From: an uncultured bacterium
Lineage (GTDB): Bacteria; Elusimicrobiota; Elusimicrobia; Elusimicrobiales; Elusimicrobiaceae
Direction of reading: 5' to 3'
Assembly (NCBI GenBank): GCA_949291515.1
Contig: CASEVY010000012.1
Location: 62,001 to 126,000 of the forward strand
DNA length: 64,000 nt
In this document: positions 1-64,000 of the stretch, piece by piece
Layout of the letters: every line of letters begins with the position of its first letter
Position numbering within the stretch: position 1 is the stretch's first letter
Position numbers and translations under genes: made by a program
Notes under the pieces: model-generated
What the model was told of the DNA's origin: nothing
Seen by the model: only the letters and a program-made list of their open reading frames with translations
The model's database searches: none

Positions 1-1
1 G

Positions 2-1795
2 TCGACCTCAGGCCACGGCAACGACAGCGAATCTTTGAAGAAAGTAATGCCCAAAGCCTATAAGGAATTGGACAGCATACAGAAACGTCTGGAAAAGCAT
101 TACAAAGATATGCTTGACATCGAGTTTACGATAGAAAACGGCAGGCTTTGGCTTTTGCAGTGCCGCGTCGGCAAACGCAACGGCATAGCGGCCGTACAGA
201 TAGCCTTGGATATGTTGAAAGAAAAACTTATCAACAAAGTGGAAGCGGTGCTTCGCGTTTCGCCTTCACAGCTTGACGAACTTTTGCACCCGATAGTGGA
301 TCCCAAAGCGGAAGCCGCGGCCAAACCTTTGGCCAAAGGCCTTCCCGCGGGTCCGGGCGGAGCATGCGGTTTTATAGTATTTGATTCGGCCTCGGCGATA
401 GAAGCCAAAAAAGCGGGCAAAGAGTGCATAATCGTCCGCGAGGAAACCAACCCCGAAGACGTGGAAGGTATGCGCGCGGCGCAGGCCATTTTGACTGCGC
501 GCGGCGGTATGACTTCCCACGCCGCTTTGGTAGCCCGCGGCTGGGGCAAATGCTGCATAGTAGGCTGCAGCGAAATTACGGTAGACGCGGCCAATAAGGT
601 AATGACGGTAAACGGCAAGAAATTTAAAGAGGGCGATTTCCTTACGCTCAACGGTACGCGCGGCATCGTTTATGAAGGAAAACTCGCGATGTTGGACGCC
701 GGCGAAAAGAACGCCAATTTAATTAATTTCTTAAAGGTGTGCGATGCGGTAAAACGCCTTAAAGTACGCGCCAACGCCGATACGGCGGCAGACGCGGAAA
801 AAGCGAGAGCTTTCGGCGCGCAGGGCATCGGATTGTTCCGTATAGAACATATGTTCTACGGCGCCAATTCCGAAAAGCCTTTGTTCGCTTTAAGAAAGAT
901 GATACTTTCCGGCAGTACGGAAGAGCGCGTAAAAGCATTGAACGAGATCTTCCCGTATATGAAGAAAGATATTAAAGCCACTTTAAAGGCTATGGCGGGT
1001 TTCCCGGTAACTATCCGTCTTATGGATCCGCCGTTGCACGAGTTTATACCGCACAGCAAAGACGCGGTGGAAGCGATTTGCAAGGCTTTAAATATCACAG
1101 CCGAGCAGTTTGAGAAACGTGCGGACGCTCTGAAGGAAAGCAACCCGATGATGGGGCACCGCGGTATCCGCTTGGGCGTAACCTATCCCGAAATAACGGA
1201 AATGCAGGCCAGAGCAATATTCGAGGCTGCTTCCGAGTTGGTCAAGGAAGGGCTGAAGATTACCCCCGAGATTATGATACCGGTAGTCTGCGACGAAAAA
1301 GAAATCGTCAATCAGAAACCTATAATCGAGAAAGTCCACAAAGAAGTCTGCGCCAAGTTCGGTAAGAAAATAGCCTATACTGTGGGTACGATGATAGAAA
1401 TACCCAGGGCGGCTATAACTTCGGCCGATATCGCGCAGGTTGCGGATTTCTATTCTTTCGGCACCAACGACCTTACGCAGATGACATTCGGCTTCTCCCG
1501 CGACGATATCGGCGCATTCGTGCCCGATTATATCGGCAAGGGTATCTTGAAGAACGATCCGTTCCAAATATTGGATCAGCACGGCGTCGGCTTCTTAATC
1601 CGCCACGCGGTGAAAGCGGGGCGCGGAGTAAAAGCCAATTTGAAGATAGGCATTTGCGGCGAGCACGGCGGCGAACCTTCCAGCGTGGAATTCTGCCACA
1701 GGGAAGGTTTTGACTATGTATCCTGCTCTCCTTTCCGCGTGCCAATAGCGAGATTGGCGGCCGCTCAAGCCAGCGCTAAGGAACTTAAAAAGTAA
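2..1795 (+). CDS. ppdK: Pyruvate, phosphate dikinase, 5'-truncated by window edge
   Basis: Catalyses the reversible interconversion of pyruvate, ATP and Pi with PEP, AMP and PPi in the cytoplasm, often as the PPi-linked pyruvate-forming step of anaerobic glycolysis. The frame is open from base 2, so about 597 C-terminal residues are present and roughly the first 300 (most of the ATP-grasp domain) lie outside the window. The swivelling phosphohistidine domain is visible as GGMTSHAALVARGWG, with the catalytic His at codon 518-520. The C-terminal PEP/pyruvate barrel has GTMIEIPRAA, SFGTNDLTQM and GICGEHGG, the last with the catalytic Cys at codon 1655-1657. A strong terminator follows, so ppdK ends its transcription unit. 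Identity is firm. Confidence 0.97.
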   Translation, partial: STSGHGNDSESLKKVMPKAYKELDSIQKRLEKHYKDMLDIEFTIENGRLWLLQCRVGKRNGIAAVQIALDMLKEKLINKVEAVLRVSPSQLDELLHPIVDPKAEAAAKPLAKGLPAGPGGACGFIVFDSASAIEAKKAGKECIIVREETNPEDVEGMRAAQAILTARGGMTSHAALVARGWGKCCIVGCSEITVDAANKVMTVNGKKFKEGDFLTLNGTRGIVYEGKLAMLDAGEKNANLINFLKVCDAVKRLKVRANADTAADAEKARAFGAQGIGLFRIEHMFYGANSEKPLFALRKMILSGSTEERVKALNEIFPYMKKDIKATLKAMAGFPVTIRLMDPPLHEFIPHSKDAVEAICKALNITAEQFEKRADALKESNPMMGHRGIRLGVTYPEITEMQARAIFEAASELVKEGLKITPEIMIPVVCDEKEIVNQKPIIEKVHKEVCAKFGKKIAYTVGTMIEIPRAAITSADIAQVADFYSFGTNDLTQMTFGFSRDDIGAFVPDYIGKGILKNDPFQILDQHGVGFLIRHAVKAGRGVKANLKIGICGEHGGEPSSVEFCHREGFDYVSCSPFRVPIARLAAAQASAKELKK

Positions 1796-1816
1796 GCAAA
1801 GGAAGTTTGTTTTTGA

Positions 1817-1848
1817 AAGCCTCCCGTTTAAAAGCGGGAGGCTTTTTT
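1817..1848 (+). terminator. Rho-independent terminator of ppdK
   Basis: The arms GCCTCCCG (1819-1826) and CGGGAGGC (1835-1842) form a GC-rich stem followed by six Ts. It lies about 20 bases after the ppdK stop and separates that gene from the secreted-protein cassettes. Confidence 0.9.
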
Positions 1849-1904
1849 GACGCCAATAAATAATATGCTTGTTTAAATGATTATTCTGTTTCTTGTGTAG
1901 AAAG

Positions 1905-2151
1905 ATATGTTTATGTTTTCTAAATTCTGCCATTAAGCATTTTGCTTTTTCAAAAACGGATAAGAAATACGATTGTTTTTTCCCGCAGATATTGTTGCGG
2001 GATATTTTGCGTCATTAATTTAAATGGTAATTTTGTTTGCCGCTTCTTATTTTTTTTGATTATAAAATCTATTTTTGATACTTTTGCCGTACGTCGAAGA
2101 TAACCGAAAAATCAAAAAACGCTTGACTGTTTTTTTTTTTTTGATAAATTT
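1905..2151 (+). repeat. Conserved cassette leader, copy 1
   Basis: First of three homologous upstream segments (others at 3138-3373 and 4288-4532). Bases 1938-2127 match 4320-4508 with only about one substitution and one T indel. It contains a hairpin, TCCCGCA...TGCGGGA (about 1980-2001), a GCCGTACGTCG block near 2087, and ends in a promoter-like TTGACT plus T tract. It fills most of the 454-base gap between ppdK and the first cysteine-rich gene. The function is unknown. The near identity of copies 1 and 3, set against strongly diverged coding regions, suggests recent duplication, gene conversion or strong regulatory constraint. Confidence 0.85.
2123..2150 (+). promoter_or_regulatory. Promoter with 13-T homopolymer spacer, copy 1
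   Basis: The -35-like TTGACT is at 2123-2128 and the -10-like TAAATT at 2145-2150, separated by 16 bases: one G, thirteen Ts (2130-2142), then GA. The predicted 5' UTR is about 90 bases. All three cassettes keep the same arrangement, which supports a functional role. A homopolymer at this position could change spacer length by slippage. Confidence 0.6.
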
Positions 2152-2249
2152 CTGTATGTTATTGGAGGGAATATTTTTATTCGTGTTTGCTTCTTCAAAA
2201 TTCGCGTATTTCCGATAAATAACTAAATTTGTATTTTGTGAGGCAAAAA

Positions 2250-3071
2250 ATGAAGAAATTTAAAATTAAAGCGGTTTTAAGGAGTTTTCTTTTTGTCTTT
2301 TTTGTTTCTACGGCAAGTCTGCCATTGTTTGCCTACTGTGAAAGCGGAAAGGACAATAGCGTACATTACGCTGTTCATGACGGAAGATGTATGGCGTACT
2401 ATTGTAAGGATTATAATGACCCATATTGGCTTGGCGGCGGCGGAGATAACTGCGGCGACCAAGAGTGCGAGGTCGGTACTAACCAATATAAAGCTTCTGG
2501 CGAGTGTGATACTTTGAAAAGAACTTGTTGCAAAAACGGTTTTTTTTCGGAATGGGGCAAAGAGTGTGATCCCTCAAGCAATTGTTCTTCAACCCAGTGT
2601 TGGAACGGTTCGTCGTGTGTAAGCAAGCCTACTCAGCAGTGCAGTTGTTCTAACGGGACGTGTACTCGTACTTATACTTGTAACACCGGGACCGGGTGGA
2701 CTTATAAGGACAGCACGTGCAAGTGCAACAGCGGTTATAGCTACGTAAACGGTTCATGTGAGAACTGCATTCGGGGCGAATCACCGACTTTTACGGTCAG
2801 AAATTGTATGGAATGTTGGAATAAGGCTTTGGAAATGACAAACTCTTCCAGTTATAGACAGTGTACTTCCGATAATGACGTAAATTGTTATTTGAGGGTA
2901 CACAGCTATGTTACAAGCGGTACTCCGTATAATTGCACATCTTCAAATACTAAATACGGTGTGCAGACTGGCGGCGCCACACCGATATTATATATGCGAT
3001 ATTCTGAAGGAGTGGGGGGGATTAATAGATTTTGCATTATGGAAAATATGCAATATAGATGGTGCCGTTAA
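2250..3071 (+). CDS. Secreted cysteine-rich protein, cassette 1
   Basis: Function unknown. The start is set at the ATG at 2250, preceded by GTGAGG at 2238-2243; an in-frame TTG upstream is less likely. The 273-residue product has a basic N-terminus and a hydrophobic segment ending near LPLFA, consistent with a Sec signal peptide. The mature part is very rich in cysteine, with a core shared with the next two proteins: a CxxxxRxCC segment, FFSEWGKEC, a CW(N/D)GS..C segment, CSCSNGTC, then a GTGW...CKC..GY...C stretch. The WSEWG-like motif recalls the WxxWxxC core of thrombospondin type 1 repeats, but that is resemblance only. Disulfide-rich export to the surface or medium is inferred. A cassette-type terminator follows. 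Confidence 0.8.
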   Translation: MKKFKIKAVLRSFLFVFFVSTASLPLFAYCESGKDNSVHYAVHDGRCMAYYCKDYNDPYWLGGGGDNCGDQECEVGTNQYKASGECDTLKRTCCKNGFFSEWGKECDPSSNCSSTQCWNGSSCVSKPTQQCSCSNGTCTRTYTCNTGTGWTYKDSTCKCNSGYSYVNGSCENCIRGESPTFTVRNCMECWNKALEMTNSSSYRQCTSDNDVNCYLRVHSYVTSGTPYNCTSSNTKYGVQTGGATPILYMRYSEGVGGINRFCIMENMQYRWCR

Positions 3072-3094
3072 GGCATCAGTCCCTAAACTAACCG

Positions 3095-3123
3095 CCCCGC
3101 CGCTGAAACGGCGGGGTTTTTTT
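3095..3123 (+). terminator. Cassette terminator, copy 1
   Basis: The arms CCCCGCCG (3095-3102) and CGGCGGGG (3109-3116) enclose CTGAAA and are followed by seven Ts. The sequence from CTAAACTAACCG through the stem is repeated almost exactly after the other two cassette genes. Confidence 0.92.
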
Positions 3124-3137
3124 GTCTTAAAGAATAG

Positions 3138-3373
3138 AATGTTTACATTTACTAAACTCTGCCATTAAGTATTTTTAAAAATCGGATAAAAAGTACGCTT
3201 ATTTTATAGCGCAGATTTTTTCCCGGCTATTCTTGCGCCATTACTTTAAAGACATTTTTGTTCGTTGCTTTTTATTTTTTTGCTTGTAAATGCCTCTTGA
3301 GAGTTTTGTCGTACGTATAAGTTAACCCAAAAATTAAAAAGCGCTTGACTGTTTTTTTTTTTTTGATAAATTT
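3138..3373 (+). repeat. Conserved cassette leader, copy 2 (diverged)
   Basis: Recognisable along its length as a homologue of the leaders at 1905-2151 and 4288-4532, but clearly diverged. Shared blocks are GTTTAC/TATG...CTGCCATTAAG, a hairpin-forming GCGCAGA...TTGCGC segment in place of CCCGCA...TGCGGG, GTCGTACG, and the final GCGCTTGACTG plus T run. It fills the 393-base gap between cassette genes 1 and 2. Confidence 0.75.
3345..3372 (+). promoter_or_regulatory. Promoter with 13-T homopolymer spacer, copy 2
   Basis: TTGACT is at 3345-3350 and TAAATT at 3367-3372, with a 16-base spacer made of G, thirteen Ts (3352-3364) and GA. The spacing is identical to copies 1 and 3 even though the upstream leader has diverged, so the promoter architecture appears to be under constraint. 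Confidence 0.6.
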
Positions 3374-3464
3374 TTTGTGAAATCTAGACGCCGGGATTAA
3401 ACAATGTTTTTTTGTGTAATAATTGTTCAGATTTCTTTTTTTGGGTAAAAAAGGAGGAAAATGG

Positions 3465-4190
3465 ATGCAGAAAAGAAAAATCTTTTTGATGGGATTTTTA
3501 TTCTTTCTCGTAAGCGTAAATATTTCTGCTTTAGAATTAAAACCAATTCAGACATGTACGCCTGGAACTGTGGAGTATAAGCCTGAGGGGAGTTGCGATA
3601 CGACTAGCAGAAAATGCTGTGGCGGAAGTGGCCTGTTGGGCTTTTGGAGCGAATGGGGAGAAGAATGTGATGAAGGCAGTTCCTGTGGGCCCGATCAATG
3701 TTGGGACGGCTCAGAGTGTGTCAACAAACCTTCCGCCGGTACATGTTCTTGTACAAATGGGACATGCCAAGTTATCTATACCTGCAAGAAAGGTACAGGG
3801 TGGCAGAAAAAAGAGGTTTGCACGTGTAAAACAGGATATAAGAAAAGCCCTTATACGGGGCAATGCGTGCATGCAAGCTGTTTGGAGAGTTGTTCTTCCG
3901 GTTCATACAGAAGACAGAAATATAACAGTGATCAATGCGAATGCTGTTTTGCGTCCTGCAGTTTGTATCATAACGGCTTATGTCAGTTCGTAACCGGGGC
4001 GTGTAATTGTCTGAGTTTTTCTACGGGAGTGGATTCTTCTCCTCTAGGCGGCACATGTTGCAGGAGAGGCTCTGCCGGGTATATATATAAATTGCCTTCT
4101 ACGTTTTCTTCTTGTGTTCAATTTGGCCAAGCTGCTTATGGTGAGAGCAATTGGTATCAAGTTACCTGCCCCGGACCTCAGCCATGTTGA
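3465..4190 (+). CDS. Secreted cysteine-rich protein, cassette 2
   Basis: Function unknown; paralogue of the proteins at 2250 and 4641. The start is the ATG at 3465, because AAGGAGGA at 3451-3458 lies at ideal spacing. The product is 241 residues. The signal peptide is KKR-type, with a hydrophobic run ending near VNISA. The mature region holds GTVEYKPEGSC, RKCC, FWSEWGEEC, CGPDQCWDGSEC, CSCTNGTC and GTGW..KEVCTCKTGY, in the same order as the cassette 1 protein, then a different cysteine-rich C-terminal third. So the N-terminal module is conserved and the C-terminus is variable, a pattern typical of secreted or surface paralogue families. Extracellular location is inferred. Confidence 0.8.
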   Translation: MQKRKIFLMGFLFFLVSVNISALELKPIQTCTPGTVEYKPEGSCDTTSRKCCGGSGLLGFWSEWGEECDEGSSCGPDQCWDGSECVNKPSAGTCSCTNGTCQVIYTCKKGTGWQKKEVCTCKTGYKKSPYTGQCVHASCLESCSSGSYRRQKYNSDQCECCFASCSLYHNGLCQFVTGACNCLSFSTGVDSSPLGGTCCRRGSAGYIYKLPSTFSSCVQFGQAAYGESNWYQVTCPGPQPC

Positions 4191-4246
4191 AAAATCTAAA
4201 ATTGAATACTTTCTAAGAGGGCATTTAAGCCTCTCTAAACTAACCG

Positions 4247-4275
4247 CCCCGCCGCTAAAACGGCGGGGTTTTTTT
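4247..4275 (+). terminator. Cassette terminator, copy 2
   Basis: The arms CCCCGCCG (4247-4254) and CGGCGGGG (4261-4268) are followed by seven Ts. An extra small hairpin (AGAGGG...CCTCTCT) precedes it, as at cassette 3. Confidence 0.92.
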
Positions 4276-4287
4276 GCGCAAAAAAAG

Positions 4288-4532
4288 GTATGTTTATGTT
4301 TTCCAATTTCCGCCATTAACATTTTGCTTTTTCAAAAACGGATAAGAAGTACGATTGTTTTTTCCCGCAGATATTGTTGCGGGATATTTTGCGTCATTAA
4401 TTTAAATGGTAATTTTGTTTGCCGCTTCTTATTTTTTTGATTATAAAATCTATTTTTGATACTTTTGCCGTACGTCGAAGATAACCGAAAAATCAAAAAA
4501 CGCTTGACCGGTTTTTTTTTTTTGATAAATTT
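4288..4532 (+). repeat. Conserved cassette leader, copy 3
   Basis: Nearly identical to copy 1 (4320-4508 against 1938-2127), including the CCCGCA...TGCGGG hairpin and the GCCGTACGTCGAAGATAACCG block. Direct repeats of this length flanking cassettes 1 and 2 could recombine to delete both and join the first leader to cassette gene 3. It fills most of the 450-base gap between cassette genes 2 and 3. Confidence 0.85.
4504..4531 (+). promoter_or_regulatory. Promoter with 12-T homopolymer spacer, copy 3
   Basis: TTGACC is at 4504-4509 and TAAATT at 4526-4531. The spacer is GG, twelve Ts (4512-4523), then GA, again exactly 16 bases. One T has been exchanged for G compared with the other copies while total length is unchanged, which points to selection on spacer length. 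Confidence 0.6.
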
Positions 4533-4640
4533 TCTTTGAAAACAAGCCGGCAAGAGATGAATTGCAGTTTTTTATTCAAGACTTCGTTATAGGCTGTTTT
4601 TATGTAAGGTTAGTTGAAAATATTAAAAGGAGTCATTTTT

Positions 4641-5474
4641 ATGCTTAAGATATACGGGAAACTGATAGTTTGTTTAAGTTTGTTTATGTCTAGCGGCTTT
4701 TTCGCATATTCGTATGACCTCGTATTGGATAAGCCTTTAACAGAGTGTACTGGCGGCCAAGAGCAATTTCTGTCATGCGAAAGAACTCTGCCAAACGGGC
4801 AGAAACAAACAGGCAGTGGCGCATGCCGATGTTCGGGCGGAATGTGGTCAGGCGGATGTACATTGCCTGAAATTACTTATACCGAAATTGGTCTTAAAGG
4901 GAGCAGAAGCTGTACAATGCCAAGAGAGATAAGAGGATGCGGTATGTTTTCGGAAGTCACTGGTGGGGACCCTGTTTGCGGAGAATGGAGCGGAGATGAA
5001 GAAGAAGAGGACGTAATAGAAATAGCTGACAGGTGTACTTTAGGTGCTCTTCAGTATCGCCCTGACCCCAATAATGAATGTGGAACGCAAACGCGTGAAT
5101 GTTGTTATCCAAAAGCCAGTCTGTTTGTAAATGCTTGGAGCGAATGGGGAGAAGGCTGCACCTTTGGAGAGTGTGACCCTAATTCAAAACCTAGGCTTTG
5201 CTATGTAGAAAATGGGAGTTGCACAATAAAAGATTGTAATTGTGTTTCTGGCAAATGGGAATGTACTAAAAATATAATCTGCGATAGCGGGTACATATTA
5301 AACGGAGGGGTGTGTAAATCGATGCAAATAATACCTCCTTCCCAAAATTGTTTGAACAAGGCGTGCAATACTAATGTGGATTGTTCTTTATGTGGAAACG
5401 GATGGTCTTGTGTCCAAATAAGTACAGGGGGCCCTGTAAGAAAGATATGCCAACGGGGACTCTCTTTCCCTTAA
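4641..5474 (+). CDS. Secreted cysteine-rich protein, cassette 3
   Basis: Function unknown; third member of the tandem family. The ATG at 4641 is chosen because AAAGGAGT at 4625-4633 lies just upstream. The product is 277 residues with a signal peptide ending near FFAYS. It differs from its two neighbours by an N-terminal insertion (about residues 30-130) with its own cysteines and an acidic EEEEDV stretch. After this comes the family module: CTLGALQYRPD, RECC, NAWSEWGEGC, a C-rich linker, NGSCTIKDCNC, and a GYILNGGVC ending. The C-terminal tail carries CNKAC-like cysteine pairs. The shared SEWG core and identical upstream and downstream signals mark common ancestry. Export to the cell surface or medium is inferred. 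Confidence 0.8.
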   Translation: MLKIYGKLIVCLSLFMSSGFFAYSYDLVLDKPLTECTGGQEQFLSCERTLPNGQKQTGSGACRCSGGMWSGGCTLPEITYTEIGLKGSRSCTMPREIRGCGMFSEVTGGDPVCGEWSGDEEEEDVIEIADRCTLGALQYRPDPNNECGTQTRECCYPKASLFVNAWSEWGEGCTFGECDPNSKPRLCYVENGSCTIKDCNCVSGKWECTKNIICDSGYILNGGVCKSMQIIPPSQNCLNKACNTNVDCSLCGNGWSCVQISTGGPVRKICQRGLSFP

Positions 5475-5517
5475 TGGAAAATTTTAAAGAGGTTTGAAAC
5501 CCTCTCTAAACTAACCG

Positions 5518-5547
5518 CCCCGCCGCTGAAACGGCGGGGTTTTTTTA
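5518..5547 (+). terminator. Cassette terminator, copy 3
   Basis: The arms CCCCGCCG (5518-5525) and CGGCGGGG (5532-5539) are followed by eight Ts. The hairpin AGAGG...CCTCT immediately upstream is shared with copy 2. Between here and the next terminator I see nothing recognisable. Confidence 0.92.
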
Positions 5548-5713
5548 TTTGGAAACCAGGACAAGACGGAAAATATTCATTTATAAAAACAAGTGATATT
5601 TAGCAGGATAGTTTGCACTCCGGCTTTTATTCTTTCCTTTTTCCACTATGATTATCGTTATTTGAACAGCTTTTAAAATCGGCCCGGTGGTTTATTTTGC
5701 CGAATATTTTGCC

Positions 5714-5749
5714 AAAAAAGAAACGAGGATAAAGTTGGTATCCTCGTTT
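5714..5749 (-). terminator. Terminator of the acyl-CoA synthetase gene
   Basis: The inverted repeat AAACGAGGA (5721-5729) / TCCTCGTTT (5741-5749), read on the minus strand, is followed by a T run (5714-5719). It lies just past the stop of the minus-strand gene. Confidence 0.85.
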
Positions 5750-5765
5750 CGTCGCAATTTTCAAG

Positions 5766-7973
5766 TTATTTGTTCCGCAATATTTTTTCTATTATTCTGA
5801 CGGCTTTGTCGGCGTGGTCAAATACGGCAAGTCCGTTTTCCTGCCCGCTTCTTCGGTAATAATCAAATTTTACTCCCGCTGATACGCTGGTAAATATCGG
5901 CGTTTCGTATTTTGCCGACAGTTCGGCCAGTTTTATCAAGAAGTCGGCATTTTCCTCTTTCAGGGTTTTTATCGCGGGGCTTACGGGTATTGTCGAAAAC
6001 AATACGCTGCCGTAAAGACCGCTTTTAAGTACGTTTTCTATTATCTCATAGGCGGCGGCGTCCGGGCACATCGGCGTAACGTCAAAAGGGTTGCGCACGT
6101 CCACTATGCCGCTTAGACCGTATTTATCAAGTATGACGCAAAGTTCCTTTTTAAGTTCATCTTGCGGAACTTGTGCTTCTATCGGCGAATCCGCTTTTAT
6201 ATTATCCGCCATACCGCTTGTCTCAAATCCGCCGTTGCTCAGCATAAACACTTTATTGTTCCTTATGTTTTTGTCTGCGCAGGAACTTAAAGTTTGGCAC
6301 AAATCTTCAAATTCTTCGAAGCTGTCGGCCATAAACGCGCCAGCTGAGCCAAGTATTTTCTTTGCGGTTAGATAATTGCCCGCTATCGAGGCCGTATGCC
6401 CCATTACGGCTTTTTGGCCGCTGGGCGTGCGTCCTGCCATATAAATGACGGCTTTTATCCCTTTTTGCTTGGCTTTAAGCAGGCTTTGGCGCAGGGCGAC
6501 ACCTTCATTTTCTTTCAATCCTTCTATGTATAGCATTAAGAGTTTTACTTTGTCTTCTTCAATCAAGTATTTGGCGTAATCGGTTACGGTTGCGTCTTGC
6601 TGGTTGCCGGTCATAACGCAGTACAGCGGTTTTATGTGTTCCATTCTGCCCAAAGAAGCAAGCATAAAAGCGCCGCTTTGGCTTATGAAAGCCGAGGACG
6701 CCAAATTAGGATTAATCCCCAAAGGAGGAGTAAATTTTTCTTTCGGTATAAAAAGACTGTTGAAATTTGAAGGATTTGATACCAATCCCAGGGAGTTGCT
6801 TCCGTTGACGGTAAAATCGGGGTTTAGCTTTTTTCCTTCTTCTATTATATTTTCCACTTGGCAGCTTAATTCGGCCGAGCCTTCCTTTTCGCCGATGCCG
6901 CCGGTTATTAATATTACGCCGTTTACCTTTCCGCTTTTGGCGCATTTTGACAAGGTTTGAGCCGCCGAATCGGCCGGTACGGATAATACCAAAGCGTCTA
7001 TTGTGCGCGGCAGATTTTCAAAATTGGGCACGCATTTTACGCCGTCTATTTCGCTCTCGCCTTCTTTGACTGCGAACAAATTGTTTTTGTCAAAACCCGC
7101 CTGTATTATGTTATTTAGAATTATCCGCCCCATATTGACTTTTTTGGCGCTTACGCCGATAACGGCGGCGCTTTTTGGATTTAATAAACTTTCAAGGCCT
7201 TTTTTTGACACTTTCGGCTTCGGTGTTTTGAATTCCGCTTTTTTGAAACGGAGGACGCCGTCCAGCGCGGTAATTGAGCCGCCGCCCGCGCAGAGCGGGT
7301 TGATTTCGAATTCTTCTATAAAAAATTGTGCTTTTTCGTTTAGCGGGCTGAACTCTATCATTAACTTGGCGAGATTCTTTGCGGCAGATACCAGAAGTCC
7401 TTTGGAAATTTGCGCTTTCGCGCCTCTGGCCTTTCCTCCGCAATAGCGCCAGATGAGCGAATTTTCGACAAAAGCGTCAAAGTCCGCGTCCAAAGCGGGG
7501 GTAAGGGCGGTTCGGTTTTCTTCTTTTATGTTTTTGGCGAAGTATTCCGCGTCCGTACCGCCAAAGCCTAAGGTTATTACGGGGCCGAAGGCATTGTCAA
7601 AGCGCGCGCCGAGCAATATTTCCCGTCCCAATGTAAAAGGTGGGCAGTCGATAAACTCCGCCAACATAAAATTTTCGACTTCAGGGAAATCTTTCGTCAT
7701 TTGCTTAAATAACGTTTCGGCCTCAGCCTTTTTGCAAATTCTGACTCCGCCTTTATCTGTTTTGTGGAGAGTTTCGTCCGAAAGTATTTTAATTACGCAT
7801 TTTTCGCCCGCAAATTGCGATAAAACGGAAGATATGTCCTCAGTTCTTTTAAAAATTGCCGTTTTTGGGGTATTTATGTTTAAGTAATCGAGGATCTTAT
7901 AGCAATCGGCTTCGTTTAAGGCTTTTTTGCCGTTTTGTGCTGCGATTTTAAGAATGTCGTTTATAAATTGCAT
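5766..7973 (-). CDS. Acyl-CoA (acetyl-CoA) synthetase, ADP-forming, single-chain
   Basis: Converts acetyl-CoA (or a related acyl-CoA), ADP and Pi to the free acid, CoA and ATP, giving substrate-level phosphorylation in fermentation. The 735-residue chain has an ATP-grasp (beta-type) domain first, with HKTDKGGV around His70. CoA-binding and succinyl-CoA-ligase-like (alpha-type) domains follow, with the probable phosphohistidine site MGHTASIAG at His526. Many single-chain members place alpha before beta, so this beta-alpha order is a variant. The start is supported by GGGAG nine bases upstream of the ATG. The gene is monocistronic and divergent from the Na/Pi cotransporter. Acyl specificity cannot be read from sequence. 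Confidence 0.88.
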   Translation of the reverse strand: MQFINDILKIAAQNGKKALNEADCYKILDYLNINTPKTAIFKRTEDISSVLSQFAGEKCVIKILSDETLHKTDKGGVRICKKAEAETLFKQMTKDFPEVENFMLAEFIDCPPFTLGREILLGARFDNAFGPVITLGFGGTDAEYFAKNIKEENRTALTPALDADFDAFVENSLIWRYCGGKARGAKAQISKGLLVSAAKNLAKLMIEFSPLNEKAQFFIEEFEINPLCAGGGSITALDGVLRFKKAEFKTPKPKVSKKGLESLLNPKSAAVIGVSAKKVNMGRIILNNIIQAGFDKNNLFAVKEGESEIDGVKCVPNFENLPRTIDALVLSVPADSAAQTLSKCAKSGKVNGVILITGGIGEKEGSAELSCQVENIIEEGKKLNPDFTVNGSNSLGLVSNPSNFNSLFIPKEKFTPPLGINPNLASSAFISQSGAFMLASLGRMEHIKPLYCVMTGNQQDATVTDYAKYLIEEDKVKLLMLYIEGLKENEGVALRQSLLKAKQKGIKAVIYMAGRTPSGQKAVMGHTASIAGNYLTAKKILGSAGAFMADSFEEFEDLCQTLSSCADKNIRNNKVFMLSNGGFETSGMADNIKADSPIEAQVPQDELKKELCVILDKYGLSGIVDVRNPFDVTPMCPDAAAYEIIENVLKSGLYGSVLFSTIPVSPAIKTLKEENADFLIKLAELSAKYETPIFTSVSAGVKFDYYRRSGQENGLAVFDHADKAVRIIEKILRNK

Positions 7974-8065
7974 ATTTTATATCTCCCGAAAACATTGTTA
8001 TCCAAATATATGATTATATTATATAATGATATTAACAATATTTATATCATAAGTGCGGAGGATTG

Positions 8066-9811
8066 ATGGAAGGTATATTGCTTTTCTTTAACCTGCTTGG
8101 CGGATTGGGTGTTTTTCTTCTCGGTATTAAAATGATGAGCGACGGCTTGCAGAAAGCGGCCGGCAATCGTCTTAGAAAAATAATATCGGGCGCGACGGGC
8201 AACAGATTTACCGCCACATTTTCGGGCATATTGGTAACTTCCATCATACAGTCTTCTTCGGCGACTACGGTAATGGTAGTCGGTTTTGTAAGCGCGGGCT
8301 TATTGACGCTGACGCAGTCCTTGGGTGTAATCTTCGGCGCCAATATCGGCACCACGACTACCGCCTGGATTATCAGCTTGCTGGGTTTTAAGGTTGATAT
8401 AGCATTATTCGCCATGCCGATGATAGGCGTGGGGTTCTTTTCTCAGTTCGTCAGCAAATGGCCGATAGTACGCCGCATAGGCGAGGCCATGTTGGGTTTC
8501 GGTCTGTTGTTTTTGGGCCTTTCCTTAATTAAATCCGGAATACCGGACGTTCAGTCTTCTTCGGCTACGATAGAATGGATTACCAAGTTCCGCCCCGATA
8601 CGCTTTGGTCGCTTTTGGCAGTTGTCGGAGTAGGTACGGTGCTGACGGTAATATTTCAGTCGTCCAGCGCGGTAATGGCCGTAACGCTTACCTGCGCGGC
8701 GAAAGGGCTGATAGATTATCCTACCGCGTGCGCTTTGGTGCTGGGCGAAAATATCGGCACGACTATTACCGCCAATATCGCGGCTATCGGCGCGCCGAGA
8801 GCCGCAAAGAGAGCGGCTTTGGGCCATATGATGTTCAATATATTGGGCGTGATATGGGCCATAGCATTATTCCACCCGCTGCTTTCTTTGGTCGATTGGA
8901 TTGTGCCCGGCAGCACGGAAGGCACTTCTTCGGAAGTGCTATTGGTAAATATACCTTATCATCTTTCGGCTTTCCATACCACGTTTAATATCATTAATAC
9001 GTGCGTGATGCTGATATTCATTAAGCAGTTCGAAAAACTTATAATGATGATTATGCCTTTAAAACGCAGCGAGGAGGACCAAACGGATTTGCTCTATTTG
9101 AAAGCGGGCATTACGGCTACGCCGGAATTGTTTATTGAGGCCGCCAGAAGAGAAGTGGACAGAATGGCGGGATTGGTGGAATCGATAATAAGCAAGGATT
9201 TGCACGCGATAAAGACGGACTCGCCCAAGCTGTTTGAGCGCTCGGTGGAAGACGTACACGCCAAAGAGAAAGCCAGCGACGTTTTGGAGTATAAAATAAA
9301 CGATTTCTTAAAGAATTTGACGCACGATCAGCTTTCGCGCGATATGATAACCGACGTAATGGCTATGTTTGATTTGACAAACTATTTGGAAAAGATGGCA
9401 GATCACGGCGATAAGATAGCGATATTATTGAATAAGGCTCGCTCCGCCAACGCTTTTGAGCCTCAGGATTACGACAGGTTGGAAACTATCGGCTTGAAAG
9501 TAAAGAAGATTTTAAAAGATACTCGCGCGACGATACTTAACTATGATATGGATAAGGAACGCGTAATGCAGCTTGCTTTGGAAAGGGAACGCGAACTGAA
9601 CGAGATGAGGCATTCATTCCGGGACGAAAAAACTTCGCGTGATTTTACCCAGCAGCAGCTTTCGCCTGTGGCGATAACTTTGTATACTGATATACTTACC
9701 AGTTTCGAGAAGATAGGCGACTATGCCCTTAACATAGTTGAAACCACAACTGGCGTTAGGGACAAAATGCTGAAAGAAGGCAAGACGGCTTCGGGCGGAA
9801 TTAAGAAGTAG
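8066..9811 (+). CDS. Na+/phosphate cotransporter family protein with PhoU-like domain
   Basis: Inner-membrane NptA/PNaS-type protein expected to couple Na+ to phosphate (or a related anion), possibly as an exporter. The N-terminal half (about residues 1-320) is hydrophobic and carries the paired repeats of the Na_Pi_cotrans family: QSSSATT near residue 62 and QSSSAVM near residue 198, each with a following GxNIGTT segment. Residues about 340-570 form an alpha-helical PhoU-like cytoplasmic domain. The ATG at 8066 follows GGAGGA closely; a TTG one codon earlier is possible. DUF1232 and AsmA-like genes follow on the same strand. Confidence 0.92.
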   Translation: MEGILLFFNLLGGLGVFLLGIKMMSDGLQKAAGNRLRKIISGATGNRFTATFSGILVTSIIQSSSATTVMVVGFVSAGLLTLTQSLGVIFGANIGTTTTAWIISLLGFKVDIALFAMPMIGVGFFSQFVSKWPIVRRIGEAMLGFGLLFLGLSLIKSGIPDVQSSSATIEWITKFRPDTLWSLLAVVGVGTVLTVIFQSSSAVMAVTLTCAAKGLIDYPTACALVLGENIGTTITANIAAIGAPRAAKRAALGHMMFNILGVIWAIALFHPLLSLVDWIVPGSTEGTSSEVLLVNIPYHLSAFHTTFNIINTCVMLIFIKQFEKLIMMIMPLKRSEEDQTDLLYLKAGITATPELFIEAARREVDRMAGLVESIISKDLHAIKTDSPKLFERSVEDVHAKEKASDVLEYKINDFLKNLTHDQLSRDMITDVMAMFDLTNYLEKMADHGDKIAILLNKARSANAFEPQDYDRLETIGLKVKKILKDTRATILNYDMDKERVMQLALERERELNEMRHSFRDEKTSRDFTQQQLSPVAITLYTDILTSFEKIGDYALNIVETTTGVRDKMLKEGKTASGGIKK

Positions 9812-9833
9812 TATAAGGGAAAGAGGGGTAGTA

Positions 9834-10154
9834 ATGTCCGAGCAAAAGACTGATTTTACGGTTAATCCCGCGGTTTTGTTTAGGGATATAAAAGACGCGG
9901 GAGCTATGTTTTGGGCGGTGGCGCGCAGGCGTTTTCCCGTTCCTTGGCGCAGCGTCATATGGGGCGGATTATTTTTGATATACTTGGCTTTGCCGTTGGA
10001 TATGATACCCGAAGCGTTATTTTTGATGCTGGGGTTTAGCGACGATTTGTTGTTTTTGGTTTTTGTGATAAATAAAATGCGGCCTGATATTGACAGATAC
10101 CGCGCTTTCAGAAACGAAGAGAGGGGGAAGATAAAAAATGAAGAAACTTATTAA
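9834..10154 (+). CDS. DUF1232 (YkvA-like) small membrane protein
   Basis: A 106-residue protein with the DUF1232 signature: a hydrophobic segment, then LPLDMIPEA and GFSDDLLFLVFV, matching the family's PxDxIPD...GxxDD pattern. Molecular role unknown. It starts 23 bases after the transporter gene, behind an AGAGGGG ribosome binding site, and its end overlaps the AsmA-like gene by 17 bases, so the three are probably co-transcribed and translationally coupled. Confidence 0.85.
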   Translation: MSEQKTDFTVNPAVLFRDIKDAGAMFWAVARRRFPVPWRSVIWGGLFLIYLALPLDMIPEALFLMLGFSDDLLFLVFVINKMRPDIDRYRAFRNEERGKIKNEETY

Positions 10155-12252
10155 GGTCCTTGCGGTTTTAGTCGTCATAGGGATAGTCCTAGTGGGCGGC
10201 GCGGTAGTGGCGCTGAAGATGATGTTTCCCTTGGAGAAGCTAAAATCGATGGCGCAGGAATACGTGGCGCAGAATTACAACAGAGATATAGATTTCAGCG
10301 ATGTATCGTTAAATCTTATCGGGGTGACGATAGAATCGTTTAAACTGTCTGACGAGGGCGGTTTTGAGGCGGGCAGCTTCATATCGGCCGACAGCGCAGT
10401 GGTTAAAGTGGAGTTGATGCCTCTTTTCAAGAAGCAGATAAAAATCAGCACGATAGGCTTTGACGGGGTTGATATAAACGTAATAAAGAATGCGGAGGGG
10501 AAATTTAATTTTGACAATTTAATACCCGCCTCGGCAGACGAAGTTTCGCCCCAGCCCGAAGAGGAACAGCTTTCTTCCGCGCCTTTGGCAATGGATTTGA
10601 CCGCGAAAGACATATATATAAAGAATTCCGACATAACTTATAAAGACCTGCAAAGCGGAATGGATTTCGCGGTAGAGGACGTTAATTTCGAGATAAAGGA
10701 TTTCGATTACAACAATCCGTTTTCTTTCGATTTGTCATTCAATACTTCGGTCAAGACGGGCGACATAAAGATAAGCCCGGTCAAGATTTTGGCCAAAGGC
10801 ATTGTGAACATAGCTGGAATGGAGTTGGAAAAAGCCTCGGCTGAAATAACCGATTTCTCTGTAGAGTACAAAGGCTTTAAAGTCAATATGAGCGGCGGGA
10901 TATCCAATTTGCAGATGCCGGACTTGTCTTTGAAGGGAGAAATAAGCGGTATCGACGACAAATTGGCGGCGGATTTCGTTACGGGCGATATTCCGAGCTT
11001 TGCTCTTCCCGTAATAAGTTTGGAGGCTAAGGCTACCGCTGATTTGGAAAACTCCAAAGCTGATGTAAGCAAATTTGACATAAGTTTGGGCAAATCCTAT
11101 ATAAAGAATACCGCGGCCGTAGATTTTTCCCAACCTGAAATGTCTTATGCGGAAACCACGACTGTGAACATAAACCTTTCGGAAGTTTCCGACATTTCAA
11201 AAGAACTTTTGGCCGCATTTAAACTCAAAGGCTCGATTACCGGCGACATAAAGGCGGTATCGGCCGGCTCGGACAAACCTTTGGTAACGGGTTCAATATC
11301 TTTGAAGGATATAGGCGCGGCGGCGATGGACAAGATTTTATCATCGCTTAACGGGACGATAAAAATAAATTCGCTCGACGACATCAAAACCGATACTATA
11401 AAAGGCGTATTTGACGGTTCGGACTTTAAGACGTCTTTGGCTTACAAGAACAATAAAAAGATGGCCGTAGATTTTATGTTCAATATGGATAAATTTACCT
11501 TGGAGGATATAGACTTTGACGAGCTTTTAGCCTCTTCCAAGGGCGGAAACGGCAATGATGAGGGAGCCTCTACCGCGGCGGCTTCAAGCGGGACGTCCGA
11601 TTTGCAGATGGCGCCGATGGACGTTAAGGCCGACATATTAATAAAAAGGGTAGAGAACAATGTCTTTTCCACGGACGATTTGACGTTTAAAGCCGACGTG
11701 AAGGACTTGGATTTGACCATGAGCAAAGCAAGCGGTACGGTATATTTTTCGTCTTCCGAGGGCGAGATACGTGATTTGGACAAACTGATAAACAGCTCCG
11801 TATTTTTGAAGGTGGCTTTGACGACGGTAAAGATAGCGCAGAAAGCGTTAAAAGCGACGCAGATAATATCCGGCGCGGATATCAATACCGACAGCGTGAG
11901 CTACAAGAGTATAGTCGGCGATTACAGGCTTGGCGGCGGCAAAGCTGTGATAAACAAATCGGACTTAAATTCGGATTTGGCTACTATAAACACGAGCGGC
12001 AGCATAAATTTCGTTACGCAGCAGCTTGATATGACGGTAAAAGTCGGGCTCGGCAAGAATGCGAGCGGTTCGGCCAATATCAAGGTTGGCGGCAGCATAG
12101 AAGATCCGTCTTTTAAACTGGACGTGGCATCTACGGTAAGTTCTCTTTTGAGTTCTGATCAGAAAGAGACGGCAAAGCAGGCGGTGGAAAGCGTAAAGAA
12201 CACCGTAAAAGACGTAACCAGCGGCATAAAAGATTTATTTAAAAAGAAGTAA
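10138..12252 (+). CDS. AsmA-family (AsmA/TamB-like) envelope protein
   Basis: A 704-residue protein with one N-terminal membrane anchor (about residues 5-27) and a long periplasmic region of beta-strand-rich repeats with few charged clusters. This is typical of AsmA-like proteins, which are thought to help move phospholipid between the membranes of diderm bacteria. AsmA-type segments include the N-terminal LEKLKSMAQEYV...RDIDFSDV stretch and C-terminal glycine-rich lines such as VKVGLGKNASGSANIKVGG, followed by an amphipathic Lys-rich tail. It overlaps the upstream DUF1232 gene. A diderm envelope is supported; substrate and partner are not known. Confidence 0.85.
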   Translation: MKKLIKVLAVLVVIGIVLVGGAVVALKMMFPLEKLKSMAQEYVAQNYNRDIDFSDVSLNLIGVTIESFKLSDEGGFEAGSFISADSAVVKVELMPLFKKQIKISTIGFDGVDINVIKNAEGKFNFDNLIPASADEVSPQPEEEQLSSAPLAMDLTAKDIYIKNSDITYKDLQSGMDFAVEDVNFEIKDFDYNNPFSFDLSFNTSVKTGDIKISPVKILAKGIVNIAGMELEKASAEITDFSVEYKGFKVNMSGGISNLQMPDLSLKGEISGIDDKLAADFVTGDIPSFALPVISLEAKATADLENSKADVSKFDISLGKSYIKNTAAVDFSQPEMSYAETTTVNINLSEVSDISKELLAAFKLKGSITGDIKAVSAGSDKPLVTGSISLKDIGAAAMDKILSSLNGTIKINSLDDIKTDTIKGVFDGSDFKTSLAYKNNKKMAVDFMFNMDKFTLEDIDFDELLASSKGGNGNDEGASTAAASSGTSDLQMAPMDVKADILIKRVENNVFSTDDLTFKADVKDLDLTMSKASGTVYFSSSEGEIRDLDKLINSSVFLKVALTTVKIAQKALKATQIISGADINTDSVSYKSIVGDYRLGGGKAVINKSDLNSDLATINTSGSINFVTQQLDMTVKVGLGKNASGSANIKVGGSIEDPSFKLDVASTVSSLLSSDQKETAKQAVESVKNTVKDVTSGIKDLFKKK

Positions 12253-12267
12253 TATCGGAGGATTTAT

Positions 12268-12726
12268 ATGGCAGAATCAACCTTTTCTGTAATTAGTTTA
12301 ATCGGGGCATTGACCTCGGAAGACGGCAGCGAGATAAAGTTTTCGATAGATTCTTACAAAGGGTACAAATATGTATCCATAAGGAAATATTTGAAATCGG
12401 AGACCTACAGCGGCCCAACCAAGGCCGGCATAACGCTTTCGCCCGAGATAGTGGGCAAGATAAGCGAGGCGCTGGCCGCTTTGCCTGAAGATTATAAGAC
12501 TATAGAAGACGGGGAGCTGGGCAAATATGCCAAGAAGCAGGGCCTTTCTATCGTTCTTCGAGTCAGTTCTTATATGGGCAGCAAAGGCATAGATTTAAGG
12601 CAGTGGCAGGAAGACGACAGCTATACGGGTTGGACAAAGAAAGGGATAAGGCTTCCTATAGAGAAGCTAAAAGAGGTAAAAGAGCTGTTTGCCAAGACGG
12701 CTAAATATTTTGAAGATAACAAATAA
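12268..12726 (+). CDS. Protein with two tandem PC4/YdbC-like ssDNA-binding domains
   Basis: A 152-residue soluble protein made of two related units. Residues about 12-70 read EIKFSIDSYKGYKYVSIRKY followed by GPTKAGITLSPE. Residues about 92-145 read LSIVLRVSSYMGSKGIDLRQ followed by GWTKKGIRLPIEK. Both match the transcriptional coactivator p15/PC4 fold pattern (aromatic strand, IR(k/q)(y/w), then TKxGI.L). PC4-like proteins bind single-stranded DNA as dimers, so a tandem copy could act as an intramolecular dimer; that is inference. The ATG at 12268 has CGGAGG upstream. It sits 24 bases before the kinase gene. Confidence 0.8.
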   Translation: MAESTFSVISLIGALTSEDGSEIKFSIDSYKGYKYVSIRKYLKSETYSGPTKAGITLSPEIVGKISEALAALPEDYKTIEDGELGKYAKKQGLSIVLRVSSYMGSKGIDLRQWQEDDSYTGWTKKGIRLPIEKLKEVKELFAKTAKYFEDNK

Positions 12727-12749
12727 AAAAAGGGAAGGCCGGTGTATTT

Positions 12750-15242
12750 ATGTCAGAAGATAACAAAAAAAATCCTTTAAAGCAGGAAGAGATACCGCCT
12801 ACGGCTAAAGCGTCGCAGGTTCCGTCTTCCGTGCAAGCTAAGAATCAGCCGCATCAAAGGCCGGAGATGGAACTTATAGGGCAGGAAATATCCGGCTGCG
12901 TGATACTGGAAAAGGTCAGCGAAGGCGGTATGGGTACGGTGTTTAGAGCCAAACACAAGGCTTTGGACAGAATCGTATGCGTAAAGATTTTAAGCCCCGC
13001 TTTGGCCAATGACAAGAAGGCGGTGGGATTATTTCTGACAGAGGCGCGCGCCATTGCGGAGATAGACCACCCCAACATCGTATCGGTGTACAATGTGGGC
13101 AAGGAAAAAGGGTTTTATTTTATCGTGATGACTTTCATAGAGGGGGAAAGTTTATCTTCGATAGTGAGAAAGCGTCCGAACTTGCCGATTTCTTTTGTTA
13201 TAGATACTTTTATCGGCATACTTAAAGGGCTGGAGGCTGCTCATCAGAAAGGCATAATACACCGTGACATAAAACCCTCCAACATACTTATCAACAAGAA
13301 ACTAGAGGCTAAGATAGTGGACTTCGGTATAGCCAAGAAGGTTGATAAGGAGAAGGGGTGTACCAAAACGACGGAACTGGCTGGTACGGCGTACTTTTTG
13401 TCGCCTGAGCAGGCATTGGGCAGGCCGATAGACATAAGGGCGGATTTGTATTCGGTAGGCGCGAGTTTGTTTTATGTTTTGACGGGCAAATATCCGTTTA
13501 CCGGCAAGAACTCGATGGATATAATCCAAAAGCACATAAACGAGCCCGTACCTGACGTTTCCAAATATAGGAAAGGGGTTCCGCCTTGGCTGTCTTTGGC
13601 GGTAAGCAAACTGATGAGCAAACGGCCTGACGACAGATTTCAAAGCGCTACGGATACTTTGATGTTCTTCCAAAAGCAGCGTGCGGACGATCAGCTTAAA
13701 TTAAATCAAGGTTTGAACATAACCGACGAAGTTGGCTTGCGCGTAAGGAGTTCGGATATGAACGCCTCGCCCGTAGTCGGGAAAGATACGGAGCGTCACG
13801 TTACGGCGAGCGGCAGTCAAATAAGGCAGAGTATGCCGGAGACAGCCAAGAGTTCGTTCAGGGCGGCGGATATCCCGGTAATAGCATTGGGCGGGGACGG
13901 AGAGACGTCAAAGCAGCAAGCGGCGCCGGACAAGAAATTTCAAATGGATACGCTGGATTCCGTAACCAAAGAAGTTGCGAAAACCCAAAAGATAATGGAA
14001 GAACGCAAGAAGCGTTTGACTGCCAGCAAAAATCCGTATTCCACGTTTTCGGCTGCTAAGAAGAAATTTATGCTGAAAGGTTTCGGCTGGACGCTGATAA
14101 CAGCGGCTGCGGCGTTTATGGCGATGTCTTTATTTTTGAAACTTGGCTTTTTGTGTTCCGCGTATAATGTTGGCGGCACGTCTATAGTGTCGGCATTGGT
14201 CAAGCCTTGGATTTCAGGTTCTTACGCCGAAGGCCAGATGATATTGGGTGCGGTATGTTTCGTATTCTTGCTGGTAATATGCGCTTTGTTCTTCTTTGAT
14301 TTGATAAAGAAGGCGATTCCGTGCATATTTGTAATAGCGCTGCTATCGTATATATTCGCGTTCTACGGTTTGGTTATGCCGGATTCCGTATTACAGCCGC
14401 TTTCCACATACAGTTATTTGCTGATATATTCGATAATAGTTGGAGGATTGGCTCTTAAGATAGACAATATAGAGGACTTGCCTTTTTACTACCGCGTAGT
14501 ATCGATAGTATTGTTTGCGTTTTCATTTTATTTGTTCTACCAGTTTGTACGGCCTGATGTTTCTGCGGATGGCGAATTAATGAAATCTTTGCAATATACG
14601 GCTTTTGGAGTATCTGCGGCGACGTGCGTGATGACTTTATTTAGGCACGGTTTTCTTTACAGGATATTGACGCTGCTGCTGTTTGTTGGCTCTTTAGGCG
14701 GGATATGGCTATATCAAGCGGGCGGCGAGGCTTATGCTTTGTATGACGAGGTTCGCGTAGCCACTCAGGCTAGAACTGCGCAGGCGTCTGCGGAATATGC
14801 TTTTGCACCGCAAAAGGCGGTAGCTTTAATGCACAGTTACGCGGACTTGGAGAGCGAAACGGAATATTATCCTTCTGAAGGCGGCAGTTGGGATTTAGCT
14901 TCTGAAGAGGCTGAGCCCGAGGCTAATGCTTTGGCCGAAAACGCTTTGGCTGAAGCGGATAAATCTAAACAAGATGTAAAAGCTGAGGAAAGGCTTTCGC
15001 CCAGCCAGATCAGAGCTACGTTTATAAATTCCATATCAAAGCTGAACACGGCGGCAAATCAGGAAGCGGTGGAGCAGTACATATGGATATTTGCGCTGAA
15101 GGGGCCTTATGAGAAGGTAAAATATACCTGGCATGAAGACAATGTGCCGCTGTTAATATTATATGTATTGGCGGTATACGCGATAGCCGGTTTCATAATA
15201 GACGTTTTGGCGGCGGGGGAAGACAGATGGAATTTGATATAG
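12750..15242 (+). CDS. Membrane-anchored Ser/Thr protein kinase (PknB/PrkC-like)
   Basis: An 830-residue Hanks-type kinase. The kinase domain (about residues 45-315) has the glycine loop EGGMGTVFRAK, lysine near residue 79, the HRDIKPSN catalytic loop at 171-178, DFG at 191-193 and a SPEQALG activation-segment end, so it should be active. Residues about 320-435 are polar and probably disordered. A polytopic membrane region (about 440-690, roughly seven or eight helices), a long acidic Ala/Glu-rich segment and a final helix near 805-825 follow. There are no PASTA repeats, unlike Gram-positive PrkC. The gene overlaps the PP2C gene by 16 bases, a classic kinase-phosphatase pair. Substrates are unknown. 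Confidence 0.92.
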   Translation: MSEDNKKNPLKQEEIPPTAKASQVPSSVQAKNQPHQRPEMELIGQEISGCVILEKVSEGGMGTVFRAKHKALDRIVCVKILSPALANDKKAVGLFLTEARAIAEIDHPNIVSVYNVGKEKGFYFIVMTFIEGESLSSIVRKRPNLPISFVIDTFIGILKGLEAAHQKGIIHRDIKPSNILINKKLEAKIVDFGIAKKVDKEKGCTKTTELAGTAYFLSPEQALGRPIDIRADLYSVGASLFYVLTGKYPFTGKNSMDIIQKHINEPVPDVSKYRKGVPPWLSLAVSKLMSKRPDDRFQSATDTLMFFQKQRADDQLKLNQGLNITDEVGLRVRSSDMNASPVVGKDTERHVTASGSQIRQSMPETAKSSFRAADIPVIALGGDGETSKQQAAPDKKFQMDTLDSVTKEVAKTQKIMEERKKRLTASKNPYSTFSAAKKKFMLKGFGWTLITAAAAFMAMSLFLKLGFLCSAYNVGGTSIVSALVKPWISGSYAEGQMILGAVCFVFLLVICALFFFDLIKKAIPCIFVIALLSYIFAFYGLVMPDSVLQPLSTYSYLLIYSIIVGGLALKIDNIEDLPFYYRVVSIVLFAFSFYLFYQFVRPDVSADGELMKSLQYTAFGVSAATCVMTLFRHGFLYRILTLLLFVGSLGGIWLYQAGGEAYALYDEVRVATQARTAQASAEYAFAPQKAVALMHSYADLESETEYYPSEGGSWDLASEEAEPEANALAENALAEADKSKQDVKAEERLSPSQIRATFINSISKLNTAANQEAVEQYIWIFALKGPYEKVKYTWHEDNVPLLILYVLAVYAIAGFIIDVLAAGEDRWNLI

Positions 15243-16042
15243 AGTTGGCGTCATATACCGATATAGGCAAGATAAGGGAAAAGAACGAAGACAGCGTATT
15301 GATAGCGCCGGAATTGTGCCTTGGCGCGGTGGCCGACGGTATGGGTGGGCATAATGCGGGCGAAGTAGCCAGCAATTTGGCCGTATCTATATTAAGGCAG
15401 ACCTTATCTGATTTAAAGTCCAAAAAGATAAGCATACCTCAGGATTTTGAGCCTCAATTGGAACCTATAGCCAGGAAGCTGCTATACGCTTCGGGTTTAG
15501 CCAATTTAAGGATATACACATTATCCTCCGAGAATTACCGCCGCCGCGGTATGGGCACGACTTTAAGCGCGATATACATAGAACCTAGCGCAAGTGCGGC
15601 CGTTCATATAGGCGACAGCAGGATATATCGCCTTAGGGACGGCGCGTTGAAACAGATTTCCAAGGACCACTCTTACGTGCAGGAACAGGTTGCCAGAGGC
15701 TTGATAAGCAAGGAACAGGCGGAGAAGTCCAGAATACAGAATATTCTTACTAAGGCTTTGGGCTTAAAGAAAGATATGCGCTGCGACGTAATCAAGCTGA
15801 ATCCTCAGCCGGGGGACGTTTATATGCTCTGCTCGGACGGAGTGAACAAAGGCATAAAAGACAGCGAGATAGAGGAAATATTGAAGAAGCCTCTAAGCGC
15901 GGGCCGTTTATGCCAAGAAGTTGTAAAGTTTTCCGCACGCAACGACGGCAAGGACAATGTGTCGTGCGTTGTATTCAAAATGCTTCCCAAGAAGGAAAAA
16001 TCCATCTTTAAGAAACTTGCGACATTTCTTAAAAATAATTAG
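15227..16042 (+). CDS. PP2C-type protein Ser/Thr phosphatase (PrpC/Stp-like)
   Basis: Metal-dependent phosphatase expected to reverse the action of the adjacent kinase. The 271-residue chain has the full PP2C motif set: REKNEDS near residue 20, VADGMGGHNAGE near 37, GTTLSAIYI, GDSRIYRLRDG, CSDGVNKGIKD and DGKDNVSCVVF. These supply the aspartates that bind the two metal ions. It has no membrane segment. Its start lies inside the kinase gene, behind GCGGGGGAAG, which implies coupled translation. Confidence 0.94.
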   Translation: MEFDIELASYTDIGKIREKNEDSVLIAPELCLGAVADGMGGHNAGEVASNLAVSILRQTLSDLKSKKISIPQDFEPQLEPIARKLLYASGLANLRIYTLSSENYRRRGMGTTLSAIYIEPSASAAVHIGDSRIYRLRDGALKQISKDHSYVQEQVARGLISKEQAEKSRIQNILTKALGLKKDMRCDVIKLNPQPGDVYMLCSDGVNKGIKDSEIEEILKKPLSAGRLCQEVVKFSARNDGKDNVSCVVFKMLPKKEKSIFKKLATFLKNN

Positions 16043-16058
16043 CAGTCCCTGTGGGGGA

Positions 16059-16113
16059 TTGACAAAAATAAAAAATAATGCTAAATTTAGCAGTGTAGGG
16101 TTGCGGCTGCCAA
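16059..16113 (+). promoter_or_regulatory. groESL promoter with palindrome and CIRCE-like operator
   Basis: A strong sigma-70-type promoter: TTGACA (16059-16064), 17-base spacer, TAAATT (16082-16087). The perfect 14-bp palindrome TGCTAAATTTAGCA (16079-16092) covers the -10. Overlapping it, TTAGCA (16087-16092), 15 bases, then TGCCAA (16108-16113) has the spacing of CIRCE (TTAGCACTC-N9-GAGTGCTAA) with one mismatch in the six-base cores. HrcA-type repression is therefore plausible but not certain, since the right half also lies in a hairpin (TTGCGGC...GCCGCAA, 16101-16126). Confidence 0.6.
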
Positions 16114-16167
16114 AAAAGGCCGCAAGTTCAGACGCAAAGAATTTAAAAATTTTTTAGGAGGCATAGA

Positions 16168-18115
<1,948 letters not shown>

Positions 18116-18167
18116 TTGCCCGATTGAATAATTGAGTGAGAAAATCGTATCGTTAGTTATGATTTAA

Positions 18168-18197
18168 AAAGCCGCGTTAAAAAAAGCGCGGCTTTTT
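18168..18197 (+). terminator. groESL terminator
   Basis: Stem GCCGCG (18171-18176) / CGCGGC (18187-18192), extended by A-T pairs and followed by five Ts, about 50 bases after the groEL stop. Confidence 0.85.
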
Positions 18198-18304
18198 GTA
18201 AACTTGTAAACAAAAAGGGCTTTTGCCGGCGAAGGGAAGCATATTGCGGAGGAAGGATTGCTCAATAAGGTCTTTTCGCCGTAAATGCCCGAGGAGAAAC
18301 TGTT

Positions 18305-18472
18305 ATGGAAAAGGACTTTATGACTTGGTGCAGAGAGTATGCCGATGCGCGTATGAGAGAAGAATATGGCAGTGCCGATCAGTGCCCCGATGATGACGCG
18401 TACGACGCTTTTCTGTATGAAGCGGGAGAAGAATACTTTTTGAGATTCGGTTCCGAAGAAAACAAGAAATAG
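18305..18472 (+). CDS. Small acidic protein, 55 residues, unknown
   Basis: A short open frame preceded by GAGGAGAAA at good spacing. The product begins MEKDFMTWCREYADARMREE and ends FGSEENKK. It is strongly acidic (an Asp run follows Cys27-Pro28) and has aromatic residues spaced through a probable helix-loop-helix. No signal peptide or membrane segment is seen. It lies alone between the groEL terminator and another terminator at 18659, so it would be a single-gene unit within the 626-base gap. I do not recognise a family. The clear ribosome binding site and plausible composition are the only support. Confidence 0.5.
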   Translation: MEKDFMTWCREYADARMREEYGSADQCPDDDAYDAFLYEAGEEYFLRFGSEENKK

Positions 18473-18658
18473 GCGAAAAAATCATATCCGTTTTTGGCAG
18501 ACGGCCATAAGGATAGATATTTTCCGTTTATGATAAAAGTCGTATTTCGGGTTTATTGTTATAGAGTGAAAGCCGACAGTTTCCTAAGATAGTTTGCAGT
18601 TTCGATTATTAGGCGCAATCTCCGTAAAATAAGGATAAATGAGAAAGCGATATACTAA

Positions 18659-18687
18659 AATACCCCGTTTAAAGCGGGGTATTTTTA
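18659..18687. terminator. Bidirectional terminator between small ORF and helicase gene
   Basis: The arms TACCCCG (18661-18667) and CGGGGTA (18675-18681) have A-rich and T-rich flanks on both sides, so the hairpin can serve the convergent genes on either strand. The stretch 18473-18658 holds nothing I recognise. Confidence 0.8.
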
Positions 18688-18741
18688 TTTTGCGCGGATA
18701 ATAATTTAATATGAACGGGTAAAAAGCAGTATTTTAAATGG

Positions 18742-20037
18742 TTATAAGATGATCTGATTTTGATTAAAAAAGGATATTATGCGTTTATCGGTTTTAATAT
18801 CGCTTATACGCAGCGGTTTTTTTAGATAGACGCCGCTAAGGGTGCGGGCTCTGCTAAGGGCGACGTAAGTCTGGCCGGAGGCGAAGGCTCCTCTTCCCAT
18901 ATCAAGGCATATGGAATCGAAGGTAAGGCCTTGGCTTTTGTGTATGGTGATAGCCCAAGCCAGTTTCAGCGGATATTGGGTAAATGTTCCTTTTACTACG
19001 GGTATTAGTTTATTGCCTGCCGGCAGTGGTTCGTATTTGACTTCCTGCCAGGTATGCGGCTCTATGGAGTATAGAGCGCCTCTTATATTGACGCGGATAT
19101 AAGAAGGGCCCAAATCCTCCACGGTGCCGATATCGCCGTTAACCCAATATTTATCGTTGACGAGCATCATAATTTTAGCGCCTTTTTTAAGGGTAAGGAG
19201 CGGTTCGGCGGGGATAGTTTTTTTGTTGAAATTTTCGCTTATTTCCGCTTGATAGGAAAAACTTTCGCCTGGCAGTTTTGCGAGCATAAGGGCGTTTCTG
19301 TGCTGGGCGTTATAATTGGTGGCGGTAAGAGTAATGGCGGTATCGCCTTCCGGCTCGGCAAGCGCGCGCGGAGTATTCAGTTCTGCGTCGAGTTCGCTTT
19401 GAGTTATAGTTCCGGATCGTATTTTATTCAGCAATTCTGCGAAGTCGTCGTCAAGGCTTTGTCGGAAATTATGTTTAAGCTCCAGAATTTTTAATTCCGT
19501 CTGTGATATGCAAAGCGCGTCAAAAAAATAGGGGCTTTTGTATAGCATATTAAAGTAATTGAGGAAATTGGTGTCGTGTTCTTCCAATACGGGCGGCAGC
19601 TGCCAAAGATCCCCGCAGAGTATTATTTTTTTGCCGCCGAAAGGGCGCGGATTATCCGTCGATTTTTTTAGGATTAAATCTATGGCGTCCAAAAGGTCAG
19701 CCCTTAGCATTGAGGCTTCGTCGATAATAAGGATATCGAAAGCGTCGGCCGTTTTGGCTGGCAGCTTTTTTAGCAATTGCGGCTCGAGCAGATCATTGGG
19801 TTTTATTCTGAAAAAGGAGTGAAGAGTCTGCCCGCCTAGGTTGATTGCGGCGATGCCCGTAGGCGCGCAAAGCACGCAGCGCGCGGCGGTATGTTCGGCG
19901 AAGTATTTTAAGAGCGTGGTTTTGCCCGTTCCCGCGCGGCCGGTAAGGAAAATAAAGTTTTCCGTCGGGTCGTTGAGGAAGTTAAATGCTTTTATAAAGG
20001 TATCGTCTATAATTTGGGATTTATTCAACACGGGCAT
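18742..20037 (-). CDS. Pif1-like/RecD2-type superfamily 1 DNA helicase
   Basis: A 431-residue ATPase related to the Pif1/RecD branch of SF1 helicases, which unwind DNA 5'-3'. Motif I is LTGRAGTGKTTLLK near residue 35, motif II is IIDEASML near residue 105, and GDLWQLPPV matches motif III. The C-terminal UvrD_C_2-like part has KGAKIMMLVND, TIHKSQGLTFD and YVALSRAR. It is cytoplasmic and acts in DNA repair, replication-fork or G-quadruplex processing; the specific role is unknown. The gene stands alone, divergent from zupT. Confidence 0.9.
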   Translation of the reverse strand: MPVLNKSQIIDDTFIKAFNFLNDPTENFIFLTGRAGTGKTTLLKYFAEHTAARCVLCAPTGIAAINLGGQTLHSFFRIKPNDLLEPQLLKKLPAKTADAFDILIIDEASMLRADLLDAIDLILKKSTDNPRPFGGKKIILCGDLWQLPPVLEEHDTNFLNYFNMLYKSPYFFDALCISQTELKILELKHNFRQSLDDDFAELLNKIRSGTITQSELDAELNTPRALAEPEGDTAITLTATNYNAQHRNALMLAKLPGESFSYQAEISENFNKKTIPAEPLLTLKKGAKIMMLVNDKYWVNGDIGTVEDLGPSYIRVNIRGALYSIEPHTWQEVKYEPLPAGNKLIPVVKGTFTQYPLKLAWAITIHKSQGLTFDSICLDMGRGAFASGQTYVALSRARTLSGVYLKKPLRISDIKTDKRIISFFNQNQIIL

Positions 20038-20069
20038 ATAAAATTATATCAATTTGGTATTATATTAGT

Positions 20070-20843
20070 ATGAACGGCAATATATTATCGGCTTTGGAAT
20101 TAAGTTTTTTTGCGGGCGCGGCGACGAGTATCGGCGCGCTTTTGGCGTTTTTCGTAAAGAAAGACAATTTTAAATTTTTGGCGCTCGGGTTGGGTTTTTC
20201 CGCGGGCGTAATGATTTACGTATCCTTTATGGAGATACTGCCGCAAGCGCAGATATCTCTTACGGGCGTCGTGGGATATAAGGCGGCGGGCTGGGCGGCG
20301 ATAGGCGCGTTTTTTTGCGGGATAGTGATAGCTTCTTTGATAGATACCTGTCTGCCCGATCATCATTTGGACAATAATTCCCTGTCGAAGGAAAACAAAC
20401 TCAAGCATTTGGGTATTTTTACTGCTTTGGCCTTGGCTTTGCACAATTTTCCCGAGGGTTTGGCGACATTTATGGCGGCGATGGAAAGCCCCGCTTTGGG
20501 GATATCGATAGCGATAGCGGTTGCGGTTCATAATATACCTGAAGGCATAGCGGTTGCTTTACCGGTATACCACGCCACCGGCAGCAGGAAGCGGGCGTTT
20601 TGGTATTCGACGCTTTCGGGTATGGCGGAGCCTTTGGGCGCGATAGTGGGATTTGTATTTTTAAAGGCTTTGCTGCACGAGGCGGCATTCGGGGTGCTTT
20701 TCGCGCTGATAGCGGGTATAATGGTGTATATTTCCTTGGACGAGCTTCTGCCAACGGCGCACGAATATGGCGAGCCGCACAAAGTAATTTGGGGCGTAGT
20801 AGGCGGAATGATGATAATGGCCATAAGTTTGCAAATGCTTTAA
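20070..20843 (+). CDS. zupT: ZIP-family zinc transporter ZupT
   Basis: A 257-residue inner-membrane importer of Zn2+ and related divalent metals. About eight transmembrane segments are visible. The two metal-site helices are diagnostic: ALHNFPEGLATF near residue 125 and AVHNIPEGIAVALPVY near 155. A His/Asp-rich loop (CLPDHHLDNN) lies before them. No clear Shine-Dalgarno precedes the ATG. A -10-like TATTAT at 20058-20063 is only six bases upstream, so the message may be leaderless. Confidence 0.94.
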   Translation: MNGNILSALELSFFAGAATSIGALLAFFVKKDNFKFLALGLGFSAGVMIYVSFMEILPQAQISLTGVVGYKAAGWAAIGAFFCGIVIASLIDTCLPDHHLDNNSLSKENKLKHLGIFTALALALHNFPEGLATFMAAMESPALGISIAIAVAVHNIPEGIAVALPVYHATGSRKRAFWYSTLSGMAEPLGAIVGFVFLKALLHEAAFGVLFALIAGIMVYISLDELLPTAHEYGEPHKVIWGVVGGMMIMAISLQML

Positions 20844-20868
20844 AATTTTATTTACGGCGGGTGTCGGA

Positions 20869-22572
20869 ATGAAGAAGAATTATCCAATATATACGATAAA
20901 GCAGGAATGTCAGGATTGTTATAAATGCGTACGGGCCTGTCCCGTGAAAGCCATACGGGTGGAAGAGGGGCACGCCGCGGTAATAGCGGAGAACTGCGTC
21001 GCATGCGGAATGTGTTATACGGTCTGTCCGACGCACGCCAAACACGTAAGGAGCGATATAGAAAAAGTCAAAAGTTTGATAGGCTCAGGCGCGAAGGTAT
21101 ACGCTTCTGTGGCGCCGAGCTGGGCGGGTATATTGGATTGCAGCGTCAGCAGGCTGGTGGGAATGCTAAAGAAGCTGGGCTTTGCGGGCGTAAGCGAAAC
21201 GGCTTTGGGCGCGCAGCAGGTATCGGCGGCTACCGCCGAATTTTTAAATCAAGCGGAGCCGGGCGTATATTTTTCTTCGGCTTGCCCCGTCTGCGTGGAT
21301 TATATCAGCCGCTACACGCCGGAGCTAAAAAAATACATAGTACCCTATTCCTCGCCCGCATTGACGCACGCCGAACTTTTAAAAAAGACTTTCGGCGAGG
21401 ATATAAAAGTAGTATTTATAGGCCCCTGCATAGCCAAGAAGAACGAATCGGACACTCAGGAAGATTTGATAGCCGCGGCGATAACCTTTGAGGAACTTAA
21501 AAAATGGCTTTTTGAAGAGGGAATAGATTTGCTTAATTCTCCGCAAAGCAGCGAGGGTTTTGTGCCGGAGAAATCGTCCGACGGGGCAGTCTATCCGCTT
21601 GAGGGGGGAATGCTTCGCTCAATCAGACGCAACGGCCTTGAGGAAGGTGTAAAGCTGATTACGGTAACTGGTTTAAAGAATTTCTGCAAGACTTTGCAAG
21701 CTCTCAAGGAGCAGAATATAGACAGGGTTTGTTTTGTGGAGTGTTTGGCCTGCGAGGGCGGCTGCATAAAAGGGCCTTGCCCAGGAGGGGAAGTTTCTAC
21801 TCTTAACGCTTTCTTGGGGGTGGAAAAGCAGTTTGACGAAAGTATTCCGCCAGTCAAACAGGCAAAGCATAAAGTGCCGCTGGTTTTCGGCGGGGCGGTA
21901 GCGCCGGAAAAGAAATTTACGGAAGAGGAAATATTGGAGGCTTTGGCCAAGGTCGGCAAGTTTACTGCCGACGACGAGATAAACTGCGACGGCTGCGGAT
22001 ATAATACCTGCCGCAATTTCGCGCATGCTCTTTTGGAAGGCAAAGCCGAGCCTGCGATGTGCGTATCTTATATGCGCAAACGCGCCAGCCGCAAAGCCAA
22101 CGCCATTTTAAGGTGCATACCTTCGGGCGTAGTGATATTCGACAATAATTTGGATATTATAGAGTCCAATCAGCCCTTTGCGAAAATAGCGGGCGCCGAT
22201 ATCGAGGAACTTTTTGAACAAATACCCGGCCTTAAAGGCGCGGCTTTGGGCAAAATTCTGCCTTTTGAGATGATATTTAAACGCATCTTTAAAGACGGCA
22301 AGGAAATCCATAAAGAGCGCATACCCTTCGGCAAAAAACTGTTGGATATGACGATATTCCCGATAGAGGAAGGCCAAACGGCGGGCCTTATTGTACAGGA
22401 CGTGACAAAGAGCGAACTGCATAGGGAGATTATCGCTCAAAAAGCGCAGGAAGTTCTGCGTAAAAATATTTTGGCCGTTCAAGAGGTTGCGGGCAGGCTG
22501 GGCGAGAACATAGCCGAGACCGAAATAATCTTGAACTATATTACCGAAGGCTTCGGACCGGAGAAGAAATAA
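20869..22572 (+). CDS. Sensory-type [FeFe] hydrogenase with FeS and PAS domains
   Basis: A 567-residue protein. It starts with two 4Fe-4S motifs (CQDCYKCVRACP and CVACGMCYTVCP), then the H-cluster domain, then an extra FeS domain (CDGCGYNTC) and a C-terminal PAS domain (about residues 410-520). H-cluster cysteines appear at 139 (SSACP), 187 (GPCIAKK), 295 and 299 (CEGGC). The proton-transfer cysteine of catalytic enzymes is replaced by Ala138, as reported for HydS-type hydrogenases. With the PAS domain and the phosphatase gene two bases downstream, an H2-sensing signalling role is the best reading; slow catalysis is possible. Maturases HydG and HydE are encoded elsewhere in the window. Confidence 0.9.
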   Translation: MKKNYPIYTIKQECQDCYKCVRACPVKAIRVEEGHAAVIAENCVACGMCYTVCPTHAKHVRSDIEKVKSLIGSGAKVYASVAPSWAGILDCSVSRLVGMLKKLGFAGVSETALGAQQVSAATAEFLNQAEPGVYFSSACPVCVDYISRYTPELKKYIVPYSSPALTHAELLKKTFGEDIKVVFIGPCIAKKNESDTQEDLIAAAITFEELKKWLFEEGIDLLNSPQSSEGFVPEKSSDGAVYPLEGGMLRSIRRNGLEEGVKLITVTGLKNFCKTLQALKEQNIDRVCFVECLACEGGCIKGPCPGGEVSTLNAFLGVEKQFDESIPPVKQAKHKVPLVFGGAVAPEKKFTEEEILEALAKVGKFTADDEINCDGCGYNTCRNFAHALLEGKAEPAMCVSYMRKRASRKANAILRCIPSGVVIFDNNLDIIESNQPFAKIAGADIEELFEQIPGLKGAALGKILPFEMIFKRIFKDGKEIHKERIPFGKKLLDMTIFPIEEGQTAGLIVQDVTKSELHREIIAQKAQEVLRKNILAVQEVAGRLGENIAETEIILNYITEGFGPEKK

Positions 22573-22574
22573 TT

Positions 22575-23741
22575 ATGCCGCCATTCGCTTTTGATATAGA
22601 TTACTATCAGGTATTTAAAAACGGGCAGCACGTCTGCGGCGATACTTTTATGACCGCGCGCGGCGCCGACGGCAGGATAATAGCGGTTCTTTCCGACGGG
22701 CTGGGCAGCGGGGTAAAGGCGAATATTCTTTCTACGATGACGGCGAAAATGGCGTTAAAATTCGTCGACGCCAACTGGGACGTAAAAAAATACTGCGAGG
22801 TTATATCAAGCGTATTGCCGATATGCAAGGAGCGCGGGCTTAATTATTCCACCTTTACCATTTTGGATTTGTCGCCCGAGGGACAGGTGCGTATTTTTGA
22901 GCAGGGCAATCCTTCTTTTCTCTTTATAAGAAACGGACGCCTGATAGAGCCAGACGCGCGCAGAGTGTCGGAAGAATACCATAATCTGCCTATAAGCACA
23001 ACCACGCTTGATCTGATGAGGGAAGATAGAATAATATTTTTTTCCGACGGTATCAGCCAAGCGGGTACGGGTACGGCGGAATATCCCAACGGGTGGGGGC
23101 GTTCGGGCGCGGCGGATTTGGCTTTAAAAGTAATAGGCAGGAATCCGCAGGTATCAAGTCTTAAAATTTGCGAAACCATTATCCGCGAAGCGCGCATCAA
23201 AGACGGGCCGATAAATCCCAAGGACGATGTTACCTGCGCGGCGGTCTATCTAAGAACGCCTAGGCGCGTGATGGTACTTTCGGGCCCTCCGTTTAACAAG
23301 AACTTGGACGGGAAATACGCCAAGGAGCTAGCCGCTTTTGACGGGCAGAAGGTGATTTGCGGCGGCACTACGGCCAAGATAGTGGCCAGGGAGCTGGGTT
23401 TGGAAGTTCGGCCCGATTTGAATTCATCTTCCCGCTTTGGCCCGCCGACAAGCCTTCTTGACGGTATAGACTTGGTGACTGAAGGCGTTTTGACTTTAAG
23501 CCAAGTGCTTTTGGCTCTGCAAAGCCACAAGGCGCCGCAAAGCGAGAGCGGGGCGTATAAGCTGTATTATACCTTGCTTGAAAACGACTATATCGATATA
23601 GTGGCGGGCACCAGAATAAACGACGCTTATCAAGACCCGAACTTTCCCAACCAGTTTGTTTTGAGGCGCTCCGTACTTGAGGGTATAGCGAAAGTCTTAA
23701 GAGAAAAATATTTTAAGGAAGTAAACGTCAAGCTGGTTTGA
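22575..23741 (+). CDS. SpoIIE/RsbU-type PP2C phosphatase linked to sensory hydrogenase
   Basis: A 388-residue protein whose N-terminal half is a SpoIIE-like phosphatase domain. Metal-binding segments are CGDTFMTARG, VLSDGLGSGVKANILS (near residue 40), FFSDGISQAG and NPKDDVTCAAVYL. The C-terminal part (about residues 230-388) is less familiar and contains GPPFNKNLD and ICGGTTAKIVARELG. The start is two bases after the hydrogenase stop, so the two are translated together. Family context suggests that hydrogen status read by the hydrogenase alters dephosphorylation of an unknown target. A terminator follows at once. Confidence 0.87.
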   Translation: MPPFAFDIDYYQVFKNGQHVCGDTFMTARGADGRIIAVLSDGLGSGVKANILSTMTAKMALKFVDANWDVKKYCEVISSVLPICKERGLNYSTFTILDLSPEGQVRIFEQGNPSFLFIRNGRLIEPDARRVSEEYHNLPISTTTLDLMREDRIIFFSDGISQAGTGTAEYPNGWGRSGAADLALKVIGRNPQVSSLKICETIIREARIKDGPINPKDDVTCAAVYLRTPRRVMVLSGPPFNKNLDGKYAKELAAFDGQKVICGGTTAKIVARELGLEVRPDLNSSSRFGPPTSLLDGIDLVTEGVLTLSQVLLALQSHKAPQSESGAYKLYYTLLENDYIDIVAGTRINDAYQDPNFPNQFVLRRSVLEGIAKVLREKYFKEVNVKLV

Positions 23742-23760
23742 TCTTGAAAATATTTTTTAA

Positions 23761-23789
23761 CGGGGCGGGAAAATCCGCCCCGTTTTTTT
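23761..23789 (+). terminator. Terminator of hydrogenase-phosphatase operon
   Basis: CGGGGCGG (23761-23768) / CCGCCCCG (23775-23782) stem with seven Ts following. Confidence 0.9.
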
Positions 23790-23921
23790 GTTTATTATTG
23801 TCATTTAAATCTAAAAAATGGTTCCAAACCGCACCCTGTAAGCACAGGGGGCAAAGTACGTATATAAAATACTTTTATAATATGCTAAAATCAGTATATA
23901 TATAACATTTATGGAGGAGCA

Positions 23922-24263
23922 ATGGAACCTACAACAGCGGCCGCAGCCACAACCGCAGCAGCGGGGCAGGGCATGGGCTTTAACGGCATGTTCTTGATAA
24001 TAATAGTGTTTTTCGTCGTATTCATGTTCTTGACGAGCAGAAGCCAAAAGAAACGTGAAGAAGAACAGAAAAAGGCTATCAGCAGCCTGGAAAAGGGCGA
24101 TAAAGTGATTTTAATGGGCGGAATCGTCGGCACGGTAGCCGGCTTTAACGACCAAATTATAGAAGTAAAAGTGGCGGAAAACGTTAAATTTTCCGTCTTA
24201 CCAAGCGGTATAGTTTCTGTTTTTAAGAACCAACCTCTTGACAACGGAGCCAAATCTAAATGA
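23922..24263 (+). CDS. yajC: Preprotein translocase accessory subunit YajC
   Basis: A 113-residue single-span inner-membrane protein of the SecDF-YajC complex. After an Ala/Thr-rich N-terminus comes one helix (FLIIIVFFVVFMFLT), then the YajC signature SRSQKKREEEQKKAISSLEKGD and a small beta domain with GGIVGTV. GGAGG precedes the ATG. Its stop overlaps the secD start as ATGA. Confidence 0.95.
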   Translation: MEPTTAAAATTAAAGQGMGFNGMFLIIIVFFVVFMFLTSRSQKKREEEQKKAISSLEKGDKVILMGGIVGTVAGFNDQIIEVKVAENVKFSVLPSGIVSVFKNQPLDNGAKSK

Positions 24264-25666
24264 ACAAGCTTGCCATTAAATGGACAATAATATTAGCAGC
24301 ATTATTTGGCGCCGTGGCTTTGCTTTGGCCCAGCTATGAGTGGTATTCCAAAACCCCTCAGGAAAGGGAAAAGCTCGAAGCCAGCGGCGACAGGCCAAAG
24401 AGAATACTTAATCTTGGTCTTGATTTGAGGGGCGGATCCTCGCTTCTGTTGGAGCTTGACGTATCAAAGTTAAGCGGTAAAGAAAGCCTTAACGAAGCGA
24501 TGCAGCGCGCCATAGAAATCGTACGCAACAGGATTGACCAGTACGGCGTAGGGGAAATACCAATAACCCGTCAGGGCGAAAAATGGATTTCCGTACAGCT
24601 GCCCGGTATAGCCAACCCCGAACAAGCCGAGGCTTTAATAGGCAAGACGGCAATGTTGGAGTTTAGGATAGTCAAAGACGACGCCGCCGCACAAGAGGCG
24701 ATAAACAAGCTAAACGAGCTTGACGAGCCTTTCAATCCCGACGGTACTTTGACGGAAGAAGCCGCGAAACTCGTTCCCGCCGGCATTGCGGTAATGCGCG
24801 ATAAACAAGGCTTCTTGGTAGCCTTGACCGATACCGCCGCGGTTACGGGCGCCGACCTTGAAGACGCCAGAGTAACCACGGGCGAATACGGTTATCCCGC
24901 GGTAAGTTTCCAGTTTAACGGAGACGGCGCGAAGAAATTCGGCAACCTTACGGGCGCGAACTTAAACAAGAATTTGGCTATTATTTTGGATAATACGGTG
25001 CAATCCGCGCCGTCTATAAAGGCCAGAATCACGAGAGACGGGCAGATAACGGGCCAATTCACTATGGAAGAGGCCAGACAGCTTGCCATCGTACTTAGAG
25101 CGGGTGCGCTTCCCGCGCCGGTGAACATCATAGAAAAACGCACCATCGGCCCCAGCTTGGGCGAAGATTCCATTAAGAGCGGTATAAAGGCGTCTTTGGT
25201 GGGCTTTATCTTCATTGTGCTGTTCATGAGCATTTACTATAGGTTCTCGGGTATCATTTCAAGCATAGCTTTATTCTTGAACTTGGTATTCCTGTTAGCC
25301 TTGATGGCATATTTCTCCGCCACTTTGACCTTGCCCGGCATCGCGGGTATCATACTCTCTTTGGCTATGGCCGTGGACGCGAACGTTCTTATTCTTGAAC
25401 GTATGAGAGAGGAAAAAGACAAAGGCGAACCTTTGCCGATTATCATTAAAGAAGGTTACGAAAAGGCTTGGAGCGCCATTTTCGACTCCAACCTGACTAC
25501 CTGGATCGCGTCTATATTGTTATTCCAATTCGGTACGGGCCCGGTAAAAGGTTTCGCTTTGACGCTGACCTTGGGTTTATTCGTCGGTGTGTTTACGTCA
25601 GTATTCGTGACGAGAGCCATCTACGAGTTGCTGCTTACGGCCAACCCGAAGGAGATTAGTATATGA
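24260..25666 (+). CDS. secD: Protein translocase subunit SecD
   Basis: A 468-residue membrane protein that, with SecF, uses the proton gradient to complete protein export. Motifs are the N-terminal GLDLRGGSSLLLELD, the P1 periplasmic domain, and the C-terminal RND-like helices with AMAVDANVLILERMREE. It is shorter than the E. coli protein, as is common outside Proteobacteria. Overlaps of four bases with yajC and secF indicate one operon. Confidence 0.97.
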   Translation: MNKLAIKWTIILAALFGAVALLWPSYEWYSKTPQEREKLEASGDRPKRILNLGLDLRGGSSLLLELDVSKLSGKESLNEAMQRAIEIVRNRIDQYGVGEIPITRQGEKWISVQLPGIANPEQAEALIGKTAMLEFRIVKDDAAAQEAINKLNELDEPFNPDGTLTEEAAKLVPAGIAVMRDKQGFLVALTDTAAVTGADLEDARVTTGEYGYPAVSFQFNGDGAKKFGNLTGANLNKNLAIILDNTVQSAPSIKARITRDGQITGQFTMEEARQLAIVLRAGALPAPVNIIEKRTIGPSLGEDSIKSGIKASLVGFIFIVLFMSIYYRFSGIISSIALFLNLVFLLALMAYFSATLTLPGIAGIILSLAMAVDANVLILERMREEKDKGEPLPIIIKEGYEKAWSAIFDSNLTTWIASILLFQFGTGPVKGFALTLTLGLFVGVFTSVFVTRAIYELLLTANPKEISI

Positions 25667-26664
25667 AATATTTTAAAATGCTTCCAAAGACAAATATAGA
25701 CTTCGTCGGAATAAGGAAGATATTCTTCGTAATTTCGGGTTTGCTGATGGCGGCGTGTCTGCTTTCGGTAATATTTAAAGGTCTAAACTACGGCATCGAT
25801 TTCACCGGCGGAACCGTTATGCAGGTGGGATTTGAAAAGAGCGTGGATATAAAAAATCTGCGTGCCGCCTTAACGGAAAAAGGCATAAAAGCCGACATAC
25901 AGACTTTTGTCGACAGAAACGCCTTCTCCATTAAAGTAAAGGGCAGCCAGGAAGACGTTAACGCCGTATCAAACGATATAGAGGCGGCGCTGAATACTCT
26001 TAATACGCCTTTCGTGGTGGAACAGAAAGACTTCGTCGGCCCGACTGTAGGCAACCACTTGGCCAAGAAAGCCATTATGGCTTTCATCTTGGCGATGGCG
26101 GCAATGGTAATATACATAGGCTTCCGCTTCCAGAACATAATATGGGGCGCGATGGCGGTTGTGGCTTTGTTCCACGACGTGTTCTTAACCGTTGGTGTAT
26201 TTTCGATACTGCAGTTGGAGGTCGACTTGGTAATTGTGGCCGCTTTGCTGACGATTGCCGGTTTCTCCGTCAATGATACGATAGTCATCTTTGACAGAGT
26301 GAGGGAAAATATCGGCCTTCATCCGAAATGGAGCATCAAAGAGCTGTTGAACGTCAGCGTGAACGACACTCTTTCAAGAACGGTAATCACTTCTCTTACG
26401 GTAATAGCGGCCGCGGCCATATTGTATATTATGGGCGGCGAAGTGCTTAACAACTTCTCGTTCGCGATACTTATCGGATTGATTTCCGGTACGTATTCCA
26501 CGATTGTATTGGTGCCGGGATTGGTGTATCAGTGGACGAAAGAGGGCAATTACAGCGTAGGCGCGCCGGCTGACGAAAAGCCCGCGTCCTCGGCTTCCGA
26601 GCCTAAGAAAAACGAAGTAAAAAAGAAATCTTCTTACAAAAGGAAATCCAAAGCCGGTAAATAA
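25663..26664 (+). CDS. secF: Protein translocase subunit SecF
   Basis: A 333-residue partner of SecD. It has the conserved GLNYGIDFTGGTVMQ after the first helix and the VNDTIVIFDRVREN helix motif. The last 35 residues are a Lys/Ser/Ala-rich cytoplasmic tail. Its ATG overlaps the secD stop, and the next gene begins six bases after its stop, so the envelope genes that follow are probably in the same transcript. Confidence 0.97.
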   Translation: MKYFKMLPKTNIDFVGIRKIFFVISGLLMAACLLSVIFKGLNYGIDFTGGTVMQVGFEKSVDIKNLRAALTEKGIKADIQTFVDRNAFSIKVKGSQEDVNAVSNDIEAALNTLNTPFVVEQKDFVGPTVGNHLAKKAIMAFILAMAAMVIYIGFRFQNIIWGAMAVVALFHDVFLTVGVFSILQLEVDLVIVAALLTIAGFSVNDTIVIFDRVRENIGLHPKWSIKELLNVSVNDTLSRTVITSLTVIAAAAILYIMGGEVLNNFSFAILIGLISGTYSTIVLVPGLVYQWTKEGNYSVGAPADEKPASSASEPKKNEVKKKSSYKRKSKAGK

Positions 26665-26670
26665 AAGCCG

Positions 26671-27294
26671 ATGAGGAAGATTAAGAAGTTTAAAGTAGCG
26701 ATACATTTAAAGGAGATACTCCGCCGCGTCAAATTGGCCAATATAGATATGGCCGCGGCGGGGTTTCCCCTTGAGAGCGACCTGGCGGTATTTATAGCTT
26801 CATTGCATGAGGCTTTAAGGCCGGGCGTGGTGTACGAGTTTGTAGAAGGGCAGTGTTTGGAACTCTCTTCCGCGGGAATAAAGCAGGAAGAGCGGTTTTC
26901 TTTATGTGTAATAACCTTGGGCGGCGAGATAGAGAAAGCGGCCGCTCTTGACAATATGCAGGCCGCGGCGACCGCGAATATAGTTATATACGATTTTTTG
27001 CGTACCGCGGTCAGTTTTATAGCCGACTTGATAAAAGAGGACGCCGAAAAGGAAGATTGCGTAACGCAGGGCTATGAACTTTTATACAGCCCCGCGTTTT
27101 CCTACGGGCCATTGCCGAAGTTTTTGCGGGAAGCCTCCAAGGTGGAGCCGGAAAAGGCGAAAGCGGCTTTGCCGGCGGTTTTTGAAAGATTAAACGCCGC
27201 CAAGATAAACGTAAGCATTGAAGACGGACAAATAAAACCCAAGGCTACGATAGTGTTTATAATGCCGTGGTATAAGAAAAAGGGTAAAAAATAG
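26671..27294 (+). CDS. Uncharacterised protein, possibly MetH-reactivation-domain-like
   Basis: A 207-residue soluble protein with no signal peptide or membrane helix. The middle and C-terminal parts (SLCVITLGGEIEKA, then ALDNMQAAATANIVIYDFL, then YSPAFSYGPLPKF and INVSIEDGQIKPKATIVFI) resemble the order of motifs in stand-alone cobalamin-dependent methionine synthase activation-domain proteins. There, a TLG line, an Ala-rich helix, an SPGY-type turn and a ligand-binding tail occur. This is a weak pattern match made by eye. It lies between secF and an acyltransferase gene and abuts both, so it belongs to that operon by position. Confidence 0.4.
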   Translation: MRKIKKFKVAIHLKEILRRVKLANIDMAAAGFPLESDLAVFIASLHEALRPGVVYEFVEGQCLELSSAGIKQEERFSLCVITLGGEIEKAAALDNMQAAATANIVIYDFLRTAVSFIADLIKEDAEKEDCVTQGYELLYSPAFSYGPLPKFLREASKVEPEKAKAALPAVFERLNAAKINVSIEDGQIKPKATIVFIMPWYKKKGKK

Positions 27295-27954
27295 ATGCCT
27301 AAGATTATAAGAAGCAAGACAAGCAAGCTAAAGTATGCGATAGTGGCGAATTTAATTTCATTCTATGTCCGTCTGTGCGGTTTCTTTACGAGATATATAC
27401 GCGGCGGCGATAAAAACGCGATAGAAATAGACAAGCGCCAGCGCGTCATATACGCCTTTTGGCACAATCAGCAGACTTTTCTTTTATATCCTTACAGGAA
27501 GCAGGGCAAGATATGCGTACTGGTCAGCATGAGCAAAGACGGGGAGTATATCGCAAGAGCTTTGCCCAAATTTAAGATGAAAGCGATGAGAGGGTCCACC
27601 ACTCGGGGCGGATATTCCGCGCTTAGGGGGCTTATGGACATATCGCAGGCGGGCTACAACCCCGCCATAACGCCGGACGGGCCGAGGGGGCCTATATACA
27701 AGGCTCATTCTGGCATCATATATTTGGCGCAAAAGACTCAGCTGCCGATAATACCGGCGGGCGTAGCGAGCAGCCATAAATTTTCGGTAAATTCCTGGGA
27801 TAAGTTTCAAATACCGCTGCCCTTTGGCAAGTGTGCGATAATTTACGGCCGTCCGCTGTGGGTTGGCGAGGACGACAGCATAGAAGAATGTCGTATAAAA
27901 CTTACCGAGTATCTTAACGAGGCTACCGCCGAAGCGGTAAAGGCGGTGTCGTGA
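27295..27954 (+). CDS. Lysophospholipid/lipid A-type acyltransferase (DUF374)
   Basis: A 219-residue membrane-associated acyltransferase of the LPLAT superfamily. The expected HX4D-like site appears in the YAFWHNQQ region near residue 45. MRGSTTRGGYSALRGL and TPDGPRGPIYKAHSGIIYLAQ follow, the last matching the DUF374 PDGPRGP hallmark. It probably adds an acyl chain to lipid A or its precursor, because the next gene is the Kdo transferase. The stop overlaps the next start (TGATG). Confidence 0.9.
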   Translation: MPKIIRSKTSKLKYAIVANLISFYVRLCGFFTRYIRGGDKNAIEIDKRQRVIYAFWHNQQTFLLYPYRKQGKICVLVSMSKDGEYIARALPKFKMKAMRGSTTRGGYSALRGLMDISQAGYNPAITPDGPRGPIYKAHSGIIYLAQKTQLPIIPAGVASSHKFSVNSWDKFQIPLPFGKCAIIYGRPLWVGEDDSIEECRIKLTEYLNEATAEAVKAVS

Positions 27955-29228
27955 TGGGCTATTTAATCCTATTCATTCTGAATTTGTTTGCGCCGCTGGC
28001 CGCTTTGGGCGTGGTAATATTTTTTCTGATTTCGCCGCGCCGCAAACTTCTGAGGAACTTGCGTTATGAGCTTGGCCAGCGTTTTGTCCTTGCTAGGCAG
28101 GGCCAGAAAATAAAAAAGAGTTTATGGATACACGCCGCAAGCGTGGGGGAAGTCCGTTCCGTTGTAAAACTGGCCAAACTTTTAAAGGACTATTACGGCT
28201 GCGAGCTTATCATAACCACTTCGACCGCGGCGGGCCGCAATACGGCCTTGAAAGAGCCTGTGTTCGACAAAGCCCTGCTTATGCCGGTGGATTGTTATCC
28301 TCTTATAAAAAGATTTATTGGTTTTTACAATCCAAAATATTTGTTTATAGTGGAATCGGATTTATGGCCCAATATGATAGCGGCATGCGCAAATAACGGG
28401 GTAAAAGTATCGATTGTAAACGGGCGGCTTTCTGAGCGGAGCGCGAGAAGGTATAAAATTATTTCGCCTTTGGTTAAAATGCTGCTTGGCAAGATAACGT
28501 TTATCTGCGCTCAAACCGAGGAAATCGCGCAAAGATATATATTTTGCGGCGCGTCGGCCGATAAAGTGTATTCTTGCGGCAACATAAAATACGATTTGCT
28601 AAACGAAAGCCCTTCGAAAACTGAAGAAGTGCAAGAGGTTTTTGCCGCGCTTGGCTGGGAAAAGGATTTTATAACTATATGCGGAAGCACTCACGAGGAA
28701 GAGGAAAACATAATAATATCTGCCGCGAAGGAATTAAAAGATATAAAATTCGTTATAGCGCCGCGCCATCTAGAGCGCAAGAAACAGATCTTGCATACTT
28801 TAAGGGAGAGCGGTCTTAAGTATGTTTCGCTTAGTTCATACAGGCGCGAGGGGGATTTGAAAGGCCGTCAGATATTACTGGCTGACGCTATGGGCTGGCT
28901 GGGCGCTTTTTATAAGAAGGGGACAGTCTGTTTTGTTGGCGGCAGCATAAGCAAATGCGGGGGGCACAATTTCTTGGAAGCGGCGGTATTTGCCAAACCG
29001 GTGTTGTTTGGACAATACTATTATAATACGCCGGATGTGGCGGCGGCCCTGTTAAAGGGCGGCGGCGGGATACTCGTAGGGGCAGACGACTTCGCCAAGA
29101 AACTTAAAGATTTGTTTGACAATAGAGCTTTGCTCGCCGAAAGCGGCGCAGCGGCCGGAGAATGTTCTTTATCTTTTAAAGGAGCTACCGAGAGGACTTT
29201 AAAGGTGGTTGAAAAATATGGAAAATAA
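27954..29228 (+). CDS. waaA: 3-deoxy-D-manno-octulosonic acid (Kdo) transferase
   Basis: Transfers Kdo from CMP-Kdo to lipid A precursor at the cytoplasmic face of the inner membrane. From the ATG at 27954 the product is 424 residues. It has an N-terminal membrane anchor, then WIHAASVGEVRSVVKL, ITTSTAAGRNTA, IVESDLWPNMI and NGRLSERSARRYK in the acceptor domain. The donor domain has ICGSTHEEEE, VIAPRHLERK and GGHNFLEAAVFAKPVLFG. Together with the neighbouring acyltransferase and GT9 gene it shows that this organism makes LPS. Confidence 0.96.
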   Translation: MGYLILFILNLFAPLAALGVVIFFLISPRRKLLRNLRYELGQRFVLARQGQKIKKSLWIHAASVGEVRSVVKLAKLLKDYYGCELIITTSTAAGRNTALKEPVFDKALLMPVDCYPLIKRFIGFYNPKYLFIVESDLWPNMIAACANNGVKVSIVNGRLSERSARRYKIISPLVKMLLGKITFICAQTEEIAQRYIFCGASADKVYSCGNIKYDLLNESPSKTEEVQEVFAALGWEKDFITICGSTHEEEENIIISAAKELKDIKFVIAPRHLERKKQILHTLRESGLKYVSLSSYRREGDLKGRQILLADAMGWLGAFYKKGTVCFVGGSISKCGGHNFLEAAVFAKPVLFGQYYYNTPDVAAALLKGGGGILVGADDFAKKLKDLFDNRALLAESGAAAGECSLSFKGATERTLKVVEKYGK

Positions 29229-30744
29229 AAACAATAAAGTATTGGTTTTGAGATTGTCGTCATTGGGCGATATAGTGTTATTGTCGCCTGTGTTTAAGAA
29301 TATAAAGGCCAAATGGCCCGACAGCAAGATTACCTTGCTTGTCAAGGAGCAATTCGCTCAGGCTTTGGCGGGGCACCCCGACATTGACGAAATAATGGTT
29401 TTTAAAGGTTTCATACCCACTTTAAGAGAGATAAGAGCCGCGCATTTTACCCATCTTTTGGATTTACATTCTACTTTGAGAACAATGCTGCTTTCCTTAT
29501 TTTCCGGCATACCCAACAAGCAGCGCTACAATAAGAATTCTTTAGCCAGACGTATGTATGTAAAGTTCAAAATGCCCAGCCCCGCTTTGGAAAAACATAC
29601 CTTAGAGAAATATCTTGAGGCTTTGAAACCTTGGGATATCCCGATCAAATATAAAACGCCCGATTTAAACGATTGGAAATTTCAGGCTGTCGATTTATCT
29701 AAAAAAGAAGTACAAAACATCTGCATATTCCAAACATCGTTTTTGGGCGACTCCGTATTAACTACGCCGCTTATCCAAAAGACGGCTAAGCTGTTCCCGC
29801 AGGCAAAGATATTTGTGGTAACGCGGCCGGCGAACGTGGAGATTTTCCAGCACTTAAAAGAAGTTCATCAGGTTATTATCGACGATAAGAGAGGCTGGGG
29901 TAAGATATTCGGCGTATTTAAAACGGCGAAAAATATCAAGAAATGCAATATTGACGTCATCTTGGTTCCGCACCGCAGTTTCAGGAGCGCTTTGATAGCA
30001 AAACTTAGCGGAGTAAAAGTGCGCATCGGTTTTACCAACAGCGAAGGCCGCTTTTTGTTTACGAAGACAGTTCCCTTTACCTGGATGATACACGATGCGG
30101 AAAGGAACTTATATTTGTTGCAGGGCATAGTTAACGAGAATTTCAAATCGGCCAATTTGAATATGCAGGGCGCGGGCGAGAATGCCGAGGACAGCGTCCG
30201 CGAAATGATAAAAGAGGCCGGTTTGGAAGGGAAAACCTTGGTGGGTGTACACCCCGGTTCCGTGTGGCCGACAAAATGCTGGCCGCTTGAAAATTACGCC
30301 AAACTGATAACGAGAATGGAAAAGGAACTGGGCGTAACCTCCGTAATAGTAGGCGGCAAGACGGATTTGGATTTGAGCGAGCAGGTTTGCCGCTTGTCCG
30401 ACGCGCACCCCGTAAATTTCGCGACGAAGACCACCTTAACGGAACTTATGGCGCTTATGAAGCATTTCAAATTATTTGTTACCAACGATTCTGGGCCTAT
30501 GCATATAGCGACGGCTTTCGGAGTGCCGACATTGGCGATATTTGGGCCTACGACTAAGGAGCTGGGCTTTTTCCCGTACGGCGAGGGCAACAGAGTGGTG
30601 GAAGTGAAAGGCCTTCCCTGCCGCCCGTGCGCTTTGCACGGCGGGAAGAAATGTCCGCTTGGCCATTTTAAATGTATGAAAGACATAACGGTAGACGAGG
30701 TTTTCGATACCGCCAAAGAGATGTTGAACATACATAACGGTTAA
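29218..30744 (+). CDS. GT9 glycosyltransferase (heptosyltransferase-like) with duplicated N-domain
   Basis: LPS-core-type glycosyltransferase, likely using an ADP-heptose or similar donor. Start at ATG 29218, after AAGGTGG; it overlaps waaA by 11 bases. The 508-residue chain is about 150 longer than a usual GT9 enzyme because the N-terminal Rossmann unit occurs twice. VLVLRLSSLGDIVLLSPV opens the first copy (about residues 7-165) and ICIFQTSFLGDSVLTTPL the second (about 166-330). One C-terminal donor domain follows, with GVHPGSVWPTKCWP and TNDSGPMHIATAFGVPTLAIFG. Whether the extra unit binds acceptor or is structural is unknown. Confidence 0.9.
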   Translation: MENKNNKVLVLRLSSLGDIVLLSPVFKNIKAKWPDSKITLLVKEQFAQALAGHPDIDEIMVFKGFIPTLREIRAAHFTHLLDLHSTLRTMLLSLFSGIPNKQRYNKNSLARRMYVKFKMPSPALEKHTLEKYLEALKPWDIPIKYKTPDLNDWKFQAVDLSKKEVQNICIFQTSFLGDSVLTTPLIQKTAKLFPQAKIFVVTRPANVEIFQHLKEVHQVIIDDKRGWGKIFGVFKTAKNIKKCNIDVILVPHRSFRSALIAKLSGVKVRIGFTNSEGRFLFTKTVPFTWMIHDAERNLYLLQGIVNENFKSANLNMQGAGENAEDSVREMIKEAGLEGKTLVGVHPGSVWPTKCWPLENYAKLITRMEKELGVTSVIVGGKTDLDLSEQVCRLSDAHPVNFATKTTLTELMALMKHFKLFVTNDSGPMHIATAFGVPTLAIFGPTTKELGFFPYGEGNRVVEVKGLPCRPCALHGGKKCPLGHFKCMKDITVDEVFDTAKEMLNIHNG

Positions 30745-30805
30745 TAGCGGCCCGCGGCGGCTTAAACGCGCGTGATTTTATAAAGATAAATGAACTGAGG
30801 TAAAT

Positions 30806-31036
30806 ATGAGAGGCATTAGAAGCGTAATATTTGTTGTGATATTTTTCATTTTGGCGGGCCTTATCGGCTACGGCTTGGAGAAGGCGGTCGTCGCGATATT
30901 GCCTTCCGACGCGGTCGGCAGCTTGGTAAGAGTATTTGACATAGGCGTTCATGCGCTGTCGTTTAACTTCAACGTATGCGGGATAATAGGTTTGATATTG
31001 TCCTATCTGATAGTAAGCTATTTGATGAAGAAATAA
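30806..31036 (+). CDS. DUF4321 small membrane protein
   Basis: A 76-residue protein with two hydrophobic helices (about residues 7-30 and 50-73). Between them is a segment ending in FDIGVHALSFNFNVCG, matching the DUF4321 pattern of a DLGVLSLTFG-like line before the second helix. It is often found beside maf, as here: its stop is two bases before the maf start. Function unknown. Confidence 0.75.
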   Translation: MRGIRSVIFVVIFFILAGLIGYGLEKAVVAILPSDAVGSLVRVFDIGVHALSFNFNVCGIIGLILSYLIVSYLMKK

Positions 31037-31037
31037 A

Positions 31038-31595
31038 ATGCGTCTTATATTGGCGTCGTCCTCGCCCAGGCGCAGGGAAATACTTAAAAGACTGGGGTAT
31101 AAATTTGACGTAATATCCTCAAATATAGAGGAAAATACGGAAAAAAGAATGCCCCATGCCCGCGTTATGGACATAGCCTTAAAAAAAGCCTTCAGCGTGG
31201 CGGCTTTATATCCGACTTCGGTTGTGATAGGCGGCGATACTATAGTATATTGCAAAGGCGAGGTTTTGGGAAAGCCAAAGGACGAGAAGGACGCCCTCAG
31301 ATTGTTAAACAAAGAAAACGGCAGTTGGCAGAGTGTATACAGCGGTCTGGCGATAGTCTGCAAAGATAAGAATAAAATATTAAGAGGCTACGACGTTACC
31401 AGATGCAAAGCGCGTAAACTTTCGGAGGAAGTCTTAAAAGGGCTTGCGGGCAAGCATTTGGATAAGGCCGGCGCCTACGCAATGCAGGACAAAGACGATA
31501 TGTTTATAGAGAAGTTTGAAGGCTCCGCGGACAATGTCATGGGGTTCCCTTCCGAGCTTTTTCTCGAGATGATAAAGGAGTTTGAAAATGATTAA
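31038..31595 (+). CDS. maf: Maf-family nucleotide pyrophosphatase
   Basis: A 185-residue house-cleaning enzyme that hydrolyses non-canonical or canonical nucleoside triphosphates, linked to septum control in some bacteria. The signature LILASSSPRRREILKRLG opens the protein, with VIGGDTIVYCKGEVLGKPKD and the later AGAYAMQDKDDMFIEKFEG conserved. It overlaps trxB by eight bases. Confidence 0.95.
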   Translation: MRLILASSSPRRREILKRLGYKFDVISSNIEENTEKRMPHARVMDIALKKAFSVAALYPTSVVIGGDTIVYCKGEVLGKPKDEKDALRLLNKENGSWQSVYSGLAIVCKDKNKILRGYDVTRCKARKLSEEVLKGLAGKHLDKAGAYAMQDKDDMFIEKFEGSADNVMGFPSELFLEMIKEFEND

Positions 31596-32517
31596 GACTG
31601 ATGTTCTGATTATCGGCGCGGGCCCTGCGGCTTGCGCTGCGGCGGTATATACTTTAAGGGCCGGTTTAAAGACGATAATGCTCGGCGGCCCCAATTTGGG
31701 CGGACAGCTTTTACAGACCAACGATATAGAAAATTATCCCGGCTTTATAGAGCCCATATCCGGCTTTGAGATAATGGACAAAATGCACAAACAGTGCAAG
31801 CGCTTGGGTGCGGAAATTTTGGGGGAAACTGCGGTAAAAATAGAGGGTGCTCAAAGCCCGTTTAAAGTGCTTGCGGAAAGCGGAGCAGAGTACGAGGCCT
31901 TAAGCGTGATAATAGCTACCGGCGCGGCGGCGCGCTGGCTGGGCGTCAAAGGTGAAGGCGAGTACAAAGGCAAAGGCGTATCGGCCTGCGCTACCTGCGA
32001 CGGATTTTTCTTCAAGGGCAAAGAGGTTTGCGTAATAGGCGGAGGCAATACCGCTTTTGAGGACGCTTTGTTTTTGACCAATTTCTGTTCAAAGGTGTAC
32101 TTGGTGCACAGGCGCGACGGATTCAGGGCCGATAAACTTACGGTGGAAAAGGCGCAAAACAATCCCAAAATCGAAATGCTTATTCCTTATGTGGCGGAAG
32201 AGATAAAAGGCGAAAACGGCAAAGTGGTTTCCGCGGTGTTTAAAAATGTTAAAGACAATACTTTGAAAGAAATCAAAACGGACGGTGTATTTGTAGCGGT
32301 GGGGTCTATACCTCAGACGGGATTTTTAAAAGAGAGCGGAGTTGCGCTTTCGGAAAGCGGGTACGTAAAAATTGACGGGAAGATGTCAACTTCTGTAAAA
32401 GGCATCTTTGCGGCGGGCGACTGCGCCGACGAATTTTACAGGCAGGCCATAGTAGCCGCGGGCAGCGGCGCTAAGGCAGCGATAGAAGCGATAAGTTTCG
32501 TCAATTTGGCAAAGTAA
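31588..32517 (+). CDS. trxB: Thioredoxin reductase (NADPH)
   Basis: A 309-residue FAD enzyme that passes electrons from NADPH to thioredoxin. It shows the FAD-binding IIGAGPAACAAAVY, LGGQLLQTNDIENYPG, the redox-active CATC within the VSACATCDGFFFKGK line, the NADPH motif VIGGGNTAFEDAL and the C-terminal GIFAAGDCADEFYRQ. The ATG at 31588 is selected because AAAGGAG lies seven bases upstream. With MsrAB downstream it covers thiol and methionine-oxidation repair. Confidence 0.95.
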   Translation: MIKTDVLIIGAGPAACAAAVYTLRAGLKTIMLGGPNLGGQLLQTNDIENYPGFIEPISGFEIMDKMHKQCKRLGAEILGETAVKIEGAQSPFKVLAESGAEYEALSVIIATGAAARWLGVKGEGEYKGKGVSACATCDGFFFKGKEVCVIGGGNTAFEDALFLTNFCSKVYLVHRRDGFRADKLTVEKAQNNPKIEMLIPYVAEEIKGENGKVVSAVFKNVKDNTLKEIKTDGVFVAVGSIPQTGFLKESGVALSESGYVKIDGKMSTSVKGIFAAGDCADEFYRQAIVAAGSGAKAAIEAISFVNLAK

Positions 32518-32527
32518 AGTAGAACAT

Positions 32528-32597
32528 AAAGCGGATTTCGTTCGGCGTTTGTTGCCGAGGGCCTTTTTTAGCCCTGTCGAAATCCGCTTTTGTTTTT
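32528..32597. terminator. Long inverted repeat, terminator after trxB
   Basis: AAAGCGGATTTCG (32528-32540) pairs with CGAAATCCGCTTT (32578-32590), with T-rich sequence after it. A smaller hairpin (TTCGGC...GCCGA) sits in the loop. It can act for trxB and, less clearly, for the convergent lipoprotein gene. Confidence 0.75.
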
Positions 32598-32694
32598 ATT
32601 ATTGGAATTAAATGCCTTGTTTGCAATATCGGTTGTTGTATCAAAATAAAATACATTAGGCTCGTTTAAGAAGCCGCAGCGCGTACGGGGGCGC

Positions 32695-33084
32695 TCAAAA
32701 AAGGAGATTACTCTTTTTCTTCAGTTTGAAAGAGTTTCTTAAGGGGCCTTTGATTTCTTTTCTATCTACGGTCAGGATATTAAGGGAACCGTCGTCGTCT
32801 TTTTTAAGGAATTTTATCCCGTCGCCCTGATATCTTAGAGTTATATATTTCTTGTCGGTTATGCCATAAGTGCCGCTGTCTTTGAAAGAAGCGTCCAAAT
32901 TATCTTGATATATCGTTTGAATGGAAAATGTATAATCCGGGTTTAGTGTCAGCTCTATTTCCATTTTGGAACCATTCGGCAAAGGAATAATGCCAAAATA
33001 TTGCCCCGCTATATTGCCTTGCATACAAGAGCATAACAGCGGCAGTATAATCGCGAGTAGGAAAAATTTTTTTAATGCGGCCAT
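32695..33084 (-). CDS. Putative lipoprotein, NlpE N-domain-like
   Basis: A 129-residue protein with a signal peptide and the lipobox LCSC, giving a lipidated Cys near residue 20. The mature part GQYFGIIPLPNGSKMEIELT, LNPDYTFSIQT, DSGTYGI and KYITLRY follows the beta-barrel pattern of the NlpE N-terminal domain (GxYxGxLPxxD...ELTLNxDxTY), but the CxxC metal motif of E. coli NlpE is missing. Envelope location is well supported. A surface-sensing or copper-related role is only inference. Single gene, no clear ribosome binding site. Confidence 0.7.
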   Translation of the reverse strand: MAALKKFFLLAIILPLLCSCMQGNIAGQYFGIIPLPNGSKMEIELTLNPDYTFSIQTIYQDNLDASFKDSGTYGITDKKYITLRYQGDGIKFLKKDDDGSLNILTVDRKEIKGPLRNSFKLKKKSNLLF

Positions 33085-33260
33085 AAATATATCCGATAAA
33101 ATTACGACATAACAATTTTATAAAATTATCCTGCGATATTCACTTCAAAAATAAAGATTTCGGATGTTTCTTTCATATGTGAGTTCGGGATACTCCGGCC
33201 GGTACGCGCGTAATGGAAGCCATTATGGTAAATCGACGTCGGATAATGTAAAATATAGAT

Positions 33261-35219
33261 ATGAAAAATTTTAGAATACCGCGTCGATTTGTCGCATTTT
33301 TGACATTTGCATTTTGTAATGCCGTTTTTTTCGGACTGCTAAGAGCAGTATTTTATTTCGCCAATAAACCGCAGGAGGCTTTGGGAGCCTCCCTGCTTGA
33401 GCGTGCTTTTTTTATAGGCTCCAGATTTGATTTGAGGATATCGTTCCTTTTTGCCTTGCCTTTGGGGATAGCCTTTCTTTTCCCGCAGAGGAAATGGCTT
33501 AAGAAGACGCTTTTATGGCTATATACTTTGGCGTTTGGCGCGATAATGTTTGTGTATTTTGTCGATTTCGGATATTTCGCCTATTTGACGGAGAGATTAA
33601 ACGCATACATATTTGAACTGGCGGCCAATACCGTAACTTCTGCCGAAATGGTATGGCAGAGCTATCCCGTAGTAACATTGGCTTTTGCTCTTTTGATTTT
33701 GATGACGGCTTTCTGGTTTTTGTTTAGAGCTTTGCTTAATTTTTCATACGGCGGCGCGGCGCCCCGCAAGAGAGATTATTGGTTTGCGCTTGTCGGCCTT
33801 TTGATAGCGGCCGCTTTCGTGCACGGCAGATTTTCGCAATATCCGTTAAGGTGGAGCAATGCGTATTTCAGCAAAAACACTTTTATATCGGCTTTGGCTT
33901 TAAACCCTTTGCAAAATCTGTTTGATACTTACAAATTCGCCAAAGGCGGGGTGAGTTTCGACGAGAAAAAAACGCGGGAATATTATGACGTCGTTGCCGA
34001 TTATCTTGGCGTTAAAGAAAAGGACGCCGACAAACTTAATTTTGAGCGTATCGTTAAGCCCGCACCAAAAGATAAGGATTACAATGTAGTGCTGATACTT
34101 ACGGAATCTTTTTCTTACGATAAATCTTCGTTCAATAATCCCGAGCTTCAAACTACGCCCAAGATGGAGGCTTTGGCGCGCAAAGGGCGTTTGTTTACGC
34201 GTTTCTTTACGCCTACCGCAGGTACGGCAAAGGGCGTGTTTACTTCTATAACCGGCTTGCCGGACACGTCTACGGTAAAGACTTCTTCGCGCAATCCGAT
34301 GATAGTCGATCAGCACACGCTGATAAACGATCTTAAAGGGTATGAAAAGTTTTATTTTATAGGTGGCAGCACCAGCTGGGGGAATATAAGAGGGCTTTTG
34401 CAGTACAATATCGAAGGCCTTAAAATTTACGAGGAAGGCACTTACGAGAATGTGGAGAGAAATGACGTTTGGGGTCTTTCCGATTTGGATATGTTCCGCT
34501 ATGCGGCCAAAACGCTTTCGGAAACGAAGGAGCCTTTCTTCGCGATGATACAGACCTCAGGTTTCCACCGTCCGTATACGATACCAGAAGACAGGGGCGA
34601 CTTTGAGGAAATAAAGCAAGACGAAGATTTGCTTAAGGAGTATGGATTTAGCGGCAACGCGGAATATAATTCAATGCGTTTTCAAGACTATGCGATGGGC
34701 GAGTTTTTCAGGCTGATAGAGAACGAGCCTTTCTACAAAGACACTTACTTTTTGATATACGGCGATCACAGTCTTACGACGTGGCAATCGCGCAATACTC
34801 CTAAAGGGATAATAGATTTGGAACTCACCACGAACAATACGCCCTTGATAGTGGTGGGGCCGGGCATAGAACCTTCTACAGACGAAAAGCCCGCCAGTCA
34901 AGTGGATATAACCGCGACGATGGCTGGATTATTGGGCAAGCCGTATAGGGAGACGGCATTGGGCCGCAATTTGTTTGACGTAGACGTCAAACGCGGAGCT
35001 TTTATTTTGGCCTCTTCCGGCGCGCCTTTGCGTATAGGATATGTGGAGGACGATTTTTATTATACGATATGGCCTTCCAAACAAGGAATGTTCAAATATC
35101 GTTCCGATGACGGAGAAAAAGACTATTGCGGCGAGTATCCGCAAAAGTGCGAAAGAATGAAGAATTTGGCACAAGGCCTTTACGAAGCGGCCAAATATAT
35201 AACATACCACAATAAATAA
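33261..35219 (+). CDS. LTA synthase-like phosphoglycerol transferase (sulfatase fold)
   Basis: A 652-residue membrane enzyme. About five N-terminal helices (residues 10-175) are followed by an extracytoplasmic alkaline-phosphatase/sulfatase-fold domain. The likely nucleophile is Thr322 in TAGTAKGVFTSITGLP; metal-site segments VLILTESFSYD, TSGFHRPY and IYGDHSL match the LtaS/OpgB family. In diderm bacteria such enzymes decorate periplasmic glucans or LPS with phosphoglycerol or phosphoethanolamine. The substrate cannot be read here. No Shine-Dalgarno is visible, and a TAAAAT hexamer ends six bases before the ATG. Confidence 0.88.
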   Translation: MKNFRIPRRFVAFLTFAFCNAVFFGLLRAVFYFANKPQEALGASLLERAFFIGSRFDLRISFLFALPLGIAFLFPQRKWLKKTLLWLYTLAFGAIMFVYFVDFGYFAYLTERLNAYIFELAANTVTSAEMVWQSYPVVTLAFALLILMTAFWFLFRALLNFSYGGAAPRKRDYWFALVGLLIAAAFVHGRFSQYPLRWSNAYFSKNTFISALALNPLQNLFDTYKFAKGGVSFDEKKTREYYDVVADYLGVKEKDADKLNFERIVKPAPKDKDYNVVLILTESFSYDKSSFNNPELQTTPKMEALARKGRLFTRFFTPTAGTAKGVFTSITGLPDTSTVKTSSRNPMIVDQHTLINDLKGYEKFYFIGGSTSWGNIRGLLQYNIEGLKIYEEGTYENVERNDVWGLSDLDMFRYAAKTLSETKEPFFAMIQTSGFHRPYTIPEDRGDFEEIKQDEDLLKEYGFSGNAEYNSMRFQDYAMGEFFRLIENEPFYKDTYFLIYGDHSLTTWQSRNTPKGIIDLELTTNNTPLIVVGPGIEPSTDEKPASQVDITATMAGLLGKPYRETALGRNLFDVDVKRGAFILASSGAPLRIGYVEDDFYYTIWPSKQGMFKYRSDDGEKDYCGEYPQKCERMKNLAQGLYEAAKYITYHNK

Positions 35220-35257
35220 AATCTGGCGGTTTTCGTATCTGCGAGAAAAGGGGGAAT

Positions 35258-36754
35258 ATGATAATAAGCGCCGAAAATTTTTTATTGATAGCGTCAATCC
35301 TGCTGTTTGTAAGCATAATAGCGGGCAAGACGGGATATCGTTTCGGCGTGCCGGCTTTGCTGTTGTTTTTGGCGGTAGGAATGTTGTTTGGCAGCGAAGG
35401 GTTCGGGCTGCAGTTTTCCAGTTTTAAGCAAGCGCAATTTGTGGGTATGGCGGCTTTGAGCGTTATATTGTTTTCCGGCGGTATGGAAACAAAATCTTCC
35501 GATATAAAACCCATAGCCGCGGCGGGTATAATTTTATCTACGATAGGTGTTCTTTTAACCGCGGTTATAACTGGTTTTTTTATATACGGTATGGTGGGCT
35601 TATTTCCTGAATATTTGTCGTTGAGTTTCGGAGGATGTATGCTGTTGGCTTCGGTGATGTCGTCAACGGATTCGGCTTCGGTATTTTCTATATTAAGGTC
35701 AAAGAAAATGTATTTGGCGCAGAATATGCGTCCGCTGTTGGAGCTTGAAAGCGGCTCAAACGACCCGATGGCGTATATGCTTACGATAATATTTATGCAG
35801 GTTGTACTGTCAAGCGGGGCGAGCATAGACGTTATGCTTTGGACCTTGGTTATACAATTTGTATTGGGTATAGTATTCGGATATTTGCTGGGGCGTTTGG
35901 CGGTATTTGTTATGAATATAATAAATCTGGACTATTCGGCGTTATACGCGATACTTTTGCTGTCATTTGTATTTTTTATATTTTCTTTTACGGATTTGTT
36001 AGGCGGGAACGGATATTTGGCGGTATATATAGCGGGCTTGGTGGTTGGCAACAATAAGATGATATACAAGAAGAGCGTAATAACGTTTTTCGACGGGCTT
36101 ACGTGGCTGTTCCAGATAATAATGTTTTTGATATTGGGTTTATTGGTAAATCCCAGCGAACTGCTGGTGGTATGGGCGCCGGCGGTAGCTATAGGGATAT
36201 TTATGATAATAGCGGCCAGGCCTATAAGCGTATTTATATGTTTATGGCCATTTAAGAAGATAACCGGCAATGCCAAGTGGTTTGTTTCGTGGGTCGGACT
36301 AAGGGGCGCCGTACCGATAATATTTGCCACGTATCCTTTTGTGCAGGGGGTTCCTCACGCAAGGGAAATATTTAATATAGTATTTTTTATAACTATAATA
36401 TCATTAGTGGTTCAAGGTACAACGGTGCCATACAGCGCGAAATTGCTGGGCCTTTTAAGCGAGCCCGATTTTACTAAAGATTTTTCCGTAGAGATGCCGG
36501 AGGATATAGCCGTAACGGCGGAGTTTAAAGTCGACGAGAAGTTTAAGGAAACCCATAGTACCGTAGGGGATCTTGGCGTGGAAGATGGCGTAATGATAAT
36601 GATGATAAAGCGCGGCGGGAAATTTTTCATACCCAACGGCAATACCGGTTTGGAAATCGGCGATAAGCTGCTTATAGTAGGCTCAAAGGAGGAGGATTTA
36701 CAGGACTATTGCGGCAAAGCCGGCATGGAAAAATACGAAATATACAACAGTTGA
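35258..36754 (+). CDS. Potassium/proton antiporter, CPA1 family with RCK_C domain
   Basis: A 498-residue inner-membrane antiporter. Residues about 5-390 form the twelve-or-so-helix Na+/H+ exchanger domain, with the conserved ASVMSSTDSASVFSILRS and LELESGSNDPMAYMLT motifs. The last about 85 residues are a TrkA-C/RCK_C regulatory domain (GVEDGVMIMMIKRGGKFFIP, GDKLLIVGSKEED). This matches NhaP2/CvrA-type proteins. Ion choice (K+ or Na+) is inferred from domain architecture. AAGGGGGA precedes the ATG. Confidence 0.92.
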   Translation: MIISAENFLLIASILLFVSIIAGKTGYRFGVPALLLFLAVGMLFGSEGFGLQFSSFKQAQFVGMAALSVILFSGGMETKSSDIKPIAAAGIILSTIGVLLTAVITGFFIYGMVGLFPEYLSLSFGGCMLLASVMSSTDSASVFSILRSKKMYLAQNMRPLLELESGSNDPMAYMLTIIFMQVVLSSGASIDVMLWTLVIQFVLGIVFGYLLGRLAVFVMNIINLDYSALYAILLLSFVFFIFSFTDLLGGNGYLAVYIAGLVVGNNKMIYKKSVITFFDGLTWLFQIIMFLILGLLVNPSELLVVWAPAVAIGIFMIIAARPISVFICLWPFKKITGNAKWFVSWVGLRGAVPIIFATYPFVQGVPHAREIFNIVFFITIISLVVQGTTVPYSAKLLGLLSEPDFTKDFSVEMPEDIAVTAEFKVDEKFKETHSTVGDLGVEDGVMIMMIKRGGKFFIPNGNTGLEIGDKLLIVGSKEEDLQDYCGKAGMEKYEIYNS

Positions 36755-36765
36755 CGGGAGGGAAT

Positions 36766-37335
36766 ATGAGCATTTTAGTAGTTTTGGGATTGGCGATAAT
36801 AATAATATCGGTTTATGTGGCCGTATCCTATAATATGCTGATAAATTCAAAGAATATGGTAAATATGGCGTGGAGCGACGTAGAAACGCAGATAAAGAGG
36901 CGATATGATTTGGTCCCCAATTTGGTTCATACGGTAAAGGGGTACGCCGCGCACGAGTCTTCGCTTTTGGAAAACGTAATGAAAGCGCGCAGCGCGGCTA
37001 TGGAAGCCAAAGGCGGAGCGGAAAACCACTCTGCGGCGGAAAAGGAGCTGACTAAATCGTTGAGAAGTCTTATAGCTGTTTCGGAGAAATATCCCGAGCT
37101 GAAAGCGAGCGAAAATTTTTTAAAGCTGCAATTTGAGCTTACCGACATAGAAGACAGGATAAAAGCCTCCCGCCGTTTTTACAACACCAACGTAATGGCG
37201 TTTAATACCAGGATAGAACAATTCCCTTGCAATTTGATAGCTAAATATTTCAAATTCAAGCAGGCGGGATTTTTCGAACTTCCGCACGAGGAATCCGCCG
37301 CGGCTCAGAACCCGGCTGAGGTGGACTTTAAATGA
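36766..37335 (+). CDS. lemA: LemA family protein
   Basis: A 189-residue protein with one N-terminal membrane helix (about residues 3-22) and a long helical bundle. Conserved lines are YNMLINSKNMVNMAWSDVE, QIKRRYDLVPNLVHTVKGYA and RFYNTNVMAFNTRIEQFP. The ATG at 36766 has GGGAGGG before it. The stop overlaps the start of the M48 peptidase gene (ATGA); LemA and HtpX-like peptidases are frequent operon partners. Function poorly defined, probably envelope quality control. Confidence 0.95.
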   Translation: MSILVVLGLAIIIISVYVAVSYNMLINSKNMVNMAWSDVETQIKRRYDLVPNLVHTVKGYAAHESSLLENVMKARSAAMEAKGGAENHSAAEKELTKSLRSLIAVSEKYPELKASENFLKLQFELTDIEDRIKASRRFYNTNVMAFNTRIEQFPCNLIAKYFKFKQAGFFELPHEESAAAQNPAEVDFK

Positions 37336-38267
37336 ATATCCACGAAGAGATAAAAGCCAATAAAATAAAAAGCGTTTTGATAGTATTGCTGTTTCCTCTT
37401 GTTTTGGGCGCTTTGATATACGGATCTTTATGGCTTATATTATCTTTTGGCCATACGCCTGCTTCTCCGCGTCCTTTATATGCGGAGGTCCATTATTGGG
37501 CTGGTCTGATACTGCCGATAATAAGCATATTGTCTATATTATGGATGGTAATAAGTTATTATACGGGCGGCGATATGATGATGCGCGCGGCGGGCGCCAA
37601 GGAAATAGACCGCAAGTCCGCGCCGGAGATATACAGTTTGGTACAAAATATCGCGGCTACCGCGGGCTTGCCGGTACCTAGGGTGTTTATAATGAACACT
37701 ATGGCTTTAAACGCTTTTGCCACCGGGCGCGACCCCGAACACGCGGCGATAGCTTTGACAATCGGGATAATAGAGAAGCTCGACCGGCCCGAACTTGAGG
37801 GTGTAATAGCGCACGAAATGGGGCATATCCTAAACAGGGACATACGCCTTATGATGTTGGTAAGTACGGGTATAGGAGTATTAACGCTCTTGGGGCAGAT
37901 ACTTATCAGAGTGCGCGGGCGCGGCAAGAACGGGCAGGGCGCTTTGGTTTTGAATATAGTGGGTATAATTTTATTGATATACGGCAGTTTTTTGGCGCCG
38001 ATAATAATGTTTGCGCTTTCAAGGCGCAGGGAATTTCAGGCGGACGCGACGTCTGCGTATCTTACCAGAAACCCCGAAGCGCTTGCCCGCGCCTTGGAGA
38101 AGATAAGCGGCAACAGCATAGTGGAAAGCCTTAAGAACAATTCTTTGGTATCGGCCTCTTGTATAGAGAAGGCGGACTTATCTTCGGGTATGTCTTTGTC
38201 GGGATTGTTCTCCACGCATCCGCCGATAGCGGAACGGGTTAAAGTGCTTAGGGGGATTAAATCCTAA
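37332..38267 (+). CDS. htpX: HtpX-like M48 zinc metalloprotease
   Basis: A 311-residue inner-membrane peptidase. Two N-terminal helices, the zinc motif HEMGH in the line EGVIAHEMGHILNRDIR, a further membrane hairpin, then SRRREFQADATSAYLT, which supplies the third zinc ligand Glu, and a C-terminal STHPPIAERVKVL signature. It degrades damaged membrane proteins. Co-transcribed with lemA, and followed by a terminator. Confidence 0.93.
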   Translation: MNIHEEIKANKIKSVLIVLLFPLVLGALIYGSLWLILSFGHTPASPRPLYAEVHYWAGLILPIISILSILWMVISYYTGGDMMMRAAGAKEIDRKSAPEIYSLVQNIAATAGLPVPRVFIMNTMALNAFATGRDPEHAAIALTIGIIEKLDRPELEGVIAHEMGHILNRDIRLMMLVSTGIGVLTLLGQILIRVRGRGKNGQGALVLNIVGIILLIYGSFLAPIIMFALSRRREFQADATSAYLTRNPEALARALEKISGNSIVESLKNNSLVSASCIEKADLSSGMSLSGLFSTHPPIAERVKVLRGIKS

Positions 38268-38290
38268 ATTTTAATTTGACTTTATAAAGA

Positions 38291-38325
38291 GGGGCTTATC
38301 CCAATAGCGGATAAGCCCCGTTTTT
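38291..38325 (+). terminator. Terminator of lemA-htpX
   Basis: GGGGCTTATC (38291-38300) pairs with GATAAGCCCC (38310-38319), followed by G and five Ts. Confidence 0.88.
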
Positions 38326-38348
38326 ACGGTGATATGTTGAGGAAAAAA

Positions 38349-39443
38349 TTAATTTTTAAATTCCTTTTTCAGTTCGCCGTAACCTTCTTTTTCCAAGTCC
38401 TCGTATGGAATAAAACGCAAGGCGGCGCTGTTGATGCAGTATCTGGTTCCCGTAGGGGAGGATAAATCTCCCTCGAATATATGTCCCAAATGGGAGTCGC
38501 CCGCCTTGCTGCGGACTTCCGTTCTCTGCATACCGTGGGAGTTATCGGCCTTAAACACCATTGAGGAGTTATTTATCGGCGCGCTGAAGCTGGGCCAGCC
38601 TGAGGCGCTTTTGTATTTCTGTTCCGATGAAAACAAAGGCTCGCCCGTTACCACGTCCACATAAATTCCTTTTTTGTCGAAGTTCCAATATTCGTTTTTG
38701 AAAGGGGGTTCCGTAGCCGCGTTTTGTGTAACCTCGTACTGCTGTTTTGTGAGTTTCTTTTTAAGATGTTCTTTTGACGGCTTGGAATATTGGGAATTTG
38801 TTTGGCCCTCTCCGCCGAATTTGGCGGCGCATATCGATATTTCTCCGCCGGAAATATGACAGTATCCGCCCGGGTTCTTCTGCAGATATTTTTGATGGTA
38901 TTCTTCTGCTGGATAAAAGACGGTAAGTGGTTCTATCAGCACTTTAAATACGGGCTGGGACAGGCGCACTTCGTCCGCGGCTGCGTTAATGGCGGGCAGG
39001 TCGGCTTCATCGGTATAAAATACGCCAGTCTGATATTGTGTGCCGCTGTCATTGCCTTGTTTGTTTTCCACTGATGGGTCGATCACGTAGAAATAGGCTT
39101 TAAGTATATTTTCCAAAGAGATTGTCTGCGGGTCATATTCCACTTTTACCGTTTCTTTATAGCCGGTATTTCCGCCGCAGACAAGTTTATAATCCGGGAC
39201 GATATCTTTATTTCCGTTTGCGTATCCTACGGTGGTATTGACTACGCCGTTAAGGCTGTCCATAAGTTTTTGCATACCCCAAAAACAGCCTCCGGCGAGA
39301 TATATGGTTTTCAAATTTAAGTTTGTTCTTTCTTCTTTATTTTGCATATAATGTAAACTCTCTATTTTATCGGATATTTTAAAGCCGACGATTATTAATG
39401 CGGCAATTATGGCCCCCAATGCCGCGGCAGCAGTATATTTCAT
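38349..39443 (-). CDS. msrAB: Membrane-anchored MsrA-MsrB fusion, methionine sulfoxide reductase
   Basis: A 364-residue bifunctional enzyme reducing S- and R-methionine sulfoxide. An N-terminal hydrophobic segment (about residues 4-24) suggests anchoring or export. MsrA has GGCFWG near residue 53, with TTVGYANG and [12 protein letters not shown]. MsrB (about residues 225-355) has [16 protein letters not shown] and the catalytic Cys in [11 protein letters not shown]. The two CxxC zinc motifs of many MsrB proteins are absent (VTGEPLF in place of the first). An extracytoplasmic repair role is inferred from the anchor. Confidence 0.94.
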
Positions 39444-39520
39444 AACAACCTCCGCTTGAAGAAGCGGGTTTTACCCCTGATTTTATTATAAGGGTATTGT
39501 TATATTTTACAAGCGGATAT

Positions 39521-39546
39521 AAAAATCCCCCGCTTTTGACGGGGGA
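39521..39546 (-). terminator. Terminator of the GNAT gene
   Basis: TCCCCCG (39526-39532) / CGGGGGA (39540-39546). On the minus strand the stem is followed by five Ts (39521-39525). Confidence 0.85.
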
Positions 39547-39551
39547 AAACT

Positions 39552-40166
39552 TTAATTTTTGTTAAAGTTTAAAGGTTTTATTTTGCTCAATGTTTTAAGG
39601 GCCGAAGGCAAATCTTGATGTATGACTGCATAAATGTTGATTATTGATTTTAATATATCGGCATTTGGAATTTGTTTGATATTTCGTTTAAACGGCAAGA
39701 AGTATAGATCCAACTCCAAATCTTTTGTTGCCATCGGGAAATAATATCGGAAGTCCAGCTTATATGCGCCTTTATTCGTATAAAAACTTATTCGTCTTTC
39801 GCTGTTTTTATTTTCGGGAGAAGGCTTTTCCAGTTCTAAGAAACAGCCTCTTGCACCGGTATATTTTGTTTTAAGTGCTTTTAGCATTTTGCTTCCGTAT
39901 CCTTTTCCGTGATATTTTTGCGATACGGCAATGTATTCCAACCAAATAAAATTTAATTCTTTATCCTGCCATACCAGCATGTAACCTATATCATAGGGTT
40001 TGCCTTTTATATGGCTTTGTGCAAGCCATATATCGTAGGAGCAAGTTCTAGCTATTTTGAGGAAAGTATTTTTAGCTTTTATTTCCACATAGGGAAATTG
40101 CTTTTTCATATCTTCGTAGATAGCGTCAAATTCGGCCGCGCCGGCCTTTGATAAAATTATCGACAT
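39552..40166 (-). CDS. GNAT-family N-acetyltransferase
   Basis: A 204-residue cytoplasmic protein. The acetyl-CoA loop is recognisable in FIWLEYIAVSQKYHGKGYGS (Q/RxxGxG/A type), followed by the helix KMLKALKT and the beta line GCFLELEKPSPENKNSERRI, then FYTNKGAY. The substrate is unknown; it could modify a small molecule or a peptide. AGGAGG lies upstream of the ATG. Single gene with its own terminator. Confidence 0.85.
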   Translation of the reverse strand: MSIILSKAGAAEFDAIYEDMKKQFPYVEIKAKNTFLKIARTCSYDIWLAQSHIKGKPYDIGYMLVWQDKELNFIWLEYIAVSQKYHGKGYGSKMLKALKTKYTGARGCFLELEKPSPENKNSERRISFYTNKGAYKLDFRYYFPMATKDLELDLYFLPFKRNIKQIPNADILKSIINIYAVIHQDLPSALKTLSKIKPLNFNKN

Positions 40167-40346
40167 TTTAAACCTCCTTTCACCAAGTTGACTGTTGCGA
40201 AATTTATTTTATGCTGCCGCGGTTAGATAGATTATATCATTTTTTATTAACTTTTTCCGAAAAGTATCCTTTTAATGGTGATTTTGCTTTGTCGGAATTA
40301 TATTTATAGTTTTATATGCCTCTCTAAAAGAGGTAAAATATAATAT

Positions 40347-40676
40347 ATGTATAAACCTATAATACTTCTTGTCATATCGAACATATTTATGACTTTTGCC
40401 TGGTACGGGCACCTTCGCTTTAAGGACAAGGCTTTATGGCTGGTTATATTGGTAAGCTGGCTGATAGCTTTTGTGGAGTATTGTTTTCAGGTTCCCGCTA
40501 ACAGGATAGGGCACGAGTTTTTTTCTGCCGCACAGCTAAAGGGAATGCAGGAGGTAATAACTTTGGCTGTGTTTGCCGTATTCAGCATAGTGTATCTTAA
40601 AGAGAATTTAAGGTGGAACCATTATGCGGGTTTTTTGCTGTTGATAATGGCGGCCATGTTGATTTTTAAGAAATAG
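40347..40676 (+). CDS. DUF486 family small membrane protein (DMT-like)
   Basis: A 109-residue protein with four hydrophobic helices. It matches DUF486 by its opening LLVISNIFMTFAWYGHLRFK, the central VEYCFQVPANRIGHE and the C-terminal FSIVYLKENLRWNHYAGF. The family resembles the small multidrug-resistance/DMT fold, but transport has not been shown. Spacing from a TAAAAT hexamer (40334-40339) to the ATG is only seven bases, suggesting a leaderless message, although a weak GAGGT also lies close by. Confidence 0.9.
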   Translation: MYKPIILLVISNIFMTFAWYGHLRFKDKALWLVILVSWLIAFVEYCFQVPANRIGHEFFSAAQLKGMQEVITLAVFAVFSIVYLKENLRWNHYAGFLLLIMAAMLIFKK

Positions 40677-40782
40677 TCCGATTTTACGGCGGAAAACTTG
40701 TCGGGAAAGAAAGTGGTGAGTCAAAAAGTCGAAAAGCTCTTTAAATAGTTATGCGAAAATGTTATAATAAATAAAAGTTCAA

Positions 40783-40858
40783 GGGCGTGTAGCTCAGTTG
40801 GGAGAGCGCCTCGTTCGCAACGAGGAGGTCGTGGGTTCGACTCCCATCACGTCCACCA
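40783..40858 (+). tRNA. tRNA-Ala (anticodon CGC)
   Basis: A 76-base cloverleaf. The acceptor stem GGGCGTG/CACGTCC includes the G3-U70 wobble pair that identifies alanine tRNA. The D arm is GCTC...GAGC, the anticodon arm CCTCG-TTCGCAA-CGAGG with anticodon CGC, and the T arm carries GGTTCGACT. The 3' CCA is encoded. A terminator hairpin follows. Confidence 0.96.
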
Positions 40859-40870
40859 TACGATTTGATA

Positions 40871-40899
40871 AACCGATTACTTGATAATCGGTTTTTTAT
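40871..40899 (+). terminator. Terminator after tRNA-Ala
   Basis: AACCGATTA (40871-40879) / TAATCGGTT (40885-40893) stem with a T-rich tail. Confidence 0.88.
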
Positions 40900-40998
40900 T
40901 TTTGTGCGTTTGGGGCGATATGGTATAGAACGGGTCAGAGATATTTTGATAAAATAGTAAATATACGTAAAAACAGGCGGTTGACAGAGGTAAATATT

Positions 40999-42294
40999 AT
41001 GTTAAACAAAATTCGCGTTAAGGACGTTGGTGGTCACGTCGGAGAAGAAATCACTTTAAAGGGGTGGCTGTACAATAAGCGTTCGAGCGGGAAATTACAT
41101 TTTTTGCAATTAAGGGACGGCAGCGGGATAATTCAATGCGTTGTTTTCAAGGGCGACGTAACGCCGGAGGTTTTTGAGCTGGCCGACAAAATAACGCAGG
41201 AATCTTCCATAGAGGTTACCGGTACGGTGCGCGAGGATAAGCGCTCTCCTTTGGGTTTTGAGCTTGGCGTAAAGGATATAAAAGTTCTTCAAATGGCGAA
41301 GGACTATCCCATTTCGCCCAAGGAACACGGCACTGCGTTTTTGATGGACAACCGCCATTTATGGCTGAGGTCGAGCCGGCAGGTTGCGATACTTAAAATC
41401 AGGGACGAGATAATATTCTCGATAAGGGAATATTTTAAAAACAACGGTTTTGTTTTGGTGGATTCTCCGATATTGACGCCCGCGGCCTGCGAGGGAACCA
41501 GCACTTTGTTTGAGACGGATTATTTCGGCCAAAAGGCATTGCTTTCGCAAAGCGGGCAGCTTTACGGCGAGGCTTCCGCAATGGCTTTGGGCAAAATATA
41601 TTGCTTTGGCCCGACATTCAGAGCGGAAAAATCCAAGACGCGCCGCCACCTGACGGAATTTTGGATGGTGGAACCGGAAGTCGCATTCAACGATTTGGAC
41701 GACAATATGGACTTGGCGGAAGATTTTATCTGCTACATTGTCGAGAAAGTTCTAAAGAACTGCCGCGCCGAGCTTGAAGTATTGGGCCGCGACATCAGCA
41801 AACTTGAGAACATCAAAAAGCCGTTCCCGCGCATTTCCTATACGGAAGCGATAGAGATATTGAACAAGAACGGCAACCCGACGGAATGGGGCGGCGACAT
41901 CGGCGGCGACGAGGAAACAATAATCTCCAAGAGTTTCGACAGGCCCGTAATGATACACCGCTATCCCGCCGCGATAAAGGCTTTTTATATGAAGCGCGAC
42001 CCCAAGGACGAAAAACTCGCCTTGGCCGTTGACGTCATCGGGCCCGAAGGCTACGGCGAGATTATCGGCGGCAGCCAAAGGGAGGAAGATTACGACGTAT
42101 TGGTAAAGCGCATACACGAGCAAGGCCTAGAGGAAAGCGCGTTTGACTGGTATCTTGATTTGCGCAAATACGGCAGTGTTCCGCACAGCGGCTTCGGTAT
42201 GGGCATAGAACGCGCGGTGGCGTGGATATGTGGTTTACCGCACGTTAGGGAAACGATACCGTTCCCAAGGCTTATGGACAGGCTTAAACCGTAA
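40999..42294 (+). CDS. asnS: Asparaginyl-tRNA synthetase
   Basis: Class II synthetase charging tRNA-Asn. The ATG at 40999 (GAGGT upstream) gives 431 residues. The N-terminal OB fold has [20 protein letters not shown] and [10 protein letters not shown]. Class II motif 2 is [21 protein letters not shown], and motif 3 is [16 protein letters not shown]. The AsnRS rather than AspRS assignment rests on the [11 protein letters not shown] line and the separate aspS gene nearby. Presence of asnS means asparaginylation need not use the GatCAB route. Confidence 0.95.
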
Positions 42295-42317
42295 ACAAGG
42301 TTATAAGCGTCAATTTG

Positions 42318-42346
42318 AAACCCGGCCTTGCGCCGGGTTTTTTGCG
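42318..42346 (+). terminator. Terminator of asnS
   Basis: AACCCGGC / GCCGGGTT stem starting at about 42319, followed by six Ts. Confidence 0.87.
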
Positions 42347-42418
42347 GCGGGCGGCTTTAAGGTAAAGATAAGTTCGCAGCAATAAATATTTATAATTTAA
42401 AATGATAGAATATTATAT

Positions 42419-43648
42419 ATGGCAAAATTGGTAAGAGGATTTAGAGATATTTTCGGCCCCGAGGCGGCCGCATTGACCGCGCTGGAGGCTTCGGCGCGCA
42501 AGGTATTTAAACTTTACGGCGTCAGCGAACTCCGCATACCGACCGTAGAGCAGAAGGAACTATTCGTAAAGGCGACGGGCACCACTACCGATATCGTCCA
42601 AAAGGAAATGTACAGTTTTGAAGATGCGGGGCACCGCCTCTTGGCGCTTAGGCCGGAGGGAACGCCCGGCGTGGCGCGCGCGTATATAGAGAATAACTTC
42701 GCGCAGGGCTCGCCCGTTCAGCAGTTTTTTTATATAGGCAATATGTTCAGGGCGGAGCGTCCTCAGGCTGGGCGTTACCGCGAGTTTGAGCAAATCGGCG
42801 CGGAGTTTTTGGGCAATCCCGCACCCGCGGCCGACGCTCAGGCGATATTGCTGTTAAAGGATATTATGAAGGACTTCGGCGTAAAGCATTACAGCGTAAA
42901 GATAAATTCCTTAGGCTGCGAAAAATGCCGTCCTTTATACCGTCAGGCTCTTATAGATTATTTATCCTCTTCCAAAGACGAGCTTTGCGATTTGTGCAAG
43001 GACCGTTTGGAGCGCAATCCCCTTAGAGTATTGGACTGCAAAATCGACGGCCCCAAATTTAAGGAAAGCGCGCCTAAAATGGCTTTATGCCCCGAGTGCG
43101 AGGAACATTTTTCCGAAGTTAAGAAACTTCTTGACGGCAAGATAGAATACGCCGTCGATCCTTGTCTTGTGCGGGGTTTGGATTATTACACTAGAACGGT
43201 GTTTGAGTTTCAAGCTGGGGAAAGCTCCCAAAACGCGATAGCGGCGGGTGGCAGATATGACACTCTTATAAAGTCTATGGGCGGGGCGGATATACCGGCG
43301 GTAGGCTGGGCTATGGGCGCGGAGCGCACCTGCGCGGCCTTGGGCTCTCTGCCCGGTTGCGGAGAAAAGAAAGTATATGTAGTCAGCTTGGAAAAGGACT
43401 GCAGCGAATACGCCTTTAACATAATGCAGACTTTGAGAGATGCGGGTATCATAACGGAAGGCGGTCTTTTTGACAAGAACATCAAAGGCCAGATGAAGCA
43501 GGCCGACAGGAGCAAAGCGTCTTTTGCGGTGATAGTAGGCGGGACGGAAAAGGAACGCGGAACGGCCGAACTTAAAGATTTGACAAGCGGCGAGCAGAAG
43601 GAGTATTTGATAAGCGAGCTTGCCGCCGCGATTAAAAACATAAAATAG
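42419..43648 (+). CDS. hisS: Histidyl-tRNA synthetase
   Basis: A 409-residue class II synthetase. Characteristic lines are LVRGFRDIFGPEAA, the motif 2 region FYIGNMFRAERPQAGRYREF, the histidine A motif LVRGLDYYTRTVFEF and the glycine-rich GGRYDTLIKSMGG. The C-terminal anticodon-binding domain starts near residue 320. A TAGAAT hexamer (42406-42411) ends seven bases before the ATG and no Shine-Dalgarno is seen, so a leaderless transcript is possible. aspS starts 12 bases later, the common hisS-aspS arrangement. Confidence 0.96.
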   Translation: MAKLVRGFRDIFGPEAAALTALEASARKVFKLYGVSELRIPTVEQKELFVKATGTTTDIVQKEMYSFEDAGHRLLALRPEGTPGVARAYIENNFAQGSPVQQFFYIGNMFRAERPQAGRYREFEQIGAEFLGNPAPAADAQAILLLKDIMKDFGVKHYSVKINSLGCEKCRPLYRQALIDYLSSSKDELCDLCKDRLERNPLRVLDCKIDGPKFKESAPKMALCPECEEHFSEVKKLLDGKIEYAVDPCLVRGLDYYTRTVFEFQAGESSQNAIAAGGRYDTLIKSMGGADIPAVGWAMGAERTCAALGSLPGCGEKKVYVVSLEKDCSEYAFNIMQTLRDAGIITEGGLFDKNIKGQMKQADRSKASFAVIVGGTEKERGTAELKDLTSGEQKEYLISELAAAIKNIK

Positions 43649-43660
43649 ACTTGGTGGATT

Positions 43661-45436
43661 ATGAAAAGAACAAATTACTGCGGCGAGATAACCGCCGCGC
43701 TTGAAGGGACAAAGCAAACGCTCTGCGGCTGGGTGCACGGATACCGCAACCACGGCGGCGTTTTGTTTATAGATTTAAGGGACAGGACGGGTTTTGTGCA
43801 GTTGGTGGTAGGGCCCGAAAATAAAGAGGCTTTTGAAGAGGCTTCTTCTCTAAGGAATGAATACGTCGTCCGCGCGCAGGGCGTGGTGGCTCGGCGCAAA
43901 GAGGGCTATGTAAACAAAAATATTCCGACTGGTGAAGTCGAAATAATAGTGGACAAAATAGAAACTTTAAACACCTGCGTACCTTTGCCTTTCGACATAG
44001 ACACCGATAAGAATATATCGGAAGACATTCGCCTTAAATACCGCTACTTGGATTTGAGGAACGCCAGAATGGTTCGCAATTTGACTACCCGCCACCGCTT
44101 GGCTCAAGTGATAAGAAGATACTTTGACGAGCACGGCTTTTTGGAAGTGGAAACGCCGATTCTTACCCGCTCCACGCCGGAAGGCGCGCGCGATTATTTG
44201 GTGCCTTCCAGGGTTCATAACGGCAAATTTTACGCTTTGCCGCAGAGCCCGCAGATGTTCAAGCAGACTTTGATGGCCAGCGGCATAGACAGATACTTCC
44301 AGCTCGCTAGAGCCTTCCGCGACGAGGATCTTCGCGCGGACAGGCAGCCCGAACATACCCAAGTGGATATAGAGATGTCTTTCGTGGAACTTGACGATAT
44401 TTTTGAAATAGCGGAAGGTATGATGCAAACGGCGTTCAAAGCGGTTGGCGAAGAAATAAAAGCCCCGTTTATCCGCCTGCCTTACAAAGAGGCGCTTTTG
44501 CGTTTCGGCAGCGATAAACCCGATATGCGCTTTGATATGGAAATATCGGATATAACCGAAATATTCAAAGCGACCTCATTTAAAGTTTTTGAAGGGGTGA
44601 TAAAGGACGGCGGCGCTATAAGGGCTTTAAAGGCGGACGCCTGTGCCGATAAACTAAGCCGCGGCGTCATAGACAAACTTACCGAGTTGGTAAAAAAGAA
44701 CGGCGGGAAAGGCCTTGTATGGCTGAAATTTAAGGAAGGTAAATTTGAAGGGCCTTCTGCCAAGTTCTTTAAAGAGGACGAACTTAAGGCTTTAGCCGAA
44801 CATTTTAAGCCCGAGCAAGGCGATACGGTATTTATCGGCAGCGACGCAAAAGCCGATACCTGCGCTTTGTTTATGGGCGCTTTAAGAAAGGAGCTTATCA
44901 AGATTTTGGAGCTCAAACCCAAAGTGAAGTGGGCTCCTTTATGGGTGGTAAACTTCCCGCTGTTGGAATATATTCCGGAAGAGGACCGCTATGACGCAGC
45001 TCATAACCCGTTTACCGCGCCCGTGACGGAAGATATACCGCTTTTGGACACCGATCCTTTGAAAGTAAGATCGTATCAGTTTGATATGGTGCTTAACGGA
45101 ATGGAATTGGCCTCGGGTTCGATAAGGAACCACAGACGCGATATTCAGGAGAAGATATTGGCTTTGATGAAGCACTCCAAAGAGGAAGCCGCCAGAAGAT
45201 TTGGTATGCTGTTGAACGCTTTGGAGCGCGGAACGCCTCCGCATGGCGGAATGGGGCTTGGATTTGACAGGCTTACGGCTTTAATCTGCGGGGAAGATTC
45301 CATTAAGGAAGTTATAGCTTTCCCCAAGACGACCGCGGCGGCCTGCCCGCTTACGGAATCGCCCAATATCGTGGATCAGAAACAGTTAGACGAGCTCGGC
45401 ATAGCGATAACTCATATGGAGGAAGAAAACAAATAA
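43661..45436 (+). CDS. aspS: Aspartyl-tRNA synthetase, bacterial type
   Basis: A 591-residue class II synthetase with the bacterial GAD insertion domain (about residues 280-420). The OB fold has LCGWVHGYRNHGGVLFIDLR. Motif 2 and the Asp site are in FQLARAFRDEDLRADRQPEH and TQVDIEMSF. Motif 3 is GGMGLGFDRLTALICG. Length matches full bacterial AspRS. With hisS it forms a two-gene unit; the candidate structured RNA follows it. Confidence 0.97.
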   Translation: MKRTNYCGEITAALEGTKQTLCGWVHGYRNHGGVLFIDLRDRTGFVQLVVGPENKEAFEEASSLRNEYVVRAQGVVARRKEGYVNKNIPTGEVEIIVDKIETLNTCVPLPFDIDTDKNISEDIRLKYRYLDLRNARMVRNLTTRHRLAQVIRRYFDEHGFLEVETPILTRSTPEGARDYLVPSRVHNGKFYALPQSPQMFKQTLMASGIDRYFQLARAFRDEDLRADRQPEHTQVDIEMSFVELDDIFEIAEGMMQTAFKAVGEEIKAPFIRLPYKEALLRFGSDKPDMRFDMEISDITEIFKATSFKVFEGVIKDGGAIRALKADACADKLSRGVIDKLTELVKKNGGKGLVWLKFKEGKFEGPSAKFFKEDELKALAEHFKPEQGDTVFIGSDAKADTCALFMGALRKELIKILELKPKVKWAPLWVVNFPLLEYIPEEDRYDAAHNPFTAPVTEDIPLLDTDPLKVRSYQFDMVLNGMELASGSIRNHRRDIQEKILALMKHSKEEAARRFGMLLNALERGTPPHGGMGLGFDRLTALICGEDSIKEVIAFPKTTAAACPLTESPNIVDQKQLDELGIAITHMEEENK

Positions 45437-45489
45437 GTTTTGTTAAATAAGAAAAAAACTATTAAAAAGCAGTAAATTTATAATTTAAG

Positions 45490-45664
45490 ACTGATTTTTT
45501 GGCGCCGGTTAATGCCCGGCCATATCAAAGGTAAAACTTTGATAAGCTTCAACCCCAAAAAATTGTCGCTCAGTTATAGAAGCGTTCCATCTTTAGGAGG
45601 GAATCGTTTCGGCGGCATATTTTTCCGTGTGGGTTGAAGCTCATGGAAATTATGCCGCTTTTTT
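45490..45664 (+). ncRNA. Candidate structured RNA of unknown class, ending in a terminator
   Basis: No protein frame fits this stretch, but it folds well. Hairpins in order: GCCGG/CCGGC (about 45504-45520), TATCAAAG/CTTTGATA (about 45523-45544), GAAGCG.TTCC/GGAA.CGTTTC (about 45579-45610), and a final GCGGCATA (45612-45619) / TATGCCGC (45651-45658), extended by an inner CCGTG/CATGG helix, with six Ts after it. The 12-base loop of the last hairpin contains GGGTTGAAGCT (45631-45641), exactly complementary to AGCTTCAACCC (45545-45555). This suggests a pseudoknot or a competing fold. A -10-like TATAAT is at 45479-45484; no good -35 is seen. I checked 6S, SRP, tmRNA, RNase P, T-box and common riboswitch signatures and found none. 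Confidence 0.5.
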
Positions 45665-45934
45665 ACGGCTTTATGTTATGCTGATATTAAAAAGTATTTT
45701 AGCGCTCTGGTTTGTTTTATTTTTGTTCTGCGTATTGGTTTTCTTTTCTTCCGAGAATTAAAGCCGCCATCGTTTTGAAAGAAGCTCTTTTTGTATAATT
45801 TATATAAAGAGCAGCTGCGGTTATTCTTTTGCTGCCGCGTGTATTGCAAACATCTCTATTGCCCGAAACATAAATTATTGTTATATTAAATAATAGGGGA
45901 AAATATAATCAAGCAAATGAAAAGCGGAATTTTT

Positions 45935-47041
45935 ATGTATAAATTTCTCGTATCGATTCTATTTGTTTTATTGTTTATGCCGTTGAACGCGCAGCGTATG
46001 ATAAAATATATTACCTTTTATCCCGTGCCGTACGGCAGTCATCAAAAACTTAATGTGACTAATACCGCCATAATAAGCGGACGTGACGGAGGGGAAAGCG
46101 TTATAGCGGGCAGATTGTCGACGCCATCTTCTCCTACGTTTGAAGGGACTGTTCTGTTGGATTTGGAAAGCGGAACGCAGCTATCTACAAACGGCACTAT
46201 CCGCAGCGGCGATATGGGTACGGTTACCTCTTACGGTATAGCGAATATAACCGGGCCTAACAATACAATATCCAACGTGGATAATATTATATCCAATGCT
46301 TATGTGGCAGATGTTTCCAATATCAACAGTTCGGCTTTGCTGGGAGGGATATCCTTGTCTAATTTGCCAAATTGCGGGGATAATATCCCGGCGTGGAAGG
46401 CCCTGCGTCTTAAAGGCAGTGAGGAGTGTAAATTTTATTTAACGTGCAGCGGCAGCGGCGATACCGGCTGCGAGAAAGCGCCGGATTTGCCCGAATGCGA
46501 TTTCGGCCCTTGGATTATGGCAACTACCGATATAATAGATACTTGCGGCGATTCCAGAAGGCAAGGCTGCGTACAGACTTCGCCATGCGGAGCGTCAGAC
46601 AGGCCTTGCGTCAAACTCAGAGAGGGTGTTTATTCCCAAATACCCACGACTTTTAACTGCGGTATGGGGCAAAGTTTAAGCCAGTATTGCTACAGCGGCA
46701 GTAAAAACTGTACAGACGCTAATGTAAGTTTTGTTTGCCGCCAGCACGACGGGCCTAAGAATATGACGGTAAACGGATATTATACCGCGGCGGAATATTG
46801 TTCTTTCTCAACGGATTATGAGGCTACATTCTGGTGCCGCGAAAATCCGTCAAAGAGGGGCTGCCTGCTTTACGGAAACGCCGCTTCTTATACGGCGTCT
46901 TTGGCCTGTGCTCAATCTTATAATATTACAAGCCCGTCCAATGCCTATTGTATTAACGTTACCACTAATATAGGCGGATATATCTGCCAAGACGGAGAAG
47001 ACGACGCTACGGTATACTACAGGGTATGCGGCGGAGTATAG
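45935..47041 (+). CDS. Secreted Cys-rich protein of unknown function
   Basis: The ATG at 45935 (GCGGA just upstream) gives 368 residues; an in-frame ATG at 45917 is an alternative. The signal peptide is short and hydrophobic, ending near PLNAQ. Residues about 21-150 are poor in Cys and rich in Asn, Ser, Thr and Gly, starting with MIKYITFYPVPYGSHQKLNV. This resembles a fibre or adhesin-like stalk. Residues about 160-368 are rich in cysteine (for example DIIDTCGDSRRQGCVQTSPC). It is not obviously homologous to the three proteins at 2.2-5.5 kb and lacks their SEWG motif and leader. Extracellular location is inferred. I do not recognise the family. Confidence 0.7.
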   Translation: MYKFLVSILFVLLFMPLNAQRMIKYITFYPVPYGSHQKLNVTNTAIISGRDGGESVIAGRLSTPSSPTFEGTVLLDLESGTQLSTNGTIRSGDMGTVTSYGIANITGPNNTISNVDNIISNAYVADVSNINSSALLGGISLSNLPNCGDNIPAWKALRLKGSEECKFYLTCSGSGDTGCEKAPDLPECDFGPWIMATTDIIDTCGDSRRQGCVQTSPCGASDRPCVKLREGVYSQIPTTFNCGMGQSLSQYCYSGSKNCTDANVSFVCRQHDGPKNMTVNGYYTAAEYCSFSTDYEATFWCRENPSKRGCLLYGNAASYTASLACAQSYNITSPSNAYCINVTTNIGGYICQDGEDDATVYYRVCGGV

Positions 47042-47078
47042 CTTTGCGGTTTTGATATATAAAATATTATTTTTTAGT

Positions 47079-47115
47079 AAGGCCTCTGGAATATGCCAGA
47101 GGCCTTTCCGTTTTA
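47079..47115 (+). terminator. Terminator of the secreted-protein gene
   Basis: AAGGCCTCTGG (47079-47089) / CCAGAGGCCTT (47096-47106), followed by a T-rich tail. Confidence 0.87.
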
Positions 47116-47213
47116 TTAAAGTATTAGAATATATTTTATTATAAGATATCAGTCTCTATAAACCCACAGGTTTTCTGCGGAGAGCGGTAAAACTTATAAG
47201 TAAAGCGGCAAAT

Positions 47214-47248
47214 ATAAAACCCCGCGTTTTGACGCGGGGTTATGTTTT
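47214..47248. terminator. Terminator serving hydG
   Basis: CCCCGCG (47220-47226) / CGCGGGG (47233-47239), with A-rich sequence before and T-rich sequence after, so it can act on the minus strand at the end of hydG. Confidence 0.82.
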
Positions 47249-47261
47249 TTATGAGTTATGG

Positions 47262-48629
47262 TTAGAAATAAATATCTCTTTCTCCCTGCGCAACCTTTTC
47301 AAGATTGGCTTTTGTCTGCGCCGCTCTTGACGGGGGGAGATCCTTCATCATTTTATCTATAAGAGCAAGTCCTTTCGTTTTCAGTTCCGGAGAGGCGAAA
47401 TCGTATAGATACTCGGCGAAGGTAAACATCGCGTTTGGCAGACAATGCGCTTTTATCAAACCGGGTTTGGCCAGATCCATAAAGTCTTTGCCGACGCGCC
47501 CAAGGCGGTAACAGCCCGTACAGAAGGAGGGGATATACCCGTGGTCGACGATATCGGATATTACGGCTTCCAAAGGCCTGTGGTCGCCGCGGGTAAATTG
47601 TTCGTCGGCGTTATCGTCTTCATAGCCGCCGGGATTGGTTTTGCTGCCGCCAGATATTTGGGATATGCCCAGTTCAAAAGCGTCGCGGCGCATTTGAGGA
47701 TTTTCGCGCGTACTGAGTATTATGCCGGTATAAGGTACGGCGATTCTCAAAACGGCGATAATCTTTTTAAAGTCTTCGTCGCTGACGGCGTAGGGCGGTT
47801 TTTCGCTTAAAGGCGAGCCGCAGGCCGGCTCTATTCTTGGAACCGAAATGGTGTGCGGTCCTATGCCGAATTTATCTTCCAAATCTTTGATGTGCTGAAG
47901 CATTGCCAGTACTTCAAATTTATAATCGTAAAGGCCAAGCAGCGCGCCGATTCCGACGTCGTTTAAGCCCGCTTCCAGCGCTCTGTGCATACCCATAAGG
48001 CGGAACTCATAATCGGCTTTTTTGCCCGCCACGTGCATTTTGTGGTAGGTATCTTTGTGATAGGTTTCCTGAAAAAGCTGGAATGTGCCGATATTGTGTT
48101 TTTTAAGTTCTTTAAATTCTTCCAAGGTCAAAGGCGCGATATTTACGTTTACGCGTCGTATATTATTCTTCCCTTCCCTTACGGAATAGATTGAATCTAT
48201 GGAATCAAAAACGTATTTAAGGCCCGCGCCCGTATAGGATTCGCCCGCGACCATAAGTATCCTCTTATGGCCTTGCTTAAGGAGAGCGGCGGTTTCGTTT
48301 TTCACTTCGTCTTGGTTTAAAGCCTTCCTGTGCAGTTCTTTGTTGGAGGCCCTAAACGCGCAGTAGAGGCATTCGTTAAAACATACGTTGGAAATATATA
48401 AAGGGGCGAAAAGGACCAATCTGTTGCCGTAAATTTCCGTTTTGATATACTTTGCGGTTTTATATAATTCTTCCAGCAAATCTTTGTCGGTAAGGTTAAG
48501 CAGGGCGGCGGTTTGCTCGAAGGAAATGCCTTTAAGTTCGCGCGCCTGTGTAAGAATGTCTAAAATCTGTTGCTTGTCAGCTTTTTGGGTTTTAGATAAA
48601 TTGTCAAAAATTTCGTTTTCTTTTATCAT
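47262..48629 (-). CDS. hydG: [FeFe]-hydrogenase maturase HydG (tyrosine lyase)
   Basis: Radical SAM enzyme that cleaves tyrosine to supply CO and cyanide for the H-cluster. It is 455 residues from the ATG at 48629; a TTG five codons earlier is possible. The SAM cluster is the CX3CX2C in VCFNECLYCAFRASNKE. The C-terminal auxiliary cluster CX2CX22C is intact, beginning SFCTGCYRLGRVG and ending IKAHC. This separates HydG from ThiH. HydE is encoded about 3 kb away on the other strand. HydF is not in the window. The gene supports assembly of the sensory hydrogenase at 20.9 kb and any catalytic one elsewhere. Confidence 0.95.
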   Translation of the reverse strand: MIKENEIFDNLSKTQKADKQQILDILTQARELKGISFEQTAALLNLTDKDLLEELYKTAKYIKTEIYGNRLVLFAPLYISNVCFNECLYCAFRASNKELHRKALNQDEVKNETAALLKQGHKRILMVAGESYTGAGLKYVFDSIDSIYSVREGKNNIRRVNVNIAPLTLEEFKELKKHNIGTFQLFQETYHKDTYHKMHVAGKKADYEFRLMGMHRALEAGLNDVGIGALLGLYDYKFEVLAMLQHIKDLEDKFGIGPHTISVPRIEPACGSPLSEKPPYAVSDEDFKKIIAVLRIAVPYTGIILSTRENPQMRRDAFELGISQISGGSKTNPGGYEDDNADEQFTRGDHRPLEAVISDIVDHGYIPSFCTGCYRLGRVGKDFMDLAKPGLIKAHCLPNAMFTFAEYLYDFASPELKTKGLALIDKMMKDLPPSRAAQTKANLEKVAQGERDIYF

Positions 48630-48734
48630 ACTTATATTGTACAACTTTAGAAGCGAAGCGGATAAAACGTCGCTTTGCGATTTTTTGCCGCCGTTCTGCA
48701 GGCAAAATATGTTTTATCCGCCTTGCCTATAAAT

Positions 48735-49199
48735 TTATTGCAGCTGGGAGGTGCAGTTCGGGCATTTTACCGCGTTTATGTTTATGGCGGATTTGCAGAA
48801 AGGGCATTCTTTTGTAGCCGGCGCGGCGGGCTGGGCGGTCCTTATTTTGCTTATTATTTTGACCAGCATAAACACAGCCCAGGCGGTTATCAGGAAACTT
48901 ATGGCGTTATTAAGAAAAGAGCCTAAATTTAAAATTACCGCGCCCGCATTTTGCGCCGCTTCCACCGAGGGATAGGGCCCCGGCGTGTCGGCGCCGTTTT
49001 TAAGAGTAAAGAACAGCCCGCTGAAGTTTATTTTTGCCAGCAGCAAACTTATCGGTGGCATTATTAAATCTTTCACTATCGAGTTTACCACCCCGTTAAA
49101 CGCGGCGCCCAAAATGATACCAACCGCCATATCCACCATATTGCCTTTTACGGCGAAGTTTTTGAAATCCGTAAAAAGTCCTTTTATGTAAGCAGCCAT
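48735..49199 (-). CDS. mscL: Large-conductance mechanosensitive channel with C-terminal zinc ribbon
   Basis: A 154-residue inner-membrane osmotic safety valve. The N-terminal FKNFAVKGNMVDMAVGIILG and the pore helix region GVVNSIVKDLIMPPISLLL are typical, as is the second helix around FLITAWAVFMLVKII. Unusually, the C-terminus carries ECPFCKSAININAVKCPNC, a CxxC...CxxC zinc ribbon, in place of the usual charged helix bundle. An upstream AGGAG is present on the minus strand. Confidence 0.95.
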   Translation of the reverse strand: MAAYIKGLFTDFKNFAVKGNMVDMAVGIILGAAFNGVVNSIVKDLIMPPISLLLAKINFSGLFFTLKNGADTPGPYPSVEAAQNAGAVILNLGSFLNNAISFLITAWAVFMLVKIISKIRTAQPAAPATKECPFCKSAININAVKCPNCTSQLQ

Positions 49200-49220
49200 A
49201 TTTTATTCTCCTTTAATCAA

Positions 49221-49251
49221 AACACCCCTTTTGAAAGGGGTGTTTTTTGTT
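49221..49251. terminator. Terminator between lon and mscL
   Basis: AACACCCCTTT / AAAGGGGTGTT inverted repeat (49221-49245) with T runs on both strands. It ends lon on the minus strand. Confidence 0.87.
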
Positions 49252-49268
49252 TGTCTATATTTTAGCAA

Positions 49269-51608
49269 TTATAACTTGCCGAATACCACTTTTATCACTT
49301 CTTCCATTTTGGTAACGGGGATAAGTTTTAACTCTTTTCTTATCTGTTCCGGTATTTCGGAAACGTCTTTCTCGTTTTCCTTGGGGTAGAGAATGGTTTT
49401 GATATTCTCTCTGTAAGCGGCGAGGAATTTTTCCTTTATTCCGCCTACGGGCAATACCCGCCCCGTTATGGTGATTTCGCCCGTCATCGCCACGCCTTTT
49501 TTTACTGGTTTGTTCGTAATAACGCTAAGCAAGGCGGTGCATATAGCGGTACCGGCCGAGGGCCCGTCTTTGGGAACTGCGCCTTCGGGAAAGTGGAGGT
49601 GGAAGTCCGTCTTGTCGAAGTTGAACTTCTTGCCGTAGCCTTTGCTTCTTATGAAACTTAAAGCCGCGCGGACGCTTTCTTTCATCACGTCGCCCAATTT
49701 GCCCGTAAGTATCAGCTGCCCCTTTCCGTGGAAGGAAGTAGCCTCTATGGCTAAAGTTTCACCTCCGACGGAAGTCCAAGCCAAGCCCGTGGCTATGCCG
49801 ACGCCGTTTTCCTCGGCGAAGGTATTTGAGTATCTGGGAATGCCCAAGAATTTGTGCAGGTTCTTGGCGTTTACTTTTATCGCTTTCTTATTCTCCAGAT
49901 ACTGCTTGGCGGCCTTGCGGCATATCGTGCCGATTTCACGCTCGAAGTTGCGCACGCCGCCTTCGCGGACATATTCGCGCATAATAAGGTCCAGCGCGGG
50001 CACTTCTACTTTGAGGCTTCCTTCCGGCAGACCGTGTTCCTTCATCTGTCTGGGAAGGAGGTACCTTTGCGCTATTTCCCGCTTTTCGTAGTGGGTGTAG
50101 CCAGAGAATTCTATAATTTCCAGTCTGTCCCTTAAGGTTACCGGTATGGAACTTAAGGAATTGGCCGTCGTTATGAACATTACTTTTGATACGTCAAACG
50201 GCACGTCAAGGTAATGATCCACGAAGTCTTTATTTTGTTCCGGATCCAAAAGCTCCAACAAAGCCGCCGCCGGATCGCCGCGCCAATCCGAGCCCATTTT
50301 GTCTATTTCGTCGAGCAAAAATACTGGGTTATTGCTTTTTACTTTGCTTATTCCCTGTATTATTCTGCCGGGCATAGAACCGATATAGGTGCGTCTGTGG
50401 CCGCGGATTTCGCTTTCGTCGCGCACGCCGCCCAAGGACATTCTTACGAATTTGCGCCCTATCGCTTTAGCTATGGATTTTGCGATGGAAGTCTTACCCG
50501 TTCCCGGAGGCCCTACAAAGCAGAGTACGGGGCCTTTAAGGCTTTTGGTAAGTTGTCTTACGGCCAAATATTCCAAAATTCTCTCTTTTACTTTTTCAAG
50601 CCCGTAATGGTCTTTATCCAAGAGTTCCTTGGCTTTATTGATGTCCAAAATATCCTCGGTGGATATGGCCCAAGGCATATTTACCAGCCAATCCAAGAAA
50701 GTTCTTGACACTGTCGACTCGGGCGAGAAGGGCGCCATTTTGGAAAGACGCTCGATTTCTTTTTCCGCCACCTCGGCCGCATATTTGGGAAGATTATTCT
50801 TCTTTATTTTGGCTTTTAGGTCGTCAATATCCTTTTGGAAGTCGTCTTTCTGGCGCAATTCCTTTTGAATGGCTTTCATCTGCTCGTTAAGGTAGTATTC
50901 CTTTTGCGATTTTTCTATTTGGCTTCTTACTTTGGAGTGGATTTTCTCTTCCAAAGTGATAATTTCCACTTCGCTGGCGAGCAGTTTTAAAAGTTTTTCC
51001 AGTCTGGGTTTTACCGCTACGGTTTCCAAGATATCCTGCCTGTCTTGCGTTTTGACTATTATGTTTGATGCGATGGTATCGGCCAATTTGGAGGGTTCTT
51101 CTATTTGTCTTAAAAAGGAAACGCCCTCAATGGCGATGCGTCTTGTAACCATTGCGTATTCCTCGAACTGGTCGAGCGTCTGGCGCATAAGGGCTTTAAT
51201 CTCGGCGTCGGGCTGGGTGTTGTCGACGGGATATTCCACATTGGCGTACCAGCACTTGGCGACGGGATTAAACTGCAAATCGTTGATTTTTGCGCGCGCT
51301 ATGCCTTGCAGAAACACTTTCATACTGCCGTCGGGCATTTTGAGCGACTGCGTAATTTCCGCCAATACGCCGAATTTGTAAATATCGTCGGCGGTCGGCT
51401 CGTCAATTTCGGCCGCTTTTTGTGATACGGCTATGATATATTTCCCGCTGGTGCCCAAGGCCAATTCTATGGCCATTACGGATTTTTGTCTGTCCACCGA
51501 TATTGGCAGCGACATTCCGGGAAACATTACCACGTCCCTTATCGCTATCGCGGGCAAATTGGCCGGATAGGAAGAAGTTTCTTTATTTATATCGTCTATT
51601 ATATTCAT
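49269..51608 (-). CDS. lon: ATP-dependent Lon protease
   Basis: A 779-residue cytoplasmic AAA+ protease for damaged and regulatory proteins. It has the N-terminal substrate domain, the Walker A GPPGTGKTS and Walker B FLLDEIDKMG motifs, and the C-terminal protease domain with the catalytic Ser684 in PKDGPSAGTAI and the dyad lysine near residue 727 in PVGGIKEK. Length is normal. Upstream on the minus strand is a sigma-70-type promoter overlapped by a CIRCE-spaced inverted repeat, suggesting heat-shock control. Confidence 0.97.
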   Translation of the reverse strand: MNIIDDINKETSSYPANLPAIAIRDVVMFPGMSLPISVDRQKSVMAIELALGTSGKYIIAVSQKAAEIDEPTADDIYKFGVLAEITQSLKMPDGSMKVFLQGIARAKINDLQFNPVAKCWYANVEYPVDNTQPDAEIKALMRQTLDQFEEYAMVTRRIAIEGVSFLRQIEEPSKLADTIASNIIVKTQDRQDILETVAVKPRLEKLLKLLASEVEIITLEEKIHSKVRSQIEKSQKEYYLNEQMKAIQKELRQKDDFQKDIDDLKAKIKKNNLPKYAAEVAEKEIERLSKMAPFSPESTVSRTFLDWLVNMPWAISTEDILDINKAKELLDKDHYGLEKVKERILEYLAVRQLTKSLKGPVLCFVGPPGTGKTSIAKSIAKAIGRKFVRMSLGGVRDESEIRGHRRTYIGSMPGRIIQGISKVKSNNPVFLLDEIDKMGSDWRGDPAAALLELLDPEQNKDFVDHYLDVPFDVSKVMFITTANSLSSIPVTLRDRLEIIEFSGYTHYEKREIAQRYLLPRQMKEHGLPEGSLKVEVPALDLIMREYVREGGVRNFEREIGTICRKAAKQYLENKKAIKVNAKNLHKFLGIPRYSNTFAEENGVGIATGLAWTSVGGETLAIEATSFHGKGQLILTGKLGDVMKESVRAALSFIRSKGYGKKFNFDKTDFHLHFPEGAVPKDGPSAGTAICTALLSVITNKPVKKGVAMTGEITITGRVLPVGGIKEKFLAAYRENIKTILYPKENEKDVSEIPEQIRKELKLIPVTKMEEVIKVVFGKL

Positions 51609-51678
51609 ATTTATTGGTTTTACCCCGTAAAACTTGCAAATCTGTTTGTGTCTTTTCGGGCTTTAAACCCGCAATATT

Positions 51679-51718
51679 ATTATATCCAATTTTAGCAAAT
51701 AAAACAATGGGTTGCTAA
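51679..51718 (-). promoter_or_regulatory. lon promoter overlapped by CIRCE-like operator
   Basis: On the minus strand, TTGTTT (51702-51707) and TATAAT (51679-51684) are 17 bases apart. The inverted repeat TTAGCA (51692-51697), N15, TGCTAA (51713-51718) has exactly the 27-base 9-9-9 geometry of CIRCE (TTAGCACTC-N9-GAGTGCTAA). It has perfect six-base outer cores and weaker inner triplets, and covers the -35 and spacer. HrcA is the known reader of CIRCE; its gene is not in the window. Confidence 0.65.
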
Positions 51719-51785
51719 TTATAAACTTTTGAACAAAGTGATTCTTGGACGGATTATGAAGGGGATAAATGGTAAAATATAATAA

Positions 51786-52817
51786 ATGGAAATAATCGAA
51801 AAGGCCATAAAAACGCACGTTTTGGACAAAGGGGAGATAGTATCTCTTTTGAATTTGGAAGACGCTTCTTTATTATATGAAGCGGCCGACCGCGTTCGGC
51901 GCGAAAGCGTCGGCGACGGCGTGCATTTAAGGGGGCTTATAGAGATTTCCACCGTATGTAAGCGAAATTGCCTTTATTGCGGGCTTAGGCGCGATAACAA
52001 AAAGATATTTAGGCGCAGAATGAGTTGCTCCGAAATTATAAACCACGCCCAAGCGGCTGCGCGCGCGGGGTATGCTACGGTAGTTCTGCAAGGCGGGGAG
52101 GAAGACGGCTTCGGCGCGGATAATATGGCCGAGGTAATAAAGGAAATAAAGCGTTTGGGCTTGGCCGTTACCTTAAGTTTGGGGGAAAAGAGTTTTGAGG
52201 AGTATTCTCTCTACCGTCAGGCTGGCGCCGACAGATATTTGTTAAGGATAGAAACTACCGATAAAGCCCTATACGAAAGGCTGGACCCGGATATGAGTTT
52301 TGAAAACCGAGTTCGCTGTCTTAAGGATTTGGGGCGCCTGGGCTATGAGGTCGGCTCTGGCTTTATGGTCGGACTGCCGGGCCAAAGCGTTGAGAGTATA
52401 GCCGACGATATTTTGTTTTTAAAAGCTCTGCCCGTACATATGGCGGGGATAGGCCCTTTTATCGCCAATCCCGACACGCCGTTGGCAAATTGCGGCAAGG
52501 ATAATTTTGATTTGTCTTTAAAGGCGATGGCCGTAATCAGATTGGTGATGCCTTATATAAACATACCCGCGACTACCGCTATGGAAACTTTAAGGCCGCA
52601 GGGCCGCTTTACAGCTTTAAAGAGCGGCGCCAACGTGATAATGCCGAACGTCGGCGGCGATATGAGCGAGTACTATCAATTATACCCCGGCAAAGCTAGG
52701 GCGGGCGAGGTAATCAAATACCGACTCGATTTGGAAGAAAAACTTAAAGCCGTCGGCCGCCATATAGCCGAAGGCTCCGGCATAAGCAAGGCCTATCTTG
52801 CGGAGGATAAAAAATGA
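51786..52817 (+). CDS. hydE: [FeFe]-hydrogenase maturase HydE
   Basis: A 343-residue radical SAM enzyme of H-cluster assembly. The SAM cluster is CKRNCLYCGLRRDNK. HydE-typical lines are GYATVVLQGGEEDGF, YLLRIETTDKALYERLDPDMS, GSGFMVGLPGQS and GIGPFIANPDTPLAN. No Shine-Dalgarno is visible, and the hexamer TAAAAT (51773-51778) ends seven bases before the ATG, so the message may be leaderless. The rimO start overlaps its stop (ATGA). Confidence 0.95.
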   Translation: MEIIEKAIKTHVLDKGEIVSLLNLEDASLLYEAADRVRRESVGDGVHLRGLIEISTVCKRNCLYCGLRRDNKKIFRRRMSCSEIINHAQAAARAGYATVVLQGGEEDGFGADNMAEVIKEIKRLGLAVTLSLGEKSFEEYSLYRQAGADRYLLRIETTDKALYERLDPDMSFENRVRCLKDLGRLGYEVGSGFMVGLPGQSVESIADDILFLKALPVHMAGIGPFIANPDTPLANCGKDNFDLSLKAMAVIRLVMPYINIPATTAMETLRPQGRFTALKSGANVIMPNVGGDMSEYYQLYPGKARAGEVIKYRLDLEEKLKAVGRHIAEGSGISKAYLAEDKK

Positions 52818-54103
52818 ACTTTTTTTTAATCAGTTTGGGCTGCCCGAAAAATCTTACCGACAGCGAGGATTTCTGCGCCAATCTTATCGCGCACGGTCAT
52901 AAACTCGTGTTTGATTTGCAAGAGGCGGACGGAATAATAATAAACACGTGCGGCTTTTTGGCTTCTTCGGTAAAAGAAGCCAAAGACAATATCAAAGCGG
53001 CATTGAAACTTAAAAAGAAAGGCCAAATAAAAAAACTTATAGTTACCGGCTGTATGGTGGATAGGCTTAAGAGCGAAGTCAAAGCGGAGTTCCCCGACAT
53101 TGACTTGGTCCTATCCATATCCGAGCAACCCAAAATAGACAAACTCATCAATAGAAAAGGGGAGTACATAAAACCCATTCAGGATAAGATAATACCCTCG
53201 CCTTACAAAATGACGCTTACCGCGCCCCACAGCGCTTATTTAAAAATAGCCGACGGCTGCAATAACCGCTGCGCTTATTGCGCGATACCTTATATAAGGG
53301 GGAAATACCGCTCCAAAACTATGGAGGACATCGTCGCGGAAGCGCGTCTTATGGCGCGCGGCGGCGTGAAGGAGTTTTCTGTCATAGCGCAGGACACCAC
53401 CTCTTACGGGCAAGATTTGTACGGCAAGCCTCAGCTTGAGAAACTGCTTAAAAAATTGGTCAAGATAAAAAATCTGGAACGCATAAGAATAATGTACGCC
53501 TATCCGCACAGGGTAACTAAGGAACTGGCGGAGATTATGGCGGGGGAAGAAAAGATATATTCTTATATAGATATACCGCTGCAGCACATTTCGGATTCTA
53601 TGCTAAAAGCCATGAGGCGCCACTGCGGCGCGGCCCAGACGAAAGAAGTACTTTCTATGCTTAAGGAAACTGTGCCCGATATAGCCATAAGGACTAATTT
53701 TATAGTCGGATTTCCCGGCGAAACGGAAAAGGATTTCGAGGAACTTAAAGATTTCGTTTCGGATTTTAAGTTTGATAATGTGGGAGTGTTTGAGTTTTTT
53801 AGGGAACCCGGCACGCCCGCTTATGAGATGAAAGGGCAAATCCCGGCCCGCGTCAAAAAGGAACGCGCGGCGATTTTGGAAAGCGTCCAAAGCAGAGTGG
53901 TGGACGCGATAAACAAAAAACTCGTCGCTACGGAAATAGAAGTGATAAGCGACTCTCCGACTTTTGGCCGCACCTATAAAGACGCGCCCGATATAGACGG
54001 TACTGTAGAATTTACCTCTCCCGTGGAAACGGGCAAAATATTTAACGCCAGGATAGTTTCCGCTGCGGGCTACAAGCGTTTGGCGGAGCCTATAATAAAA
54101 TAA
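52814..54103 (+). CDS. rimO: Ribosomal protein S12 methylthiotransferase RimO
   Basis: A 429-residue radical SAM enzyme adding a methylthio group to an aspartate of ribosomal protein S12. The N-terminal MTTase domain has SLGCPKNLTDSE, INTCGF and TGCM, giving the second-cluster cysteines. The SAM cluster is DGCNNRCAYCAIPYIRGK, and a C-terminal TRAM domain follows. The SLGCPKN line and the length favour RimO over MiaB. Co-transcribed with hydE. Confidence 0.95.
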   Translation: MNFFLISLGCPKNLTDSEDFCANLIAHGHKLVFDLQEADGIIINTCGFLASSVKEAKDNIKAALKLKKKGQIKKLIVTGCMVDRLKSEVKAEFPDIDLVLSISEQPKIDKLINRKGEYIKPIQDKIIPSPYKMTLTAPHSAYLKIADGCNNRCAYCAIPYIRGKYRSKTMEDIVAEARLMARGGVKEFSVIAQDTTSYGQDLYGKPQLEKLLKKLVKIKNLERIRIMYAYPHRVTKELAEIMAGEEKIYSYIDIPLQHISDSMLKAMRRHCGAAQTKEVLSMLKETVPDIAIRTNFIVGFPGETEKDFEELKDFVSDFKFDNVGVFEFFREPGTPAYEMKGQIPARVKKERAAILESVQSRVVDAINKKLVATEIEVISDSPTFGRTYKDAPDIDGTVEFTSPVETGKIFNARIVSAAGYKRLAEPIIK

Positions 54104-54177
54104 TTACCGACTTTTATGTCATATAATTATTTTTTGCGCCGCATATTTTAAGCGTAAATTTAATTTGATTATAATAA

Positions 54178-54205
54178 TCCCCTTTTAAAGGGGGTTATTT
54201 GTTTT
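54178..54205 (+). terminator. Weak terminator of hydE-rimO
   Basis: CCCCTTT / AAAGGGG stem near 54178-54194 with a T-rich but interrupted tail. Confidence 0.6.
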
Positions 54206-54241
54206 ACGCCGATTTGCATTATATGAAGGCGCAAATAAATG

Positions 54242-54288
54242 TTGACAAAATTATTATACGGTCGTATAATTATTATACGGTTGTATAA
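54242..54288 (+). promoter_or_regulatory. Exporter operon promoter with two tandem TetR-type operators
   Basis: TTGACA (54242-54247), a 17-base spacer and TATAAT (54265-54270) form a fully consensus promoter. The first operator is the perfect inverted repeat TTATACG-GT-CGTATAA (54254-54269), covering spacer and -10. The second is TTATACG-GT-TGTATAA (54273-54288), with one mismatch, over the start site. Their centres are 19 bp apart. A ribosome binding site AAGGAGG is at 54290-54296. The arrangement predicts tight autorepression by the TetR-family protein encoded next. Confidence 0.9.
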
Positions 54289-54300
54289 AAAGGAGGCTTT

Positions 54301-54933
54301 ATGGGCAGGGTTCCCGCGGGCAATGACGAAAAGATGTTAAAGGCAGGGGTGGCATTGGCCAAGGCGCGCGGTTTAAGCGGATACAGCGTACGGGACGTAT
54401 GCGCGCGCAGCAAGGTCAATTTGGGAATGTTCCACTATTATTTTTACAACAAGGACAATTTCGACAGGGCTGTGCTTAAGAGCATATATTCCGGTATGAT
54501 GGAAAGCATAAATATAACGGTATCGCCGCGGAGAAGCCCTCGTGAAAACGTGAGGGGCATATTATTAAGCATACGGGATTTTATCGAGGAGAACAGGATA
54601 TTGCTGTCGTCTTTGGTGGGCGACGTGTTTTCTGGCAACAAAAAGACATTCAAGTTTATAACGGATAATTTTACCAAGCACGTGGAGATATTGTATGAGG
54701 AACTTAAACGCGCCCAAAAGCGTGGCGAACTCAAAACTCCTACGCCTTTTGACGCGGTGGTAATTTTGATGCCGCCGATAGCTTTGCCGCAGTTGATTTT
54801 GGGGCTTTTATCCAGATTGGAAGCAAAAGTTCCCGCCAAGATAAAGACGGCGGCTTTGGGCTTTGCGGCGGAGCGCAATAGCGTAAAGAGGATTGATTTG
54901 CTGCTGGACGCGGTATTTGGGGAAGATAAATGA
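54301..54933 (+). CDS. TetR-family transcriptional repressor of the exporter operon
   Basis: A 210-residue regulator. The N-terminal helix-turn-helix (about residues 10-55) reads GLSGYSVRDVCARSKVNLGM then FHYYFYNKDNFDRAVL, a standard TetR DNA-binding domain. The C-terminal ligand domain is helical and variable. As first gene of the operon, directly behind two matching inverted repeats, it most likely represses itself and the exporter until an inducer binds. CecR of the E. coli ybhGFSR operon is a parallel. The inducer is unknown. Confidence 0.92.
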   Translation: MGRVPAGNDEKMLKAGVALAKARGLSGYSVRDVCARSKVNLGMFHYYFYNKDNFDRAVLKSIYSGMMESINITVSPRRSPRENVRGILLSIRDFIEENRILLSSLVGDVFSGNKKTFKFITDNFTKHVEILYEELKRAQKRGELKTPTPFDAVVILMPPIALPQLILGLLSRLEAKVPAKIKTAALGFAAERNSVKRIDLLLDAVFGEDK

Positions 54934-56273
54934 AGAAATATATATTGTTAAGCGTTTGCGTTTTTTGTTTTACGTTTTTAAACGCGGGCGAGGTAAAGGA
55001 GCTTAGCCTCAGCCTGTGTGAAGATTCGGCCTTGTCGTTTTCGCCGGAATTAAAGAGCAAGGCGGCCGCCAAAGAGGCGGCGTATTTAAGTTATGAGAGC
55101 AGTCTTTCGTCTTTATATCCGTCATTGTCTTTAGACGCTAAGGGCAGCTGGGTGTCGCAGGTGCCGGAACTGGAACTGGGGCCGGTAAAAATGGAGTACG
55201 GCGACAACTGGGGATATTCTGCCGGTCCTACGCTGGGATACGTATTGTTTGACAACGGGGGGCGCAAGGATTATTCAAAAAGCGCTTTCAGCGCTTATAA
55301 AGCCAAGGAACAAGAATACGAATTTGCCAAGAGGAGCGTACTCTTGGACGTACGCAGGGCCTATTTTACCGTCCAACAGGATTTGCAGAGAATGTATTTT
55401 ATGAACGAGCAGCTTAAAGTGGCTCGCAAACAACTTGCGGATATACAGTCTGCCTTTAACGCCGGCGCTAAAAGCAATATTGATGTTTATATGGCGCGCA
55501 AGCAGAAACTTAGAGCGGAAATAAATATCGCTTCCGCCAGAGGCGTTTTGGGAGCGCATTTGCGGGATCTTTTCAGCCTTACGGGCGACGATTACGGCAT
55601 AGATCCCGCTTTCCCTTTGGATTGGCGGATAAAAGCGGAGAAGGGGGAGAACGCGCCGAGCTCAATAATCAAGGCCGAGGATTTGGAAGTTACTTTGAAA
55701 TCATTATCTTCAGTAGGGGATTATGATTTCGATACGGAATTGCCCGCCTTGGCGGCGCTGGGCGATATGGCGGGGTATTACGAGAATTTGGCGAACTCTT
55801 TAAGTTCGTCATTGTATCCTTCGCTTTCTTTGAGTGCGGGGGCATATATGGAATATCCCAACGGGCCGATACACGAAAGCGTATTTAACGGGCGCGCGGG
55901 CTTGGCTTTTAAGCTGCCTTTGTTTGAGGGTGGCAAAAGCAGAAAGGCCGCTCAAGCGAATTTAAGGCAAGCTCAAGCGGCGAAATACGACAAAGACGCT
56001 CTTTTTGAGGATTTAAGCCGCCTGTTTTATTCTTCCAAGAGTTTGCTCTATCCGCTTTCTCTGCAGGAGAAGCTGACAAAAAATATGATAGCCGACAGCG
56101 CCAAAACCGCCGAATTGACTTATCAGGCCTACAAAGCTGGCAGCGTAACTTTTTTGGAAGTGGACAACGCCAATTTGGCTTTGCTTGAAAGCAGAATAGC
56201 TTTGACGGATATTTATACCGAACGGTTAAACCGTTTGGCGGTAATGGATAATTTGGGAAGAGGTATAAAATGA
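54930..56273 (+). CDS. TolC-family outer-membrane channel
   Basis: A 447-residue protein with a signal peptide (ending near FLNAG) and the two coiled-coil-rich repeats of the OEP family. Recognisable segments are LSLCEDSALSFSPELKSKAA, GYVLFDNGG before the first hairpin, and LPLFEGGKSRKAAQANLRQA in the second repeat, then AYKAGSVTFLEVDNANLALL. It forms the outer-membrane duct of the tripartite exporter. Its start overlaps the tetR stop by four bases (ATGA). Confidence 0.93.
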   Translation: MKKYILLSVCVFCFTFLNAGEVKELSLSLCEDSALSFSPELKSKAAAKEAAYLSYESSLSSLYPSLSLDAKGSWVSQVPELELGPVKMEYGDNWGYSAGPTLGYVLFDNGGRKDYSKSAFSAYKAKEQEYEFAKRSVLLDVRRAYFTVQQDLQRMYFMNEQLKVARKQLADIQSAFNAGAKSNIDVYMARKQKLRAEINIASARGVLGAHLRDLFSLTGDDYGIDPAFPLDWRIKAEKGENAPSSIIKAEDLEVTLKSLSSVGDYDFDTELPALAALGDMAGYYENLANSLSSSLYPSLSLSAGAYMEYPNGPIHESVFNGRAGLAFKLPLFEGGKSRKAAQANLRQAQAAKYDKDALFEDLSRLFYSSKSLLYPLSLQEKLTKNMIADSAKTAELTYQAYKAGSVTFLEVDNANLALLESRIALTDIYTERLNRLAVMDNLGRGIK

Positions 56274-56989
56274 AGAAAATTATTTTTGGTTCGGTCTTGA
56301 TAATATTGGTATTGGTAATAGTAAGTTTGGCGTTTTTTAGGAGGGGCGATTTCCATTACAGCGGCGTGATGGAGGCCGTGGAGATAGATTTGCCCGCGCG
56401 CATAAACGATAGTCTTAAAGCGCTTTACGCCGAGGAGGGCGACGCGGTCGCCAAAGGCAAGGTGTTGGCGGAATTTGACTGTGCGGAAGTGTCGATAAAA
56501 GAAGATATCGCCCGCAAGGAGTACGAACGCGCCGCGCGTCTGCTTAAGACTACCGCCGGCTCGCAGGAAAATTACGATTTAAAAAAGAGCAATTATGATC
56601 AAGCCGCTTTGTATAAAAGCTGGTGCGAGATAAAATCCCCGATAGACGGCAAAGTACTTTATAAATATTACGAACCCGGGGAATTTGTCTCCGCGGGGCG
56701 CAAGGTTTTTACCGTGGCGGATCTTTCCAAAATAGACGCTTGGGTTTATGTGGAACATAACAAACTGGCCTCTTTGAAAGCGGGTATGAAAGTCAGGGGT
56801 TATCTGCCAGAGGCGGACAAGAGTTTTGAAGGCGTCATTATGGCGATAAACGACGAGGCGGAATTTACTCCCAAAAACGTGCAGACCAGAAAGGAAAGAG
56901 AACGTTTGGTCTACGGCGTAAAAACCCGCTTCGTCAATGACGAAAATCTTACTTTAAAACCCGGTATGACCTTGGAAGTTTCTTTTTAA
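56270..56989 (+). CDS. HlyD-family periplasmic adaptor (membrane fusion protein)
   Basis: A 239-residue adaptor with an N-terminal anchor (about residues 4-22). The first lipoyl half-motif is near GVMEAVEIDLPARIND, with GDAVAKGKVLAEFDC, a short hairpin, then SPIDGKVLYKYYEPGEFVSA and a beta-barrel domain. It has a short coiled coil, like YbhG-type adaptors. Overlaps tolC by four bases and bridges the inner-membrane ABC complex to the outer-membrane channel. Confidence 0.92.
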   Translation: MKKIIFGSVLIILVLVIVSLAFFRRGDFHYSGVMEAVEIDLPARINDSLKALYAEEGDAVAKGKVLAEFDCAEVSIKEDIARKEYERAARLLKTTAGSQENYDLKKSNYDQAALYKSWCEIKSPIDGKVLYKYYEPGEFVSAGRKVFTVADLSKIDAWVYVEHNKLASLKAGMKVRGYLPEADKSFEGVIMAINDEAEFTPKNVQTRKERERLVYGVKTRFVNDENLTLKPGMTLEVSF

Positions 56990-56998
56990 GGCGGCATT

Positions 56999-57721
56999 AT
57001 GAAAGCTATGCAAGTGCAAGCCGAAAATATCGGCAAGAAGATGGGCCGCGCGCAGGCCTTAAGCGGGGTAAGCACTATTTTTGAGGCCGGCAAAGTACAC
57101 GGTGTTATCGGCCCCAACGGCGCGGGCAAGACCACTCTTATGCGTCTTACGGCGGGCCTTTTGACGCCCGACGAGGGGGATTTGAAATATAAAGAAGAAG
57201 GTGCGGATATATCCGCAAAAGAGGCAAAAAAATATTTGGGTTATTTTCCGCAGGAGCCCAGCCTCTATCCCGATCTAAGCTGTATGGAGCATATGGAGTT
57301 TTTCAGGGATTTGTACGCGATAGGGGAAAAGGAGTTTAAAATCAGGAGCGAAGAGCTGTTCAACGCGACGGATATGGCCGATTTTAAGGATAGGCCGGCG
57401 GGAAAACTTTCCGGCGGAATGTACAAAAAGCTGGGGCTTATGTGCGTACTTTTAAACCGGCCAGGGCTTCTTTTATTGGACGAACCTACCATCGGCGTAG
57501 ACCCAGTAAGCCGCCAGCAGCTTTGGGATTTGGTATATAAGTATGCGGGGCGCGATATGACGGTGATAGTTAATACCTCTTATATGGACGAAGCTCAGCG
57601 CTGTTATAAAGTGCATATTTTGAGAAGCGGCAGGCTTTTGGCGGCCGGCGGGCCGCGGGAACTTATGGAAAAGTTCAAGGTAAAAAATTTCGCGGATATA
57701 TTTTTGCAAGATGACAAATAA
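56999..57721 (+). CDS. ABC transporter ATP-binding protein, first nucleotide-binding subunit
   Basis: A 240-residue ATPase with Walker A GPNGAGKTT near residue 40, signature LSGGMYKK near 138, Walker B LLLLDEPTIGVDP, and a degenerate H-loop position (NTSYMDEAQ instead of the usual TTH). That last feature suggests this half may be less active in hydrolysis. It corresponds to one half of E. coli YbhF, which is a single fused chain. Overlaps the next ATPase gene by 11 bases. Confidence 0.93.
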   Translation: MKAMQVQAENIGKKMGRAQALSGVSTIFEAGKVHGVIGPNGAGKTTLMRLTAGLLTPDEGDLKYKEEGADISAKEAKKYLGYFPQEPSLYPDLSCMEHMEFFRDLYAIGEKEFKIRSEELFNATDMADFKDRPAGKLSGGMYKKLGLMCVLLNRPGLLLLDEPTIGVDPVSRQQLWDLVYKYAGRDMTVIVNTSYMDEAQRCYKVHILRSGRLLAAGGPRELMEKFKVKNFADIFLQDDK

Positions 57722-58640
57722 CATAATAGAAGTCAAAAATCTTACGGTGCGCTTCAGCGACTTCAAAGCGGTGGACGGGATTTCGTTTTCCGTGAAGAAG
57801 GGGGAGATTTTTGGCTTTCTCGGCGCGAACGGCGCGGGCAAGACCACAACTATCCGCACCATTTGCGGGATATTGAATCCGACTTCCGGTCAAGTGCTGG
57901 TTGACGGGCATGACGTTTCCACCTCGACGGCGGTTTTAAAGCCTAATATAGGGTATATGTCCCAGAAGTTTACTCTTTATCCGGACTTGACCGTACGGGA
58001 GAATATTTATTTTGCAGGCAGTCTTTACGATATGAAACGCGAAGACATCAAAAAGCGCGCGCGGATAGTCTTTGACTTTATAGGTATGGAAGAACGGCAC
58101 ATAAGCGGAATAGTGAAACATCTTTCCGGCGGCGTAAAGCAGATGATAGCGCTTTGCGCCACTTTGCTGCACGACCCGCGGCTTGTCTTTTTGGACGAGC
58201 CTACCGCAGGCACTTCGCCCCAAACCAGACGCGATTTTTGGCGGCTTATCAAAAGGCTTGCGGAGAACGGCAAAACGGTATTCGTTACCACTCATTATAT
58301 GGACGAAGCGGAATACTGCGACAGGATAGTCCTTATGGACAGGGGGCGCATAATCGCCTGCGCCAGCCCCGAAGGTCTTAAGAAAGAATTTTTCTCTCAT
58401 AATCCGCTGGAACTTTATATGTCCGATCCAGATTATTTAAACGGCGTCAAGGCGGAATTTGATGAACTTGGTATTGGTATGAGCGCGGTATTCGGCTCGA
58501 ATTTAAGGGTGTTTCCTGAGGATTATGAATCTTTTAAAAATTTCGCCGAGAAAAACAAAGATAAGTTTACCTGTAAAGAGATAGAACCTTCTTTGGATGA
58601 CGTCTTTTTAAAAGCCTTAAAGAACGGGGGCGGGAAATGA
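57711..58640 (+). CDS. ABC transporter ATP-binding protein, second nucleotide-binding subunit
   Basis: A 309-residue ATPase with Walker A GANGAGKTT near residue 42, signature LSGGVKQM, Walker B LVFLDEPTAGTSP and an intact H-loop TTHYMDEAEYCD. The extra C-terminal 70 residues form the regulatory extension seen in DrrA/CcmA-type exporters. With the previous gene it likely forms a heterodimeric motor. The stop overlaps the first permease start. Confidence 0.94.
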   Translation: MTNNIIEVKNLTVRFSDFKAVDGISFSVKKGEIFGFLGANGAGKTTTIRTICGILNPTSGQVLVDGHDVSTSTAVLKPNIGYMSQKFTLYPDLTVRENIYFAGSLYDMKREDIKKRARIVFDFIGMEERHISGIVKHLSGGVKQMIALCATLLHDPRLVFLDEPTAGTSPQTRRDFWRLIKRLAENGKTVFVTTHYMDEAEYCDRIVLMDRGRIIACASPEGLKKEFFSHNPLELYMSDPDYLNGVKAEFDELGIGMSAVFGSNLRVFPEDYESFKNFAEKNKDKFTCKEIEPSLDDVFLKALKNGGGK

Positions 58641-59785
58641 ATTTCAGGAGAGTATACTCGATAGCAGTAAAAGAATACAAGCATATAATGCGCGACCCGT
58701 TCACTTTGGCCGTAGCGCTGATATTGCCTATGGTTTTCGTATATTTGTTTGGCTTTATAATAGACTTGGACTATAAACATATGCCGCTTAAGGTCCGCGA
58801 CAATGACCAAACTTCCGTTTCAAGGCGGTTCCTGCAAGAGATAACGTCTTCCGGCTATTTCGACTTGATAGGAGTTCACGGCCAAAGCCAAGCCGACGCG
58901 GCCGTAAAAGCCAATGACAGCGCCGGCGTATTGATAATAGACAAAGGCTTTGGCAGGGACATATTGCGTGGCGATAATACCCGGCCTGGCAAGGTACAGC
59001 TGCTGATAGACGGCAGTGATAATGCCCGTGCGGCGATAATGTTAAATTATATGTCCGGCATAGTTCAAAAGCAAAACGCGCATTACGCCGAAGAAAACCC
59101 CGACGCCTCGCCGCAGGCGGCGGCGTCTTCGGCTTTGGCGGGTGCGCTTCGCAGCAGATTTTTGTTCAATCCGGAGCTCAACAGCCGCTGGTTTATAGTG
59201 CCCGCCTTAAATACCGTAATAATAGGTTTTTTGGCGATAGTGCTTACCGCTCTTACCGTAGCCAAGGAGTGGGAAAACGGCTCGATGGAGCTGCTCTTGT
59301 CCACGCCCGTACGTCCGGCGGAAATAGTATTGGGCAAATTGGCTCCTTACTTCCTGCTGACTTTCTTTGACATTTTGATAGTATTCGTTTTGGCGATATT
59401 GGTATTCAAGATACCGTTTGTGGGCAGTTTCGCTTTGTATATGCTGGCTTGCGCGGTATACATAACGGGCGCTTTGGCGTTGGGGCTTTTCATTTCGGTG
59501 GTAACGAGAGCGCAGCAAAGCGCGATACAATTCGCGTTTGCGGTGGGGTTGCTGCCGTCGTTTATATTTTCGGGTTTTATTTTCCCGATAGAAAATATGC
59601 CGGAGTTTTTCAGATATTTTACCGGCCTTTTTCCCCAGAGGTGGTTCCTGCTGATAAGCAGAAATCTATTTTTGAGCGACGCGGGCATAAGCTCCCTTAG
59701 CTTCGCGCTTTCGGCTATAGCGGTATTCGCCGCCTGTATGATACTTTTGGCCGTAAGCAAATTCAAAACGGATGTGGAGCCGTAA
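58637..59785 (+). CDS. ABC-2 type permease, first (YbhS-like)
   Basis: A 382-residue membrane subunit. One N-terminal helix (LALILPMVFVYLFGFII region) is followed by a periplasmic domain (about residues 45-180) and five C-terminal helices. The ABC-2 signature region VAKEWENGSMELLLSTPVRP lies near residue 215, with FIFSGFIFPIENMPEFFRYF later. It pairs with the next permease. Confidence 0.93.
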   Translation: MNFRRVYSIAVKEYKHIMRDPFTLAVALILPMVFVYLFGFIIDLDYKHMPLKVRDNDQTSVSRRFLQEITSSGYFDLIGVHGQSQADAAVKANDSAGVLIIDKGFGRDILRGDNTRPGKVQLLIDGSDNARAAIMLNYMSGIVQKQNAHYAEENPDASPQAAASSALAGALRSRFLFNPELNSRWFIVPALNTVIIGFLAIVLTALTVAKEWENGSMELLLSTPVRPAEIVLGKLAPYFLLTFFDILIVFVLAILVFKIPFVGSFALYMLACAVYITGALALGLFISVVTRAQQSAIQFAFAVGLLPSFIFSGFIFPIENMPEFFRYFTGLFPQRWFLLISRNLFLSDAGISSLSFALSAIAVFAACMILLAVSKFKTDVEP

Positions 59786-60895
59786 ATGATAAGAATAAGA
59801 ACTTTAATCGGTTTTATAAAAAAGGAATTTATGCAAATAGCGCGGGATCCGAAAATGCTCGTGGCTATATTCTTTATTCCCGTAATGCAGACGATTATGT
59901 TCGGGCTGGCTTTGACCAGCGAGGTAAAAAATATAGAGTTTTTGGTGGTATCCAAACCAAGCCCGATAGCGCGGGAGATAACCCGCCGCGCTTTGGCCAG
60001 CGGGTGGTTCAAAGAGGTTAAAGACGTCAACGGGGCACAGGCGGAAGACCCGTCTTCACTGCTTTTGGATAATAGGGCCGAGGCGGTATTGGTCGCCCCG
60101 AAAGAAGGTTTTGAATACGCTCTTGAACACGGAAGGCCTATACAGCTGCTTATCAATGCGATAAACGCGCAGCGCGCTCAGCAGGTGGACGGATACGTAA
60201 AACAGATAGTAGCGTTAAGCGCCGCCTCTAACGGATACGACAGCGCCTCGGGTTTTATCGAGCTTGACGCGAAAGTAATGTTCAACCACTATATGGATAC
60301 TACCGATTTTATGGTGCCCGCTTTAATGGTAATGGCGACTTTTTTGGTAATGCTTGTCGTATGCAGTATGGCGATAACAAAAGAAAAGGAAACGGGTACT
60401 ATGGAAAAGCTGATAGCCTCGCCCGCCAACGCGGCCGAAATACTTTTGGGCAAGACTTTGCCCTATTTCATAATAGGCATAGTGATAATATGCGCCATAT
60501 TCTTTATAGGAATAATTTTCTTTGGAGTGCCCTTCAGGGGTTCGTTTTGGCAGATTTTGGCGACGGGCTCTTTGCTGATAATATCGGCTTTGTCGATAGC
60601 GACTTTGCTTTCCACCCTCGCCAAGACTCAGCAGCAGGCGATGATGGGCAGCGTATTGTTCCTGATGCCGGCGATATTGCTTTCGGGCGTGTTTTTCCCC
60701 GTAGCGAATATACCGGAAACTTTCCGCTGGCTGTGCTACTTAAATCCGATGATGTATTCCGTAGTGAATTTTAGAAGCATAATGCTCAAGGGCGGGGATT
60801 TAAATTTCTTTTGGCAGTACTGCGCGGTTTTGGCGATTATCTGTTTGATTACGGGTGCGGCGGCTTATAAAAACTTTAAATCAAAACTGAACTGA
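59786..60895 (+). CDS. ABC-2 type permease, second (YbhR-like)
   Basis: A 369-residue membrane subunit starting immediately after the stop of the previous permease. It has the same architecture: N-terminal helix, periplasmic domain (about residues 45-175), and five C-terminal helices with ITKEKETGTMEKLIASPANA and LLSGVFFPVANIPETFRWL. It completes a seven-gene exporter operon. The substrate is unknown; drugs, bile-type compounds or lipids are possible from family knowledge. Confidence 0.93.
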   Translation: MIRIRTLIGFIKKEFMQIARDPKMLVAIFFIPVMQTIMFGLALTSEVKNIEFLVVSKPSPIAREITRRALASGWFKEVKDVNGAQAEDPSSLLLDNRAEAVLVAPKEGFEYALEHGRPIQLLINAINAQRAQQVDGYVKQIVALSAASNGYDSASGFIELDAKVMFNHYMDTTDFMVPALMVMATFLVMLVVCSMAITKEKETGTMEKLIASPANAAEILLGKTLPYFIIGIVIICAIFFIGIIFFGVPFRGSFWQILATGSLLIISALSIATLLSTLAKTQQQAMMGSVLFLMPAILLSGVFFPVANIPETFRWLCYLNPMMYSVVNFRSIMLKGGDLNFFWQYCAVLAIICLITGAAAYKNFKSKLN

Positions 60896-60910
60896 AGGCG
60901 GAGAGATAAA

Positions 60911-60941
60911 AAGAAAGGCCTTAGAAAAAGGCCTTTCTTTT
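60911..60941. terminator. Bidirectional terminator between exporter operon and sixA
   Basis: AAGAAAGGCC (60911-60920) / GGCCTTTCTT (60930-60939) with A-rich and T-rich flanks, placed between convergent genes. Confidence 0.87.
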
Positions 60942-60942
60942 G

Positions 60943-61377
60943 TTAAGATTCCATAATCTTATAATCGCCCGCGCTTAAAGAAACGTAATCGCCGCACAGC
61001 TCTCTGGCCAATGCGCTTATCGCGGGGTTATGGCCTATAAGCAATACTTTGGAGTATTTGGCGCTTAGGTCTTTGATAAGTTCCCCGTAAGCGTTGACGT
61101 CCATACTGTCGGCCAGTTCGGGGAAGGGCTTTATTTTGTCTGCGGCGTTAAATTCCGCGGCGGTTATTTCCGCAGTCTGCACAGCCCTTAAAAGAGGGCT
61201 TGCGGCTATAATGTCGATATTGCCCAAAGCCGCTTTAAGATTTTTCGCTTGCTCTTTGGCTTTTGCTATTCCCGCAGACGAGAGCGGCCGCTCAAAATCG
61301 TTTTTCGCGCCGCTTTCATACATATCCGAAGCTATGGAGTGCCTCATTAAGACCAATATCTTTTTGTTCATAATCAT
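60943..61377 (-). CDS. sixA: Phosphohistidine phosphatase SixA-like
   Basis: A 144-residue histidine-phosphatase-superfamily protein. The catalytic RHG-type motif is the RHS in LVLMRHSIASD, with later AASPLLRAVQTAE and the second histidine in LLIGHNPAISAL. It removes phosphate from phosphohistidine on phosphotransfer proteins. Its ATG overlaps the mrp stop (ATGA), so the two are co-translated; an alternative ATG lies two codons later. Confidence 0.88.
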   Translation of the reverse strand: MIMNKKILVLMRHSIASDMYESGAKNDFERPLSSAGIAKAKEQAKNLKAALGNIDIIAASPLLRAVQTAEITAAEFNAADKIKPFPELADSMDVNAYGELIKDLSAKYSKVLLIGHNPAISALARELCGDYVSLSAGDYKIMES

Positions 61378-62198
61378 TGGGCTATTTTATTTATCAAAGG
61401 CTCGAGGGCGGGTTGTTCGATATCGGCCACTCTGCCTTCGTCGCAGGCTTTGGCGACGGCGGGATCCAGAGGCAATCGCACGGCGGGGCTGATGTTAAAT
61501 TCGCCGGCGGTTTTATACAGGCGGCTCTCGCCGAAAATATTTATCTCTTTGCCGCAGTCGGGGCATTTAAGATAACTCATATTTTCCGCCAAGCCGAGCA
61601 CTCTTACGTCCATCTTCTCCGCCATTTTTACCGCTTTGTCGACTATCATTCCCACAAGCTCCTGCGGCGATGTCACTATAATTATACCCTCTATCGGCAA
61701 AGACTGGAACACCGTCATCGTAACGTCGCCCGTACCCGGCGGCATATCGATAAACAGATAGTCTATATCGCCCCAGATGACGTCCGTCCAGAATTGCCTT
61801 ACGGCGGAAGTGATTAAAGCGCCGCGCCATATTACCGGGTCGTTTTCCTTCTCCAAAAGCAGGTTTAAGGACATTACCTTTACCCCGTTTTTGGCCGTTG
61901 CGGGCATAATGCCGTCGCCTTCCGGCGAGGCTTGAGCCTTATCTTTTATGCCGAAAATCTTCGGTATGGAAGGGCCCGTAATATCTGCGTCCAATACGCC
62001 GCATTTAAAACCCCTTTTCGCCAAAGCGCAGGCCATAAGCCCGCTTACCAGGCTCTTGCCCACGCCGCCTTTGCCGCTGAGTACACCTATTACGTGTTTT
62101 ATATTGCTCTTGGCGTGCGGTTTAAATTTTTCCAGTTCCGTGCGCTGATCGCAGTTCTGCGAGCAGGAGGAACAATCGTGATTGCAGTTCTGACTCAT
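61374..62198 (-). CDS. mrp: Mrp/NBP35-type iron-sulfur carrier ATPase
   Basis: A 274-residue P-loop ATPase that carries or assembles Fe-S clusters. The deviant Walker A is LSGKGGVGKS near residue 42. An N-terminal cysteine cluster (Cys5, 9, 12, 16) is unusual for short bacterial Mrp but like NBP35, and a CPDC pair lies near residue 213. YLFIDMPPGTGD matches the Walker B region. Its presence fits an organism rich in radical SAM and hydrogenase enzymes. Confidence 0.93.
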   Translation of the reverse strand: MSQNCNHDCSSCSQNCDQRTELEKFKPHAKSNIKHVIGVLSGKGGVGKSLVSGLMACALAKRGFKCGVLDADITGPSIPKIFGIKDKAQASPEGDGIMPATAKNGVKVMSLNLLLEKENDPVIWRGALITSAVRQFWTDVIWGDIDYLFIDMPPGTGDVTMTVFQSLPIEGIIIVTSPQELVGMIVDKAVKMAEKMDVRVLGLAENMSYLKCPDCGKEINIFGESRLYKTAGEFNISPAVRLPLDPAVAKACDEGRVADIEQPALEPLINKIAQ

Positions 62199-62321
62199 AT
62201 AAATAGGACCCCCAAAAGGTTAAATTTCAGTTTAATTATACCATTTAAGAAGGTAAAGAAAAGTTGTAAAATACTTCTGTGATTTTCTCTTTTCAATTGC
62301 TGTAAACGGGAGATTTTTTTG

Positions 62322-63281
62322 ATGAACAAAGATATTTTATCCGAAATAAACAAAATAGGCCTTTTGCCGGTTTTTCCTTCGTGCGGAAATTACGACGCAC
62401 TCGCTTTGGCCGAGGCTTTAGACCGCGCTTCTTTGCCTTGCGGGGAAATGGCTTTCTCGCCTGAGGCTGAGGCGGGTATAAAGGCGATAGCTTCCAAACT
62501 GCCCGATTTTATAATCGGGGTAAAGGGAGTAAAAAACACGTCGGACCTAAAACGCGCGCTTGAGTGCGGAGCTAAATTTTTTACGGGTTTCGGCGCCATT
62601 TCCGAACTGGGCCGTTATTGCCTTGAAAACAATATTCCTTTTATTCCTTCGTGTTCCACTGCGGGGGAAATGGAAGCGGCATTGGCGGCGGGCGTCAAAA
62701 GCGTAAAATTCTTCCCCGCGGAACAGCTGGGCGGTTTGGCGGCTTTGAAGGCTTTTGGCGAGGCCTACGGCGAAGTAAAATTCCTGCTTGGCGGCGTAGG
62801 CGAAGAAGATTTTATCCGATATGCCGATTATAAAAAAGTCATCGCCGTTTACGCGCCCTGGCTTACCCCGGCCGATGCGCTTAAAGAGGGCGATTTCGCC
62901 AAGATAGAAACCTTGGCGCGCGAGAGCGTATCCAAAATGCTGGGTTTCTTTTTAAAGCATGTCGGCATAAACAGCGCCGACGAAAAGGAATCAAACGCTA
63001 CGGCAGACGCTTTCGAAAAACTTTTCGGCTTTAAAAAGCAAGATTTCGGCGGAGCTTATTTCAATGATACTTTCGTCGAGGTAATGAAAAAGCCTTTCTA
63101 CGGCCGAAACGGCCATATCGCCATCGGCGTGAACAATGTCGAGCGCGCACTTTACAGATTCAGAAGGGACGGCGTGCCTTTTATAGAGGAGAGCGCGGGC
63201 TATAATCCCGACGGCTCTTTAAGGGTTATCTACTTTAGGGACGAAATAGGCGGTTTTGCCGTACATATAGTGGAAAAGTAG
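62322..63281 (+). CDS. KDPG/KHG aldolase-like domain fused to VOC domain
   Basis: A 319-residue protein from the ATG at 62322 (CGGGAGA upstream). Residues about 1-205 follow the KDPG/KHG aldolase barrel: GLLPVFPSCG, catalytic-type Glu42 and Schiff-base Lys129 in SVKFFPAEQLGG. The Arg that normally follows the Glu (ExTxR) is Ser46 here, so phosphate or carboxylate binding may differ. Residues about 210-319 are a glyoxalase/VOC domain (KHVGINSADE, GRNGHIAIGVNNVERALYRF, GFAVHIVEK). Substrate and activity are uncertain. Single gene with its own terminator. Confidence 0.85.
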   Translation: MNKDILSEINKIGLLPVFPSCGNYDALALAEALDRASLPCGEMAFSPEAEAGIKAIASKLPDFIIGVKGVKNTSDLKRALECGAKFFTGFGAISELGRYCLENNIPFIPSCSTAGEMEAALAAGVKSVKFFPAEQLGGLAALKAFGEAYGEVKFLLGGVGEEDFIRYADYKKVIAVYAPWLTPADALKEGDFAKIETLARESVSKMLGFFLKHVGINSADEKESNATADAFEKLFGFKKQDFGGAYFNDTFVEVMKKPFYGRNGHIAIGVNNVERALYRFRRDGVPFIEESAGYNPDGSLRVIYFRDEIGGFAVHIVEK

Positions 63282-63299
63282 CTTTCCGCCGTTCGATTT

Positions 63300-63333
63300 A
63301 AAGCCCCGCCGTATTATCGGCGGGGCTTTTGTT
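63300..63333 (+). terminator. Terminator of aldolase-VOC gene
   Basis: AAGCCCCGCCG (63301-63311) / CGGCGGGGCTT (63318-63328), then a T-rich tail. Confidence 0.9.
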
Positions 63334-63388
63334 TTCCTTTTTTAATTTGAGAAATAACGTTTTTTCTGCTTGTTGCGGGGGTAAAAAG

Positions 63389-63949
63389 CTAATCGTTATT
63401 TATTTCCCTGATTACTTTGCACGGATTTCCTACGGCAAGAGAATTGGGGGGAATGTTTCTGTTGACTACTGCGCCGGCGCCTATTACGCTGTTTTTGCCT
63501 ATTCTTACGCCTGGTAATATGGTAACATTGCCGCCGAGCCAGACATTATCCTCTATAAATATGGGCTTCGCGCTTTCCAGTGCGGAAATTCGGGGTTTGG
63601 CCTCTATGGGATGTTGGGCGGTGTATATGCCGCAGTTGGGGCCTATCATTACATTGGCGCCTATGGTAACTTTGGCGCAGTCCAAAATGACGCAGTTGTG
63701 GTTTATATAGGCGTTATCGACAAATTCTATATTGTATCCGTAATCGCAGAAAAAATTGGGTTCTATTGTTACGCTCCCGCCCATTTTGCCGAAAAGGCGG
63801 CGGAGTATTTCCTCTTTGCCTTTAAAATCCTCGGCGGGCAGGGCATTATAGGCCAAACATAAGTTTTTGGCTTTTATGCGGTCTTGTACGAGCTGCTTAT
63901 CGCAGGCCAAATAGTAAAGGCCGGAAATCATTTTCTCTTTTTCTGTCAT
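63389..63949 (-). CDS. maa: Sugar O-acetyltransferase, maltose/galactoside acetyltransferase type
   Basis: A 186-residue left-handed beta-helix acetyltransferase. The N-terminal Mac domain reads KEKMISGLYYLACDKQL. Hexapeptide repeats follow, with GYNIEFVDNAYINHNCVILD, the catalytic-site region IYTAQHPIEAKPR, and LGGNVTILPGVRIGKNSVIG. It is of usual length. It acetylates sugars with acetyl-CoA; the natural substrate is unclear in this family. The remaining bases to the window end hold nothing recognised. Confidence 0.92.
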   Translation of the reverse strand: MTEKEKMISGLYYLACDKQLVQDRIKAKNLCLAYNALPAEDFKGKEEILRRLFGKMGGSVTIEPNFFCDYGYNIEFVDNAYINHNCVILDCAKVTIGANVMIGPNCGIYTAQHPIEAKPRISALESAKPIFIEDNVWLGGNVTILPGVRIGKNSVIGAGAVVNRNIPPNSLAVGNPCKVIREINND

Positions 63950-64000
63950 TAAGATATTATATTATAAACTTTAAAGAAACTTATCATCAGTATAAAATAT

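Follow-up and report, generated by a model that had tools for sequence, protein, structure and literature searches.

Why should the loop of a transcription terminator carry an exact complement of a strand that lies upstream in the same element? The question is raised by an intergenic segment of a 64,000-nucleotide stretch of DNA (hereafter the window) from an uncultured bacterium of the Elusimicrobiaceae with a 1.5 Mb genome. The element spans approximately 45489-45664, inside the gap between aspS, which ends at 45436, and a gene for a secreted protein, which starts at 45917. An original prediction, made from the sequence alone, had described at this site a structured RNA of four hairpins ending in a terminator, with an 11-base perfect complement between the terminator loop and an upstream single strand. 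Its account of the site, the hairpins and the complementarity held (Table 1): AGCTTCAACCC (45545-45555) is the exact reverse complement of GGGTTGAAGCT (45631-45641), which lies inside the terminator loop. Here we present evidence that the element belongs to a new RNA family, likely (probability roughly 0.74) a bistable cis-acting transcription attenuator located in the 5' leaders of defence and other accessory genes. Termination, read-through and the trigger are inferred, and there are no expression data. Beyond what had been predicted, the family proved to be multi-copy and linked to restriction-modification (R-M) genes.

Table 1. Features of the element and of the DNA around it, in window coordinates
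Feature	Position	Strand	Basis
TATAAT, -10-like box	45479..45484	+	Sequence; identical in G011
Strand 0, 5' side of P1 (GACTGATTTTTTGG)	45489..45502	+	Growing-transcript folding; P1 covariation in relatives
P1 helix pairing	45489-45502 with 45555-45567	+	Growing-transcript folding
P2 hairpin, loop UUAAUGC	45504..45520	+	Predicted fold; loop conserved across the family
P3 hairpin	45523..45544	+	Predicted fold and relatives
J, junction strand of hypervariable sequence, complementary to the terminator loop	45545..45555	+	Exact match and covariation
Strand 1, 3' side of P1 (CCAAAAAATTGTC) plus GCTCA; doubles as antiterminator 5' side	45555..45572	+	
P4 (fourth) hairpin, variable among relatives	45579..45610	+	Growing-transcript folding; flanks of relatives
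Intrinsic terminator hairpin	45611-45659 (with U tract to 45664)	+	
Strand 2, terminator 5' arm; alternative partner of strand 1	45611..45629	+	
Terminator loop, 12 nt, TGGGTTGAAGCT, complement of J	45630..45641	+	
Strand 3, terminator 3' arm	45642..45659	+	Predicted fold; terminator swap z -11
U tract of the intrinsic terminator, six T	45659..45664	+	Sequence
Small ORF, 27 aa, one hydrophobic segment (MLILKSILALWFVLFLFCVLVFFSSEN)	45678..45761	+	Length kept in G011
Gene for a secreted protein of 374 aa, the next conventional one downstream	45917..47041	+	

A transcript start at about 45489-45492 is predicted from the sequence, with no clear -35 box and no experimental mapping; in the related genome G011, conservation with the window starts about 10 nt 5' of the TATAAT box. 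An overlapping 38-aa frame in the leader was rejected as non-coding, its start codon being lost and its frame broken in G011. The region is more stable than 200 of 200 shuffled sequences (z -4.9; z -5.8 for the G011 copy), all energies here and below being nearest-neighbour predictions. The 11-nt match forms the end of a longer complementarity, approximately 45545-45571 with 45611-45641, and this long pairing constitutes the minimum-energy fold of the element. When folding was followed along the growing transcript, the P1 core formed first, after which antiterminator and terminator competed. The match had been considered unlikely by chance, and this held for the loop against the 122 nt upstream, where an 11-nt match arose in 0.015% of shuffles. 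Across the window as a whole, however, inverted repeats of 11 nt separated by 40-150 nt are no rarity (4 observed versus 0-7 in shuffles). The J:loop match is placed above chance by covariation in relatives.

To collect relatives we used covariance models seeded from the window copy and that of G011, the sole match to the element by blastn in 100 related genomes. The R2 model matched G293 (E 1.2e-24), G299 (E 9.3e-17) and G017 (E 1.5e-9), and the R1 core model gave matches in another Elusimicrobiota family, which we take, by inference, to be probably the Endomicrobiaceae; R1 and R3 matches ranged down to E 1e-18. A core pattern yielded 12 matches, with two or three in several genomes, and the improved R3 model gave 26 matches below E 1e-4 in 15 of 336 genomes of the phylum, with a maximum of six candidate copies per genome. 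Together with the G017 copy from R2 and a G008 copy that scores E 1e-3 with R3 and has its J:loop pairing and terminator intact, the family amounts to 28 copies, counting that of the window, spread over 17 Elusimicrobiota genomes; flanks were inspected at 30 places. These E-values are rough and most of the genomes are incomplete draft assemblies. Some copies look degenerate (G274, G284, G299d and G305f), and weak model matches in G106, G114, G126 and the Bacillota genome G363 were rejected for want of a recognisable J:loop pairing and terminator. Searches of 388 Bacillota and 375 Bacteroidota genomes (763 in all; phylum names inferred, no positive control) found nothing convincing, only one weak match without the remaining element, and phages and plasmids gave no blastn match. 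The RNA family has so far been found only in Elusimicrobiota.

Comparison of these copies demonstrated that the loop and J vary from copy to copy yet stay complementary. The J/loop pair reads AGCUUCAACCC/GGGUUGAAGCU in the window, AUGUCUUACCCC/GGGAGUAAGACAU in G293, GGUCUCACCCC/GGGAGUGAGACC in G305b and AGCUGAGAA/UUCUCAGCU in G017, and each of positions 1-8 of the pairing shows all four Watson-Crick pair types. When J was set against the whole 150 nt downstream in 25 copies, the duplex energies with each copy's own region summed to -348.6, versus -195.0 (sd 11.4) for swapped regions; the own region was the best or second best partner in 22 of the 25, and in nearly all copies the best duplex was with the loop just 5' of the terminator 3' arm. 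We rely on this figure rather than on the J:loop z value from the swap tests described below, which is inflated because the loop segments there had been picked by their match to J. Compensatory changes of this kind had been proposed as a check in the original prediction; they are massive in the loop pairing, and no refutation resulted.

The remaining helices covary as well. In P1, P2 and P3, 95.2% of cells are paired, versus 56-63% in slid controls, and both sides have changed in 17 of 22 pairs. Swap tests on 21 non-redundant copies gave z -4.7 for P1, -4.6 for the antiterminator and -11.0 for the terminator, and the part of the antiterminator beyond the A-run, where strand 1 is unpartnered in the terminator state, gave z -3.8 by itself. 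Two control pairings that neither fold needs gave z 0.7 (strands 1:3) and 0.0 (strands 0:2); therefore composition is unlikely to be the cause, and both alternative states are supported. Near-duplicates were dropped, with no other correction for relatedness among the copies. Compensatory change thus supports two mutually exclusive folds, P1 with the terminator versus the longer antiterminator.

In state A of the proposed switch, P1, which closes off a junction containing hairpins P2 and P3, can form at the same time as the terminator; in state B, J and the P1 3' strand can instead pair with the terminator 5' arm and loop to give a long antiterminator. The complementarity had been taken to imply either a pseudoknot or a two-state switch, a reading that is supported; because both alternative folds covary, the switch is the better of the two. 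State A combined with a J:loop kissing helix is not excluded as a simultaneous pseudoknot and would be very stable. The corresponding rival explanation is an independent small RNA, about 175 nt long, with the P1-P2-P3 core, the terminator and the J:loop kissing helix all coexisting; the downstream gene would then be incidental. In its favour, J:loop shows the strongest covariation of all and is topologically compatible with P1 and the terminator; the terminator is strong, with a long U tract, and the distance to the next gene is variable. Against it, GUCGCC, the part of strand 1 beyond P1, would be left unpartnered and yet covaries with the terminator 5' arm (the z of -3.8 above), a 9-11 bp duplex within a 12-nt hairpin loop would be sterically strained, and R-M genes lie more often behind the leaders than before them. 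We consider this explanation unlikely.

In the preferred reading, that of an attenuator, the P1-P2-P3 core would form first in the nascent transcript, and the emerging terminator 5' arm and loop would then either pair with strand 1 and J or await the 3' arm. It is inferred that in state A RNA polymerase halts at the U tract and that in state B it reads into the downstream gene, and the choice may be set by whatever stabilises or destabilises the core, be it a ligand, a protein, or the kinetics of transcription or translation. In 21 of 24 copies the predicted energies of states A and B differ by no more than about 7 kcal/mol; a strong preference for one state is seen in G298 (-9.9), G305b (+10.7) and G011 (+12.4 kcal/mol), and the P1 stem is short in some copies. 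Since both outcomes are of similar stability in most copies, a modest change at P1 could be enough to favour one over the other. The conserved P2 loop, with the family consensus UUAAUGM, and the GNRA-like P3 loops seen in many relatives, not in the window copy, suggest a folded binding site, an inference without binding data. Such a cassette would keep R-M or other accessory genes low until called for, and the window copy would control the 27-aa ORF, the secreted-protein gene, or both.

Several features that define attenuators are present: terminator and antiterminator are mutually exclusive and both evolutionarily maintained; there is a conserved aptamer-like core (P1-P2-P3, in which the P1 sequence and the P2 loop are conserved); and co-directional genes lie downstream of most copies, with regulation itself not shown and the window target tentative. 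Speaking against an attenuator, several copies lie before genes that have no connection with defence, and the distance from terminator to gene varies. A possible variant of the main reading is a ligand-free timing device, a kinetic attenuator that would give newly acquired genes a fixed low level of read-through. The near-isoenergetic states and varied cargo fit this variant, as does the need of restriction enzymes for low or delayed expression; the conserved P2 loop, the P1 sequence and the recurrent GNRA-like P3 loops argue against it, suggesting that the core is recognised by something.

The failure to recognise a known RNA family in the original prediction was also borne out. Scans of the window copy and its relatives against Rfam (4227 families) gave nothing near any gathering score on the element, and none at a relaxed threshold; weak matches to rli53, ST7-OT4_2 and RefA9 were far below gathering, at chance level, and were rejected. 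At the gathering threshold, a tRNA gene (40783-40855) was the sole Rfam match anywhere in the window. Literature searches found nothing on riboswitches in Endomicrobium or on structured RNA motifs in Elusimicrobia, and nothing matching for riboswitches or attenuation combined with restriction-modification, judged mostly by titles and abstracts. The element therefore works like a transcription attenuator without membership in any curated class that could be tested. With transcription-terminating riboswitches and attenuators it shares a 5' leader position, a multi-stem core, and P1 in competition with an antiterminator and an intrinsic terminator; unlike them, it has no known ligand, its core has no Rfam match, and its J is hypervariable, sits inside the core and pairs with the apical loop of the terminator. 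It resembles 6S RNA in its length of about 180 nt but lacks the 6S-type central bubble, and RF00013 (6S RNA) had no match in 18 genomes of the genus, element included, in which the positive controls matched.

Two further rivals derive from known systems, and both are very unlikely. The first is a diverged leader class such as the T-box, with which the element shares a terminator/antiterminator switch and a UGG motif near the switching hairpin: UGG, recalling the T-box UGGN, opens the terminator loop in most copies, and the window copy adjoins aspS. However, no Stem I or specifier is recognised and Rfam gives no T-box or riboswitch match; the cargo consists of neither aminoacyl-tRNA nor amino-acid genes, aspS lies upstream of the element and not downstream, and the GG of the loop is paired with a conserved CC in the antiterminator. 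The second is an RNA antitoxin or partner that binds the downstream protein, as in AbiF or type III toxin-antitoxin systems. The nearest system in layout is in fact abiF RNA (RCd22, RF03085), a terminated RNA directly 5' of an anti-phage gene which has been proposed to act partly via premature termination (PMC12373285), and in the window the element is followed by what may be a toxic membrane peptide. However, the element differs in structure from abiF RNA, there is no evidence of protein binding, RF03085 was unmatched in all Rfam scans, and there is no constant downstream toxin family. abiF RNA has one cargo family, whereas those behind the element are many and unrelated (EcoRI methyltransferase, Dcm, EcoRV, type I, type III, type IIG and others), so one conserved RNA core cannot fit one protein.

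Comparison of the window site between species showed that the element comes and goes. G011 carries the same element, beside an aspS fragment 98% identical in protein sequence to that of the window genome, G000. The block at about 45465-45761 aligns between the two with a single one-base gap, flanked by intergenic DNA that is far less similar, and its conservation stops at the stop codon of the 27-aa ORF; identity is about 97% in the RNA part and about 92% in the surrounding aspS region. At the same site a third species, G001, gave only a weak match (E 3e-4), possibly a decayed copy, and a fourth, G017, has a plain terminator there and a good copy elsewhere in its genome. The element thus behaves as a cassette gained and lost at this locus. 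The G001 site (L012:2637-2830) holds a different structured, terminator-ended RNA that shares the terminator stem GGCGGCAUA; it may be a decayed or remodelled copy.

What do these leaders precede? At 8 of the 22 loci that could be assessed, at least one of the first two genes downstream is an R-M gene, while the nearest gene upstream is of this kind in 1 of 20 cases (p 0.015, or 0.026 with two orthologous loci merged); the loci were classed by eye after family searches, so that the p value is indicative. Genes found downstream include a type III Mod, an EcoRI-type methylase with a GmrSD/HNH nuclease, a type I M-S protein (as second gene), a Dcm with an NgoFVII nuclease, another Dcm, and two mutually orthologous Eco57I-like enzymes; EcoRV and its D12 methylase follow a degenerate leader, and UzuA is a later gene downstream of the leader in G017. 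The association is the more striking because a genome survey describes R-M in Endomicrobiaceae as rare and randomly distributed (PMC11257099). Upstream neighbours are sometimes also defence-related (HamB, PDC-S02, PDC-S01), and part of the R-M signal therefore reflects residence in defence islands. Behind other leaders lie genes for a pilin, a glycosyltransferase, a macroglobulin, a helicase and a radical-SAM protein; the cargo is best described as accessory genes in general. The gene that precedes the G025 leader (L160:5414-6988) resembles, from its sequence, the large subunit of a phage terminase, so this leader may, together with the Dcm/NgoFVII operon behind it, be part of a prophage.

In the window, the 27-aa ORF immediately after the terminator may tentatively be regarded as the regulated gene, perhaps encoding a toxic membrane peptide; it has no clear ribosome site and no PADLOC family match. 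The secreted-protein gene has no Pfam or PADLOC match and is adjoined by a HydG-like radical-SAM gene on the minus strand (47262-48644). A role of J or the loop as antisense to the downstream gene was rejected: the 12 8-nt complements found, versus 4.0 expected, came largely from tandem copies and one overlapping cluster.

R-M systems are known to be controlled mainly via protein regulators, and a multi-copy RNA switch before many unrelated defence genes would constitute a new layer of immune regulation. A bolder reading, which we regard as no more than possible, is a dedicated class of immunity RNA switches: a mobile leader cassette whose core would sense infection or the entry of foreign DNA and release transcription of defence genes, the copy-specific J:loop pairing preventing cross-pairing among switches in one genome. 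Whatever the trigger, the copy-to-copy covariation provides an unusually clean natural data set on a bistable RNA keeping two folds.

Further observations concern similar sequences elsewhere. In a scan of genome and viral collections for the 10-nt inverted repeat, the inspected matches beyond G011 (Oscillospiraceae, Salaquimonas, Prevotellaceae, Chitinophagales, Inquilinus and five viral contigs) were unlike the element and were set aside. The 10-nt inverted repeat GCTTCAACCC...GGGTTGAAGC recurs many times, at similar spacing, in genomes of the Micromonospora group (L041-L066; Micromonospora, Verrucosispora), apparently as an unrelated repeat family. The core pattern had 14 matches in viral contigs, all without the rest of the element, and the antiterminator pattern was found in three near-identical viral contigs (L176, L177 and L178) with no core match; these share AAAAAGTGTCGCC...GGCGACC in near-identical surroundings. 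Among true relatives, G299 carries tandem leader copies about 300-400 nt apart (L158:965-1348 and L149:2400-2887), the second of each pair having a weakened terminator-loop match. Finally, a conserved AACTTAATAGACAC lies just 5' of P1 in many relatives (e.g. L165, L150, L154), often preceded by the hairpin-like stretch GCGTTGAAAGACGC; the two could be a promoter or an additional RNA element.
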